Position numbers and translations under genes: made by a program. From positions 62,001-126,000 of the forward strand of contig CACMOZ010000001.1 in the NCBI GenBank assembly GCA_902615435.1: 64,000 nucleotides of DNA, in the 5' to 3' direction. The DNA comes from an uncultured Pelagibacteraceae bacterium. Lineage in GTDB: Bacteria; Pseudomonadota; Alphaproteobacteria; Pelagibacterales; Pelagibacteraceae. This document shows, in pieces, positions 1-64,000 of this stretch. The notes beneath the pieces were generated by a model. It worked only from the letters and a program-made list of their open reading frames with translations. It was not told where the DNA came from and made no database searches. Every line of letters starts with the position of its first letter. Within the stretch, counting starts at the first letter, position 1.

Positions 1-402
1 ATCTAAGTGTGCACTTTTTAAATATCCTTTTTTCATTACAGAAAAAGTAGAGTGTTGGCTAAATTTAGATCGATGATATTTTTTTTTTACATTTTCCTTT
101 ATGGGTTTCTCAAATTTTTCAATAATATGGGGTTTTAAATCTTTAAAAAGCTTATTAAAGCTTCTAAAAATTTTATTTTTTTCTAACTTTTTGTACCTTT
201 CTGAATTAGGTAATAAAGTTTTTTTTGTCCCAGACGAACTCTGAAAATAAATTTTTTTTTCAGTAATTTCTTTGAAACTAGGTAAAATTTCATTTAACTG
301 CTTTAAATTCTTTTGTGGTATTAAATTTTTTACAACGAAATACGGGAAGGGTTTTAAATGTAAATCGCTTTTTTTAATTTGATTTAATGAATATTTTAGC
401 AT
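1..402 (-). CDS. Truncated hypothetical protein, possibly 2OG-Fe(II) oxygenase-like (runs off window edge)
   Basis: Manual translation of minus strand from ATG at 402: MLKYSLNQIKKSDLHLKPFPYFVVKNLIPQKNLKQLNEILPSF...; open to window edge; N-terminus resembles SAR11-type 2OG oxygenase-like proteins (weak). Confidence 0.55.
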   Translation of the reverse strand, partial: MLKYSLNQIKKSDLHLKPFPYFVVKNLIPQKNLKQLNEILPSFKEITEKKIYFQSSSGTKKTLLPNSERYKKLEKNKIFRSFNKLFKDLKPHIIEKFEKPIKENVKKKYHRSKFSQHSTFSVMKKGYLKSAHLD

Positions 403-508
403 AATTCAAATTAACACTTTTAATGTATTAATCAATCACATACAAACTTCTTCTAGAATTCTAAATTTGAATTTGGCTTAAAAGCCTTGTATATATTTAT
501 TTAAACAA

Positions 509-585
509 GGGCCTGTAGCTCAGTTGGTTAGAGCAGTACACTCATAATGTATTGGTCCCAGGTTCGAGTCCTGGCGGGCCCACCA
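509..585 (+). tRNA. tRNA with CAT anticodon (elongator Met or Ile2)
   Basis: GGGCCTGTAGCTCAGTTGGTTAGAGC...CTCATAA...GGTTCGAGTCC...CGGGCCCACCA; 77 nt, cloverleaf and encoded CCA. Confidence 0.95.
533..585 (+). repeat. Direct repeat copy 1 (3' part of tRNA-CAT; putative att core)
   Basis: 53 bp identical to 2020..2072. Confidence 0.95.
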
Positions 586-664
586 ATAAAATCAACACTT
601 TTAGAAGATTTAGAAATTTTTAAAAACGTCCAGGTACACAATTTGTACACAGTGAAATATGTTA

Positions 665-1108
665 TTAAAATTTTTGTTTAGCTTTTTCGCAATTATAAAA
701 ATATTGCATCAAATACTTTGAGTCATCATTTGTATTTCCCGCTGTATACGTCAGTCGACCATTATATCTATTTAAATTAATCGAAATATAGTTTGTATTT
801 TTTGATATAACAAACGTATAGTTATCATCATCGACTTTACTTACAAATTTTTCACTTTTTACTAAATCTAAATTAGCCATTGGCATATCTGTTTTAAATC
901 CATACTTATTATTTTTACCATTAGTAATGTTGAAATATATTATTTTAGGGTTGGTATCATCTTTTATAGTTTCCCCAAATTGCCCAGCGTCCCAATTTCT
1001 GTAATAGGTTTCAACATATTCACAAGTTAATTTTGTTTCTTTTGAGAAAGAAATTTCAAACCATAAAAAACTTAAAAGTGAGAAAGCTGCTATTTTTTTT
1101 AGAGTCAT
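665..1108 (-). CDS. Hypothetical secreted protein (island cargo)
   Basis: ORF track; N-terminal signal-peptide-like segment MTLKKIAAFSLLSFLWFEISFS. Confidence 0.6.
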   Translation of the reverse strand: MTLKKIAAFSLLSFLWFEISFSKETKLTCEYVETYYRNWDAGQFGETIKDDTNPKIIYFNITNGKNNKYGFKTDMPMANLDLVKSEKFVSKVDDDNYTFVISKNTNYISINLNRYNGRLTYTAGNTNDDSKYLMQYFYNCEKAKQKF

Positions 1109-1387
1109 TTATCTGTAATAAATATGAATTGTAGAAACAACGGAAAATATTAAAAATGCAATTGGCGTTAGTAGGAAAAATATTTTTTTCTCTTCTGGGT
1201 GTTCTTTTCTTGTTTTTAATTCAGCACCAATAGTCCATATCCAAATAAAAGTAGAAAGCGGGAGTAAAAAAATAAATAAAAAATCAGCTTTTGAAAATTC
1301 AAACCAAACAGATACCCAGTATAAAGCTGGAATAATTGTCGAGGCACCACCTATTTGCTCTGCGTATTTATCAATAAAGTTTTTCAT
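1109..1387 (-). CDS. Hypothetical small membrane protein (island cargo)
   Basis: ORF track 1109..1429; internal start MKNFIDKYAEQIGG... avoids overlap with the next ORF; several hydrophobic helices. Confidence 0.55.
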   Translation of the reverse strand: MKNFIDKYAEQIGGASTIIPALYWVSVWFEFSKADFLFIFLLPLSTFIWIWTIGAELKTRKEHPEEKKIFFLLTPIAFLIFSVVSTIHIYYR

Positions 1388-1391
1388 TTTT

Positions 1392-1667
1392 TTATTTATA
1401 AAATTCTTCTGGATTATTTTCAAATTCATTCAAAGCTAACTGAATTGACTCTTTTTCGGAATACCCTTTTTTTTGATATTTTTTGATTACAAATTTAAAT
1501 CTTGCTTTTGCTACAGCATTTTTTGTTATCGGATGATTTGAGTCTACATATTTTGAGGCTTCCCCCATATCTTTCAAACTATCTGATGTTATTTGAATTG
1601 ATGGAATTACAATTTTAAAAACAAACCAAATTGCAACTAATATTATTATGATTATTAAAATTTCCAT
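1392..1667 (-). CDS. Hypothetical protein with N-terminal TM anchor (island cargo)
   Basis: ORF track; MEILIIIIILVAIWFVFKIVIP TM segment. Confidence 0.55.
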   Translation of the reverse strand: MEILIIIIILVAIWFVFKIVIPSIQITSDSLKDMGEASKYVDSNHPITKNAVAKARFKFVIKKYQKKGYSEKESIQLALNEFENNPEEFYK

Positions 1668-1671
1668 AAAT

Positions 1672-1935
1672 CTAATTTTGTTTTTCTGTAGTTACAAAAC
1701 CGTTTTCTTTCATAAATTGTTCTGCGTCTTCTTTTGTCTCAAAATTCCAAGAATGCATTGGTTGAGGAGGGCTTATATTTCTATATTGTACAACACACCA
1801 ATGCTTTTCACCCTCTTTGGTTTTATCTGGATGAGTTAAAGTTTTTGAAACTGTTAATTGATATACAAATTTTCTATGATCTCGATATATTCGCGGTATC
1901 GGTGGAGGGTAAATAATGTCATCTTCATTATCCAT
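1672..1935 (-). CDS. Hypothetical protein, 87 aa (island cargo)
   Basis: ORF track; co-oriented and closely packed with neighbours. Confidence 0.5.
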   Translation of the reverse strand: MDNEDDIIYPPPIPRIYRDHRKFVYQLTVSKTLTHPDKTKEGEKHWCVVQYRNISPPQPMHSWNFETKEDAEQFMKENGFVTTEKQN

Positions 1936-2019
1936 ATGTCACAGTTGTGTCACAGCTATGTGTCAATTTAAAGGAGTTCTATGAAATTTTTTTCTTATTT
2001 TATTGATTATTTTGCTAAG

Positions 2020-2072
2020 GCAGTACACTCATAATGTATTGGTCCCAGGTTCGAGTCCTGGCGGGCCCACCA
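2020..2072 (+). repeat. Direct repeat copy 2: tRNA-CAT 3' fragment (attR-like)
   Basis: gcagtacactcataatgtattggtcccaggttcgagtcctggcgggcccacca, identical to 533..585; lacks the tRNA 5' half. Confidence 0.95.
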
Positions 2073-2074
2073 AA

Positions 2075-2671
2075 TTAATCATTAACAAATTCGTCTAACT
2101 TACTAATTAGTATTCTTATATCGTTATTATTAGAGTTTAAAATTGAAGCAAACTCTTCTTTCTGAGTTCTTGCTAAACTTAAACCTTCTACAATTAAATC
2201 TCTTATTAAGGGTTTTTCAGGATTTTTGGTATAAATTCTCCAATCTATTTTAATTTCTGGCCCCCCATCAATTGGAGAGATTTTAGAACTTACAATAGTA
2301 TAAGAAGTGCTCTTTTTTTCAGCACTTATAATTTCAAATTTACTTGATGAGTAATCCGTCAACCTAGAAGTAAGACTTTTTAAAAAATATCTTTTAAATG
2401 AATTTTGGTAATTAGAAATGTCATTTTCACTTGATGATTTTCTTAATTCACCAAGTGTATAAAGTCCTAGCGCATTTATATCCACATTTTCCAAAGCAAT
2501 CTTTTCAATAAAATTTGCTTTTTCGTCTTTAGTCAAGTTTTTGTCAGATAATTTACTGATTGCGTCATTGACTAATTCATTAACAAAATTTTTTGGATCT
2601 GAACTATATGCTAGTAAAGAAGTTTGTAATATTATAATTATTGAAATTATATAAATACTTATTCTGTGCAT
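2075..2671 (-). CDS. mlaC: MlaC/Ttg2D-family phospholipid-binding ABC transport protein
   Basis: ORF with signal peptide, Ttg2D-like pattern (NFIEKIALENVDINALGLYTLGE...); adjacent to mlaA. Confidence 0.75.
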   Translation of the reverse strand: MHRISIYIISIIIILQTSLLAYSSDPKNFVNELVNDAISKLSDKNLTKDEKANFIEKIALENVDINALGLYTLGELRKSSSENDISNYQNSFKRYFLKSLTSRLTDYSSSKFEIISAEKKSTSYTIVSSKISPIDGGPEIKIDWRIYTKNPEKPLIRDLIVEGLSLARTQKEEFASILNSNNNDIRILISKLDEFVND

Positions 2672-2679
2672 TTATAACT

Positions 2680-3423
2680 TTAATTGTCTAAATTTCCCCA
2701 GTCGTCTTCTTCTTTAGTGGAATTATTGATTTTATTTTCTCTATCTTGCAAGTAAATACTTTTCATAGAGGAATACAAGTCTATAGAATTTTTTTTGAGA
2801 CTTTCAAAATTCTGGTCATTATCTGCTCTAAAATCTACTGCATCGGTCGCTTTAAATGAATAATAATCTAATGAGTTTCCAGACAAGCCAAACATTTCAT
2901 GTTCACGAATAGTAACATGAGCGAATGGATCTACAAAAGTATCTGCAATTAGTCCAATCGAGTCCCTCGCGGTAGTTGGTCCTAAGATTGGAAGAACATA
3001 GTAACAGCCGGGGCCAAACCCATAAGAACCTAAAGTTTGTCCAACATCTTCTTTATGAGGTTTTAACCCAATTCTTTCTGCGGGATTTAAAAAACCTAAA
3101 ATACCTACAGTAGTATTTATAGCAAAACTTCCTATCGAGTGGCCTAATTGTTTTAAGTTACCTTGTAACAAATTATTCGGAATTGATAATAAAGTCCCTA
3201 AGTTAGAAGTGAAATTACTTGTTCCAGTTTTTATTGGGTTAGGTAACTTATTATATCCCTTAGCAACTGGTTCAAAAATATAATTATCTAACGTCAAATT
3301 AAATTTGAAAATTGCTCTACTAGTTTTTTCAAAACACTCCTCTGTAGCTTGCGCATTTTGGCCTAAAAAAAAGACAATACCTAAGACAGATATAAAAATT
3401 TTTATGTTTTTATCTAATTTCAT
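2680..3423 (-). CDS. mlaA: MlaA/VacJ family lipoprotein
   Basis: FKFNLTLDNYIFEPVAKGYNKLPNPIKTGTSNFTSNL..., GFGPGCYYVLPILGPTTARDSIG motifs. Confidence 0.88.
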   Translation of the reverse strand: MKLDKNIKIFISVLGIVFFLGQNAQATEECFEKTSRAIFKFNLTLDNYIFEPVAKGYNKLPNPIKTGTSNFTSNLGTLLSIPNNLLQGNLKQLGHSIGSFAINTTVGILGFLNPAERIGLKPHKEDVGQTLGSYGFGPGCYYVLPILGPTTARDSIGLIADTFVDPFAHVTIREHEMFGLSGNSLDYYSFKATDAVDFRADNDQNFESLKKNSIDLYSSMKSIYLQDRENKINNSTKEEDDWGNLDN

Positions 3424-3516
3424 AATCGCTATATATCTAATTTTAATCTATAATCTATACGAAATTTAGCTTAAAATTGATAAAATTATGTAAAGAAATG
3501 GGCTTTATTTTAATCT

Positions 3517-4224
3517 ATGAAAATAGCACCGAATTTTTCTCCAAATCACTCAAAAAAAGCGAGGTTAAAAAATGATATAAAATTTATAATAATCCATTAC
3601 ACTGGAATGCAATCAGAAATTGAATCTATAAGAAGACTAAAAAATCCAAAATTTAAGGTAAGTTGTCACTATTTAATAAATAGAAAAGGTCAAATTTTTC
3701 AATTAGTAAGAGATAAAAATATAGCATGGCATGCAGGAAAATCTAAATGGCAAAGATTTAAAAATTTAAATAAAAATTCTTTAGGTATTGAACTAGTTAA
3801 TAAAGGCCATCAATTTGGATATCAAAGCTTTAGCAATGTTCAAATAAAAAATTTAATTAAACTTTGTAAAAAATTAAAAAAAAAGTACTCGATAAAAAAA
3901 GAAAATTTTTTAGGTCATTCTGATATTGCCCCTTTAAGAAAAATAGATCCTGGAGAAAAATTTCCTTGGAAAAAGCTTAGCTACCATAATCTTGGTATGT
4001 GGTACAAAAAAGATTTTAAAAAGATTAATTTTCATTCAAAGAATACAAAAACCCTTTTTTTTAAAAATATACATAAATTAGGTTATAGATACTTTGACAT
4101 TTATAAAAGAAGTATAAGTGACAAAAAAATCATTAAATCATTTCAGCAGCGTTATTCACCAAAAAACGTTTCGGGTAAAATAGATAAAAAAACCTTTATA
4201 ATTAGCCATTTTTTAACGAATTAA
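3517..4224 (+). CDS. N-acetylmuramoyl-L-alanine amidase (amidase_2 / AmpD-AmiD type)
   Basis: IIIHYTGM, SCHYLINRKGQIFQLV, AWHAG, GIELVN, GHSDIAPLRKIDPGEKFPW motifs. Confidence 0.9.
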   Translation: MKIAPNFSPNHSKKARLKNDIKFIIIHYTGMQSEIESIRRLKNPKFKVSCHYLINRKGQIFQLVRDKNIAWHAGKSKWQRFKNLNKNSLGIELVNKGHQFGYQSFSNVQIKNLIKLCKKLKKKYSIKKENFLGHSDIAPLRKIDPGEKFPWKKLSYHNLGMWYKKDFKKINFHSKNTKTLFFKNIHKLGYRYFDIYKRSISDKKIIKSFQQRYSPKNVSGKIDKKTFIISHFLTN

Positions 4225-4267
4225 TTTAAAACATCTTGATTAATAACGATTTATTGAATAAAAGGTT

Positions 4268-4629
4268 TTTGCCAGATAATTGGACTGTCACTATTAGTTA
4301 TCTAATAGAGGAAAGTCCGGGCTCCATAAAGACACAGTGCCAGTTAATTACTGGCGAAGGTGACTTCAGGGATAGTGCCACAGAAATTAAACCGCCTTAT
4401 CAAGGCAAGGGTGAAACGGCGAGGTAAGAGCTCACCGGTTTTTTGGTAACAAAAAGCGCACGGCAAACCCCACTGGGAGCAAGGTTAAATAGAGAAGACG
4501 AGGTGTTTAGGCACAAAAAACAGTCTTTAGTTGGTCTTCTGGGTTAACCGCTTGAGCTTAAATGTGAATTTAAGCCTAGATAAATGACATCTTCAATGAC
4601 AGAACCCGGCTTACAGATTATCTGGCAAA
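4268..4629 (+). ncRNA. rnpB: RNase P RNA (bacterial type A)
   Basis: gaggaaagtccgggctcc, cagggatagtgccacagaaa, ggtaagagctcaccg, gacagaacccggcttacag; terminal pairing gccagataat/attatctggc. Confidence 0.95.
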
Positions 4630-4696
4630 ATACCATAATTTTGTTCATCTTTTGTACTTCTCGTCAAATTTAATACTATTGACTAATTATTAAAAA

Positions 4697-4721
4697 CCCA
4701 TACTATCCCAAATAATCCCAT
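4697..4721 (-). promoter_or_regulatory. Putative MraZ box: three CCCA (TGGG on minus strand) repeats at exact 10-bp spacing
   Basis: cccatactat cccaaataat cccat at 4697/4707/4717, directly upstream of mraZ. Confidence 0.75.
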
Positions 4722-4771
4722 AATGGAGGGTATATTGAAAGATAATGTTTTATATAGGTATTTAATAAAAA

Positions 4772-5233
4772 ATGTTTTTATCAAGTTACGAAAACAGAAT
4801 AGACAAGAAAGGTCGTGTTTCAGTGCCAGCAACATTTAGATCTCATTTAAATTCTATGGGTTATAATGGTTTTATTGGTTATCCCTCTTTTAACCATAGC
4901 GCGCTTGAGGCTTGCTCCCAAGATAGAATAGAAAAATTATCTAATACGATAGACTCCCTAAATCCTTTCGAAGAAAAAAGAGATTTTTTTGCTACATCAA
5001 TATTATCTGAGAGTGAAAATTTGCAATTTGATACCGAAGGAAGGGTTTCTTTATCTGCAAAATTGTTAGATCACGCAAAAATTAAAAATAATGTTTTATT
5101 TGTAGGTCTTGGTAAAACTTTTCAAATTTGGGAGCCAAAAATTTTTGAGAAATTTAGAATTGTTGCTCGAAAAAAAGCTTTTCAAAATAGATCCAATTTA
5201 AAATGGGAAACAAAACAGAAGGGAGAAGTATGA
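4772..5233 (+). CDS. mraZ: Transcriptional regulator MraZ
   Basis: FLSSYENRIDKKGRVSVPATFR; first gene of dcw cluster. Confidence 0.93.
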   Translation: MFLSSYENRIDKKGRVSVPATFRSHLNSMGYNGFIGYPSFNHSALEACSQDRIEKLSNTIDSLNPFEEKRDFFATSILSESENLQFDTEGRVSLSAKLLDHAKIKNNVLFVGLGKTFQIWEPKIFEKFRIVARKKAFQNRSNLKWETKQKGEV

Positions 5234-6720
5234 GTATAAATATTGGAGGAGGAGAACTGAGAGAATTAAAACCAAGAATATTAGTTTTAGGGGTTGGAGG
5301 CGCTGGAGGAAATGCCATTAATGCTATGATAGACTCTGGAATGGAAGGAGTTGAATTTGTAGCAGTAAATACTGATGCACAAGATTTGAAAATGAGTAAG
5401 GCGCACGCAAAAATTCAAATAGGAATGAATTTAACAAAGGGACTAGGGGCAGGTGCTAAGCATGATATTGGCCAAGCGGCAGCTGACGAGTCATTAAATG
5501 AAATTACAAGCTATATGCAAGGTGCAAACATGGTGTTTATAACTTCAGGAATGGGCGGAGGCACAGGCACTGGAGCTTCGCATGTAATTGCGAAAGCCGC
5601 AAGAGAGTTAAATATTTTGACAGTGGGTGTCACTACACTACCTTTTTCTTATGAGGGCCCAAAAAGGATGAGGCGGGCAGTTGAAGGACTAGAGGCATTT
5701 AAAAAACATTTAGATACAGTCATTGTTGTACCCAATCAAAATCTTTTTAAAATTGCTAGCGAAACAACTACATTTGAAGAGTCATTTAATTTATCTAACA
5801 ATGTTTTAAAGCATGGTGTTCAAAGTGTCACTGACTTAATGGTAAGACCAGGCATGATAAATTTAGATTTCGCAGATGTTGAAACTGTAATGAGTTCTAT
5901 GGGTAAAGCTATGATGGGAACCGGTGAGGCAGAAGGAGACAATAGAGCAATGGCAGCAACTGAAATTGCATTAAACAATCCTCTCATTGATGAGTATTCT
6001 TTAAAAGGAGCTAAAGGTTTATTAATAAATATAACAGGTGGAAACGATTTAACTCTTTTTGAAGTAGATCAATCAGTAAATAAAATTAGAGCTGAAGTGG
6101 ATCCAGAAGCTGAATTAATTTTTGGTGCTATTAAGGATGAGAGCATGACTGGAAAAATAAGAGTATCAATAGTTGCAACAGCACTTGATGGTTATAAGTC
6201 TGAGAATAAAACAGTCCTTAACATGGTTTCACGAATACAAAATAGAAACACAGGTTATTCTGAAAATTTATTTTCTCATAATCCAAGAGTAGAAAAAAAT
6301 ACATTGAGTTCAATTGATGGTGCTACAGCCTTAAAACTTGATGAAAGTTACGAAGTAGATGAGGAGCAAAACAACACTGCGAGTAATATAAATAATGTCG
6401 TGAATAGCAATCACTCAATTGAAGAACCAAATCAAAGAGAGAGAATTTTAGATAATGTTGCTACTGGTGTTTCGATTGAAAGTGCTTCTTATATGGAGAA
6501 TAATAATTTTGATGAAAGTGAAACTTCAGCAGATATACCCGAACTAAATGAGGAAGAGTATACTCCAAAATTATTTTCAGAAGATCAAAGCTATGAGTCA
6601 GATGAAAATCTAGCACCAGAAGATTTAGATAAAAATGATAATGATCAATTATTTGATCAAGAAATAAATGATGAGGAAGATTTTGAAATTCCCGCATTTT
6701 TAAGAAAACAAAAGTTTTAA
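5230..6720 (+). CDS. ftsZ: Cell division protein FtsZ
   Basis: GVGGAGGNAINAMI, GMGGGTGTGA; C-terminal peptide EIPAFLRKQ. ATG at 5230 overlaps the mraZ stop (ATGA) and is preceded by GGGAGA, preferred over 5203. Confidence 0.97.
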   Translation: MSINIGGGELRELKPRILVLGVGGAGGNAINAMIDSGMEGVEFVAVNTDAQDLKMSKAHAKIQIGMNLTKGLGAGAKHDIGQAAADESLNEITSYMQGANMVFITSGMGGGTGTGASHVIAKAARELNILTVGVTTLPFSYEGPKRMRRAVEGLEAFKKHLDTVIVVPNQNLFKIASETTTFEESFNLSNNVLKHGVQSVTDLMVRPGMINLDFADVETVMSSMGKAMMGTGEAEGDNRAMAATEIALNNPLIDEYSLKGAKGLLINITGGNDLTLFEVDQSVNKIRAEVDPEAELIFGAIKDESMTGKIRVSIVATALDGYKSENKTVLNMVSRIQNRNTGYSENLFSHNPRVEKNTLSSIDGATALKLDESYEVDEEQNNTASNINNVVNSNHSIEEPNQRERILDNVATGVSIESASYMENNNFDESETSADIPELNEEEYTPKLFSEDQSYESDENLAPEDLDKNDNDQLFDQEINDEEDFEIPAFLRKQKF

Positions 6721-6738
6721 TGATTAAAATTTGGTCGC

Positions 6739-7746
6739 ATGAACAATCAAACTTCATCACTGGAATTCTCCCATTATCCAGTAATGTTGAGCGAGGTTCT
6801 AAAAATATCTTCGCCAGTTCTAGGTGGAAAATTTATTGATTGTACATTTGGTGGAGGTGGATATTCTAAGGAAATTTTAAAATTTCCTAACACTCATGTG
6901 AAAGCGATAGATAGAGATGAAAAAGTTTCATCGATTGCGAAAGAAATTGAAAAAAAATACTCTCAAAGGTTCAAATTTTATCAAATAAAGTTTAGTCAAT
7001 TAGATACCATTACAGATAATAACGTTGATGCAGTAATTTTTGATTTAGGTCTATCTTCTATTCAATTAGAGGATCTTGAAAGAGGATTTTCATTTAAATC
7101 TAATAAAGAACTTAACATGTCAATGGGTCTTAATGAGATCTCTGCATTAGAAGTAATAAATAATTTAAATGAAAATGATTTAAAACTTGTTTTAAAAATT
7201 TTAGGAGATGAAAAAGAGGCCTCAGGAATTGTAAAAAATATTGTTAAACAAAGAAAATTGAAAAAAATTACAAATACTTCTGATTTAGTAAAGATAATTA
7301 AAAAAAGTAAAAGAAAAAATTATTCGAGTAAAATAAATCCGTGTACTAAAACTTTCCAAGCTCTTAGAATTTTTGTAAATAAAGAGATTACTGAGTTAAT
7401 AAACGGAATTATAAATGCTACTAAGAAACTTAAACCAGGAGGTAAAATTCTAGTTGTTTCTTTTCACTCAATCGAAGATAAAATTGTTAAATACTTTTTT
7501 TCAAATTTTTCAGAAAATAAATCAAGATCGTCTAGATATATACCAGAAAAAAATGATGATACAGTCCTATTTGATAAATATAAAAATAAAGTTTTTATAC
7601 CGTCAAAAGAAGAAATTAAATTAAATAGAAGGTCTAGATCTGCTAAACTTAGATTTGCAACTAGAAGTAAAAATAAATTCGTGTATCCAAAAAATTTAAT
7701 TGAAAAATTCCAAAAATATTTAAATTTAGAGGCTAAGGATGTTTAA
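6739..7746 (+). CDS. rsmH: 16S rRNA m4C1402 methyltransferase RsmH (MraW)
   Basis: HYPVMLSEVL, DCTFGGGGYSKEIL, FDLGLSSIQLE, SFHSIEDKIVK motifs. Confidence 0.95.
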   Translation: MNNQTSSLEFSHYPVMLSEVLKISSPVLGGKFIDCTFGGGGYSKEILKFPNTHVKAIDRDEKVSSIAKEIEKKYSQRFKFYQIKFSQLDTITDNNVDAVIFDLGLSSIQLEDLERGFSFKSNKELNMSMGLNEISALEVINNLNENDLKLVLKILGDEKEASGIVKNIVKQRKLKKITNTSDLVKIIKKSKRKNYSSKINPCTKTFQALRIFVNKEITELINGIINATKKLKPGGKILVVSFHSIEDKIVKYFFSNFSENKSRSSRYIPEKNDDTVLFDKYKNKVFIPSKEEIKLNRRSRSAKLRFATRSKNKFVYPKNLIEKFQKYLNLEAKDV

Positions 7747-8077
7747 AACAAGATTTATTATTTCTTCAATTGTATTTATTATTTTTTTAATAATTACCTC
7801 TACTATAAAGAATAAAACTAGAATTATCGAAAAACAAATTTTTAATTTAAATACAACAATTTCGTCTTTAGAGCAAAATATTAATGAAACTCAATTAGAT
7901 TTTCATTATTTAACTTCTCCCGCAGAAATTGAAAAAAAATTAAATATTATTGGATTTGCAAATTATCAACCAATATCGCACTCAAAAATATTTTTTGATA
8001 TCTCAGATTTCTTAAGTATAGAAAATAAGTTTTCCAATCTCAATAATTTAAATGAAAAAGAAATCCAAAAAAAATAA
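7739..8077 (+). CDS. ftsL: FtsL-like cell division protein
   Basis: Small single-TM protein between rsmH and ftsI; position-based. Confidence 0.65.
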   Translation: MFKTRFIISSIVFIIFLIITSTIKNKTRIIEKQIFNLNTTISSLEQNINETQLDFHYLTSPAEIEKKLNIIGFANYQPISHSKIFFDISDFLSIENKFSNLNNLNEKEIQKK

Positions 8078-9773
8078 AAATTCAAATCAAACAAGTTTTT
8101 ATTTTGAAGATTACATTGAAACAAATAAAAAAAATAAAATTTTAAATAAAACAAATAATTTTCAAGATAGAATATATCTTTTATTTTTTTTCTTTTTTTC
8201 TTTAATATTAATTTTTTCAATTAAAATTATCCATATATCCTTAGATAAAAAAAATAATTTCTCATTAGAGCAGAAAAAATCAAATTTTTCTTTATTACGT
8301 AGAGATATAGTTGATAGAAATGATGTGATAATATCTAGAAATATTGATACTTATCACGTTTCAATTAATCCTAATCAAGTAAAAGATAAGAAAAACTTTT
8401 TAATAAAGTTAAGATTAAGTTTTCCGGACCTTCCAATAAATGAAATAAAAGAGAAATTAAATGGTAAAAAGTATTTCCGCTTAAAAAAGAGGATAGATCA
8501 AGTTGAAAAAAGAAAGTTTTGGGCTTTAGGAGAAAAAGCCATTAAGTTCGAACCTTTTCAGGCAAGGATGTATACTCATGGTAATTTATTTAGTCATATT
8601 ATTGGCCAGGTGGATTATGATAATTATGGTATATCCGGAATTGAAAAATATTTTGATAGAGAGCTGAAAAATAAAAATCTAATAGACCAACCTTTAAAAT
8701 TAACTTTAGACAGCAATATTCAGTACATCATTAATGAAGAGTTAAAAAATGCCGTTAAAACTTTTAGTGCAACTGGTGGAGGCGCTTTGTTAATGAATGT
8801 AAATAATGGTGACATAATATCCTTAGTTTCACTTCCAAACTTCAATATCAATCAAAGATTAACTATTAAAGATGAAAAATATATTAATAAAATTACAAAA
8901 GGAGTTTATGAACTTGGTTCAATTTTTAAAACCTTTACAGTAGCTTTAGCATTAGAAAATAAATTAGTAGATACAAGCACAATTATTGAAAATATTCCTA
9001 GAAAAATTAAATGTTCTATACATGAAATAACAGACATGAAGGAACATCCAAAGAATTTATCAGTTGAAGATATTTTAATTAGGTCATCTAACGTTGGTTC
9101 TGTAATTTTAGCGCAGAAAGTAGGAGAAAAAAAATATAAGGAATTTATTAGTAAAACAAAATTAACAAAAAACCCATCAATTGAATTAGAGGAGGTTGGA
9201 ACACCACATCAATTAAAATGGAATAGATGTAAATTAGAAACAATCTCATTTGGACACGGTATTACCACAACCCCCTTGCAAGCGACTGCTTTGTACGCTG
9301 CAATGAGTAACGGCGGTAAAATAATTACTCCTAGTTTAATTAAAGTTAGAGAAAATAAAAATTTAGATAGAATCATTTCTCATCAAACAAGTCATCAAAT
9401 AAGAAGCATTCTAAGAAAAGTAGTAAATGGTGAAGATGGAACGGCAAGTTTGGCAGACAAAAGCGGATATTATGTTGGAGGAAAAACCGGCACAGCAGAA
9501 AGCTATGGTGATAAAAAAAATAGGATAAATACATTTATCTCTATTTTTCCAACTGTCGAGCCAAATTATACTTTGTTTGTGATGTTAGAAAATCCTAAAA
9601 TTAATAAAAATCTTATTTACAATTATAGAGGAGTTAAAACTAAGGCTCCCTACAACACGTCTGGTTGGAATTCTGTTTATGTTGCAGGCAAAATAATAGA
9701 AAAAATTGGACCAATTTTAGCCATAAATAAAAAAGAGTTTAGTGATCAACATGTTGTTGAAAAATTTAATTAA
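8052..9773 (+). CDS. ftsI: Peptidoglycan transpeptidase FtsI (PBP3)
   Basis: GSIFKTFT (SxxK), SSN, KTGTAES penicillin-binding motifs; dcw position. Confidence 0.92.
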   Translation: MKKKSKKNKNSNQTSFYFEDYIETNKKNKILNKTNNFQDRIYLLFFFFFSLILIFSIKIIHISLDKKNNFSLEQKKSNFSLLRRDIVDRNDVIISRNIDTYHVSINPNQVKDKKNFLIKLRLSFPDLPINEIKEKLNGKKYFRLKKRIDQVEKRKFWALGEKAIKFEPFQARMYTHGNLFSHIIGQVDYDNYGISGIEKYFDRELKNKNLIDQPLKLTLDSNIQYIINEELKNAVKTFSATGGGALLMNVNNGDIISLVSLPNFNINQRLTIKDEKYINKITKGVYELGSIFKTFTVALALENKLVDTSTIIENIPRKIKCSIHEITDMKEHPKNLSVEDILIRSSNVGSVILAQKVGEKKYKEFISKTKLTKNPSIELEEVGTPHQLKWNRCKLETISFGHGITTTPLQATALYAAMSNGGKIITPSLIKVRENKNLDRIISHQTSHQIRSILRKVVNGEDGTASLADKSGYYVGGKTGTAESYGDKKNRINTFISIFPTVEPNYTLFVMLENPKINKNLIYNYRGVKTKAPYNTSGWNSVYVAGKIIEKIGPILAINKKEFSDQHVVEKFN

Positions 9774-12513
9774 ACATATTTCAGGCAATGACGGGAACAC
9801 CATCGTTTCTGGCCTTTCAATTGATAGCAGAAAAATAAAAAAAAATAATATTTTTTTCGCTATAAATGGAAATAAATCTAATGGTGAAATTTACATAAAA
9901 GAAGCAGTTTCTAAAGGGGCATCAGTTATTATATGTTCAACCAATTATAAATTTAATCACAAAAATACTGTCATAATTAAAACTAAAAATATCAGAGGAT
10001 ATTTAAGTGAAGTATCTTCTAGGTTTTATAGGCATAAGCCCAAAAATATATTCGCAGTTACTGGAACTAATGGAAAAACATCTGTGGCCGATATATTTTA
10101 TCAATTGTTAAGATTAAATAAAGTTCCAGCTGCATACATCGGTACCTTAGGAATTAAATATAACAATAAAATTATAAAAACTGATCTAACATCACCAGAT
10201 TCTATTTACCTTCATAAATGCTTAAACTTTTTGAAAAAAAAAAAAATAGATAACGTTATAATAGAAGCCTCAAGTCATGGGTTGGATCAAAAACGGCTAC
10301 ATAATATTAGTTTTAAAGCTGGGATATTTACAAATTTAAGTCAAGACCATTTAGATTATCATAAAACTATGAATTCCTACCTTAATGCAAAACTAATTTT
10401 GTTTAGAGAAATTTTAAAAAAAAGGTCTTCAATTATTTCTGATAAAGAAATTATGCCGTTTATAAAATTAAAAAAAATATCTCAACAAAAAAAATTAATA
10501 TTAATTGATATTAATAAAAATCTAGAAAAAATTAAAAATTTTTGCAGCGAAAGAATGAATAATTTTAAAGTTAAAAATTTAGCAATGGCAATAGAAGCTG
10601 TAAAATTATGCGGACTTAAAGATAAAAACATATATAAAAATTTAAAAAAAATTAAAGATGTCAGTGGAAGAGTTGAACTAGTAAAAAGCTTTAACAATAA
10701 TATAAAAGTATTTATTGATTATGCTCATACACCTGATGCTTTATTTGAAACTACGAAATATTTAAAAAATAACTATGGAAATAATATTTCTATAGTTTTT
10801 GGTTGTGGTGGTGATAGGGACAAAAAAAAAAGACCATTAATGGCAAAGATAGCAAATAAAAATTCTACAAAAATCTATTTAACTGATGATAATCCAAGAA
10901 ATGAAGATCCAAAAAAAATAAGAAACGAACTTAAAAAATATATTTCAAAAAATAAACTTTTCAATATTGGCAACAGGGGCTCAGCAATTAATAAAGCTAT
11001 TCAAAATGCCGATCCAAATGAAATAATTTTGATTGCAGGTAAAGGGCATGAGGAAAAACAAATTTATAAAAACAAAGTATATAATATTTCAGATAAAAAA
11101 ATCGTAAAAAAAATTAAAAAGTTAAAAAAAAATCTCAATAAAAAACATCAAAAATTTTTACATAATAAACTTATATTAAAAAAATTATTAGGAAAAACTA
11201 AACAAGTTAATTTTGAAGGGCTTTCAATTGACTCAAGACTTGTAAAAAAAGATAATTTATTTTTAACTATTAAAGGAAAAAAAAACAATGGAGATAATTT
11301 TATAAATGATGCTTTAAAAAAAGGTGCTGGATGCATCGTCACAGTTTCTAAAAACAAAAAAAAAATAGATAAAATTATAAAAGTAAAAAATACAATCTCA
11401 TTTTTAAATAGTTTTGCTAAACTAAAAAGAGAAAACTCTATAGCAAAGATCATTGCTATTACAGGAAGTGCTGGAAAAACATCTCTTAAAAATTTATTAA
11501 GTGATCTTCTAAATGAGTACGGAAAGACATATTCTTCTCCAAAATCTTTTAATAATCAATTAGGTGTTCCTATTAGTCTATCAAATTTAAGTTTTGAGGA
11601 TAAGTTTGGAGTTTTTGAAGTTGGAATGAGTAAAGCTGGAGAAATAAGAAAATTAAACAAATTAATCAAACCGCATATTGGTGTAATAACAAATGTTGGT
11701 GAAGCTCATTTAGAAAACTTTAATAATATAAAAGGAGTAGCTAAAGCAAAATCAGAAATAATAGAAAATATTCAAAAAGGAGGAACCATCATTTTAAATA
11801 GAGATGACAAATTTTTTAATTTTTTTAATAAAAAAGCTGTCATGCATCAATTAAAAATTGTTACTTTCGGTAAAAATAAAAAATCTGATTTCTGTGTCGA
11901 TCAAATCCTTAAAACAAAAAATAGTTCTAATATAATAATCAAAATTAAGAATAAAAAAATCAATTTTGAAATACAAGATCTAAATATTTATAATGTTCTA
12001 GCGTCTTTTGCAGTCCTGTCAGAACTAGGATTAAATCTAATAAAAATAAAATCTAAACTTCAAAAGATTAGACCATCTGATGGTAGAGGAAAGCAACACA
12101 TCGTGAAAAGATATAAGAAAAAATTTAAATTTATAGATGAAAGTTATAATGCCAACCCACTTTCAGTCAAAAATGCAATCAGTAGATTAAATTTAATTAA
12201 AAAAGGAAAATCAAAAAAATATTTGATATTAGGAGATATGCTTGAATTAGGATTTAAATCAAAAAAATATCACAAAGATTTATCAAAAGTTATTAACAGT
12301 TCAGATATAGACAAAGTATTCGTTAAAGGGAAAAAAACAATTTTCACATATAAATATTTGAATAAAAAGAAAAGAGGAAATATTTTACAAAATTTTAATG
12401 ATATAGATTTTAGTTTAAACGAAATGATATCAAATAATGATTATCTTATGATTAAAGGATCAAATGCAACAGGTCTCAATGAATTCAGTAAAAAGCTAAC
12501 TAAAGGAATATAA
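9742..12513 (+). CDS. MurE-MurF fusion protein
   Basis: 923 aa with two Mur ligase modules: GLSIDSRKIKKNNIFFAI...TGTNGKTSVAD...DDNPRNEDP (MurE), then GLSIDSRLVKKDNLFLTIKG...TGSAGKTSLKN...DESYNANPLSVKNA (MurF). Confidence 0.93.
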   Translation: MINMLLKNLIKHISGNDGNTIVSGLSIDSRKIKKNNIFFAINGNKSNGEIYIKEAVSKGASVIICSTNYKFNHKNTVIIKTKNIRGYLSEVSSRFYRHKPKNIFAVTGTNGKTSVADIFYQLLRLNKVPAAYIGTLGIKYNNKIIKTDLTSPDSIYLHKCLNFLKKKKIDNVIIEASSHGLDQKRLHNISFKAGIFTNLSQDHLDYHKTMNSYLNAKLILFREILKKRSSIISDKEIMPFIKLKKISQQKKLILIDINKNLEKIKNFCSERMNNFKVKNLAMAIEAVKLCGLKDKNIYKNLKKIKDVSGRVELVKSFNNNIKVFIDYAHTPDALFETTKYLKNNYGNNISIVFGCGGDRDKKKRPLMAKIANKNSTKIYLTDDNPRNEDPKKIRNELKKYISKNKLFNIGNRGSAINKAIQNADPNEIILIAGKGHEEKQIYKNKVYNISDKKIVKKIKKLKKNLNKKHQKFLHNKLILKKLLGKTKQVNFEGLSIDSRLVKKDNLFLTIKGKKNNGDNFINDALKKGAGCIVTVSKNKKKIDKIIKVKNTISFLNSFAKLKRENSIAKIIAITGSAGKTSLKNLLSDLLNEYGKTYSSPKSFNNQLGVPISLSNLSFEDKFGVFEVGMSKAGEIRKLNKLIKPHIGVITNVGEAHLENFNNIKGVAKAKSEIIENIQKGGTIILNRDDKFFNFFNKKAVMHQLKIVTFGKNKKSDFCVDQILKTKNSSNIIIKIKNKKINFEIQDLNIYNVLASFAVLSELGLNLIKIKSKLQKIRPSDGRGKQHIVKRYKKKFKFIDESYNANPLSVKNAISRLNLIKKGKSKKYLILGDMLELGFKSKKYHKDLSKVINSSDIDKVFVKGKKTIFTYKYLNKKKRGNILQNFNDIDFSLNEMISNNDYLMIKGSNATGLNEFSKKLTKGI

Positions 12514-13599
12514 ATGCTATTTAGTTTATTTACTTCTTTAGTCGATCAATATTCTTTTTTAAATGTTTTTCGATACCTTACTTTTAGAACTGGCTTAGCT
12601 GTTATTACTTCTCTTGTTGTAGTCTTTATTATTGGAGGTCCGTTGATCAAATTATTTTCTGAAAAAATGATTGCTGGCCCTATAAGACAAGATGGACCTA
12701 TTGATCATATTATAAAGAAATCTGGAACGCCAACTATGGGCGGAGTAATTATTATTATAGGAATTATATCTGGCACTATTTTATGGTCTGATTTAAGTAA
12801 TATTTATGTTTGGACGTTGATATTTGTTGCATTATCTTTAGGAGCTTTAGGACTATTAGACGATGTATTAAAAATTAAGTTCAAAAACTCACAAGGTCTC
12901 AAATCAAGATATAAATTTCTTGGTCAAATAATAATTGGATTAATTACACTATTAATTTTAATAAAATATTCTAATCATGAGTTTTTATTTAATCTTTATT
13001 TTCCATTTTTTAAGAGTTTAATATGGCATATGGGTTTGTTTTTTATTCCTTTTGGATTATTTGTAATTATTGGGGCTTCTAATGCAGTAAATTTAACTGA
13101 TGGATTAGATGGATTAGCAACAGTTCCAGTTATGTTAGTTGCGCTTTCATTCACCTTAATTTCCTATGTAGTTGGCAACACAATTTTTTCTGAATATTTA
13201 CAAATTCAATACATTCCAGATGTAGGAGAATTATCTATTTTCTGTGGATCAATAGTTGGAGCATGCTTGGGTTTCCTTTGGTATAACGCACCACCAGCAA
13301 AAATTTTTATGGGAGATACTGGTTCACTTTCATTAGGAGGATCACTAGCTGCAATAGCAATAATAGTTAAACATGAAATTGTATTAGCAATTATCGGTGG
13401 ATTATTTGTTTTAGAAACAGTTTCAGTTATTATTCAAGTAGTATCTTTTAAGTTAACTGGTAGAAGAATTTTTAAAATGGCTCCGATTCATCATCATTTT
13501 GAAAAAAAAGGTTGGGCAGAGTCAACAATTGTCATTCGATTTTGGATAATAGCTATCATATTAGCTTTGATAGGATTAGCAACTTTAAAATTAAGGTAA
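12514..13599 (+). CDS. mraY: Phospho-N-acetylmuramoyl-pentapeptide transferase
   Basis: GTPTMGGVIII, NAVNLTDGLDGLA, FMGDTGSLSLGG, PIHHHFEKKGW. Confidence 0.97.
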   Translation: MLFSLFTSLVDQYSFLNVFRYLTFRTGLAVITSLVVVFIIGGPLIKLFSEKMIAGPIRQDGPIDHIIKKSGTPTMGGVIIIIGIISGTILWSDLSNIYVWTLIFVALSLGALGLLDDVLKIKFKNSQGLKSRYKFLGQIIIGLITLLILIKYSNHEFLFNLYFPFFKSLIWHMGLFFIPFGLFVIIGASNAVNLTDGLDGLATVPVMLVALSFTLISYVVGNTIFSEYLQIQYIPDVGELSIFCGSIVGACLGFLWYNAPPAKIFMGDTGSLSLGGSLAAIAIIVKHEIVLAIIGGLFVLETVSVIIQVVSFKLTGRRIFKMAPIHHHFEKKGWAESTIVIRFWIIAIILALIGLATLKLR

Positions 13600-13602
13600 A
13601 GA

Positions 13603-14880
13603 ATGTTTTACTTGCCAAAACTCAAAGAACTATCGTTCCTTGTTTACGGACTTGGTTTATCTGGATGTTCTGTTGTAAAATTTTTTGAAAGAGAAAAAAT
13701 TGTAAATTTTAAAGTTTGGGATGATAAGGAAAAAAAAATTTTTAAAAAATATAGAACTCAAAACTTAAAACAAACCTTAAAATTAGTTGATTATATTGTT
13801 TTATCTCCTGGGGTAAGTCTGATAAAAAATAAAAATCTCCGCAATTTCAAAAAAAAGATAATTTCAGACATTGATCTTTTTTATTTATCTAAAAAAAAAT
13901 CTAAAAGTATTGTTGTGACTGGAACTAATGGAAAATCTACAACGTGTAAATTACTGGATCATCTATTAAGAAAAAATAAATTTAAAACTTTTTTAGGTGG
14001 AAATATAGGTACACCTATTCTAGATTTAAAAAATTCAAAGAAAGATTTTGTTATTATTGAAGCATCGTCATTTCAACTCTCCCATTCTAAATTTATTTTA
14101 CCGGACTTTGCTTTTTTCCTTAATATTTCAAATGATCATCTTGATTGGCATGGAAGCAAAAGTAATTATTTGAGATCAAAATTAAAAGTTTTCGATTTAC
14201 AAACTAAAAAGAATTACGCTTTTATTGATAAAAAATTCAAAAAATTATTTATTAAAAGGAAATTTTTGAGCAAACTAATTTTAAATAAAAAAGATCAATA
14301 TAATAAAATTAAACACTTAATTAAAAACAAATATTTAAATTCTATAATAAATGATGAAAATATGAGTTTTATTTATACCTTTTGTAAAATAATTAAAATA
14401 AGTAACAAACATTTCGTAAATACAATGAAGTCATTTAGAGGTTTGCCACATAGATTCGAAATCTTCTTAAAAAGAAAAAATATTACATTTATAAATGATT
14501 CGAAAGCGACATCTTTTAAAGCTACTCAAGCCGCTTTATCAAGTTTAAAAAATATTTATTGGATTGCTGGAGGTTTACCAAAAAAAAATGATAAAATAAA
14601 TATTCTTAAGTTTAAAAAAAATATAGCTAAGTGTTACTTAATAGGAAAAAATACAAATTTTTTTAAAAATCAAATCAAACAAAAAATAATTTTTTCTGTC
14701 ACTAAAAATTTAAAAAGCTCAATCATTCAAATTTTTAGAGATATTGATTTACAACAAAAAAAAAAAAATTACATTTTATTAAGTCCAGCAGCTGCATCGT
14801 TCGATCAATTTAAAAATTTTGAGCAAAGGGGAGATGAATTTAAAAGATTGTGCATGATTTATGGTAGAAAATTTATTTAA
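13603..14880 (+). CDS. murD: UDP-N-acetylmuramoylalanine-D-glutamate ligase
   Basis: VTGTNGKSTTCKL, EASSFQLSH, NDSKATSFKATQAAL, LLSPAAASFDQFKNFEQRG. Confidence 0.95.
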   Translation: MFYLPKLKELSFLVYGLGLSGCSVVKFFEREKIVNFKVWDDKEKKIFKKYRTQNLKQTLKLVDYIVLSPGVSLIKNKNLRNFKKKIISDIDLFYLSKKKSKSIVVTGTNGKSTTCKLLDHLLRKNKFKTFLGGNIGTPILDLKNSKKDFVIIEASSFQLSHSKFILPDFAFFLNISNDHLDWHGSKSNYLRSKLKVFDLQTKKNYAFIDKKFKKLFIKRKFLSKLILNKKDQYNKIKHLIKNKYLNSIINDENMSFIYTFCKIIKISNKHFVNTMKSFRGLPHRFEIFLKRKNITFINDSKATSFKATQAALSSLKNIYWIAGGLPKKNDKINILKFKKNIAKCYLIGKNTNFFKNQIKQKIIFSVTKNLKSSIIQIFRDIDLQQKKKNYILLSPAAASFDQFKNFEQRGDEFKRLCMIYGRKFI

Positions 14881-15988
14881 ATTTTTTTTAAATGATTATT
14901 GGAGAAGTATAGATAAAAAAATTTTATTTAGTTTTTTATTATTATTTTTTTTAGGTTTATTTTTTTCATATTCATCAACTTCATCATTAGCTGGCGAAAG
15001 GTTAAACAAAGATTTCTATTTTTTTTTCACTAAACATCTGATTTTCACTTTTTTAGCTTTAGCAATGATGATTTTAATCTCTTTAATGAATACACACTCA
15101 ATGATCAAACTTGTAATTCCATTATTTATAATATCTTTTTTATTATTAGCGTTTGTTCCAATATTTGGACATGAAGTAAAAGGTGCTAAAAGATGGCTTG
15201 ATTTGTATTTATTTAGATTGCAACCGATTGAAATTTTGAAACCATTATTTGTTTTAATTACAGCAAAAGTACTTACTAATAGTAAATTTAAAAATTCACA
15301 ATTAAAGTATATTCTTAGTTTTATACTTTTATTTTCAATAATAATTCTATTGATTGATCAGCCAGACTTAGGCCAATCAATATTATTAATATGTAGTTGG
15401 GTTTCGATAGTGTTTGTTTCAGGTGTAAGCTTAGTTTTTATATTCGTTTTTTTCTCTCTATTTCTTATATCTTTAAGTTCATTATTATTTTTTTTACCAG
15501 AGAAATTTGGTTATATAACTAATCGACTAATAACTTTTTTTGATCCTAACCAAGGAGATAAATTTCAATCTTCCTCAGCTCTTGATGCTATCAAACTAGG
15601 AGGCTTGACTGGCCAAGGAATGGGCGAAGGAATTTTGAAAGAAAGTGTTCCAGAAGCCCACACAGATTATATTATAGCAGTCATATCTGAGGAATATGGT
15701 TCAATAGTCTCCATAATGATATTATTAATTTTTTTATATATATCTTTTAGAATTATAAAAAATTGTTTTAATCAAGAAAACCAATTTTTAAAAATTTCTT
15801 TAAGTGGATTAGCTACTTTATTAATATTTCAAACATTCATACATGCCGGGGTTAATACTAGCTTACTACCAACAACTGGTATGACTTTACCTTTTTTAAG
15901 CTATGGTGGCTCATCTTTAATTGGAAGCGCCATTTTAGCTGGAATAGTTTTAAACTATACAAAGAATAAAGCTTATCTTTATGATTAA
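14861..15988 (+). CDS. ftsW: Peptidoglycan glycosyltransferase FtsW
   Basis: SEDS pattern: GAKRWLDL, QPDLGQSILL, AHTDYIIAVISEE, LPFLSYGGSSLI. Confidence 0.93.
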   Translation: MVENLFKFFLNDYWRSIDKKILFSFLLLFFLGLFFSYSSTSSLAGERLNKDFYFFFTKHLIFTFLALAMMILISLMNTHSMIKLVIPLFIISFLLLAFVPIFGHEVKGAKRWLDLYLFRLQPIEILKPLFVLITAKVLTNSKFKNSQLKYILSFILLFSIIILLIDQPDLGQSILLICSWVSIVFVSGVSLVFIFVFFSLFLISLSSLLFFLPEKFGYITNRLITFFDPNQGDKFQSSSALDAIKLGGLTGQGMGEGILKESVPEAHTDYIIAVISEEYGSIVSIMILLIFLYISFRIIKNCFNQENQFLKISLSGLATLLIFQTFIHAGVNTSLLPTTGMTLPFLSYGGSSLIGSAILAGIVLNYTKNKAYLYD

Positions 15989-17069
15989 AAAAAAAATAAT
16001 TATTGCTACAGGAGGAACTGGAGGGCATATTTTTCCTGCATATAGTTTGGCAAATAACTTAGAGCAAGATTATGATTTGATTTTAACTACAGATAATAGA
16101 GGTTTTCAAATACTAAAAAATTATATCAATCTAAACTTGAAAAAAATTCCATCATCACCTTTTATCAGAAAAAATATTTTTACAATGATATTATCAATAA
16201 GTATTATAGTTTATTCAATAATCAAATCTTTTTTATTTTTAATACTTAATAGACCGTCAATTATAATTGGGGTTGGAGGTTATTCATCTTTTCCAATATG
16301 TATTGCTGCATTCTTTTTAAGAATTAAATTTATAATTTACGAAAACAATTTAATTATCGGAAAGGCAAATAAGTATTTGTTACCTTTTGCTGAAAAATTA
16401 TTTGTTTCTTATAAAGAACTTGACGGTATCCCAAAAAAATATGTTCATAAGATATATGAAATAGGAAATATTGTTAGGCAGGAAATTATAAATTCGGATC
16501 TTTATAAAGTTAATAGTAATTTTAATGAAATTAACGTTTTAGTTCTAGGAGGTAGCCAAGCTGCAAAAATTTTTGCAGATGAATTGCCACAAGTTTTCGA
16601 AAAGCTAAAGGAGACAGAATTTTCAATAAAAGTTTTTCAGCAATGCCAAAAGAAACAAAATGAGCAATTATCAAAATTTTACGGAAAAGCAAAAATTAAA
16701 TTTGAAATATTTAATTTTACAGATAAAATTATTGATTACTACTCAAAATCAAATTTAGTAATCACTCGTTCGGGGGCCTCTGTTCTAGGGGAATTGATAA
16801 ACGTTAAGATACCTTTTATTTCAATTCCATTACCATCGTCAGCCGATAATCATCAGCATAAAAACGCAGAGTTTTATGCAAAAAAAGGCTATGGATATTT
16901 ATTGAGAGAAAAGGATATAAAAAACAAATTGTTCGATTTGATAAAGTCAATTTTTCAAGATAAATCACAGCTTAAAGGTATTATAAATAAACAAAGACAA
17001 TATTCTGACAAAGATATTTTTAAAACTTTTAATACCCAAATAAAAAAAATTATTAATGAAAAAAATTAA
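15981..17069 (+). CDS. murG: UDP-GlcNAc:lipid I GlcNAc transferase MurG
   Basis: ATGGTGGHIFPAYSLA, GVGGYSSFPI, YENNLIIGKANKYL, ITRSGASVLGEL. Confidence 0.95.
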   Translation: MIKKKIIIATGGTGGHIFPAYSLANNLEQDYDLILTTDNRGFQILKNYINLNLKKIPSSPFIRKNIFTMILSISIIVYSIIKSFLFLILNRPSIIIGVGGYSSFPICIAAFFLRIKFIIYENNLIIGKANKYLLPFAEKLFVSYKELDGIPKKYVHKIYEIGNIVRQEIINSDLYKVNSNFNEINVLVLGGSQAAKIFADELPQVFEKLKETEFSIKVFQQCQKKQNEQLSKFYGKAKIKFEIFNFTDKIIDYYSKSNLVITRSGASVLGELINVKIPFISIPLPSSADNHQHKNAEFYAKKGYGYLLREKDIKNKLFDLIKSIFQDKSQLKGIINKQRQYSDKDIFKTFNTQIKKIINEKN

Positions 17070-18453
17070 TTTAGGCCAAAAAGATATAATTCATTTTGTT
17101 GGCATAGGAGGCATAGGTATGAGCGGTCTTGCTCAGATAATGAAAAATATGGGATTTCGAATACAGGGAAGTGATCAAAGTAAAAACAAAAATACTATTA
17201 GCTGTGCGAAAGCAGGAATAAAAATTTATTTAGGTCACTCTCCTAGTAATGTTAAAAATGCAACTATTATCGTCAAATCAACTGCAATAAAAAGCAATAA
17301 CTCAGAATTAAAGTATGCAAGAAAAAACAAACTACCTATATATTCAAGAGCCGAGGTCTTAGCTGATGCAGTGTCTCTTAAAAAAAACATTATCGTTACC
17401 GGCTCTCATGGAAAAACTACAACTACATCTTTAGTAGCTAAAATTTTATCAGACCAAAAGTTGGATCCTACAATAATTAATGGTGGTGTAATAAATTCTT
17501 TAAAAAGTAATGCAAGGCTTGGAAAAGGAGATTGGGCCATCCTTGAAGCCGACGAGTCTGATGGAAGTTTTTTAAAATTACCAATTAATTACTCAATAGT
17601 TACAAATATTGACTATGAACACTTAGATTTTTACAAAAAATTTCGAAATCTAGAAAACTCATTTGTAAATTTTATTAATAAAACTCCTCCCACAGGAAAA
17701 TCAATTATATGTATAGATAATATTTATATTAGAAAAATTTTGAATAAAATTAAAATTAAAAATATTATAACATACGGTGAAAGTAAAAGAGCTGACTTTC
17801 AAGTAAAAATTCAAAGATACAATTCAGAAAGCACAACCTTCAACTTATATTTTAAGGATAAAGAAAAGAAAAAAAAGAATATTGAAAATATAAATATAAA
17901 ACTATTAGGAAAGCATAACGTACTTAATGCGGCAGCAGCCTTTATTGTTTGTTTAAATCTAGGCGCAAACTTAAGCCTTGCTAAAAACTCTCTTAAAAAT
18001 TTCTCTGGAGTTCAAAGAAGAATGACTAAAGTATTTTCAAAAAATAAAAATGATTTTTATGATGATTATGCCCACCATCCTACTGAAATAAGTTCTATTT
18101 TAGAAGGAGTTCATAAAGTAAATCCCAATAGAAAAATCATAAGCGTATTTGAACCACATCGTTACTCAAGAGTATTATCTTTAAAAAATGAGTTTTCTAA
18201 ATGTTTTTCTAAATCAAATTTAGTCATTGTATGTCCTCTATACGCTGCAGGAGAGAGAAAAAATGAGAAATTTGATTTGCTAAAGTTTTCAAATTTGATT
18301 GCTAAAAACTCAAATACTCAAGTGATAATTATAAAAAATGAAATAGAGTTAAGTAAGTATTTAAAGAAAAATTTAATTAGCGATGAAATAATTATTGGAA
18401 TGGGAGCCGGAATAATATCAAAATGGATGGCAGGACTTAAGTATTTAATATGA
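17056..18453 (+). CDS. murC: UDP-N-acetylmuramate-L-alanine ligase
   Basis: HFVGIGGIGMSGLAQIM, VTGSHGKTTTTSLV, DDYAHHPTEI. Confidence 0.96.
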   Translation: MKKINLGQKDIIHFVGIGGIGMSGLAQIMKNMGFRIQGSDQSKNKNTISCAKAGIKIYLGHSPSNVKNATIIVKSTAIKSNNSELKYARKNKLPIYSRAEVLADAVSLKKNIIVTGSHGKTTTTSLVAKILSDQKLDPTIINGGVINSLKSNARLGKGDWAILEADESDGSFLKLPINYSIVTNIDYEHLDFYKKFRNLENSFVNFINKTPPTGKSIICIDNIYIRKILNKIKIKNIITYGESKRADFQVKIQRYNSESTTFNLYFKDKEKKKKNIENINIKLLGKHNVLNAAAAFIVCLNLGANLSLAKNSLKNFSGVQRRMTKVFSKNKNDFYDDYAHHPTEISSILEGVHKVNPNRKIISVFEPHRYSRVLSLKNEFSKCFSKSNLVIVCPLYAAGERKNEKFDLLKFSNLIAKNSNTQVIIIKNEIELSKYLKKNLISDEIIIGMGAGIISKWMAGLKYLI

Positions 18454-19355
18454 TTTTAAATTCTGATTTTATAAAAAAATTTAAAGGCAATTTTAGTGAA
18501 AACGTAAAACTTTCAAGTTACAGTTGGTTTAATCTTGGCGGCAATGCAGAGTATTTTTACAAAGCACAAGATAAAGAACAACTTATAAAATTTCTATATG
18601 AGGCAAAAAAAAGAAACTTGAAAACAATTATTATTGGGGCAGGCTCAAATACTCTCTTTAGAGACAATGGTGTTAAAGGAGCTGTAATTAAATTAGGTCA
18701 AAATTTTTCCTATACAAAAATACTTGATAAAGACGTATTGGATGTGGGCGCTGCCACGCTTGATCGTAAAGTAGCAAATTTTGCAAAAGAGAACAATCTA
18801 AGTAATCTAGAATTTTTATCTTGTATACCTGGATCAGTAGGAGGAGCTATAGTAATGAACAGTGGCTGTTATGATAATGATATTTCTAAAGTTCTTATAT
18901 CTTTAAAGGCTATTGATAAAAATAATTTATCAGAGATAGAAATAAAAAAAGAAAATATTAAGTTTTCTTACAGAGGCACAAATCTTCCTAATAATTTAAT
19001 TATTTTATCAGCTAAATTTCAAGGCAAAATTGGAAAAAAGCATGAAATAGAAAGAAAACAATCTGATTTTATTGAAAGAAAAAAAAATTCCCAGCCAAGT
19101 AAAATTAAAACCTGTGGCAGTACTTTCAAAAATATAAGTAAAGATAAAAAAGCTTGGATGTTTATAAAGAAGGCAGGTTGTGAAAATTTCAAAGAGGGAG
19201 ATGCAATGATTTCAGAAAAACATTGTAATTTTTTCGTTAATAATGGTAACGCTAAATCTTCTGATATTGAAAATTTAATTAAAAAAGTAAAAAAGAGAGT
19301 ATACGAAAAAACAGGTATAAATTTAGAATTAGAGATTAAAATTATTGGTGAGTAA
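18450..19355 (+). CDS. murB: UDP-N-acetylenolpyruvoylglucosamine reductase
   Basis: YSWFNLGGNAEYF, GAGSNTLFRD, CIPGSVGGAIVMNSGCY, CGSTFKN. Confidence 0.94.
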   Translation: MILNSDFIKKFKGNFSENVKLSSYSWFNLGGNAEYFYKAQDKEQLIKFLYEAKKRNLKTIIIGAGSNTLFRDNGVKGAVIKLGQNFSYTKILDKDVLDVGAATLDRKVANFAKENNLSNLEFLSCIPGSVGGAIVMNSGCYDNDISKVLISLKAIDKNNLSEIEIKKENIKFSYRGTNLPNNLIILSAKFQGKIGKKHEIERKQSDFIERKKNSQPSKIKTCGSTFKNISKDKKAWMFIKKAGCENFKEGDAMISEKHCNFFVNNGNAKSSDIENLIKKVKKRVYEKTGINLELEIKIIGE

Positions 19356-20286
19356 AAAAAAATTTAAAAAAGTTTTAGTTGTTCTGGGTGGTACATCTGG
19401 TGAAAGAACTATCAGTTTAGAAAGTGGTAGAGCATGTATAAAGGCACTTAAAAAACGCGGATACAAGGTATCAACGTTTGATCCAAAAGTGAGAAATTTT
19501 AATCTAATAGACAAAAAAAAAATAGATGTTATTTTCAATGCCTTACACGGTAGAGATGGCGAAGATGGTGTTGCTCAAAGTTATTTTGAGTATTTAAAAA
19601 TTCCATATACGCATTCAGGGGTTGTAAGCTCGTTTAATGCTATGAATAAGATTATATCGAAAGAAATATTCATAAAAAATAATATCAAAACTCCAAAATT
19701 TATATCAATTAATAAATCAAATTTTCATAAAAACTTAGTACAAAGACAATTAAGTCAAAAGACAATAAGATTTCCAATAGTTTCAAAACCAATTAATGAA
19801 GGATCTAGCCTTGGTGTTGTTGTTTGTAAAAATAAAAAAAAACTTTTTAAAACAATTAAAAATTTATTAAAAAAATATGATAATTTAATTATCGAAGAGT
19901 ATATTGGCGGGCAAGAAATTCAAGCAGCAGTGATTAATGGTGAACCGATCGGCGCAATAGAATTAATTCCTAAGAGAGAATTTTATGATTATAAGGCAAA
20001 ATATACAAAAAAGGCAAAGACACAACATGTAATGCCAGCAAGGTTGTCTAAAAAAAAATATAATCAGGTTTTGAAAATTTCAAAAAAAACACACAAAATA
20101 TTAGGGTGCAGAGGAGTAACTAGATCAGACTTTAAATTTTATAAAAATAATTTTTATTTGTTAGAAATAAATACACAGCCTGGGATGACAAGTTTATCTT
20201 TAGTACCAGAGATATCAAATTATAAGGGTATATCCTTTGAAGATTTAGTTGAGAAAATTTTACTAGATGCAAGTATTAATAAATGA
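19345..20286 (+). CDS. ddl: D-alanine-D-alanine ligase
   Basis: LGGTSGERTISLESG, ALHGRDGEDG, PINEGSSLGV, EINTQPGMT; non-ATG start (TTG 19345 or GTG 19348). Confidence 0.94.
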   Translation: MVSKKKFKKVLVVLGGTSGERTISLESGRACIKALKKRGYKVSTFDPKVRNFNLIDKKKIDVIFNALHGRDGEDGVAQSYFEYLKIPYTHSGVVSSFNAMNKIISKEIFIKNNIKTPKFISINKSNFHKNLVQRQLSQKTIRFPIVSKPINEGSSLGVVVCKNKKKLFKTIKNLLKKYDNLIIEEYIGGQEIQAAVINGEPIGAIELIPKREFYDYKAKYTKKAKTQHVMPARLSKKKYNQVLKISKKTHKILGCRGVTRSDFKFYKNNFYLLEINTQPGMTSLSLVPEISNYKGISFEDLVEKILLDASINK

Positions 20287-20939
20287 CTAAACGTTTTATT
20301 ATAGGGATCTCCCTTTTAATTTTATTTACAACATTTATCTCCCAAAAAGAAATTACAATCGAAAAATTTAAAATTAAAATTATTCAAATTGAAAATAACA
20401 ATTTATTATCTGAAACAGATATTAAAAAAGAGCTATTAAGTATTTATAATGAGAATCTTGTTTTCATAAATTTAGATAAAGTTAAAAAAATTCTTAGACA
20501 AAATACATATATAGAGAGTTTTCAAGTTAAAAAAAAATATCCTGACATTTTGATAATCAAAATTTTCGAAAAGAAACCAATTGCAATTTTACAAAAAAAA
20601 AAAGAAAGATTTTATTTAAGTGAAAAAATTGAACTAATTAAATTTGAAAATTTACATATATATAAAGATCTTCCAATTATATTTGGCAATGAAAAAGATT
20701 TTCAAATTTTTTATTACAATTTAAAAAAAGTTAATTTTCCTTTAGAATCAATTAAAAAATATTATTTTTTTGAGTCGAATAGATGGGATTTAATTACTCA
20801 AGATGAAAAAACTATCAAACTCCCATCAATAAATTACATTGAAAGTTTAAAAAACTTTTTAGATATTAAATATCGTAACGAATTTAAAAAATATAAAATT
20901 TTCGATTATAGAATTGATGACCAATTAATTTTAAAATGA
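20283..20939 (+). CDS. ftsQ: FtsQ-like cell division protein (POTRA)
   Basis: Short N-terminal TM, POTRA-like region, position between ddl and ftsA. Confidence 0.75.
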   Translation: MTKRFIIGISLLILFTTFISQKEITIEKFKIKIIQIENNNLLSETDIKKELLSIYNENLVFINLDKVKKILRQNTYIESFQVKKKYPDILIIKIFEKKPIAILQKKKERFYLSEKIELIKFENLHIYKDLPIIFGNEKDFQIFYYNLKKVNFPLESIKKYYFFESNRWDLITQDEKTIKLPSINYIESLKNFLDIKYRNEFKKYKIFDYRIDDQLILK

Positions 20940-22135
20940 ACGCAAATATTTTAAAGCCAAGATTATTTATTGAAATTTATTTTAAACAATTTGTTTTTAT
21001 AGTCGCTAAGATCGATGAAAAAAATGAACTTGTTTCTATCGATAAGTTTGTTGTACCAGTATTAAATTTTGATAAGTCTAATATTTTTAATTACGAACTT
21101 TTTTCAAAAGTTTTAAAAGAAAATATTTTTTCATTAGAAAAAAAATTTAAATGCATATTTAAAGATGTTTTCTTAATTCTAAATGACTTTAATATAACAT
21201 TCATTAATTTTACTGGATTTAAAAAATTAAATGGATCTCAAGTTTTGAGAGAAAACATTACTTACATTTTAAATTCACTTAAATCTTCTATAAATGATGT
21301 TGAAAGCAAAAAAACTATTTTACATATATTTAATTCTAATTTTTTTTTAGATAAACAAAAAATTATTAATCCACCGATTGGTTTATTTGGTGACCTCTAT
21401 GCTCATGAATTATCATTTTGTTTAATCAATAATAATGACTATAAAAATTTAGATAACATTTTTAATTTACAAAATTTAAAAATTAAAAAAATTTTTCTAA
21501 AAAGTTATGTGGAGGGAGCTTACATTAGCAATATGAATCCTGGGATTGATACTTTTTTCTATATAAAAATTAACGAAAACAACTCAAAAGTTTTTTACTT
21601 TGAAAATGATGCTTTAAAATTTGAACAAAATTTTGATTTCGGTTTTGAAATTATTTCAAAAGATATTTCAAAAATAACATCACTTAGTCTAGAAACTGTA
21701 AAAAAAATCATTTCAAAATTTAAATTTAATAGCAAAATACCTGAGAGTGAACTTATAGAAAAAAAAATTCTTGAAGGAGAAATAAATAAAAAAATAAGAA
21801 AAAAGTTAATTTATGAAATTGCATTTGCAAGAATAAAAGAAATTGCTGAAAAAATTTTATTGAAAAATATTAATTTTAAAAATTTTGTTGAAACATCAAG
21901 TATTATTTTTTTAGAACTTACTGACAAATCTCATTATGATAACATGAAAGAGTTATATGATATTTCGTTTTCTCCGAAAGAAAATGAGCTAAAATATCTT
22001 GAAAATTTTTCAACTGAAGTTGCAGTAAACAACCTTAATAAAATAGTCCAATTTGGTTGGAAAAAAGAGGCTATACCTATAGCTAATGTAAAAAAATCTA
22101 TAATTTCTAGGTTTTTTGAAACATTGTTCAATTAA
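20936..22135 (+). CDS. ftsA: Highly divergent FtsA-like protein
   Basis: Position between ftsQ and lpxC; PPIGLFGDLYAHELS resembles FtsA PIGMYG...; C-terminal amphipathic KKSIISRFFETLFN; nucleotide-binding motifs degenerate. Confidence 0.65.
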   Translation: MNANILKPRLFIEIYFKQFVFIVAKIDEKNELVSIDKFVVPVLNFDKSNIFNYELFSKVLKENIFSLEKKFKCIFKDVFLILNDFNITFINFTGFKKLNGSQVLRENITYILNSLKSSINDVESKKTILHIFNSNFFLDKQKIINPPIGLFGDLYAHELSFCLINNNDYKNLDNIFNLQNLKIKKIFLKSYVEGAYISNMNPGIDTFFYIKINENNSKVFYFENDALKFEQNFDFGFEIISKDISKITSLSLETVKKIISKFKFNSKIPESELIEKKILEGEINKKIRKKLIYEIAFARIKEIAEKILLKNINFKNFVETSSIIFLELTDKSHYDNMKELYDISFSPKENELKYLENFSTEVAVNNLNKIVQFGWKKEAIPIANVKKSIISRFFETLFN

Positions 22136-22199
22136 ATTGTTATTTTTAGAAACATTAGTTGTTTTAAGATTATTTGAATTCTTGAGTATAACCCTTGAA

Positions 22200-23126
22200 A
22201 TGCAAGAAATTTATCAAAAAACAGTTTCTACACCCGTAAGTTTTAAAGGCGTAGGGCTTCATTCTGGGAAAAATTGTAAGATTACTATTTTACCAGCAGG
22301 CAATGACCAGGGAATCATTTTTAAAAGAATAGATTTAAGTAAAAATAACATCATAAAAGCCAATTATGAGAACGTATCCTCAGCTAAATTATGCACAACA
22401 CTAGAAAATGCATTTAACGTTAGAGTTTCAACTGTTGAACATCTATTAGCAGCTTTATACATCAGAGGAATTGATAACGCGATAATTGAAATTGATAATG
22501 AAGAAGTGCCGATCATGGATGGATCAGCTAAAGATTTTTCAAGAGTATTTAAAAAATTAAAATTGAAAGTTTTAGAAAAGAAAAGAAAATTCTTAAAAAT
22601 TTTAGAGAAAATTGAACTTAATTTTGGAGAAAAGAAAATATCTATAGAACCAAGTGAAAGTCTTAAAGTTGATTTTACTCTTAATTACAAAAATAAAATA
22701 ATAGGAAACCAAAGAAATTTAGTAGACTTTAAAGAAAATAATCTAAATAAAATTATTGAGTCGAGAACTTTTTGTTTATTTGAAGATATTGAAAGTATAA
22801 AAAAACTTGGTTTAGCTAAAGGTGGGTCTTTGGATAATGCTATAGTAGTTGGTGCAGACGAGGTGCTAAATAAAGAAGGGCTAAGAAATACAAAAGAATT
22901 CGTAAATCACAAAATTCTAGATTTAGCTGGGGATTTTGTATTATCAGGATTTAGAATTTGTGGGAAAGTAATATGTAATCAAGGTGGACATGAGTTAACA
23001 AATATGTTTTTAAGAAAAATATTTAAATTAAAAGATAGTTTTACAATAATAGAAAACGAAAAAGTCAATATTACTGGAAAAACACTTAATTCTTACCAGT
23101 CAAATAAGATTGCTGTTAACGCTTAG
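22200..23126 (+). CDS. lpxC: UDP-3-O-acyl-N-acetylglucosamine deacetylase
   Basis: QKTVSTPVSFKGVGLHSGKNCKITILPA, TVEHLLAAL, IMDGSAKDF, HKILDLAGDF; internal Met at 22200 preferred over ORF start 22116. Confidence 0.95.
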   Translation: MQEIYQKTVSTPVSFKGVGLHSGKNCKITILPAGNDQGIIFKRIDLSKNNIIKANYENVSSAKLCTTLENAFNVRVSTVEHLLAALYIRGIDNAIIEIDNEEVPIMDGSAKDFSRVFKKLKLKVLEKKRKFLKILEKIELNFGEKKISIEPSESLKVDFTLNYKNKIIGNQRNLVDFKENNLNKIIESRTFCLFEDIESIKKLGLAKGGSLDNAIVVGADEVLNKEGLRNTKEFVNHKILDLAGDFVLSGFRICGKVICNQGGHELTNMFLRKIFKLKDSFTIIENEKVNITGKTLNSYQSNKIAVNA

Positions 23127-23174
23127 TTATCAATAAAATTTACCATTTATAATAAATTTGCTATTAAAATATCA

Positions 23175-27725
<4,551 letters not shown>

Positions 27726-27738
<13 letters not shown>

Positions 27739-29771
27739 TTAAGTATTTTATTTTTTTTGTACCTATCCCACCCAGGGCTTCTGTATTCTTCATCAAATTC
27801 AATTGAATTATCTTGATTGAAGTCAAAATCATTATCATCGCTAGAGTTAATTTCATTTTTTTCTACACTATTTTCAGGTATTTCATTTATAAATCTTGAG
27901 GGTAAAGCATCCATCCAATCTCCGTGAAAAGCTCTTTTCATCGCAAAAGATAAATATGCCTCTTTTTTCGCTCTTGTAATCCCAACATAGGCCAATCTTC
28001 TCTCTTCCTCTAAAGCAAAATCACCTTTTTCCTCTAACGATTTTTGGTGAGGGAATAGCCCTTCTTCCCATCCTGGTAGGAAAACTACATCAAATTCTAA
28101 ACCTTTTGCAGCATGCATAGTCATCAAATTAATTTTTGCTCCCTCCCATTCCTGATCAATTGAAGTAGCTAAAGCTACATGCTCTAAAAAACTTTGCAAG
28201 TTATCATAATCTTGCATAGCTCTGAGCAATTCTTTTAAATTCTCAAGCCTGTTTTCATTCTCTAAATCTTTTTTATTTTTCAACATTGAGGAGTAACCTG
28301 ACTCGTCTAATACCATTTTCAACAAGTCGAAATGTTTCATAGTTAAGGAGTCTTTACGCCATTTATGTATTAAGTTAATTAATTGGCTAAGCGAGGTTTT
28401 AATTTTTGGTTTAAAGTTTCCGTTTTCTATCATTTTTACAATAGAGTCTTCTAAACAAATATTATTCTTTTTTCCGAAATTATAAATTTGATTTAATGTG
28501 CTTTCACCAATACCTCTTCTAGGTGACCCAATAACTCTTTCTAAAGCTAAATCATCAAATTTTTGATTAATAATTCTAAGATAACATACAGCATCTTTAA
28601 TTTCTGCTCTCTCATAAAATTTTATACCTCCTAAAACTCTGTAACCAATCCCAACCTGAAGAAATCTTTCTTCAAATTCCCTGGTTTGATAAATAGCTCG
28701 TACTAGAATTGATACATCGTTATAAGAATATTTTTTTTTGATTTTTTTTTCTATTATATCGCTAATACCTTGAGCTTCCTCTTTACCAGTTCTGTAACAA
28801 TTTAATTTTACTAATTCTCCTTGATTTGCTGAAGACCATAATTTTTTACCAACCCTGTTAGAATTATTTGAAATTAAAGTTGAAGCAGTTTCTAAAATAT
28901 TTTTTGTTGATCTATAATTTTGTTCTAATTTAAATACTTTACAATTTTTATAAATTTTATCAAATGTTAGAAAGTTTTTAATTTCGGCGCCTCTCCAACT
29001 GTAAATAGATTGATCATCGTCTCCAACACAACAAATATTTTCCTTATCATTTACTAAAAGGTTTAACCATTTATTTTGAATGAAATTGGTATCTTGAAAT
29101 TCATCAACCAAAATATATTTAAAATTTTTTCGATAAATTTCTTTAATATCTTTATGATCTTCAAATAATTTTACACAAAATAAAATTAAATCACCAAAGT
29201 CAAACGCGTTAAGATCTTTAGCTTTGTTTTGGTAAACTTCATACACTTTTAATACAGATTTAAGTATTGAACCCGATTTTTCTATTTTAACATCCTTTGG
29301 TAAAAGACCTTTATTTTTCCACTGATCAATATGATATATTATTAACTGAGGAGAAAATTTCTTAGCATCTAAATCTTCTCCCTTTACAATGTTCCTAATT
29401 AATTTTTTTTGATCATCTGTGTCTAAAATTGTAAAATTGCTTTTATATCCTAATGCCTCAGCATGTCTTCTCAAGAATTTTACACTAATTGAGTGAAACG
29501 TACCTAACCAAGGCACAGCATTGGAATTTCCTTTAACATATTGCATAACTCTGTTTTGCATTTCTTTTGCTGCTTTATTTGTAAAAGTTACGCATAAAAT
29601 TTGATTAGGCCATGCTTTCTTTTTATCAATGATATGAATTAGTCGTGTTGTTAAAACTCTTGTCTTTCCCGACCCGGCTCCTGCTACTATTAAATTGGGT
29701 CCCTCAGTGTTTAGAACTGCTTCTTTTTGTTCTTTGTTAAGGTTTTCAATTAAATTATCTATGTTATTCAT
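27726..29771 (-). CDS. uvrD: UvrD/PcrA-type superfamily 1 DNA helicase
   Basis: LNKEQKEAV, GAGSGKTRVLTTR, DEFQDTN, GDDDQSIYSWRGA, QNYRST, MTMHAAKGLEF. Confidence 0.95.
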
Positions 29772-29815
29772 ACGAGGGAAAATTTATTTATATACTAGTT
29801 ATAAAAATAAAAAAA

Positions 29816-31219
29816 ATGATAAATAATTTTTTTAAAATAATACACAACAAGTACTCTAGATTCTTTAGATTTATTTTTTTTCTTAGATATTTATTACTTA
29901 TATTCATTATTTCTATTACCATATTTTTAATATTACCAAATTTTTTCAATTACGAAAAAAGAGCTCAAGCTATTAAAAATTATTTGCTTGAAAATTATAA
30001 TTATGAAATCAATGATTATGATAGTATTAAATATAAGTCGTTTCCTTCACCTACTCTCTCCATTAATAATGTTGAAGGAAATATAAAATCATCAAAAGCA
30101 AGGTTGTTTGTTCAGAACCTTAAATTAAAACCAAAACTAATTAGTATTTATAATTTTAATAATTTTCAATTAAATAAAATATATTTGAGCGATATTAGCA
30201 TTAGTCAAGATGTCTCAGATTTCAAAACTCTTAAGAAATTTTTATTTAGTCAAAAAAAAAAATTTAATCTAATTAATTTAAATCTGAAGTTAAAAGATAA
30301 TAATAATAGCTTGGTTGAAATTAAAAAAATTAAATTCTCAAACTACGGATATAGTAGAGATTTAATAGAAGGTGAGATTTTTGATAAAAAATTTAAATTA
30401 AAAATAAATGAAAATTTTGATAAGATCGATTTTAAGCTGATTAACTCTGGTTTTTCCTCCGAAATAAATTTTGATAATAATGAAAACGCAAACTTATTAA
30501 GCGGTATTTTTAAATCAAAAATTCTTAATACTAATATAAAGTTTAATTTTATTTATAATGATTTTAAACTAAAGATTCTTAATGCTTATTTTAGAAGCAA
30601 AAATTTGTCTTTTAATAATGAAAGTTTAATTGTTCTTAAACCATTTTTATTTATAAATTCAGATATCGTTATTGAGGATTTGAATCTTAATATAATTAAA
30701 AATCTAAAATTAGATAAAATAATTGATTTTAAAGACATGATTAAAAAAATTAATGGAAAAAATAATACTAATTTTTTGTCAAAAAAATTCACTAGAGGTT
30801 TAATAGAAGATTTAAATTTAAATATCGAGTTAGCTTATGGAAGAATAAATTACAAAAAAAATTTTTCTATTTCTGATAATTTTATTGATTGTAGGGGAAA
30901 TATAAATCTTTTGGAGGAATTTCCACTATTATTTTTTGAATGTTCGCTTATATCTGAAAATATTGAAAAATTTCTGAATGAATTTTCAATAAAAAGAAAA
31001 CTTAAAGTTAAAAATTTGAAAGTAGATGTTGAAGGAAATTTAAATATTTTTAATAAAAAAATAAATTTTACTAAAATTTTAATTAATGATGAAGATAATA
31101 CTACAAAAGAAGATTTAAAGTATTATAAAGAAACTTTCGAAACTTATTTATTTGACAAAAATTTTATAGAAATCTTTAGCTATAAAAAAATTAAAGAATT
31201 TCTTATCGAAATATCTTAA
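29816..31219 (+). CDS. AsmA-like/hypothetical membrane-anchored protein
   Basis: N-terminal TM followed by AsmA-like repetitive beta pattern; no strong motif. Confidence 0.45.
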   Translation: MINNFFKIIHNKYSRFFRFIFFLRYLLLIFIISITIFLILPNFFNYEKRAQAIKNYLLENYNYEINDYDSIKYKSFPSPTLSINNVEGNIKSSKARLFVQNLKLKPKLISIYNFNNFQLNKIYLSDISISQDVSDFKTLKKFLFSQKKKFNLINLNLKLKDNNNSLVEIKKIKFSNYGYSRDLIEGEIFDKKFKLKINENFDKIDFKLINSGFSSEINFDNNENANLLSGIFKSKILNTNIKFNFIYNDFKLKILNAYFRSKNLSFNNESLIVLKPFLFINSDIVIEDLNLNIIKNLKLDKIIDFKDMIKKINGKNNTNFLSKKFTRGLIEDLNLNIELAYGRINYKKNFSISDNFIDCRGNINLLEEFPLLFFECSLISENIEKFLNEFSIKRKLKVKNLKVDVEGNLNIFNKKINFTKILINDEDNTTKEDLKYYKETFETYLFDKNFIEIFSYKKIKEFLIEIS

Positions 31220-31220
31220 T

Positions 31221-32633
31221 TTATTTTGGTTTCGTCATTTTAAGCGGATTCATAATTTTTTCATATTCTTTCTCTTTTATCAAACCTGCTTTAACCACTT
31301 CTTCTTTAAGAGTAGTTCCATTTTTATGTGCCGTTTTTGCTATCAGAGCTGCTTTGTCATATCCAATTTTTGGCGCCAAAGCTGTAACTAACATTAAAGA
31401 ATTATCTAATAAATATTTTATTCTTTTTCTGTCTGCTTTTATTCCTCTTACACAATACAATGCAAAAGTTTTCGAAGAGTCACTCATAATTTCAATTGAT
31501 TGTAAAATATTATGAATGATTAGAGGTTTAAAAACATTTAATTCAAAGTGTCCATGAGAACCAGCCATAGTAATACCATTGTGATTTCCAATAACTTTCA
31601 CACATACCATTGTAACAGCTTCAGATTGAGTTGGGTTTACCTTACCAGGCATTATCGATGAACCCGGTTCGTTAGAAGGCAGTATAAGTTCACCATAACC
31701 TGCTCTAGGCCCAGAGCCTAAAAATCTAATGTCGTTTGCAATTTTCATTAAACAAACCGCAGTAGTATTTAACGTTCCAGAAAAATTTACAATTTCATCA
31801 TGAGCTGCTAGGGCTGCAAATTTATTATTAGCAGGTTTAAATGGAATTTTAGTAATTTTACTTATTTCCTTAATAATTTTTTTATCAAAATTTTTTCTTG
31901 TATTAAGACCCGTTCCTACAGCAGTACCACCTTGAGCTAAACTATGTATTTCTTTTAATGAATTTTCTATTCTAACAATACATTTTTTGAGCTGTTCGTG
32001 ATAACCAGAAAATTCTTGACCTAAAGTAAGGGGAGTTGCGTCTTGTAAATGCGTCCTTCCCACTTTTACTATATTTCTAAATTCATTTGTTTTTTTTGCT
32101 AATTCCTTCTCTAATAATCTTAGTGACGGTAAAAGTTTTTCTTTAGCTTTTAAAGCAATGGCAATATGCATTGCTGTTGGAAAAACATCATTAGTGGATT
32201 GCGATTTATTAACATGGTCATTTGGATGAACTGGTTTTTTTGATCCTAATTTTCCTCCCATCATTTGGATAGCTCTATTTGCAATTACTTCGTTAACATT
32301 CATATTAGTTTGTGTGCCGGAACCTGTTTGCCAAACTTTTAAAGGAAAATGACTATCATGTTTTGCTTTAATAACTTCATCTGCGGCCTTAATAATATAT
32401 TTACCTATTTTTGGATCTAAATCTTTATTTTTTATATTAACAATAGCTGCTGCTTTTTTAATAATTGCAATTGAGTGAATTACTAAAGGTCTGACTAAAA
32501 AATCTCCGATGTTAAAATATTTATTAGACCTTTCAGTGGAGGCTCCCCAATACTTATCACCAGGAACTTTTATTTTTCCAATACTATCAAATTCTATTCT
32601 GTATTTCATATTTGATTCATGCTTATAATACAC
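31221..32633 (-). CDS. fumC: Fumarate hydratase class II
   Basis: [36 protein letters not shown] signature. Confidence 0.97.
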
Positions 32634-32676
32634 TCTTATTTAATATTTAAAAATTATAAAATATAAAGGATAAGAA

Positions 32677-33048
32677 ATGAATAATTTTGAAAGTGTTAGA
32701 AAATTTATGCAAACTTTTGGTCAAGAAGTCAGAAAAAAAGCAGGTTTTCCTGATGATAAGATTACATCTTTACGATATGACCTTATAGAAGAGGAACTTG
32801 GTGAGTTAAAAGAGGCAATAGATAGTAAAAATATTAAAGAAGTAGCCGATGCACTAACTGATATACTTTATGTTACATATGGAGCTGGTCACGCGTTTGG
32901 AATTGATTTAAATAAATGTTTTGAAGAAGTACAAAACTCTAATATGAGTAAATTGGGCCCAGATGGACAACCAATCTATAACGATAAAGGCAAGGTAATG
33001 AAAGGGCCTAATTATTTTAAACCTGATTTAACTAAATTTGTAGCATGA
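32677..33048 (+). CDS. MazG-like nucleotide pyrophosphohydrolase family protein
   Basis: RYDLIEEELGELKEAIDSKNIKEVADALTDILYVTYG (EExxE...ExxD pattern). Confidence 0.8.
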   Translation: MNNFESVRKFMQTFGQEVRKKAGFPDDKITSLRYDLIEEELGELKEAIDSKNIKEVADALTDILYVTYGAGHAFGIDLNKCFEEVQNSNMSKLGPDGQPIYNDKGKVMKGPNYFKPDLTKFVA

Positions 33049-33128
33049 TAAAAGATAATTATTATTGGATTTTATTAGGTATAGCTGTTGGAATATTAAT
33101 CTATCTAGGTGATAAGTATATTTTTTAA
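33045..33128 (+). CDS. 27-aa single-TM microprotein translationally coupled to the MazG-like gene
   Basis: Manual translation MIKDNYYWILLGIAVGILIYLGDKYIF*; ATGA overlap with preceding stop; below the ORF-track size cutoff. Confidence 0.5.
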   Translation: MIKDNYYWILLGIAVGILIYLGDKYIF

Positions 33129-33194
33129 GTAATCAAGATTAGTAAAGGCAAATTATCATTTCCAATAAAATAAATAATTAGTTATATTTGCATT

Positions 33195-33968
33195 ATGTAT
33201 AGGGATGTAGTGACTTTTTTATATCATGAAGTAAGTAACAATCCCAATTCAACAGGATTTTTAAGAAAGTCTAATATCCCATACAAGCATAAAGAGGAGG
33301 ATTTTGTTAAAAATATTGAAGTAATTAAAGACACTCAAATTATTCCAAGTACGATAAAAGATATAAATATTAAGTCTGAAAAACATAAAATAATGTTAAC
33401 GTTTGATGATGGAGGAAAATCTGCAATGTATATTGCTGATGTTTTAGAAAAAAATAATTGGCAAGCACATTTTTTTATAACAACATCTATGATTGGTAAA
33501 AATACGTTTTTAAACAAAAACAATATTAGGGAATTATTTGAAAGAGGACATGTAATAGGTTCTCATTCTCACAGTCATCCTACACCATTTAATAAATTGA
33601 CTATTAGGGAAATGGTTGAGGAGTGGTCAACTAGCATTAATATTTTAGAACAAATTTTGAATACTAAAATAAGTTGTGGATCTATACCTGGAGGAGATAT
33701 GGATAAAAGAACTATTTTATCTGCACAACAATCAAATATAAAATATCTTTTCACCTCAGAGCCTACAAATAAATTATGGAAAAAAAATGATCTGACCTTA
33801 ATTGGTAGAGTATGTCCTAAAGTAGGAACAAAAATATCTAAAGTAAGAAGGCTTGCAAATAATCGAGGTTTTGCAAAAGAGATGCTAATAAGAAGAATAA
33901 AAAATTTTATAAGATTTTTATTAGGTCCACTTTACCCATTATATGTAAAAATTCGACATGGTTCTTAA
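33195..33968 (+). CDS. Polysaccharide deacetylase family protein
   Basis: LTFDDGGKSAMYIADVLEKNNWQAHFFITTSMIG, GHVIGSHSHSHP NodB-type motifs. Confidence 0.88.
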   Translation: MYRDVVTFLYHEVSNNPNSTGFLRKSNIPYKHKEEDFVKNIEVIKDTQIIPSTIKDINIKSEKHKIMLTFDDGGKSAMYIADVLEKNNWQAHFFITTSMIGKNTFLNKNNIRELFERGHVIGSHSHSHPTPFNKLTIREMVEEWSTSINILEQILNTKISCGSIPGGDMDKRTILSAQQSNIKYLFTSEPTNKLWKKNDLTLIGRVCPKVGTKISKVRRLANNRGFAKEMLIRRIKNFIRFLLGPLYPLYVKIRHGS

Positions 33969-33974
33969 TTTATC

Positions 33975-34784
33975 ATGATTAATGAAAAGAAATACAAAGT
34001 ACTTCTTTTGATAGGAAATAAATTATGGAATTGGAATACTGTTGTTGATTTCAAAAAATCAAACTTAAATATAGCTGGGGTTTGTGTTTACGACAATTCT
34101 TTTTTAGGTTTACCGATAAATGTAATTTGGAAAAATTTAAAAAAAAAAGGGATATTTGTTGTTATTGATCAAATTCTTGGACGAATATTTTATAAAATGA
34201 TAAATTTTCTTTCTGATAAAGAAAGGCTAGAGAAAATTTTCAACATAAAAGAATGTAAGAATATAAAAAAAAATATTAAAGAACCTTTATATTTTACTAA
34301 ATCATATAATGATCAAAAAACACTTAATTGGATAGAAGAACTAAATCCTGATATAATTATTGTACATTCTGACGGATGGGTTGGAAAATCCATAAGAAAT
34401 ATTTCGTCATTAAAGCTAATTATCGGAGGACATCCGGGGATAACACCAAACTATAGAGGAGCACATTCTCCTTTTTGGGCAATTTATCATCAAGATCAAA
34501 GTAAAATTGGTTACAGTATATTTCATATTGATGATGGAGTTGATACCGGAGACCTTATTTATCAAAAACAAATTTACATACATGAAAACGAGTCCTACAT
34601 GTCAATTTCTTGGAGAGCTATGAAAGAAATTTCAAAGAAACAGGTTGAAATAATTAAAATGTACGAAAAAGAAAATAAAATTCTTAAAAAAAAACATAAT
34701 AAAATTACAAAAGAAAGTGAGTATCCAATACCTGGTTTGACGCATTATGTTCGTTATTTAAATATTCAGAAGAAAGTAAAATAA
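33975..34784 (+). CDS. Formyltransferase-family protein (sugar N-formyltransferase-like)
   Basis: IGGHPGITPNYRGAHSPFWAIY...IFHIDDGVDTGDLIYQ. Confidence 0.85.
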   Translation: MINEKKYKVLLLIGNKLWNWNTVVDFKKSNLNIAGVCVYDNSFLGLPINVIWKNLKKKGIFVVIDQILGRIFYKMINFLSDKERLEKIFNIKECKNIKKNIKEPLYFTKSYNDQKTLNWIEELNPDIIIVHSDGWVGKSIRNISSLKLIIGGHPGITPNYRGAHSPFWAIYHQDQSKIGYSIFHIDDGVDTGDLIYQKQIYIHENESYMSISWRAMKEISKKQVEIIKMYEKENKILKKKHNKITKESEYPIPGLTHYVRYLNIQKKVK

Positions 34785-34806
34785 TTTTATCATTGCAAAA
34801 TTAAAA

Positions 34807-34829
34807 GGGGCGTTCTGTTGCCAGGTGCC
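34807..34829. repeat. tmRNA 3'-end-derived repeat, copy 1 (23 bp)
   Basis: ggggcgttctgttgccaggtgcc; identical to start of copies 2 and 3. Confidence 0.92.
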
Positions 34830-35215
34830 TATAATTTTAGTTAATATATTAAATGTATGAATTGTTTGCAAATCTTACATTAATTGCGCATTTAATCTTT
34901 ATCTTATTTGTTATTTTTGGTGGCCTGCTCTTCTTCATTTTTTCAAAAGTATTCTATATTCATCTTCCTGCATTATCATGGGGAATTTATATAGAACTAA
35001 CTAGTTCTGTTTGCCCATTAACCTATTTAGAAAATTGGTTTTTGAATAAAGCTGAGTTGGCAACTTATTCTAATGGTTTTATTAACAACTATCTTTACCC
35101 AATAATTTATCCCGAGGGCCTAACTAATAACATTCAGATATATCTTGGCATAACATTGATAATTGTTAATATTTTTATATACGGATATATTTTAAAAAAT
35201 TTTAAAAGATTTTAA
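34830..35215. mobile_element. Putative mini-island B (between tmRNA-end repeat copies 1 and 2)
   Basis: Bounded by direct repeats of the ssrA 3' end; contains one ORF (DUF2784-like). Confidence 0.55.
34853..35215 (+). CDS. DUF2784-like small membrane protein
   Basis: NLTLIAHLIFILFVIFGGLLFF...LTSSVCPLTYLENWFLNKAELATYSNGFINNYLYPIIYP. Confidence 0.8.
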   Translation: MYELFANLTLIAHLIFILFVIFGGLLFFIFSKVFYIHLPALSWGIYIELTSSVCPLTYLENWFLNKAELATYSNGFINNYLYPIIYPEGLTNNIQIYLGITLIIVNIFIYGYILKNFKRF

Positions 35216-35244
35216 GGGGCGTTCTGTTGCCAGGTGCCCCGAAC
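35216..35244. repeat. tmRNA 3'-end-derived repeat, copy 2 (29 bp)
   Basis: ggggcgttctgttgccaggtgccccgaac, identical to 35868..35896. Confidence 0.95.
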
Positions 35245-35299
35245 TTTGTTTGATTATAGGCAATTATTTTTTCAAAGTCACATAAATTTTACGTATCAG

Positions 35300-35317
35300 G
35301 ACGAGTAGAGGACGAGT
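35300..35317 (+). repeat. Paired short repeat gacgagtagaggacgagt (arm-type-like, left)
   Basis: gacgagt twice at 11-bp period; 17/18 match to 35792..35809. Confidence 0.85.
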
Positions 35318-35362
35318 GAAAATCGACTCGCCCATCTAATTTATTTTTGATAGCATCGGCTA

Positions 35363-35785
35363 ATGATTTTTGGATTGTTTAAAGATTATTCTGATACTGA
35401 CATAATAGATGCAGTTCAATTTCTTGACGAAATTGATAGCACTATGCACAAGTATGTAAGTGATAGTGAGATGTCTGGTATGCTAGCAGATACATCAATT
35501 GCAAACGAATACACAATCAAAAATTTAAGAATGGTAGGTATCTATTATTATGGATTGTCTAGAATGTTTAAGGGAAAGCCAAATCAATTAAATAATTTTT
35601 TATTAGACGTATTTAAATATAAATACAAAGAGTACGACACAAGTATTGCAAAACAAGCGTATGTAGGATTTAGTAAAAATGTTAACTTTAAGAATAAATA
35701 TTTTTTAGAGGGATATAAGGAAGCAAAAAATTTTAAGGGAGATACTTTAAAATTAGTAGATAAACATTTTAAAAATTTTAAGTAA
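35363..35785 (+). CDS. Hypothetical protein, 140 aa (island cargo)
   Basis: ORF track; lies entirely between the repeats. Confidence 0.65.
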   Translation: MIFGLFKDYSDTDIIDAVQFLDEIDSTMHKYVSDSEMSGMLADTSIANEYTIKNLRMVGIYYYGLSRMFKGKPNQLNNFLLDVFKYKYKEYDTSIAKQAYVGFSKNVNFKNKYFLEGYKEAKNFKGDTLKLVDKHFKNFK

Positions 35786-35791
35786 TTTCAA

Positions 35792-35809
35792 GACGAGTAT
35801 AGGACGAGT
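35792..35809 (+). repeat. Paired short repeat gacgagtataggacgagt (arm-type-like, right)
   Basis: gacgagt twice at 11-bp period; one mismatch to left copy. Confidence 0.85.
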
Positions 35810-35867
35810 CACTAGGTTGTATTTTTTAAATAACGTTGATACTGCAAACTAATTTAACAAATGAGTA

Positions 35868-35896
35868 GGGGCGTTCTGTTGCCAGGTGCCCCGAAC
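35868..35896. repeat. tmRNA coding-piece 3' end, native copy 3 of the repeat
   Basis: ggggcgttctgttgccaggtgccccgaac inside ssrA. Confidence 0.9.
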
Positions 35897-36130
35897 CCCG
35901 TTACTTAATTAACAAAGTTAATTAAGCTGCAAGTGCATAACTTTCGTTAGCATTTGTAAATTGGCCCGTTACGTCGGAACCATCTCGTACGAAAGAATAG
36001 CCTTTAGACATCCGTCGATCCTAATTCACCCCCTTTTGATTTAATTGGTGGAGGTGGTGGGTACTGCCCCCACGTCCGTAATGTTTATTACGAAATTCGT
36101 TTATCGTCATAGTTGGTAAAACCAACAATT
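35868..36130 (-). ncRNA. ssrA: tmRNA, circularly permuted two-piece alphaproteobacterial type; ends approximate
   Basis: Minus strand: acceptor piece ...GGACGTGGGGGCAGTACCCACCACCTCCACCA (3' end 36046), 12-nt spacer, coding piece from 36033 GGGGGTGAATTAGGATCGACGG...; tag GCTAACGAAAGTTATGCACTTGCAGCTTAA = ANESYALAA*. Confidence 0.95.
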
Positions 36131-36132
36131 CT

Positions 36133-36138
36133 ATTATA
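36133..36138 (-). promoter_or_regulatory. -10 box of tmRNA promoter
   Basis: TATAAT on minus strand just upstream of the acceptor piece. Confidence 0.6.
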
Positions 36139-36161
36139 AAGTAGATTTGGCATTTTACTAC

Positions 36162-36878
36162 ATGAAAAAAAATAATAGATTTCATATTTTAATTCCAGTT
36201 TTCAATGAAAATGAAACTATCGTAGAGACTGTAAGAAATATTCTTCAAAATGTGGATTATAATTTTGAAATACTAATTTGTTATGATTTTGATGAAGATA
36301 AGACATTAAATATTTTAAAAGAAAATTTTAAAAACAATCCTAAAATCAAGTATATCAAAAATAAATCTCGAGGATTTAATTTAGCTCTTATTACTGGAAT
36401 TGAAATCTCAGATGCCGATGCAATATTAATCTATATGGCCGATGACCATAACAATTCTAAGCTTATTAATAGGATTTTTGAAAAGTATAATGAAGGTTAC
36501 CACGTAGTTTGTCCAAGCAGATTTGTACAAAGTGGAAATATGAAAGGAGTTCCTTTTCTAAAAGGCGTACTAACAAAACTTGCATCATTTATAATATTTA
36601 ATTTTTCAACTTTTCCGATTAAGGATGCAACTAATTCTTTTAGGTTGTTTTCAAGAGAACTCCTCAGTCAATTAACATTAGAGTCTAATAAAGGTTTTAC
36701 ATTAAGTTTTGAAATTACTGCAAAAGCACATAGGCTTAATTTTAAGATGATCGAAATACCAACAGTTTGGATAGAGAGAACTAGAGGAGAGAGTAGATTT
36801 AAATTATTAACTTTTATTCCTCTATATCTAAGATGGTTATTTTATATTTTTCAAACGACTTTAACTAAGAAGAATTAA
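36162..36878 (+). CDS. Family 2 glycosyltransferase
   Basis: FHILIPVFNENETIVETVRNIL; DADAILIYMADDH; start at 36162 (MKKNNRF) preferred over 36147. Confidence 0.85.
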   Translation: MKKNNRFHILIPVFNENETIVETVRNILQNVDYNFEILICYDFDEDKTLNILKENFKNNPKIKYIKNKSRGFNLALITGIEISDADAILIYMADDHNNSKLINRIFEKYNEGYHVVCPSRFVQSGNMKGVPFLKGVLTKLASFIIFNFSTFPIKDATNSFRLFSRELLSQLTLESNKGFTLSFEITAKAHRLNFKMIEIPTVWIERTRGESRFKLLTFIPLYLRWLFYIFQTTLTKKN

Positions 36879-37885
36879 TGAAAAAAAGAATTCCAATCGC
36901 CATAATTGGCAAAAACTTTGGCTATAAAGTATTAGCAAAATCTTTAAATAAAACTAAGAGATTTGATTTAAAAGCTTTATCTTTCAAATCAAATAAATTT
37001 AAAAACAATTCAATTAAAAATATATTTTTTTCATCTAATTGGAAAGACATTATTAAAGATAAAGAAATTAAAGCAGTTGTAATAGCATCGCCTCCGACAA
37101 TGCATGAAAAAATTATAAATTTTGCAATAAAGCATAAAAAGCACATTTTTTGTGAAAAACCTTGTAGCTTAAATTTAAAAAAAATAGATAAAATTATTAA
37201 AAAAATTAAAGACAAAAAATGTTTTATCTCACATATGGTTAATTACGAAATGATGGAGTTAAAGGCATTTAAATATTTTAGTTCACTTATCAGAAAGAAA
37301 AAATTGAAAATAAATTCTATTGGTGTTGAATGGAACGTATTCAATAGAACAAAAGTGTATAGTTGGAAAAATTATCACAAGAATGGGGGGGGGCTAATGT
37401 TTAATTACTACTGCCATTGTTTATTCTACATTGAAAAATTGTTTGGTAAAATAAATTCTATTAAACGTATTACCAATTTTAACTTGAATAAAATAAATAA
37501 TACTCTTGAAGTAATGCTCAAATTGAAAAATGATATTTTTTGTTCAATAAAAATATCATCTACTAAATTATTAAAGCAAAATGATCTGTTTCATAAATTA
37601 ATTATATATACTAATCAGGGAAATTATCTTATTAAATGCAAGACCTTAAATATTTCTGACCAATTCGTTATTGAAAAAGTTATTGTTTCAAAAAATAAGT
37701 TTATAAAAAAAAAGATTTTTAAAGAAAAAAAGAGTTCAAATGATTTTAGGATTCTACCCTCATACTTTAATTTTATAAAATTTGCTGACTCAATTGAAAG
37801 AAAAAAAATAATCACTCCTAATTTTTTAGACGCAAAAAACATTCATTTTCTGATTAAAAAAACAATTCAATCTAAAAAAAAATAA
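36878..37885 (+). CDS. Gfo/Idh/MocA family oxidoreductase
   Basis: AVVIASPPTMHEKIINFAIKHKKHIFCEKPCSLNLK; NGGGLMFNYYCHCL. Confidence 0.85.
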   Translation: MKKRIPIAIIGKNFGYKVLAKSLNKTKRFDLKALSFKSNKFKNNSIKNIFFSSNWKDIIKDKEIKAVVIASPPTMHEKIINFAIKHKKHIFCEKPCSLNLKKIDKIIKKIKDKKCFISHMVNYEMMELKAFKYFSSLIRKKKLKINSIGVEWNVFNRTKVYSWKNYHKNGGGLMFNYYCHCLFYIEKLFGKINSIKRITNFNLNKINNTLEVMLKLKNDIFCSIKISSTKLLKQNDLFHKLIIYTNQGNYLIKCKTLNISDQFVIEKVIVSKNKFIKKKIFKEKKSSNDFRILPSYFNFIKFADSIERKKIITPNFLDAKNIHFLIKKTIQSKKK

Positions 37886-37934
37886 AAAAAGAAGTTCTAT
37901 TAATTTAGTAAAAAAAAAGATATTAATTGCATAA

Positions 37935-38993
37935 ATGCCAAAAAAAAAAGCACTTATAATTGGAATAACCGGTCAAGACGGAAGCTATCTCGCAGAAATA
38001 CTTCTTAAAAAAAATTATATAGTTCACGGAATGGTCAGGCGATCATCAATGCCTAATACCCAAAGAATTGATCATATAATTTCAACTTCAAGAGATAACG
38101 AAAAATTGAACAAAAAAGTTATACGTGAATATGGAGATCTAAGTAGCTCTGCTCAAATTCAAAATTTAATAAAAAGAGTTAAACCGGATGAAATTTATAA
38201 CCTCGGCGCCCAAAGTCATGTAAGAGTTAGTTTTGAAATACCAGAATATACATATGATATTGTTGGAATAGGGCCTTTAAGAGTTTTAGAAGCCATTAAA
38301 AATATTAAACCAAATATCAAATATATTCAGGCATCTTCCTCAGAAATGTTTGGAAACAGCAAAAAAAATTTACAAGATGAGGATACAAAGTTTAAACCCG
38401 AGTCTCCATATGCATCAGCAAAAACGCTAGGATATTGGACTACAAAAAATTATCGAGATAATTTTAAAATTTTTGCTTCCAACGCAATTATGTTTAATCA
38501 TGAGTCACCGAGAAGAGGAGTTAATTTTGTTACAAAAAAAATAGTAAGAGGTTTATGTGAAATTAAAAGTAAAAAAAGAAAAATTTTATATTTAGGAAAT
38601 CTTAATGCTAAGAGGGATTGGGGATATGCAAAAGAATATTGTGAAATTCTTTGGAAAATTCTTCAATTAAGAAAACCTAATGATTTTGTTATAGCTACAG
38701 GAAAAAATTATAGTGTTAGAGATTTTGTCGAAGCCACAGGTAAAGAACTTAATATGAATATAATATGGAAAGGAAGCGGTCTAAAAGAGGTGGGCTACGA
38801 TACTAGATCAAAAAAAGTAATTATAAAAGTAGATCCATATTTTTTTAGACCTAATGATGTTCAAAGCTTATTAGGAAATTCATCAAAATTATTCAAAATA
38901 ATGAAACAAAAACCTAAAACTTCCTTTAATCAATTAGTAAAAATAATGGTCAAAAATGAGATTAAATTAATCAAAACAAATAGACTTTACTAA
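37935..38993 (+). CDS. GDP-mannose 4,6-dehydratase-like NDP-sugar dehydratase
   Basis: ALIIGITGQDGSYLAEILLKKNYIVHGMVRRSS; NLGAQSHVRVSFE; FNHESPRRG. Confidence 0.9.
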   Translation: MPKKKALIIGITGQDGSYLAEILLKKNYIVHGMVRRSSMPNTQRIDHIISTSRDNEKLNKKVIREYGDLSSSAQIQNLIKRVKPDEIYNLGAQSHVRVSFEIPEYTYDIVGIGPLRVLEAIKNIKPNIKYIQASSSEMFGNSKKNLQDEDTKFKPESPYASAKTLGYWTTKNYRDNFKIFASNAIMFNHESPRRGVNFVTKKIVRGLCEIKSKKRKILYLGNLNAKRDWGYAKEYCEILWKILQLRKPNDFVIATGKNYSVRDFVEATGKELNMNIIWKGSGLKEVGYDTRSKKVIIKVDPYFFRPNDVQSLLGNSSKLFKIMKQKPKTSFNQLVKIMVKNEIKLIKTNRLY

Positions 38994-38996
38994 AAT

Positions 38997-39422
38997 ATGA
39001 AACAAGCAATACAAATAATTACAGATAAAAATGGAAAAAGGTTAGCAGAGGTAATCTTGTCAGATCAAAAAGTTGAAAAAACTACTTTTTTTTCTAATCC
39101 AGACTCTGCATTTCAATTCGGTTTTGTAGCTCATAAAAAGGGCTATGAGGAAGATGCGCATTACCATAAAAAAATTGAAAAAAAAATTTCTGACGTAAGT
39201 CAGGTATTATTTGTTCAAAAAGGAATAGTTGCAGTAGATTTTTATAATGATGATAAAACTAAATTAACTGAAGTTCACTTAAAAAAAGGTGATGCCATTA
39301 ATATTATTACAGGAATTCATAGAATTCGAGTTTTAGATGATTGTCAATGTTTAACAGTCAAACAAGGACCATATATATCAGATGATATGGATAAAGTTAA
39401 CGTAAGTTTTATCAACAAATAA
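38997..39422 (+). CDS. Cupin-like hypothetical protein
   Basis: EDAHYHKKIEKKISDVSQVLFVQKGIVAVDFY...KKGDAINIITGIHRIRV. Confidence 0.6.
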   Translation: MKQAIQIITDKNGKRLAEVILSDQKVEKTTFFSNPDSAFQFGFVAHKKGYEEDAHYHKKIEKKISDVSQVLFVQKGIVAVDFYNDDKTKLTEVHLKKGDAINIITGIHRIRVLDDCQCLTVKQGPYISDDMDKVNVSFINK

Positions 39423-39472
39423 ATATTTAAAATAATAACAATTTTTATAAATAAAATATATATATTGTTTTC

Positions 39473-40420
39473 ATGAAACTTACCCCTGAGCAAGTAAAAG
39501 AAATAAAGTCTCAACAAGATCAATCAAATAAGACAAAACGCGTAACATCTCCGGAACTGGAAAAAATTTTATATGAAGCATTACCTGTTTTAGATCATGG
39601 ATTTGTAAGAGTGATTGATTATATGGGGGATGATAGTTCAATAGTACAGTCTGCGAGAGTATCTTATGGAAAAGGAACTAAAAAAGTTTCAACTGATGAA
39701 GGATTGATAAAATATTTGATGAGACATTGGCACTCAACGCCATTTGAAATGTGTGAGATTAAATACCATGTAAAACTTCCTATCTTTATTGCGCGTCAAT
39801 GGATTAGACATAGAACGGCAAATGTAAATGAATATTCTGCAAGATATTCAATATTAGATAAAGAATTTTATATTCCATCCAAGGACCAGTTATCTGCTCA
39901 ATCAACATCTAACAGACAAGGAAGGGGTGACTTGATTACCGGAGAACAGGCTGATGAAGTTCTAAAAATTTTAAAAGACGACGCTACTAGAACTTACGAT
40001 AATTATGAAAAAATGCTAAATGAGAGATTTGATGGAAGCACTATCGATGAAAGCAAAGCAGGCCTAGCAAGAGAACTTGCCAGAATGAACCTCACTTTAA
40101 ATTCTTACACTCAGTGGTACTGGAAAACAGATTTATTAAATTTATTAAATTTTTTATTTTTAAGAGCAGACAGTCATGCTCAATATGAAATTAGAGTATA
40201 TGCGGAAGTAATGTTAGATACAGTAAAAAAATGGGTTCCGATTACCCATGCTGCATTCTTAGATTACAGAGTAGGAGCAGTACATGTTTCTGCTAAAGGT
40301 AAAAAAGTTATTCGACAAATGGCGAAAGGTGAAAAAGTAAGTCATGAAAGTTCAGGTCTTTCTAAAAGGGAGTGGAATGAATTAATGACGTCTTTTGATT
40401 TTAAAGAAAAGATTGTTTAA
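39473..40420 (+). CDS. thyX: FAD-dependent thymidylate synthase ThyX
   Basis: [19 protein letters not shown] signature. Confidence 0.95.
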
Positions 40421-41195
40421 TTTTTTCAGCTATATTTTTAAATATTTTTGAAACCTCATGATCTGGGTCAAAATGAGTTAAAGGCTCGCCTTTATCAGCT
40501 GAAGCTCTCAAGTCTTGATGAATTGGTAGGTGGCCTAAAAATTCTTTATTAAATTCTTTGGACGTTTTCTCCACTCCGCTTTCACCAAAAATTTTATACT
40601 CTTTGCCGTCATCTCCCTTAAAGTAACTCATGTTATCAATTAGTCCTAAAATTTCCACTCCAGTTTTATTAAACATTTGAATTCCTCTTTTTACATCTAA
40701 TAACGCTAAATCCTGTGGAGTTGATACAATCACTGCTCCATCAACTTTCACTTGTTGAGCAAAAGTCAATTGTGTATCACCGGTGCCCGGGGGCATATCA
40801 ACTATAATCATATCTCTATCTTTCCATAAAACATTTTGAGTCATTGTCTTTATAGCGCTTATTACCATTGGGCCTCTCCAAATCATTGGAGTTTGTTCAT
40901 CAACTAAAAATCCCATGGACATACATTGTGCACCATATTTTTCCAAAGGTATCATAGCCTTACCATCTTCACTTTTTGGTTTTTCATTTAAATTAATTAA
41001 TTTTGGAAGAGATGGTCCATAAACATCAGCATCAAGAATTCCTATTTTTAATCCAAGATTTTGAAGAGCAAAAGCGAGATTAATAGCTACAGTGGATTTA
41101 CCTACTCCACCTTTAGCGCTTGAAACCAAGATAACAGACTTAGTTCCATTGATCGGAGTTTTAACAAATTGTTTTGGTGGCGGTTTTTGGCTCAT
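40401..41195 (-). CDS. mrp: Mrp/NBP35 family Fe-S carrier ATPase
   Basis: [33 protein letters not shown]. Confidence 0.92.
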
Positions 41196-41278
41196 CTTTT
41201 TACTTTATTAAACAATTTAGACATAATAACGCTCTTACTTAACTTGTTTTTGCAGGAAAAGTCACTATATAAAGTTAC

Positions 41279-42391
41279 ATGAGTTTTAAAGACAAAATTT
41301 TTAAAAACCAATCTCCTTGGGGATCACCTCCTCCTGGTGGTGGGGGAATGCCTGGTGGTAATGGATCAGGTTCAAGACAAGATCCACCAAATCTTGACGA
41401 TATAATTAAAAATTTTCAAAAAACGATTAATAAATTTTCTGGCGGAAAATCAGGTGGTTCACGTCCAATAATTATGGGTTTATTAATTTTAGCTTTGCTT
41501 TACGTTGCTAGCGGTCTTTACAGAGTTTTACCAGATGAACAAGGAGTAGTACTTAGATTTGGAAAATATGTTAACACTACTCAACCGGGATTGCATTATC
41601 ACTTTCCAACACCTTTCGAAAGAGTATTAACTCCTAAGGTTACAAAAGTTAATAGAGTTGATGTAGGTTTTAGACCTGCAAGCGACACCGGAAGATCTTC
41701 TGGAGTTGGAAATGTTCCCGAAGAAAGTTTAATGTTAACTGGTGACGAGAATATAGTTGATATTAACTACTCAGTTTTTTGGGTAATTAAAGATGCTCAA
41801 AAATTTTTATTTAATATTCAAAGCCCAATAGAAACAGTAAAAGCAGCTTCAGAAACAGCGATGAGAGAAGTTATAGCAAAAAACAGAATTCAAAATATTT
41901 TAACAGAGGGTAGATCGAAAATTGAAATAGAAGTTCAGGAAATCACGCAGATAATTTTAGATGAGTACGGTTCAGGTATACAAGTCACTCAAGTTCAAAC
42001 TCAACAAGCTGATCCACCTGAACAAGTTATTGATGCTTTTAGAGATGTTCAGGCCGCGAGAGCAGATAGAGAAAGATCAAAGAACGAAGCAGAAGCTTAT
42101 GCTAACGATGTGATCCCAAGAGCCCGAGGTGAAGCAGAACAAGTTTTACAACAAGCTGAAGCTTATAAAAAAGAAGTTGTTGCTAAAGCAGAGGGTGAAG
42201 CAAGTCGATTTTTAGCGATTTATAATGAATATAAAAACGCAAAACAAGTTACACAAGAAAGAATGTATTTGGAAACAATGGAAAAAGTTTTAGCAGATAT
42301 TGACAAAGTAATAATAGATAAAGAGTCAGGTTCAGGCGTAGTTCCTTATTTACCCTTACCAGAGCTAAAAAAATCAGGGAGCAATAATTAA
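41279..42391 (+). CDS. hflK: FtsH protease regulator HflK
   Basis: Gly-rich N-terminus, SPFH domain, followed by hflC. Confidence 0.93.
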   Translation: MSFKDKIFKNQSPWGSPPPGGGGMPGGNGSGSRQDPPNLDDIIKNFQKTINKFSGGKSGGSRPIIMGLLILALLYVASGLYRVLPDEQGVVLRFGKYVNTTQPGLHYHFPTPFERVLTPKVTKVNRVDVGFRPASDTGRSSGVGNVPEESLMLTGDENIVDINYSVFWVIKDAQKFLFNIQSPIETVKAASETAMREVIAKNRIQNILTEGRSKIEIEVQEITQIILDEYGSGIQVTQVQTQQADPPEQVIDAFRDVQAARADRERSKNEAEAYANDVIPRARGEAEQVLQQAEAYKKEVVAKAEGEASRFLAIYNEYKNAKQVTQERMYLETMEKVLADIDKVIIDKESGSGVVPYLPLPELKKSGSNN

Positions 42392-43266
42392 TGAGAGGCG
42401 TTAAAATTATAATTCCTGCAATAGTTTTAATAGCAGTAGTAGTGTTTCAATCTTTATTTATAGTTCAAGAGATTAGCCAAGCTATTGTTCTTCAATTTGG
42501 TGATCCTAAAAAAATTGTAACTAAAGCTGGATTAAACTTTAAATTACCATTTATTCAAAACGTAGTTTATCTAGATAAAAGAATTTTAAACTTAGATAAC
42601 GAACCCGAAGAGGTTATTGCAGCAGATCAAAAGCGATTGATCGTTGATGCTTTCGCAAGATTTAAGATTGTTGATCCATTAAAATTCTATATTTCAGTTG
42701 GAAATGAAAGAGTTGCAAGATCAAGACTGTCTACAATTATAAACTCTAGAATAAGAGGTGTATTGGGTACACAAGAATTAGCGACCTTATTATCTACTGA
42801 TAGAGCTAGACAAATGCAAATCATTCAATCCCAAGTAAATCAAGAGGCAGAGAATTTTGGAATTCAAATTGTTGATGTAAGAATTAAAAGAGCTGATTTA
42901 CCTCCAGCGAACAGTGAGGCTATTTACAAACGAATGCAAACTGAAAGAGAGAGAGAAGCTAAAGAATTTAGAGCACAAGGAGCTGAGATAGCACAAAAAA
43001 TTAGATCGACAGCAGATAAAGACGTAACCGTAATTCTAGCTCAAGCTAATAAGAAGTCAGAAATTATGAAAGGAGAAGGCGACGGTGAAAGAAATAAAAT
43101 TTTTGCTAATGCCTTTGGAAGAGATCCTCAGTTTTTTGCTTTCTACAGAGCTATGCAGGCTTATGAAAAAGCGCTAATCGGTGGAGAAACTTCACTTGTA
43201 TTATCCCCTGACAGCGAATTCTTTAAATTTTTTGGTAAATCTATAAAGCCAAATATTAAAAGATAA
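42391..43266 (+). CDS. hflC: FtsH protease regulator HflC
   Basis: SPFH domain; IKRADLPPANSEAIYKRMQTERERE. Confidence 0.93.
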   Translation: MRGVKIIIPAIVLIAVVVFQSLFIVQEISQAIVLQFGDPKKIVTKAGLNFKLPFIQNVVYLDKRILNLDNEPEEVIAADQKRLIVDAFARFKIVDPLKFYISVGNERVARSRLSTIINSRIRGVLGTQELATLLSTDRARQMQIIQSQVNQEAENFGIQIVDVRIKRADLPPANSEAIYKRMQTEREREAKEFRAQGAEIAQKIRSTADKDVTVILAQANKKSEIMKGEGDGERNKIFANAFGRDPQFFAFYRAMQAYEKALIGGETSLVLSPDSEFFKFFGKSIKPNIKR

Positions 43267-43278
43267 ATTAATCACTTT

Positions 43279-43464
43279 GTGAAAGAGCTTATTACTGCAA
43301 TCGGATTGCTTTTCTTTATAGAAGGTCTTTTCCTTGCCATTTTCCCGTCAAGAATAAAAAATATGTTAGAGATGATCAAAAATACACCAGAAAATAAACT
43401 GAGATCATTTGGGTTGTTTTTTTTGATTATCGGTTTTTTAATAATTTGGTATATAAAAAGTTAA
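43279..43464 (+). CDS. DUF2065 small membrane protein
   Basis: 61 aa, two TM, GLFLAIFPSRIKNML; conserved position after hflC. Confidence 0.75.
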   Translation: MKELITAIGLLFFIEGLFLAIFPSRIKNMLEMIKNTPENKLRSFGLFFLIIGFLIIWYIKS

Positions 43465-43465
43465 C

Positions 43466-44869
43466 ATGAATATTCTTAAGAAAATATTTTTTGTATTATT
43501 AATTTTAAATTTTTCATCTATTCAAGCTAAAGCAGTTCCAAGTTCTTTTGCTGATTTAGCAGAAAAATTAATGCCGTCAGTTGTTAATATTTCAACTACT
43601 CAAACAGTGAGAACAACAACTAATCAATTTCCTTTTCAGTTTCCTCCAGGTTCACCTTTTGGTGAAATGTTTAAAGATTTTGAAAGACCAACGGAGAGAA
43701 AAGCCTCATCTTTAGGTTCTGGTTTTATAATTAAAGAGGAAGGTATCGTAATTACGAACAACCATGTTATTGCCAATGCTGAGGATATTTTAATAAGAGT
43801 TGGTGACAAAGAATATAATGCAGAGGTCATAGGTGCAGATCCTTATATGGATCTTGCAGTTTTAAAAATGAAAACGAAAGATAAATTTAAACCTGTACGT
43901 TTTGGTGACTCAAATAGAGCAAGAGTAGGCGACTGGGTTGTTGCTATTGGTAACCCATTTGGTCTTGGTGGAACTGTAACGTCTGGAATAATCTCAGCAA
44001 GAAACAGGCAAATTGGTTTAACGCGATATGAAGATTTTATTCAAACTGATGCATCAATCAACCAAGGTAATTCTGGTGGACCGTTATTTAATCTTAAAGG
44101 AGAGGTAATCGGAGTTAACACCGCAATCATAGCTCCAGGTCAATCAGGCTCGATTGGGATCGGTTTTGCGATACCAGCCAACGCAGCATCAAATGTAATT
44201 GACCAATTAATAAAATTTGGCGAAACAAAAAGAGGATGGTTGGGTGTAAGGATTCAGGAAGTAACCAAAGAAATTGCAGACGTTGAAAAATTAAAAAAAC
44301 CTGAAGGAGCTCTTGTGGCGAGCGTTGGCCAAAATAGTCCAGCAGAAAAAGCTGGAATAAAAGCAGGTGATATTATTTTAGAATTTGACGGAAAAAAAAT
44401 TAATACAATGAAAAAACTTCCAAATGTAGTCGCAAGCACAGAAGTAGGAAAAAGTGTTGAACTTAAAATTTGGAGAAATAAAAAATTAATCTCAAAAAGA
44501 TTAACTTTAGGAAGACTTGAAACATCAGAGGAATTTAAAGAAACAAAACCAAAAATTGTTAAAAAGGATATAGACATCCAAAGTTTAAAAATAGCAGTAA
44601 GAGATTTAAATGAGAAGGATGTTACAAATAGAAATCTAAACAAAAAAACTAAGGGAGTTGTGATTACTGAAATTTCTAATCGAAGCCCTTTAGCTAATCT
44701 CTTAAGTGTAAATGATATAATAATTGAAGTACAAAAAACTCCTGTAAAAAATTCTGATGATTTAAATAGAATAGTTAATGGAATTTTTAAAAAGGGTGAA
44801 AAAACTTTATTGTTAACAATAATTAATAACAATAATAGAAGAAGATATCTTGGTGTAAAAATAAATTAA
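43466..44869 (+). CDS. degP: Do/DegP-family periplasmic serine protease
   Basis: ITNNHVI, DLAVLKM, GNSGGPLFN triad, PDZ domains. Confidence 0.94.
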   Translation: MNILKKIFFVLLILNFSSIQAKAVPSSFADLAEKLMPSVVNISTTQTVRTTTNQFPFQFPPGSPFGEMFKDFERPTERKASSLGSGFIIKEEGIVITNNHVIANAEDILIRVGDKEYNAEVIGADPYMDLAVLKMKTKDKFKPVRFGDSNRARVGDWVVAIGNPFGLGGTVTSGIISARNRQIGLTRYEDFIQTDASINQGNSGGPLFNLKGEVIGVNTAIIAPGQSGSIGIGFAIPANAASNVIDQLIKFGETKRGWLGVRIQEVTKEIADVEKLKKPEGALVASVGQNSPAEKAGIKAGDIILEFDGKKINTMKKLPNVVASTEVGKSVELKIWRNKKLISKRLTLGRLETSEEFKETKPKIVKKDIDIQSLKIAVRDLNEKDVTNRNLNKKTKGVVITEISNRSPLANLLSVNDIIIEVQKTPVKNSDDLNRIVNGIFKKGEKTLLLTIINNNNRRRYLGVKIN

Positions 44870-44871
44870 TT

Positions 44872-45789
44872 TTGTCAAAAAAAATTATTCTCTTAGCAGG
44901 ACCAACAGCTTCAGGAAAATCAAAATTAGCAATTCATTTAGCAAAAAAAATGAATGGAGAAATTATAAATGCTGACAGCATGCAAATATATAAGGAGTTT
45001 TCTATTTTATCTTCTAGGCCTAGTAGATCTGAAACAAAAAAAATCAAACATCATTTGTATGGCATAGTTTCTGTTAAAAAATATTTCTCAGCAGGTGATT
45101 GGCTTAAAGAAGTAAAAAAGAAAGTTAACTTATGTTTAAAGAAGAAAAAAATTCCAATTATTGTTGGGGGCACTGGTTTATATTTTAACACTATTACTAA
45201 AGGAATAAGTAAAATTCCGGATATAGATACCAAAACGAGAAATAATGTAAGAGCTTTATTCAAGACACTTGGCTCAAAAAAGTTTTATGAGAAGCTTTTA
45301 GAGCTAGATCCTAAAGTTAAAGATAGAATTTATCCAAAAGACTCTCAAAGAATGCAAAGAGCGTATGAGGTAAAATTAAAAACAAAAAAATCTTTATTTG
45401 ATTGGTTTGCAAAAACGAAATCAGACTTTCTAGATTTTGATTTAAGAAAAGTTTTTATTGATATTCCAAGAAAAGATTTACTTGTGAAAATTTCAAATAG
45501 AACTGAACTTATGTTTAAAGAAAACTGTTTAGGTGAGGTTAAAAAATTTAATACGCTAAGACTGAATAAGAGTTTATCGGCTAATAAATTGATAGGTGTC
45601 CAAGAAATTAATCGATTTATTAAAGAAAATATCTCGTTAGACCAATGTAAAGAACTTATCAATATTAAGACTAGGCAGTACGCCAAAAGACAAAATACGT
45701 GGGCTCGTGGTCATATGAAGAATTGGATTAAGCTATATTCTAAAAATTTCTCTATTCTTTTAAAAAAAACATTAAAAGTAACCAGCTAA
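44872..45789 (+). CDS. miaA: tRNA dimethylallyltransferase
   Basis: LAGPTASGKSKLAIHLA; INADSMQIYKE; VGGTGLYF. Confidence 0.95.
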   Translation: MSKKIILLAGPTASGKSKLAIHLAKKMNGEIINADSMQIYKEFSILSSRPSRSETKKIKHHLYGIVSVKKYFSAGDWLKEVKKKVNLCLKKKKIPIIVGGTGLYFNTITKGISKIPDIDTKTRNNVRALFKTLGSKKFYEKLLELDPKVKDRIYPKDSQRMQRAYEVKLKTKKSLFDWFAKTKSDFLDFDLRKVFIDIPRKDLLVKISNRTELMFKENCLGEVKKFNTLRLNKSLSANKLIGVQEINRFIKENISLDQCKELINIKTRQYAKRQNTWARGHMKNWIKLYSKNFSILLKKTLKVTS

Positions 45790-45826
45790 AACTTGACGGT
45801 TGGCATTTCTAGGCTAGATTGTATGA

Positions 45827-47595
45827 ATGCCGAAATTATTAAGTGGAGCGGAAATAGTATTCAAAGCATTAGAGGACCAAAAAGTAGAATATATTTTTGG
45901 TTACCCTGGAGGTGCTGTGCTTCCTATTTATAATGAATTAAAAAATCATAAAACTATAAAACATATTTTAGCAAGACATGAACAAGGAGCGGGTCATGCT
46001 GCAGAAGGTTACGCTAGATCCAGCGGCAAGCCAGGAGTCTTATTAGTTACATCAGGACCAGGAGCAACGAATGCTGTTACTGCGTTAACAGATGCTTATA
46101 TGGACTCAATTCCTGTAGTTTGTATTTCAGGACAAGTGCCAACTCATTTAATCGGAACTGATGCATTTCAAGAATGTGACACAACGGGAATAACACGACC
46201 GTGCACAAAGCATAATTGGCTAGTGAAAGATGTAAATGACTTAGCTGATATCATGAACCAAGCTTTTAAAATTGCTACAACAGGTCGACCAGGACCAGTT
46301 TTAGTAGATATTCCAAAAGATATTCAATTTAACAAAGGTATTTATAAAGTAAGTAAAAATAAATTAGAAAAAAAATTAAATGGCGCTCTAACTAATAAAA
46401 TAAATTTAAAAGACGTTGATAAATTTATTGAGATGATAAAAAAATCTTCTAAACCTATTTTTTATACAGGTGGAGGAGTAATTAATTCAGGCCCAAAAGC
46501 GAGTGAGCTTTTAAGAGAACTAGTTTCATTAACTGGTTTTCCTATTACTTCTACCTTACAAGGATTGGGAGCGTATCCTGGTGACGATCCTCAATTTTTA
46601 GGAATGCTTGGAATGCATGGAACTTATGAAGCTAACAACGCCATGCATGATTGTGATTTAATGATTAATGTTGGAGCTAGGTTTGATGACAGAATAACAG
46701 GAAAAATAGATGAGTTTTCTCCTAAATCAAAAAAAATTCATATAGATATAGATCCATCTTCAATAGGGAAAAATGTAAAAGTTGATCTAGCTATTACAAG
46801 CGATGTAAGTGAATTGTTACAAGCTGTTATAAAAAGATTCAAAGAAAATAATAAAAACTTTATTGATTCTAATAAGCAGAAAATTGCAAAGTGGTGGAGT
46901 CAAATTGATAAATGGAGAGAAAAAAAATCTTTAAATTTTATTAATAGTAAAGAGACGATAAAACCTCAGCATGCTGTACAAAGACTTTATGAGTTAACTA
47001 AAGAACAAGATACTTTTATTACAACAGAAGTTGGGCAACACCAAATGTGGGCTGCTCAACATTATAAGTTTAATAAACCAAACAGGTGGATGACATCTGG
47101 AGGTCTTGGAACTATGGGGTATGGTTTACCTGCTGCTATTGGTGTTCAAATAGCTCATCCTAAAAAACTAGTAGTGGATATAGCAGGTGAAGCTTCGATT
47201 TTAATGAACATTCAAGAAATGTCGACAGCCATACAATACAGACTGCCTATTAAGATATTTATTTTAAATAATGAATACATGGGGATGGTTCGACAATGGC
47301 AAGAATTGCTACACGATAAAAATTACTCTGAAAGTTATACTGAGGCCTTACCAGATTTTGTGAAGCTTGCTGAAGCTTATGGAGCTGTTGGGATTAGAGC
47401 AAAAACTCCAGATGAGCTAGATGAAAAAATTAAAGAAATGATTAACACAGATAAACCTGTAATTTTTGATTGCGTAGTTGATAAGGTGGAAAATTGTTAT
47501 CCAATGATACCATCTGGAAAACCACATAACCAAATGCTTCTTGGACCAGAAGATGAAAAAGAAGAAGTTTCAGATGAAGGAAAAACTTTAGTTTA

Positions 47596-47596
<1 letters not shown>
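45827..47596 (+). CDS. ilvB: Acetolactate synthase large subunit
   Basis: YIFGYPGGAVLPIYNEL; HEQGAGHAAEGYARSSGKPGV; ThDP motif GEASILMNIQEMST. Confidence 0.96.
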
Positions 47597-49177
<1,581 letters not shown>

Positions 49178-49280
49178 CCCAATCTGAGTCCTGAGTTGCA
49201 ACAATACTTATATTATAATTTGCAAATTCTATCTTTGATTGTATTATGAGTAACTTTTTAATTAATGAAAAGTTTTAATT

Positions 49281-51885
<2,605 letters not shown>

Positions 51886-51903
51886 TTTGTATTTTACGAA
51901 TAA

Positions 51904-52749
51904 ATGTCAGTTAGTAGAGATGATTTTAGTATAGCTTTCCGTTCAGCTCTTTTACAAAGAGGAGCTACCCAAAAATTTTCAATTCTCTCTCTTATTATTT
52001 TAGCCATATTCATTTTCTTTTTAGATGTTTATGGTTTTACCTTAGTAAAAACAGCAAGAAGTTTTATCAATGATGTTGTCTACAGAGTAACTTATTTAGC
52101 TTCTGCCCCAACTAGATTATTTCCAAGTATAAACAAAGGAGTCGCAAGCCATTTTAATTTAAAAAAGGAAAACGAAGAATTAAGAAAGGTAATAGAGAAA
52201 TATAAATCTATAGATTTAAATTTAGAGTATATATCGAATGAAAATAAAAACTTGAAAAAAGTTTTAGATACAGAAGACGTACAAAGTGTTTCTAATGTTG
52301 TTCTAGCTAAAGTTTTAATTGATCGAAATAGTCCATTTTTAAAATCAATTATTATAAACAAGGGAAGTAAAGAAGGTATTATTAAAGGCATGCCTGTTAC
52401 CCAAAATAAATATTTAGTTGGACGAATAGTCGAGACAAATTATTTATCATCAAGAGTATTATTATTAAATGATTTAAATAGTAGAATTCCAGTTACCTTT
52501 GATGAAAAAAGTACTCAGGCGATATTAACAGGAGGTGGAACACGTAACCCTACATTATCTTATTTACCCGAGGACTATGAATTTGAGGAAGATGTAACTG
52601 TTTTTGCTTCTGGTAAAGATGGTATTTTTAGTGCTGGAACTCCTATCGGAAAAACAAAAAATAACGGTGAAGTGACGCTATTCGTAGATCCTAATCAGTT
52701 GTCTTTTGTTACAGTAAATTTAATTAAACCAAGAAAGGAAGTTTTTTAA
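51904..52749 (+). CDS. mreC: Rod shape-determining protein MreC
   Basis: N-terminal TM, coiled coil, beta domain; between mreB and mreD. Confidence 0.92.
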   Translation: MSVSRDDFSIAFRSALLQRGATQKFSILSLIILAIFIFFLDVYGFTLVKTARSFINDVVYRVTYLASAPTRLFPSINKGVASHFNLKKENEELRKVIEKYKSIDLNLEYISNENKNLKKVLDTEDVQSVSNVVLAKVLIDRNSPFLKSIIINKGSKEGIIKGMPVTQNKYLVGRIVETNYLSSRVLLLNDLNSRIPVTFDEKSTQAILTGGGTRNPTLSYLPEDYEFEEDVTVFASGKDGIFSAGTPIGKTKNNGEVTLFVDPNQLSFVTVNLIKPRKEVF

Positions 52750-53261
52750 TGGCAAAAACAAATATAGTGAATAAATTATTTGCATCAGGTCCTTTATTTT
52801 TATTATATTATTTGTCTATAAGTGAGATTGATACAAATTTAGAAAAATTATTTGAAGTTTTTTCTTTAAATTTACAAATCATAATAATTTATTTTTGGAT
52901 AATAAAACGTCCCAATCTAATGGGTCCTGGTCATATATTTTCAGCTGGACTTATCAACGACGTTGTAATGGGATTTCCATTAGGTATAAGTTCACTATCC
53001 TACCTAGTAGTTTGTTTTGTAGGTAATTATGTTAGAAACAAAAGTGTTAATACCACAATAGCTTCTGACTGGTTTACATTTTTAGTAGCACTTCTATTTG
53101 CTAACCTAGTTTTCTTTTCATTATTAAATAATTTTTCAGAAGTCGGAATTTCCTATACAAAGATTGGATATAATACTTTTTTTACTTTATTTTTATTTCC
53201 AGTTTTTTGGCTTCTATTTAATCTTTATCAAATGAGTTTCGTAGGATCCCAAGATGCTTAG
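52749..53261 (+). CDS. mreD: Rod shape-determining protein MreD
   Basis: Multi-TM, FSAGLINDVVMGFPLGISSL; position. Confidence 0.85.
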   Translation: MAKTNIVNKLFASGPLFLLYYLSISEIDTNLEKLFEVFSLNLQIIIIYFWIIKRPNLMGPGHIFSAGLINDVVMGFPLGISSLSYLVVCFVGNYVRNKSVNTTIASDWFTFLVALLFANLVFFSLLNNFSEVGISYTKIGYNTFFTLFLFPVFWLLFNLYQMSFVGSQDA

Positions 53262-55188
53262 CCCAGGTTCAGGTAATACTGTTATTAAATCAAAGCTTAT
53301 AAGCAGAAGAATGTTTCTAATTACCGCTGCAAAAGCAGTAATTATGGTTGGACTTGTAGGTAGATTAATATCTCTTCAAATTAATCAAGCAACAAAATAT
53401 AAATCTTTATCTGATAAAAATAGATTTAGAGAGTGGAAATTAGCTCCTGAAAGAGGAGCGATAAAAGACTTCTTTAATACAGAAATAGCCTCGAGCGAAC
53501 CACTTTATCAATTACATTTAGTTCCAGAAAACGCCAAAGATCTTGATAATTTATTTGTAAGATTAAAAGCAATTTTAAATATTACTGATAAAAAAGTTTC
53601 TTACCTCAAAAGAGTTATAAAAAAACAAAAACCTTGGGAGCCAGTAATTGTTTCTGAAAATTTAGATTGGTCTGATTTTTCAAGAATAAATTTATTTTTG
53701 CATGAACTAGAGGGAGTAGAACCTATAGTATCGGTAGCAAGAACCTATCCAGATAATTCTTCAGCTCACATTTTAGGGTATGTTTCCCAGATAAGTGCAA
53801 AAGATTTAAAAACAAAAGAATATCTTAAAGAATTAGCCGTACCAGGTATGGCCATTGGGAAAACTGGATTAGAAAGAAAACTAGATGAACAGATAATTGG
53901 TAAAGTTGGTTATCAGCGTTATGAAGTAAACGCCTTTGGTAAAAGAATAAGGGAAATTAAAATTGATGAAGGTCAAGCGGGTAAAAGTTTCAAAACCACT
54001 TTAGATTATGAAGTACAAAAATTTACAAATGAATTATTAAAAGATAAAGCAGCCGCAGTATGTGTGATGGATGTTTATAATGGAGATATTGTTTCTTTAG
54101 TTTCATCTCCAACTTTTGAGCCTAACGAATTCGTGCATGGATTAGATAAAGCTTATTGGAACAGTTTAATTACAAATGATAAGAAACCATTAGCCAACAA
54201 AGCGTTATCAGGCTTATATCCTCCTGGGTCAACGATTAAGACATTAGTAGCTTTGAGCGCTTTAGAAAATAAGATTATAAGACCTTTAGACACTTTTAGG
54301 TGTAAAGGTAAAATCGAGTTATATGGTGAAAAATTTCATTGTTGGGAAAAAGACGGACACGGTATTGTAAATTTAAGAAAAGGAATTCAAAGATCTTGTG
54401 ATGTTTATTTTTATGAAGTTGCAAGAAAATTAGGTGTTGATCGATTATCAGATACTGCAAAAAGATTTGGATTAGGAAAAAAAGTTTTAAGTGATTTTAT
54501 CGAGGAAAGGTCAGGGGTAGTACCAAATACAAAATGGAAGAAAAAATTTATCGGACAAAACTGGTATTTAGGTGAAACTCTTCACTCAGGTATCGGCCAA
54601 GGATATTTTCAAAGCACACCTTTACAATTATGTTTAATGACAGCTCAAATTGCTAATGGAGGTTTTAAAATAAAACCTAGAATAGTTTTTGATGAAAAGA
54701 ATGACAATCTTAGAAATTATTTAAAACATAAAAATGAAAATCCAAATGAACCTCTTCCAACGGATTTATTGGTATCAAACTTTAATTTGGAGCCTTTGTT
54801 TAAAAATCAAGAACACATAAACCTAATTAAAGATGCCATGTTCTCGTCATCAAATGAACCTGGTGGAACTTCTTATATGCACAGATTAGAAAATCCAAAG
54901 TACACTTTTGCAGGAAAAACTGGGTCATCACAGATTAAAAGATTTACAGAGGCACAACGTGAAGCTGAAGTAAAACAAGAAAGTTTACCTTACAAAGACA
55001 GAGACCATGCGTTGTTTGTAGCATTTGCTCCTTATAAAAATCCGCAATATGCCATTAGTGTTTTAGTCGAGCATGGCGGTTCAGGGGGTAAAGCAGCAGC
55101 ACCAATAGCAAAAAAAGTAATCAAAAAAGTTCTTGAGAGACATGAGTTAAGAAGAAGTATTAATAATCAAATTGGAGAGCCTGTTTAA
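53254..55188 (+). CDS. mrdA: Penicillin-binding protein 2
   Basis: GLYPPGSTIKTL; RSCDVYFYEVA; AGKTGSSQ. Confidence 0.95.
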   Translation: MLSPGSGNTVIKSKLISRRMFLITAAKAVIMVGLVGRLISLQINQATKYKSLSDKNRFREWKLAPERGAIKDFFNTEIASSEPLYQLHLVPENAKDLDNLFVRLKAILNITDKKVSYLKRVIKKQKPWEPVIVSENLDWSDFSRINLFLHELEGVEPIVSVARTYPDNSSAHILGYVSQISAKDLKTKEYLKELAVPGMAIGKTGLERKLDEQIIGKVGYQRYEVNAFGKRIREIKIDEGQAGKSFKTTLDYEVQKFTNELLKDKAAAVCVMDVYNGDIVSLVSSPTFEPNEFVHGLDKAYWNSLITNDKKPLANKALSGLYPPGSTIKTLVALSALENKIIRPLDTFRCKGKIELYGEKFHCWEKDGHGIVNLRKGIQRSCDVYFYEVARKLGVDRLSDTAKRFGLGKKVLSDFIEERSGVVPNTKWKKKFIGQNWYLGETLHSGIGQGYFQSTPLQLCLMTAQIANGGFKIKPRIVFDEKNDNLRNYLKHKNENPNEPLPTDLLVSNFNLEPLFKNQEHINLIKDAMFSSSNEPGGTSYMHRLENPKYTFAGKTGSSQIKRFTEAQREAEVKQESLPYKDRDHALFVAFAPYKNPQYAISVLVEHGGSGGKAAAPIAKKVIKKVLERHELRRSINNQIGEPV

Positions 55189-56312
55189 TGTTGCAACCAA
55201 GATCAATTCAATCTTCATTAGGTATTAGAGATAAAATTTTATCAATTGATTATATTTTAGTATTTTCAATTTTAGTTTTAGGCATTGTTAGCATGTTTGC
55301 GATGTATTCTACTGACGGAGGGCAATTTAAATATCATACAAACAGCCACATTTTAAGATTTTTTGTATTTTTTGGAATGTTTTTTGTTGTTTCGTTTATT
55401 TCTGTAAGATTTTGGCATGAGACAAGTTATATATTTTATGTTGGGGTATTTATTTTATTACTTGGTGTAAAATATTTTGGATTAACATCATCAGGGTCTA
55501 AGAGATGGCTAGATCTTTATTTTATGAATTTACAGCCATCTGAATTAATGAAAATTGGATTAATTTTATTTTTAGCTAAATATTATCATCGTATCTCGAT
55601 TGATGGTGTCAACAGCTTTAGATATTTACTTTTACCAATAACAGTTCTTATTGCGCCCGTAATTTTAGTTGCAACTCAACCTGATCTTGGAACATCAATT
55701 TTAATTGCTGCGGGAGGCGTAATTGTTGCTTGGTTAGCAGGTGTTAGAGCAAAGTTTTTTACTATATCTGGAATTGCAATGCTTGCTTTATTACCAATAG
55801 CTATTTCATTTTTAAAACCTTATCAAAAGTCAAGAATTTTAACTTTTCTAAATCCTGAAAGAGACCCGCTTGGAGCAGGGTATCAAATCATTCAATCGAA
55901 AATAGCGATAGGTTCTGGCGGATTATTTGGAAAAGGTTTTTTAAATGGATCTCAGAGTTATCTAGATTATTTGCCTGAAAAACATACAGATTTTATTTTT
56001 ACACTTTTTTCAGAAGAATTTGGTTTTTTTGGGTCTTTATTTATCTTAATTTTATACGCTATAATTATCTCAAGAATAGTAAAAATTGGAAATATTACTC
56101 GAAGTAATTTTGGAAAATTATATTGTTATAGTTTCGCGACAGCGTTTTTTCTTTATGTTGTAGTAAATATGATGATGGTGCTAGGTTTACTACCTATCGT
56201 AGGCTCACCCTTACCAATTATGTCATATGGTGGTTCTTCAATGATGGCAATTATGTTTGGTTTAGGAATAGTTATGTCTTGCAAGATATATAAAGATGTT
56301 CCAGTCAATTAA
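55188..56312 (+). CDS. rodA: Rod shape-determining glycosyltransferase RodA
   Basis: SEDS pattern GSKRWLDLYF, QPDLGTSILIA, LPIMSYGGSSMM. Confidence 0.94.
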   Translation: MLQPRSIQSSLGIRDKILSIDYILVFSILVLGIVSMFAMYSTDGGQFKYHTNSHILRFFVFFGMFFVVSFISVRFWHETSYIFYVGVFILLLGVKYFGLTSSGSKRWLDLYFMNLQPSELMKIGLILFLAKYYHRISIDGVNSFRYLLLPITVLIAPVILVATQPDLGTSILIAAGGVIVAWLAGVRAKFFTISGIAMLALLPIAISFLKPYQKSRILTFLNPERDPLGAGYQIIQSKIAIGSGGLFGKGFLNGSQSYLDYLPEKHTDFIFTLFSEEFGFFGSLFILILYAIIISRIVKIGNITRSNFGKLYCYSFATAFFLYVVVNMMMVLGLLPIVGSPLPIMSYGGSSMMAIMFGLGIVMSCKIYKDVPVN

Positions 56313-56382
56313 ATTTAAACCTAAAATGATCAAATTTAATTTAAATTAATGCTTGTATAAAAATCAAATAGATGATTAGTTT

Positions 56383-56847
56383 ATGAAAAATAATATGTTT
56401 GGTGACAAAAAAATAAAAATCAAAGACTCTGAAAGATCTCTTATAAGTGAGACAGTGAGCATAGAAGGTACAATAAACAGTTCAGGTGCAATAGATGTTG
56501 CTGGGCTTGTCAAAGGCCCCGTTTATTCTAAGGAGCTAATCGTTAGAGATACTGGTTCAATCACAGGTACAATTGAGGCAGACGACGTAGAGATACATGG
56601 ACATCTTGATGGAAAAGTTTCAGCACAGAATATTGTTATTGGAGCTACGGGTACAGTAAAAGGAGATATTGAATTTGGAAATAATTTAAGAACAGAAAAT
56701 GGTGCCGATATAGATGGTTACATTAAGAAGACGAACAGTTCGAAATCTAAATTAACAGGTGATTTCCTATTTAAGAAAAAAGATAAAAAAGAAGCTCCAG
56801 AGTCCGAGGAACGACCAGACGTAGTCAATAAAGAAGCTATAGCCTAA
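56383..56847 (+). CDS. Bactofilin family protein
   Basis: SERSLISETVSIEGTINSSGAIDVAGLVKGPVYSKELIVRDTGSITGTIEADDVEIHGHLDGKV repeats. Confidence 0.9.
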   Translation: MKNNMFGDKKIKIKDSERSLISETVSIEGTINSSGAIDVAGLVKGPVYSKELIVRDTGSITGTIEADDVEIHGHLDGKVSAQNIVIGATGTVKGDIEFGNNLRTENGADIDGYIKKTNSSKSKLTGDFLFKKKDKKEAPESEERPDVVNKEAIA

Positions 56848-56874
56848 TCTACCGCACTACTAATTTCTCAAACT

Positions 56875-58152
56875 TTGAAATATAATTTTCGAATGGAAAA
56901 TTATAAATGTAAGTCAGTTGGGATTGTTGGATCAGGTATTCAAGGGGTTTGTACCGGACTTCAATTAATTAAAAAAGGCATTTCCGTAACAATCTTTGAC
57001 AGAAACGATCCTCTATCAAGTGACTTTAAAGCTGCCTCTTATGGTAACGCCGGTCATTTTTCACCATATGCTGTTTTACAATTTAATCGTCCAGATGTTC
57101 TATACGATGTGCCTAAAATGTTAATTAGTTCCTATGGACCACTTGCTCTTAAATGGAATTATATTCCAAAAATGTTTAATTGGTTTTTACATTATTTTAA
57201 AAATTGCAATCATAATTCGATGATGCATACCGCAAAAAATATGCATCAAATTTTAAGCTTGTCGAACGACGCTTATGAAGAAATTTTCCAAGAGATCGAT
57301 ACTACTGGTCTAGTTGAAAAAAAAGGTATTATTTATATTTGGACAAAAAAAAATTTAAAAAGTAGAAATTTAGAAATAAAAGTTCGTAAAGAGCTTGGAA
57401 TTGAACAAAAACTTTTAACACAAAAAGAAGTTTTAGATCTAGAGCCAAATTTAAAACCTGTATTTGATGCTGGTGTAATTTATGAAAGCGCAATGCATGC
57501 AAGGGATCCGCATGGAATTCTCAAAAAAATATTTAAATTATATTTAGAAAGAGGAGGGAAGTTTATACAAACTAACATTAAAAATTTAGAACAAATTAAT
57601 AATTATGAAACAGCTATTAGATCAGAAAATGAGGAGTATAAATTTGAGAAAACTGTAGTAGCTTCAGGAGCTTTTTCAAAATCATTAACAGATCAATTGG
57701 GTGAGAATATCCCATTAGATACTGAAAGAGGGTATCATGTTCATTTTAAAGGAAAAGATCATCTGATTAACCGTCCTGTTATTTTTTTAGATAGAGGTTT
57801 TGGAATGACCCCAATGAATCAAGGATTAAGAGCTGTGGGAACAGTTGAACTAGGAGGTTTAAAAAACCCTCCATCTAAAAAAAGGATCGATTACATTATT
57901 AAATGTGCAAAAGAACTTTTGCCTGATCTTGGTAATCACGAAGATGAATGGCTAGGTTTTAGACCGACACTTCCTGATTTTCTACCAATTCTTGGCCCTT
58001 CATTAAAAAATAAAAACATTATTTATGCGTTTGGGCATCAGCATTTAGGCTGGACTTTAGGAGCTATTACAGGCAAAATAATCTCTAAAATAGTTGTAGG
58101 AGAAAAAACAAATCTAGATTTAACTCCTTACAGCTCAAAAAGATTTGATTAG
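56875..58152 (+). CDS. FAD-dependent D-amino-acid dehydrogenase (DadA-like)
   Basis: VGIVGSGIQGVCTGLQLIKKGISVTIFDRNDP; WLGFRPTLPDFLPILGPS. Confidence 0.88.
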   Translation: MKYNFRMENYKCKSVGIVGSGIQGVCTGLQLIKKGISVTIFDRNDPLSSDFKAASYGNAGHFSPYAVLQFNRPDVLYDVPKMLISSYGPLALKWNYIPKMFNWFLHYFKNCNHNSMMHTAKNMHQILSLSNDAYEEIFQEIDTTGLVEKKGIIYIWTKKNLKSRNLEIKVRKELGIEQKLLTQKEVLDLEPNLKPVFDAGVIYESAMHARDPHGILKKIFKLYLERGGKFIQTNIKNLEQINNYETAIRSENEEYKFEKTVVASGAFSKSLTDQLGENIPLDTERGYHVHFKGKDHLINRPVIFLDRGFGMTPMNQGLRAVGTVELGGLKNPPSKKRIDYIIKCAKELLPDLGNHEDEWLGFRPTLPDFLPILGPSLKNKNIIYAFGHQHLGWTLGAITGKIISKIVVGEKTNLDLTPYSSKRFD

Positions 58153-59053
58153 GAAATTTCTGTCAAAAAATTATTTAGCATATACTTTTCTTACTTTAGC
58201 AGCTTTGTTTTGGTCGGGAAATTTTATAATAGGTAAATTTGCGACCTTATTCGAGGTTCCACCACTGACTCTAAACTTTTTAAGGTGGGTTATGGTATGG
58301 TTTATATTGATACCTTTCACAATTAAAGAAATTTTAGCAAAGAGAAACTATATTAAAGAAAACTTTTTAGTAATAAGTTTTATGGGTATATTAACAATTA
58401 GTACTTTTAATTCAGTTGTTTATTTTGCTTTAAACTTTACGCAAGTAATAAACGCAGTTTTAATGTTAGCTGCTATCCCACCAATGATAATAATTTTTTC
58501 GTCGATTATGAAAATTGAAAAAACAAACATATTTCAAATATCAGGATTAATTTTATCTATATTTGGAGTAGGAACAATTATTTCAAATGCAGACATTCAA
58601 AAAATAATTTCTTTAACTTTTAATATTGGTGATATATGGATGCTAGTTTGTGTTTTAAGTTGGTCATTATATTCGACTTTACTAAAAAAAAGTAAGCTTG
58701 AATTATCTCAATTTTCTTTAATTCAAATAATGGTCACTGTAGGTTTAATATTTTTGTTTCCACAATTTTTATATGAAAAATCAATAGGACTAGATTTTGA
58801 AATAAATAAAGCTTTTATCTTTATTTTAACCTATGTAGTTATCTTTCCTGCTATTGCAGCATATTATTGTTGGCAGAAAGCAATAGAACTTATAGGACCC
58901 AATAGATCATCTATGTTTATTCAGCTAATGCCTTTATTCAGCTCAGTGATGGCTATAATTATTTTTAATGAAAAATTTGAATTATATCATTTTGCTGGAG
59001 CAGTTTTTATAGTATCTGGTATTTATTTATCGAATAAAAAAATCAATGATTAA
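58145..59053 (+). CDS. EamA/DMT-family transporter
   Basis: Multi-TM; LAALFWSGNFIIGKFA...PPLTLNFLRW. Confidence 0.88.
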   Translation: MIRKFLSKNYLAYTFLTLAALFWSGNFIIGKFATLFEVPPLTLNFLRWVMVWFILIPFTIKEILAKRNYIKENFLVISFMGILTISTFNSVVYFALNFTQVINAVLMLAAIPPMIIIFSSIMKIEKTNIFQISGLILSIFGVGTIISNADIQKIISLTFNIGDIWMLVCVLSWSLYSTLLKKSKLELSQFSLIQIMVTVGLIFLFPQFLYEKSIGLDFEINKAFIFILTYVVIFPAIAAYYCWQKAIELIGPNRSSMFIQLMPLFSSVMAIIIFNEKFELYHFAGAVFIVSGIYLSNKKIND

Positions 59054-59996
59054 AGTTGCAGTTTTAGATGATTATCAAAATGCTTTTCAACAAATTGTTG
59101 AAGTAGATAAGTATAAAGATAAATTTAATTTTCAGGTTTTTAACGAACCCTTTTCAGATGAAAAAGAAGCTGCTGTACAATTAGAGGATTTCGAAGCTTT
59201 ATTCATCATGAGGGAGAGAACTCCAATTACAAAAGATCTTATAGAAAATTTGCCAAAGCTTAAATACATAATGACTTCGGGAATGAGAAATAATGCAATT
59301 AATTTGGAAACAGCAAAGAAAAAAAATATACTTGTTTGTGGCACAGAAATAAATCCTAATCCTGCTGCTGAAATAACATGGGCATTAATTCTCGGGCTTT
59401 ATCGAAATATGAAACAAGAAATCGATAATATGTTTCAAGGATACTGGCAGACAACGATTGGTTTTGAATTGAAAGGAAAAATGTTGGGCTTGATTGGTCT
59501 TGGAAAAATCGGAACACAGGTAGCTAAAGTTGCAAAAGCTTTTGGTATGGATGTTTGTGCTTGGAGTGAAAATTTAAATCTATCGCATGCGAATGAACTT
59601 GGAGTATTACCCATGAGTAAAGAAGATTTATTAAAAAACTCTGATATAATATCCATTCACTTAGTTTTAGGAGAAAGATATAAAAATTTAATATCAAAAA
59701 AAGAATTAGAAATGATGAAAAAAAATGCTTTCATTATCAATACGTCAAGAGGACCAATCATTAATGAAAAAGATTTAGTTGAAGCTCTCAAAGATGAAAA
59801 AATAGCTGGAGCTGGTTTAGATGTTTACGATAAAGAACCTTTACCTCAAGATCATAAATTAAGATTTCTTCCTAATGCTTTGTTACTTCCTCACATCGGT
59901 TACGTTACAGCAGAAAATTATTCAAAATTTTATTTGCAGATGATAGAAAGCCTTGAAGGTTGCTTAAAAAACAAACCCTTAAGACTAATCTCGTAA
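59046..59996 (+). CDS. D-2-hydroxyacid dehydrogenase family protein
   Basis: LGLIGLGKIGTQVAKVAKAFGMDV; NTSRGPIINEKDLVEAL; GAGLDVYDKEPLP. Confidence 0.92.
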   Translation: MIKVAVLDDYQNAFQQIVEVDKYKDKFNFQVFNEPFSDEKEAAVQLEDFEALFIMRERTPITKDLIENLPKLKYIMTSGMRNNAINLETAKKKNILVCGTEINPNPAAEITWALILGLYRNMKQEIDNMFQGYWQTTIGFELKGKMLGLIGLGKIGTQVAKVAKAFGMDVCAWSENLNLSHANELGVLPMSKEDLLKNSDIISIHLVLGERYKNLISKKELEMMKKNAFIINTSRGPIINEKDLVEALKDEKIAGAGLDVYDKEPLPQDHKLRFLPNALLLPHIGYVTAENYSKFYLQMIESLEGCLKNKPLRLIS

Positions 59997-60105
59997 ATTT
60001 TATCTTCAATTACAGGTTGTATTTGATAAACTCATAATGAGTGATTCGTTTGTTTTATAACAGACAAATCTCTGCTTAAAATAAGAATATTTATAAAAGG
60101 GGAGT

Positions 60106-60507
60106 ATGAAAAAAATTTTAGGATTATTGTTAGGGCTTTCGTTATTAACAGGTTGCGCAGAGTCCTTAGCTCTATTAGGTCCTACTTCTACTGCAGTAAC
60201 TGGTGGAAATATTGCCCAATCAGCTTTTTCTTCGGCAGTAAATTATGGAGTAAAAAAACAAACCGGAAAAAGTCCGATGGAGCATGCAATAGCATATGCA
60301 GAGGAAGTAAATCCCGAGAAAAAAAAGGAACCTTGCTTGTCATTTGTTGAAAAAACAAACTCAGAAATTTGTGCAATAGTGAAAAAACAATTAGAATTAA
60401 GTAAATCTAAAATTCTAATGAGATCAAAGGAAAAATCTATAAAAGATCTCACTTCATCACTAAAGCCTTACATAAATAAAAAATCTAAAATTAAGTACTT
60501 GGACTAA
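60106..60507 (+). CDS. Small lipoprotein, paralog 1
   Basis: Lipobox LLTGCAESLALLGP; paralogous to 60649..61056. Confidence 0.7.
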   Translation: MKKILGLLLGLSLLTGCAESLALLGPTSTAVTGGNIAQSAFSSAVNYGVKKQTGKSPMEHAIAYAEEVNPEKKKEPCLSFVEKTNSEICAIVKKQLELSKSKILMRSKEKSIKDLTSSLKPYINKKSKIKYLD

Positions 60508-60648
60508 GTAATTTTATAACAAGATCTTCATATCTGATTCAAGATATTAACTATCACAGGTTGTGTTAATAAAAATTAACATACTTACAATTAACTTTTA
60601 TTTAAAGATGAAGCGGATATATGAAACCTATTGAAACAAATTTTAATC

Positions 60649-61056
60649 ATGAAAAAGATACTGCTTTTATTTTTAACTACTCTCTTACTGAACGGTTGCG
60701 CAGAGTCTTTGGCATTACTCGGTCCAGGAGCATCGAACGGAAGAATTATTCAATCTAGTCTAAATTCAGCGATAAGTTATGGGATTAAAAAACAAACAGG
60801 AAAAACCCCTTTAGAACACGCTATTACTTATGCAGAGGAAAAAAATCCTGAGAGAAAAAAAGAAACCTGCATTTCATCTTTTGAAATTACTAGGTCTGAA
60901 TTTTGTACCATTGCTAAAAAACAAATTAAGTTAAAAAGCACTCCACTGATAAAAAAGACTGCAAATATTTTAAAAGAATATCCAAAAAATGAAATTAAAG
61001 AGATATCTAAAATTGAGAAGATAGCAAAAAAATCAACTATTTATAATAGAAGGTAG
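60649..61056 (+). CDS. Small lipoprotein, paralog 2
   Basis: Lipobox LLNGCAESLALLGP; internal start MKKILLLFLTTLLLNGC preferred over 60631. Confidence 0.7.
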   Translation: MKKILLLFLTTLLLNGCAESLALLGPGASNGRIIQSSLNSAISYGIKKQTGKTPLEHAITYAEEKNPERKKETCISSFEITRSEFCTIAKKQIKLKSTPLIKKTANILKEYPKNEIKEISKIEKIAKKSTIYNRR

Positions 61057-61425
61057 TCCTAAGTTTTTCCAACCAGGATCTTGACCATTTCCACTAAACC
61101 CATCTGAAACATTTAAAGTAGAATAACCTTCTGCTTCTAAAAGTTTTGCTGCTAACAAAGATCTACCCCCGGCGGCACACATAACTAAAATTGTTTTATC
61201 TTTATTAATATTTTTTTTTACATTTTCTACAAAATTTGGATCTGGAACTTGCCAATTTGATAAATCAGGACTTACTGTTACAAAATATGTTTTTGAATTT
61301 AAATCTTCAGCATTAGGTTTGCCTAACGTAGTCCATTCATTTTCAGTTCTCACATCAAGTAAAACTACGTTAGAGTTTTCTTTAATATAACTTTTTATTT
61401 CAGATGATTTAATTTGTTTTATCAT
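61033..61425 (-). CDS. Rhodanese-like sulfurtransferase
   Basis: VVLLDVRTENEWTTLGKP; ILVMCAAGGRSLLAAKLLEAEGYSTLNVSDGF. Confidence 0.88.
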   Translation of the reverse strand: MIKQIKSSEIKSYIKENSNVVLLDVRTENEWTTLGKPNAEDLNSKTYFVTVSPDLSNWQVPDPNFVENVKKNINKDKTILVMCAAGGRSLLAAKLLEAEGYSTLNVSDGFSGNGQDPGWKNLGLPSIINS

Positions 61426-61433
61426 TTTTTATT

Positions 61434-61457
61434 TTGCCCCACATTTAAGTGGGGCAA
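61434..61457 (-). terminator. GC-rich perfect hairpin between metY and rhodanese gene; possible terminator/attenuator (no clear U tract)
   Basis: ttgccccac-atttaa-gtggggcaa, 9-bp perfect stem. Confidence 0.4.
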
Positions 61458-61464
61458 TTATAAT

Positions 61465-62757
61465 TTAAGCTGCTAAAGCTTGTTTGATGTCTGCAATGAT
61501 ATCATCCGGGTGTTCGATACCAATTGACAGTCTTACGTAGCCTGGTGTTACACCGGCTGCTGCTAACGCTGCATCGTCTAATTGACTGTGCGTTGTAGTA
61601 GCTGGGTGAATTGCTAGACTTCTAGCATCTCCAATATTAGCAACGTGATACAACATCTTTAAGTTATCGATGAATTTAGCACCAGCTTCTTTAGTGCCTA
61701 GATCCATTCCAACTAAAGAACCGTACCCACCTTGCATATATTTTTTAGCTCTTTCTTTAATCTCACCTTGGTGATTAGTAGGGTAGATCACATTCTTTAC
61801 TTTCTTTTGAGTTTCTAAGAAAGACACAACTTTTTCTGCGTTACTACAGTGTTGTTTCATTCTAAGAGCAACTGTTTCCAAACCTTGAATAATTTGGAAA
61901 GCATTAAATGGGCTTAAAGGAGCACCTAAGTCTCTCAATAAAACTACTCTTGCTCTGATTACAAAAGGAATGTTAGCCCCTGTTAATTGAGGAACTGCAT
62001 CTGCCCAAACGGCACCACCATAACTTTGATCAGGTTCGTTTATTAGTGGTTGTCTTTTTCTGTCTTTAATCCAGTCAAAGTTTCCACCATCAACAATTAT
62101 TCCACCAATTGAAGTTCCGTGACCACCAATATACTTAGTCAATGAGTGCATTACAATTGCAGCACCATGAGCTAAAGGTTTGCAAATTACTGGTGAAGCT
62201 GTGTTATCGATGATTAAAGGAATACCTTTTTTTCTACCGATATCTGAAACCTCTTTGATTGGGAACACACGAAGATAAGGATTTGGACAAGACTCACCGT
62301 AGTAAGCTCTTGTCTTATCATCAGTAACTTTTTCAAAGTTTTTAGGATCAGCAGGATCTGCAAATCTAACTTCAATACCTTGTTGTCTTAGGGTATTTTT
62401 GAATAAGTTTACTGTACCTCCGTACAAGTCAGTTGAAGCAACGATATTATCTCCAGCTTGTGCTAAATTTTGTATGCACATTGCTGAAGCTGCCTGACCT
62501 GAACCAACCGCTAGTGCTGCTACACCACCTTCTAATGCTGCTACTCTTTTCTCAAGCACATCACATGTTGGGTTCATTATTCTTGTGTAAATATTACCGA
62601 ACTCTTTTAAACCAAATAAATTTGCAGCAGTTTCTGCATTTTTAAATTGGTAAGAAGTTGTTTGGTAAATTGGAACAGCTACTGCTGTAGTTGCAGGATC
62701 ACTTCTGTAATCGCTACCATGCAAGCCAATAGTTTCCGGATGTTTAAAATCAGCCAT
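61465..62757 (-). CDS. metY: O-acetylhomoserine sulfhydrylase
   Basis: Cys/Met PLP enzyme: YQTTSYQFKNAETAANLF; IVMHSLTKYIGGHGTSIGG. Confidence 0.94.
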   Translation of the reverse strand: MADFKHPETIGLHGSDYRSDPATTAVAVPIYQTTSYQFKNAETAANLFGLKEFGNIYTRIMNPTCDVLEKRVAALEGGVAALAVGSGQAASAMCIQNLAQAGDNIVASTDLYGGTVNLFKNTLRQQGIEVRFADPADPKNFEKVTDDKTRAYYGESCPNPYLRVFPIKEVSDIGRKKGIPLIIDNTASPVICKPLAHGAAIVMHSLTKYIGGHGTSIGGIIVDGGNFDWIKDRKRQPLINEPDQSYGGAVWADAVPQLTGANIPFVIRARVVLLRDLGAPLSPFNAFQIIQGLETVALRMKQHCSNAEKVVSFLETQKKVKNVIYPTNHQGEIKERAKKYMQGGYGSLVGMDLGTKEAGAKFIDNLKMLYHVANIGDARSLAIHPATTTHSQLDDAALAAAGVTPGYVRLSIGIEHPDDIIADIKQALAA

Positions 62758-62800
62758 TGATTTTCCCCCTTACTGTTTCTCTTGTCGTTTCTTTTCTCAT
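62750..62800 (-). CDS. Possible 16-aa leader peptide overlapping metY start
   Basis: AAGGAGG then ATGAGAAAAGAAACGACAAGAGAAACAGTAAGGGGGAAAATCAATGGCTGA = MRKETTRETVRGKING*; stop overlaps metY codons 2-3. Confidence 0.35.
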   Translation of the reverse strand: MRKETTRETVRGKING

Positions 62801-62813
62801 TATTATAGCCTCC

Positions 62814-63872
62814 TTACGCTACGTTTCCATACTCTTTCATGTGTTTCGGTATTTTTTTATCTGAACCATACATGAAGTGTTTACTCATATTTTCCCTAAA
62901 TCTGCTTGCTGGAACTCTTAAACCAATCGCCTCTGCAACCTCTCGTATATGCATTGGGCTGGCTCCGCAGCAAACACCGATATATTTGACTCCTAAATCA
63001 AATACTTCTTTTGCGAAATTTCCAATCTCGTATCTATTGCATTGCAATGGATCCATAGCAGTAGGGAAAGTTCTGCCATGAGGAGATGGACAATTACATC
63101 CATTATTATCTGGAAGATTAAAAAATGTTGGGTGCTGTTCTGTTGTTCTGTAAGGAACTGGTAAAGCAGCAACATGACATTTAAGTTCTTTTCTAATTTT
63201 TTTAATATAAGGGAGCATTGTAGCTGGTCCTCTAAAACAATTTAGACCAACAACATCAGCTCCAAGTTCTTCTAACCTCTTACATGTTTCAAGGATAGTA
63301 TAACCGTCTCTCATTTTATTTTCACCCATCGGCGAAATAGTAATTACAGATGGTAAACCAGATTTTTTAATTGTTTCTAGGGCAGCAAAAGCTTCTTCAG
63401 CGTAGTAAAAAGTTTCACCAATAATAAAATCAGCTCTTTCTTCTTTTGCCCACTGAACCATTTCAGCGAACATACTTTTTACTTCTGCTTGTACTCTTGA
63501 ATTATTTTCTTCCCAAATATTACTGTTAGAAATGTTTCCTGCCATTAAGCTAACACCTAAACCTTTTGGTGGATTGTCAGCACATTTTCTGGCAATTCTT
63601 AAAGCAGCTCTATTTAAGGGCTCAAGCAAATGCTCTTTATCGATCACTCTCATTTTTTCTCTATGACCATTATAAGTAAAAGCTTGAACTATATTTGAGC
63701 CTGCATGTTGAAATTCTCTATGAAGATTTTCTAAAACTTCAGGATGCTCTAATGCTACTTCAGGAACAAACTCGCCAGAAGTTAAATAACCTCTTCGTTC
63801 CATTTCAAATAAATAACCTTCAGCACAAATTAAAGGCTGATCTTTTAAAGTATCTAATAAAATATTACTCAT
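62814..63872 (-). CDS. bhmT: Betaine-homocysteine S-methyltransferase family protein
   Basis: Homocysteine methyltransferase pattern: GSNIVQAFTYNGHREKM, GLNCFRGPATML, GVCCGASPMHIREVAEAIG. Confidence 0.9.
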   Translation of the reverse strand: MSNILLDTLKDQPLICAEGYLFEMERRGYLTSGEFVPEVALEHPEVLENLHREFQHAGSNIVQAFTYNGHREKMRVIDKEHLLEPLNRAALRIARKCADNPPKGLGVSLMAGNISNSNIWEENNSRVQAEVKSMFAEMVQWAKEERADFIIGETFYYAEEAFAALETIKKSGLPSVITISPMGENKMRDGYTILETCKRLEELGADVVGLNCFRGPATMLPYIKKIRKELKCHVAALPVPYRTTEQHPTFFNLPDNNGCNCPSPHGRTFPTAMDPLQCNRYEIGNFAKEVFDLGVKYIGVCCGASPMHIREVAEAIGLRVPASRFRENMSKHFMYGSDKKIPKHMKEYGNVA

Positions 63873-63874
63873 TT

Positions 63875-63932
63875 TCTCTCCATTTTAACCGGAGAGAGAT
63901 GAAATCGGTTGAGGGAGTTTATTGATTTCATC
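63875..63932 (-). promoter_or_regulatory. Structured leader adjacent to bhmT SD; SAM-V-like riboswitch candidate
   Basis: Minus strand: 9-bp stem GATGAAATC/GATTTCATC, then TCTCTCC-loop-GGAGAGA hairpin that sequesters the SD; loop CTCC could alternatively pair with the SD. Confidence 0.45.
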
Positions 63933-63937
63933 TACTT

Positions 63938-63994
63938 CTCCTTTTTAGTACTTCGGCAAAATGCCAGGTGTACAATATGGTTCAAATACCCGGT
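63938..63994 (-). promoter_or_regulatory. SAM-II riboswitch upstream of bhmT
   Basis: Minus strand ACCGGGTATTTGAACCATATTGTACACCTGG...GTACTAAAAAGGAG matches the remembered SAM-II core (GAUUUAACCGUAUUGCA...GCUAAAAAGG); P1 CCGGGT/ACCTGG. Confidence 0.75.
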
Positions 63995-64000
63995 TTTATT

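Follow-up and report, generated by a model that had tools for sequence, protein, structure and literature searches.

A candidate trans-mobilised, integrase-less cassette at a SAR11 tRNA-Ile2(CAU) gene

Comparison with related genomes identifies a 1487-bp segment behind a tRNA(CAT) gene of a SAR11 bacterium as an insertion bounded by two identical copies of the tRNA 3' half. We put the chance at roughly three in four that this segment is a non-autonomous cassette, similar to a cis-mobilizable element (CIME), which is moved by a tyrosine integrase supplied in trans. The window, i.e. the whole 64,000-nucleotide stretch analysed here, belongs to genome G000 (1039 kb, 24 contigs, 87% complete), and its named public relatives are Pelagibacteraceae (SAR11) carrying single-cell isolate names. 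The comparisons use draft assemblies and represent each species by a single genome. The features of the locus are as follows.

509-585, + strand: tRNA(CAT) called by ARAGORN, by elimination tRNA-Ile2(CAU); predicted to join the attB 5' half to an element-delivered 3' half
533-585, + strand: left core copy (attL core), running from the anticodon arm to the CCA end; identical to 2020-2072
586-2072, no strand: inserted cassette, 1487 bp, the predicted excised circle; missing from 44 of 46 congeners
586-619, + strand: left end, ATAAAATCAACACTTTTAGAAGATTTAGAAATTT, by eye like the left ends of sister-genera cassettes, AAAATCAACGTTTAGAA and ATAAAATCAATACTTATTTAACGTTAGAG
634-640 and 645-651, + strand: putative left arm-type repeats, GTACACA twice, 11-bp step
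665-1108, - strand: cargo ORF of 147 aa, putatively secreted, with an N-terminal signal-like helix; no relatives found, AlphaFold model of low confidence
1109-1429, - strand: cargo ORF of 106 aa from the ORF list, putative membrane protein; no significant match in Pfam or PHROGs
1392-1667, - strand: cargo ORF of 91 aa from the ORF list, putative N-terminal membrane anchor; no significant match in Pfam or PHROGs
1672-1935, - strand: cargo ORF of 87 aa from the ORF list, first gene of an apparent operon; no significant match in Pfam or PHROGs
1937-1944 and 1948-1955, + strand: right arm-type repeats, TGTCACAG, with a partial TGTCA at 1961-1965
2020-2072, + strand: right core copy (attR core), the displaced tRNA 3' half; sub-threshold RF00005 match
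2075-2671, - strand: mlaC (Pfam MlaC, 2.4e-27), right-hand neighbour of the empty site, in synteny in 46 congeners
2680-3423, - strand: mlaA, a conserved neighbour (46 congeners)

The first-pass annotation had described an intact tRNA(CAT) ending at 585, a second, identical copy of its last 53 bp (2020-2072) lying 2 bp from the stop codon of mlaC, and four closely packed minus-strand ORFs without a recognisable integrase. All three descriptions agree with our analysis: ARAGORN places the tRNA at 509-585, the two 53-bp copies are 100% identical and the second lies 2 bp from the end of the Pfam-identified mlaC (2075), and the four ORFs were located and gave no integrase in Pfam, PHROG and PF00589 searches. 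An exact repeat of 53 bp is far beyond what chance could produce. ARAGORN labels the tRNA as Met; the gene contains the pairs C4-G69 and C5-G68. Genome G000 has two further CAT tRNAs, which read clearly as initiator and elongator tRNA-Met. Because these two read as Met tRNAs and the target has the two pairs just named, it is most likely tRNA-Ile2(CAU) and not Met; it is single-copy and presumably essential in G000.

The annotation had further read the arrangement as tyrosine-recombinase integration at a tRNA, and had proposed to compare the locus among relatives, where presence of the segment in all of them would count against this reading. In that comparison the site was empty in 44 of the 46 congeners, with a tRNA-to-mlaC distance of 1-39 bp (median 4) at the orthologous position. 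The empty sites and the duplicated core together support integration at the tRNA. One exception, L051, has a gap of 361 bp with a 58-bp tRNA copy (97% identity) and one small secreted ORF. In another, L034 (G032), a 2.2-kb insertion without a tRNA copy separates tRNA and mlaC and holds ORFs that by eye resemble an acyltransferase and an SGNH protein; attR may have been lost there, or another mechanism may have acted.

The protein searches that the annotation had suggested gave no significant match to Pfam or PHROGs for any of the four cargo ORFs of the window cassette, and AlphaFold models of two of the proteins had a mean pLDDT of 58 and 46. Nothing significant was found when relatives of the cargo were sought in the genome contigs, phages and fetched loci. 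The predicted attP junction of the excised form would consist of the end ...TTTTGCTAAG, the 53-bp core and the start ATAAAATCAACACTTTTAG....

Similar cassettes recur across SAR11. When the family genomes were scanned with 45 nt of the tRNA-Ile2 3' half, at least one copy turned up in 309 of 397, and two copies in 16 of these 309 Pelagibacteraceae genomes: 2/123 in the window's genus and the remainder across three other genera. In the ten loci retrieved from those other genera, the copies stand 1.06-2.3 kb apart and enclose 1-5 small ORFs; no integrase was seen in any of the ten. The sister family (f2) has arrays at this tRNA too, each made of one or two cassettes that measure 0.19-1.35 kb. There, L086 carries two cassettes: the first is the thioesterase cassette also present in L084, and the second is a relative of the L085 cassette; cassettes therefore combine. 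Reading the stretches around the other tRNAs of G000 revealed a second cassette at tRNA-Ser(GGA), with an exact 3' copy 1246 bp downstream. This cassette (L237; contig C2, approximately 24165-25500, outside the window) has three small ORFs (154, 104 and 78 aa), no integrase, and ends related to those of many congeners. Two or three 3' copies of tRNA-Ser(GGA) were detected in 17 of the 115 genus genomes having that tRNA. Overall, the cassettes measure 0.2-2.3 kb, and none has a tyrosine recombinase nearby. The earlier remark that the window segment is far smaller than typical islands is correct, but within SAR11 this size is the rule. Their cargo includes secreted or membrane proteins, a Trypsin_2 peptidase, a TylF methyltransferase, a 4HBT thioesterase, a GSDH protein, a MUG113 protein and many unknowns; a role at the surface or in phage evasion would be a guess. 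At two further loci, L092 and L100, a left end of cassette type with GTCGTC arms comes after tRNA-Ile2, and a second tRNA copy was not found within 13 kb; these may be larger or decayed elements.

The sister family also records the direction of exchange. Displaced copies in f2 begin at or near the anticodon loop, and the sequence 5' of the loop differs. In L079, the working tRNA carries T-stem allele C and the displaced copies carry T, while the 2-kb downstream flank is closest to genomes with the T allele (L096, 96.8%; L105, 96.3%). L086 is the mirror case: its tRNA has T, its distal copy has C, and its flank is closest to that of a C-allele genome (L077, 98.2%). At the level of sequence, these two genomes demonstrate replacement of the tRNA 3' half by an incoming element: the allele swaps imply that the element brings a new 3' half and displaces the old one, and therefore that the newest cassettes adjoin the tRNA.

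Direct evidence, from sequence comparison, for recent spread of related integrase-less cassettes between species came from tRNA-Ser. Cassettes of different species at this tRNA have conserved left and right ends, often with unrelated cargo. The 2010-bp cassette shared by G008 and G011 is 99.3% identical, compared with 79% and 81% in the flanks and 76.5% in the mlaC region. Likewise, the 1903-bp cassette of G018 and G595 is 98.9% identical versus 44-55% in the flanks, and the cassette shared by G018 and G036 is 96.3% identical versus 75-78%. No integrase ORF was seen in any of these three shared cassettes.

We then consider the sequences that an integrase might recognize. Many cassettes have, at each end, a pair of 8-9-bp direct repeats with a step of 10-12 bp and a single motif per cassette; the motifs include TGTGCGGGA, TGCAGTCATT, GCAGGCCA, GTCGTC and TTGTGTAC. 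In a four-site test against dinucleotide shuffles, 11 of 21 cassettes reached p<=0.035; among the 15 outside-flank controls, one did so. Distances between the right pair and the core are mostly 60-74 bp. In the window, the right arms (TGTCACAG-TTG-TGTCACAG) lie 70 bp from the right core, and the left arms lie 49 bp from CCA, inside the range of 45-74 bp for other cassettes; neither the left arms by themselves nor the joint test on the window alone (p=0.15) reached significance. The right pair has no second occurrence in G000 when up to 2 mismatches are allowed, and none in 398 genomes of the order when the match must be exact.

Three of the four arm-repeat families tested adjoin integrase genes in unrelated viruses. 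Pairs of TGTGCGGGA were detected in five viral contigs, with an integrase within about 150 bp in all five. For TGTCACAG, an integrase adjoins the pair in three of 11 viral contigs, approximately 30-50 bp upstream of the integrase ATG in L127 and L132, which carry the same integrase, and approximately 200 bp upstream in L126; the other matches among the 11 look like unrelated repeats with no adjoining integrase. In one viral contig (L220), a TTGTGTACC pair is located about 30 bp upstream of a 402-aa ORF recognized by eye as integrase-like. For the GGTCGTC/GTCGTC motif, an integrase neighbour was not found in viral contigs, and its three matches there, inside structural genes, were judged to be chance. 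A TGCGGGA arm module follows directly after tRNA-Lys(TTT) in two f2 genomes, L137 (G095) and L141 (G091). The cargo of L137 resembles, by eye, a protein of the tRNA-Ile2 cassettes L085 and L086; cargo and target can therefore be recombined.

A source of the enzyme was sought in hosts and viruses. Tyrosine recombinases were called with PF00589, and a home-made integrase HMM was dropped since it missed Xer-type controls. PF00589 gave no match in G000 (87% complete), none beside this tRNA in 100 relatives (101 genomes with G000), and no integrase was found within about 13 kb of the fetched sites. A match was present in 94 of 99 near-complete genomes of genus g6, usually as a single recombinase of approximately 310-325 aa, with few extras. 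Because PF00589 is absent at the sites and extra recombinases are few, we infer that the integrase must usually come from outside. Pelagibacteraceae (f1) mostly have one weakly scoring tyrosine recombinase of approximately 310-325 aa, possibly a single-recombinase Xer system, and f2 usually has two strong ones of approximately 305-325 aa. Exact core patterns searched in 2.9 million viral contigs, as a sign of a helper with this tRNA core, gave 0 matches; close core matches in named phages appear to be tRNA genes of the phages and not att sites.

In the mechanism that we propose, the attP core of a circular form would be the tRNA-Ile2(CAU) 3' half, and crossover with the tRNA gene in the chromosome would take place near the anticodon loop. 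The old half would thereby be moved 1.49 kb downstream, beside mlaC, and the essential tRNA would have stayed intact because a new 3' half came with the element. As recombinase we propose a lambda-type tyrosine integrase that recognizes the core and the arm-type direct repeats near both ends. Since the cassette encodes none, another element would provide it in trans, with a phage or a satellite as the likeliest candidate; recent jumps of enzyme-less cassettes between species make a passing virus or other mobile element its probable source. Serial events of this kind could generate the arrays of single-gene cassettes at tRNA genes across SAR11. A wider reading, which we offer tentatively and hold to be rather less probable than its negation, is that SAR11 runs an integron-like cassette economy on tRNA genes, in which elements of 0.2-2.3 kb, made up solely of a tRNA-half core, the arm sites for an integrase and one to a few genes for surface or defence functions, travel between species through integrases that infecting phages or satellites bring in and that differ in arm specificity.

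Several other explanations were weighed against mobilisation in trans. The segment might be a deletion remnant, a larger integrase-bearing island that lost its integrase and transfer genes and left a stranded, decayed CIME. An internal deletion would indeed retain both cores and both arm sets, as seen, the neighbourhood of about 13 kb at the fetched sites lacks an integrase, and the evidence for movement concerns related cassettes. Yet many species have elements of this same small size whose ends are conserved and whose cargo differs, the integrase-bearing parent was not seen at the site in 101 genomes, and integrase-less relatives have spread recently. Identical decay would have to have happened independently many times, and we regard a remnant as unlikely. 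The first-pass annotation had left the choice between a cargo-only satellite mobilised in trans and a deletion remnant. Conserved ends with unrelated cargo, together with the recent jumps, favour the former for the family; continuing mobility of the window islet itself would be an extrapolation from its relatives.

Homologous recombination after natural DNA uptake, following one ancient site-specific event and using the flanking genes or the tRNA repeat as homology, is less probable still. Recombination rates in SAR11 are high, and identical tRNA 3' halves could seed RecA events, but 99%-identical cassettes sit in flanks of 79-81% (G008/G011) and 44-55% (G018/G595), the boundaries are always the tRNA core, and the arms lie at similar distances from it. 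We give very little credence to integration by a host Xer-type recombinase, as in Xer-exploiting elements: most Pelagibacteraceae genomes have their sole tyrosine recombinase in the 310-325-aa class, but the core is a tRNA and not dif, arm-type repeats are to our knowledge not a feature of Xer sites, and the 87%-complete G000 yielded no such recombinase. Least credible of all is an ancestral tRNA duplication or an assembly chimera. Single-cell amplification, to which the isolate names of related genomes point, can produce chimeras; however, the same architecture is present in many independent assemblies (e.g. on a 660-kb contig of the 100%-complete genome G061), and ancestral duplication is defeated because mlaC directly follows the tRNA in the 44 congeners with an empty site.

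Trans-mobilised cassettes of the kind proposed here share features with several known systems. CIMEs are att-flanked, integrase-less derivatives of decayed ICEs or IMEs, mobilised in cis by a tandem partner (PMC5704250), and the ssrA islands of Dehalococcoides without an integration module use a serine recombinase (PMC3146451). As in CIMEs, the window cassette keeps attL and attR at a tRNA/tmRNA-type site and lacks integration and transfer genes, and tandem accretion occurs in SAR11. In contrast to CIMEs, neither a tandem partner nor an integrase was detected near the site in 101 genomes, no ICE or IME parent is apparent, the cassettes are only 0.2-2.3 kb and integrase-less copies have dispersed recently between species; in contrast to the Dehalococcoides islands, a tyrosine integrase is proposed. 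Small tRNA cassettes ended by a direct repeat of a tRNA fragment are described for fGI1 of 'Ca. Actinomarinales' (PMC7771536) and, from 330 bp upward, for fGI-2 of Methylophilaceae (PMC10872708). In the parts of these accounts considered here, the cassettes likewise form additive arrays, the phyla and tRNAs differ from ours, and arm-type sites and allele replacement are not analysed; the words 'integrase' and 'recombinase' do not appear in the Actinomarinales text. Tycheposons are likewise tRNA-bounded cargo elements of marine plankton, but as described in PMC10872708 they measure 4-200 kb and carry a tyrosine recombinase, unlike the smaller SAR11 cassettes and the 1.49-kb, recombinase-less window element. 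CALINs, which use attC and the integron integrase, and MITEs, which use a transposase (PMC11389934), also keep their recombination ends while the enzyme is made elsewhere; the SAR11 site differs in being a tRNA 3' half with phage-type arms. Phage satellites (PICI, PICMI, VEIME) travel in the virions of a helper phage; for the window cassette, the attP patterns gave 0 matches in viral contigs.

As in islands of the Islander anticodon-loop class, an intact tRNA and a displaced 3' fragment in the same orientation lie at the ends of the window cassette, and the crossover subsite is at the anticodon, the copies starting at or near the anticodon arm with the T-stem swap 3' of it. Islander demands an integrase gene within the island (PMC4383910), and the cassette, from a genome without a PF00589 match, has none; integrase-less tRNA cassettes are thus filtered out by design. 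Small tRNA-fragment cassettes (PMC7771536, PMC10872708) and CIMEs (PMC5704250, PMC3146451) were already known. Relative to the literature compared, the new points are the set found in SAR11 and how small its members are, the arm-type sites with several specificities, the record of allele swaps, and the jumps of integrase-less units from one species to another. If our reading is true, enzyme-free kilobase cassettes hopping between species at essential tRNAs would be a route of gene flow missed by integrase-based island finders, and the source of integrase and vehicle would become a testable question. Elsewhere in the window, at 35831-36141, lies a tmRNA gene with the tag ANESYALAA, marked by the ARAGORN asterisk as the permuted type.
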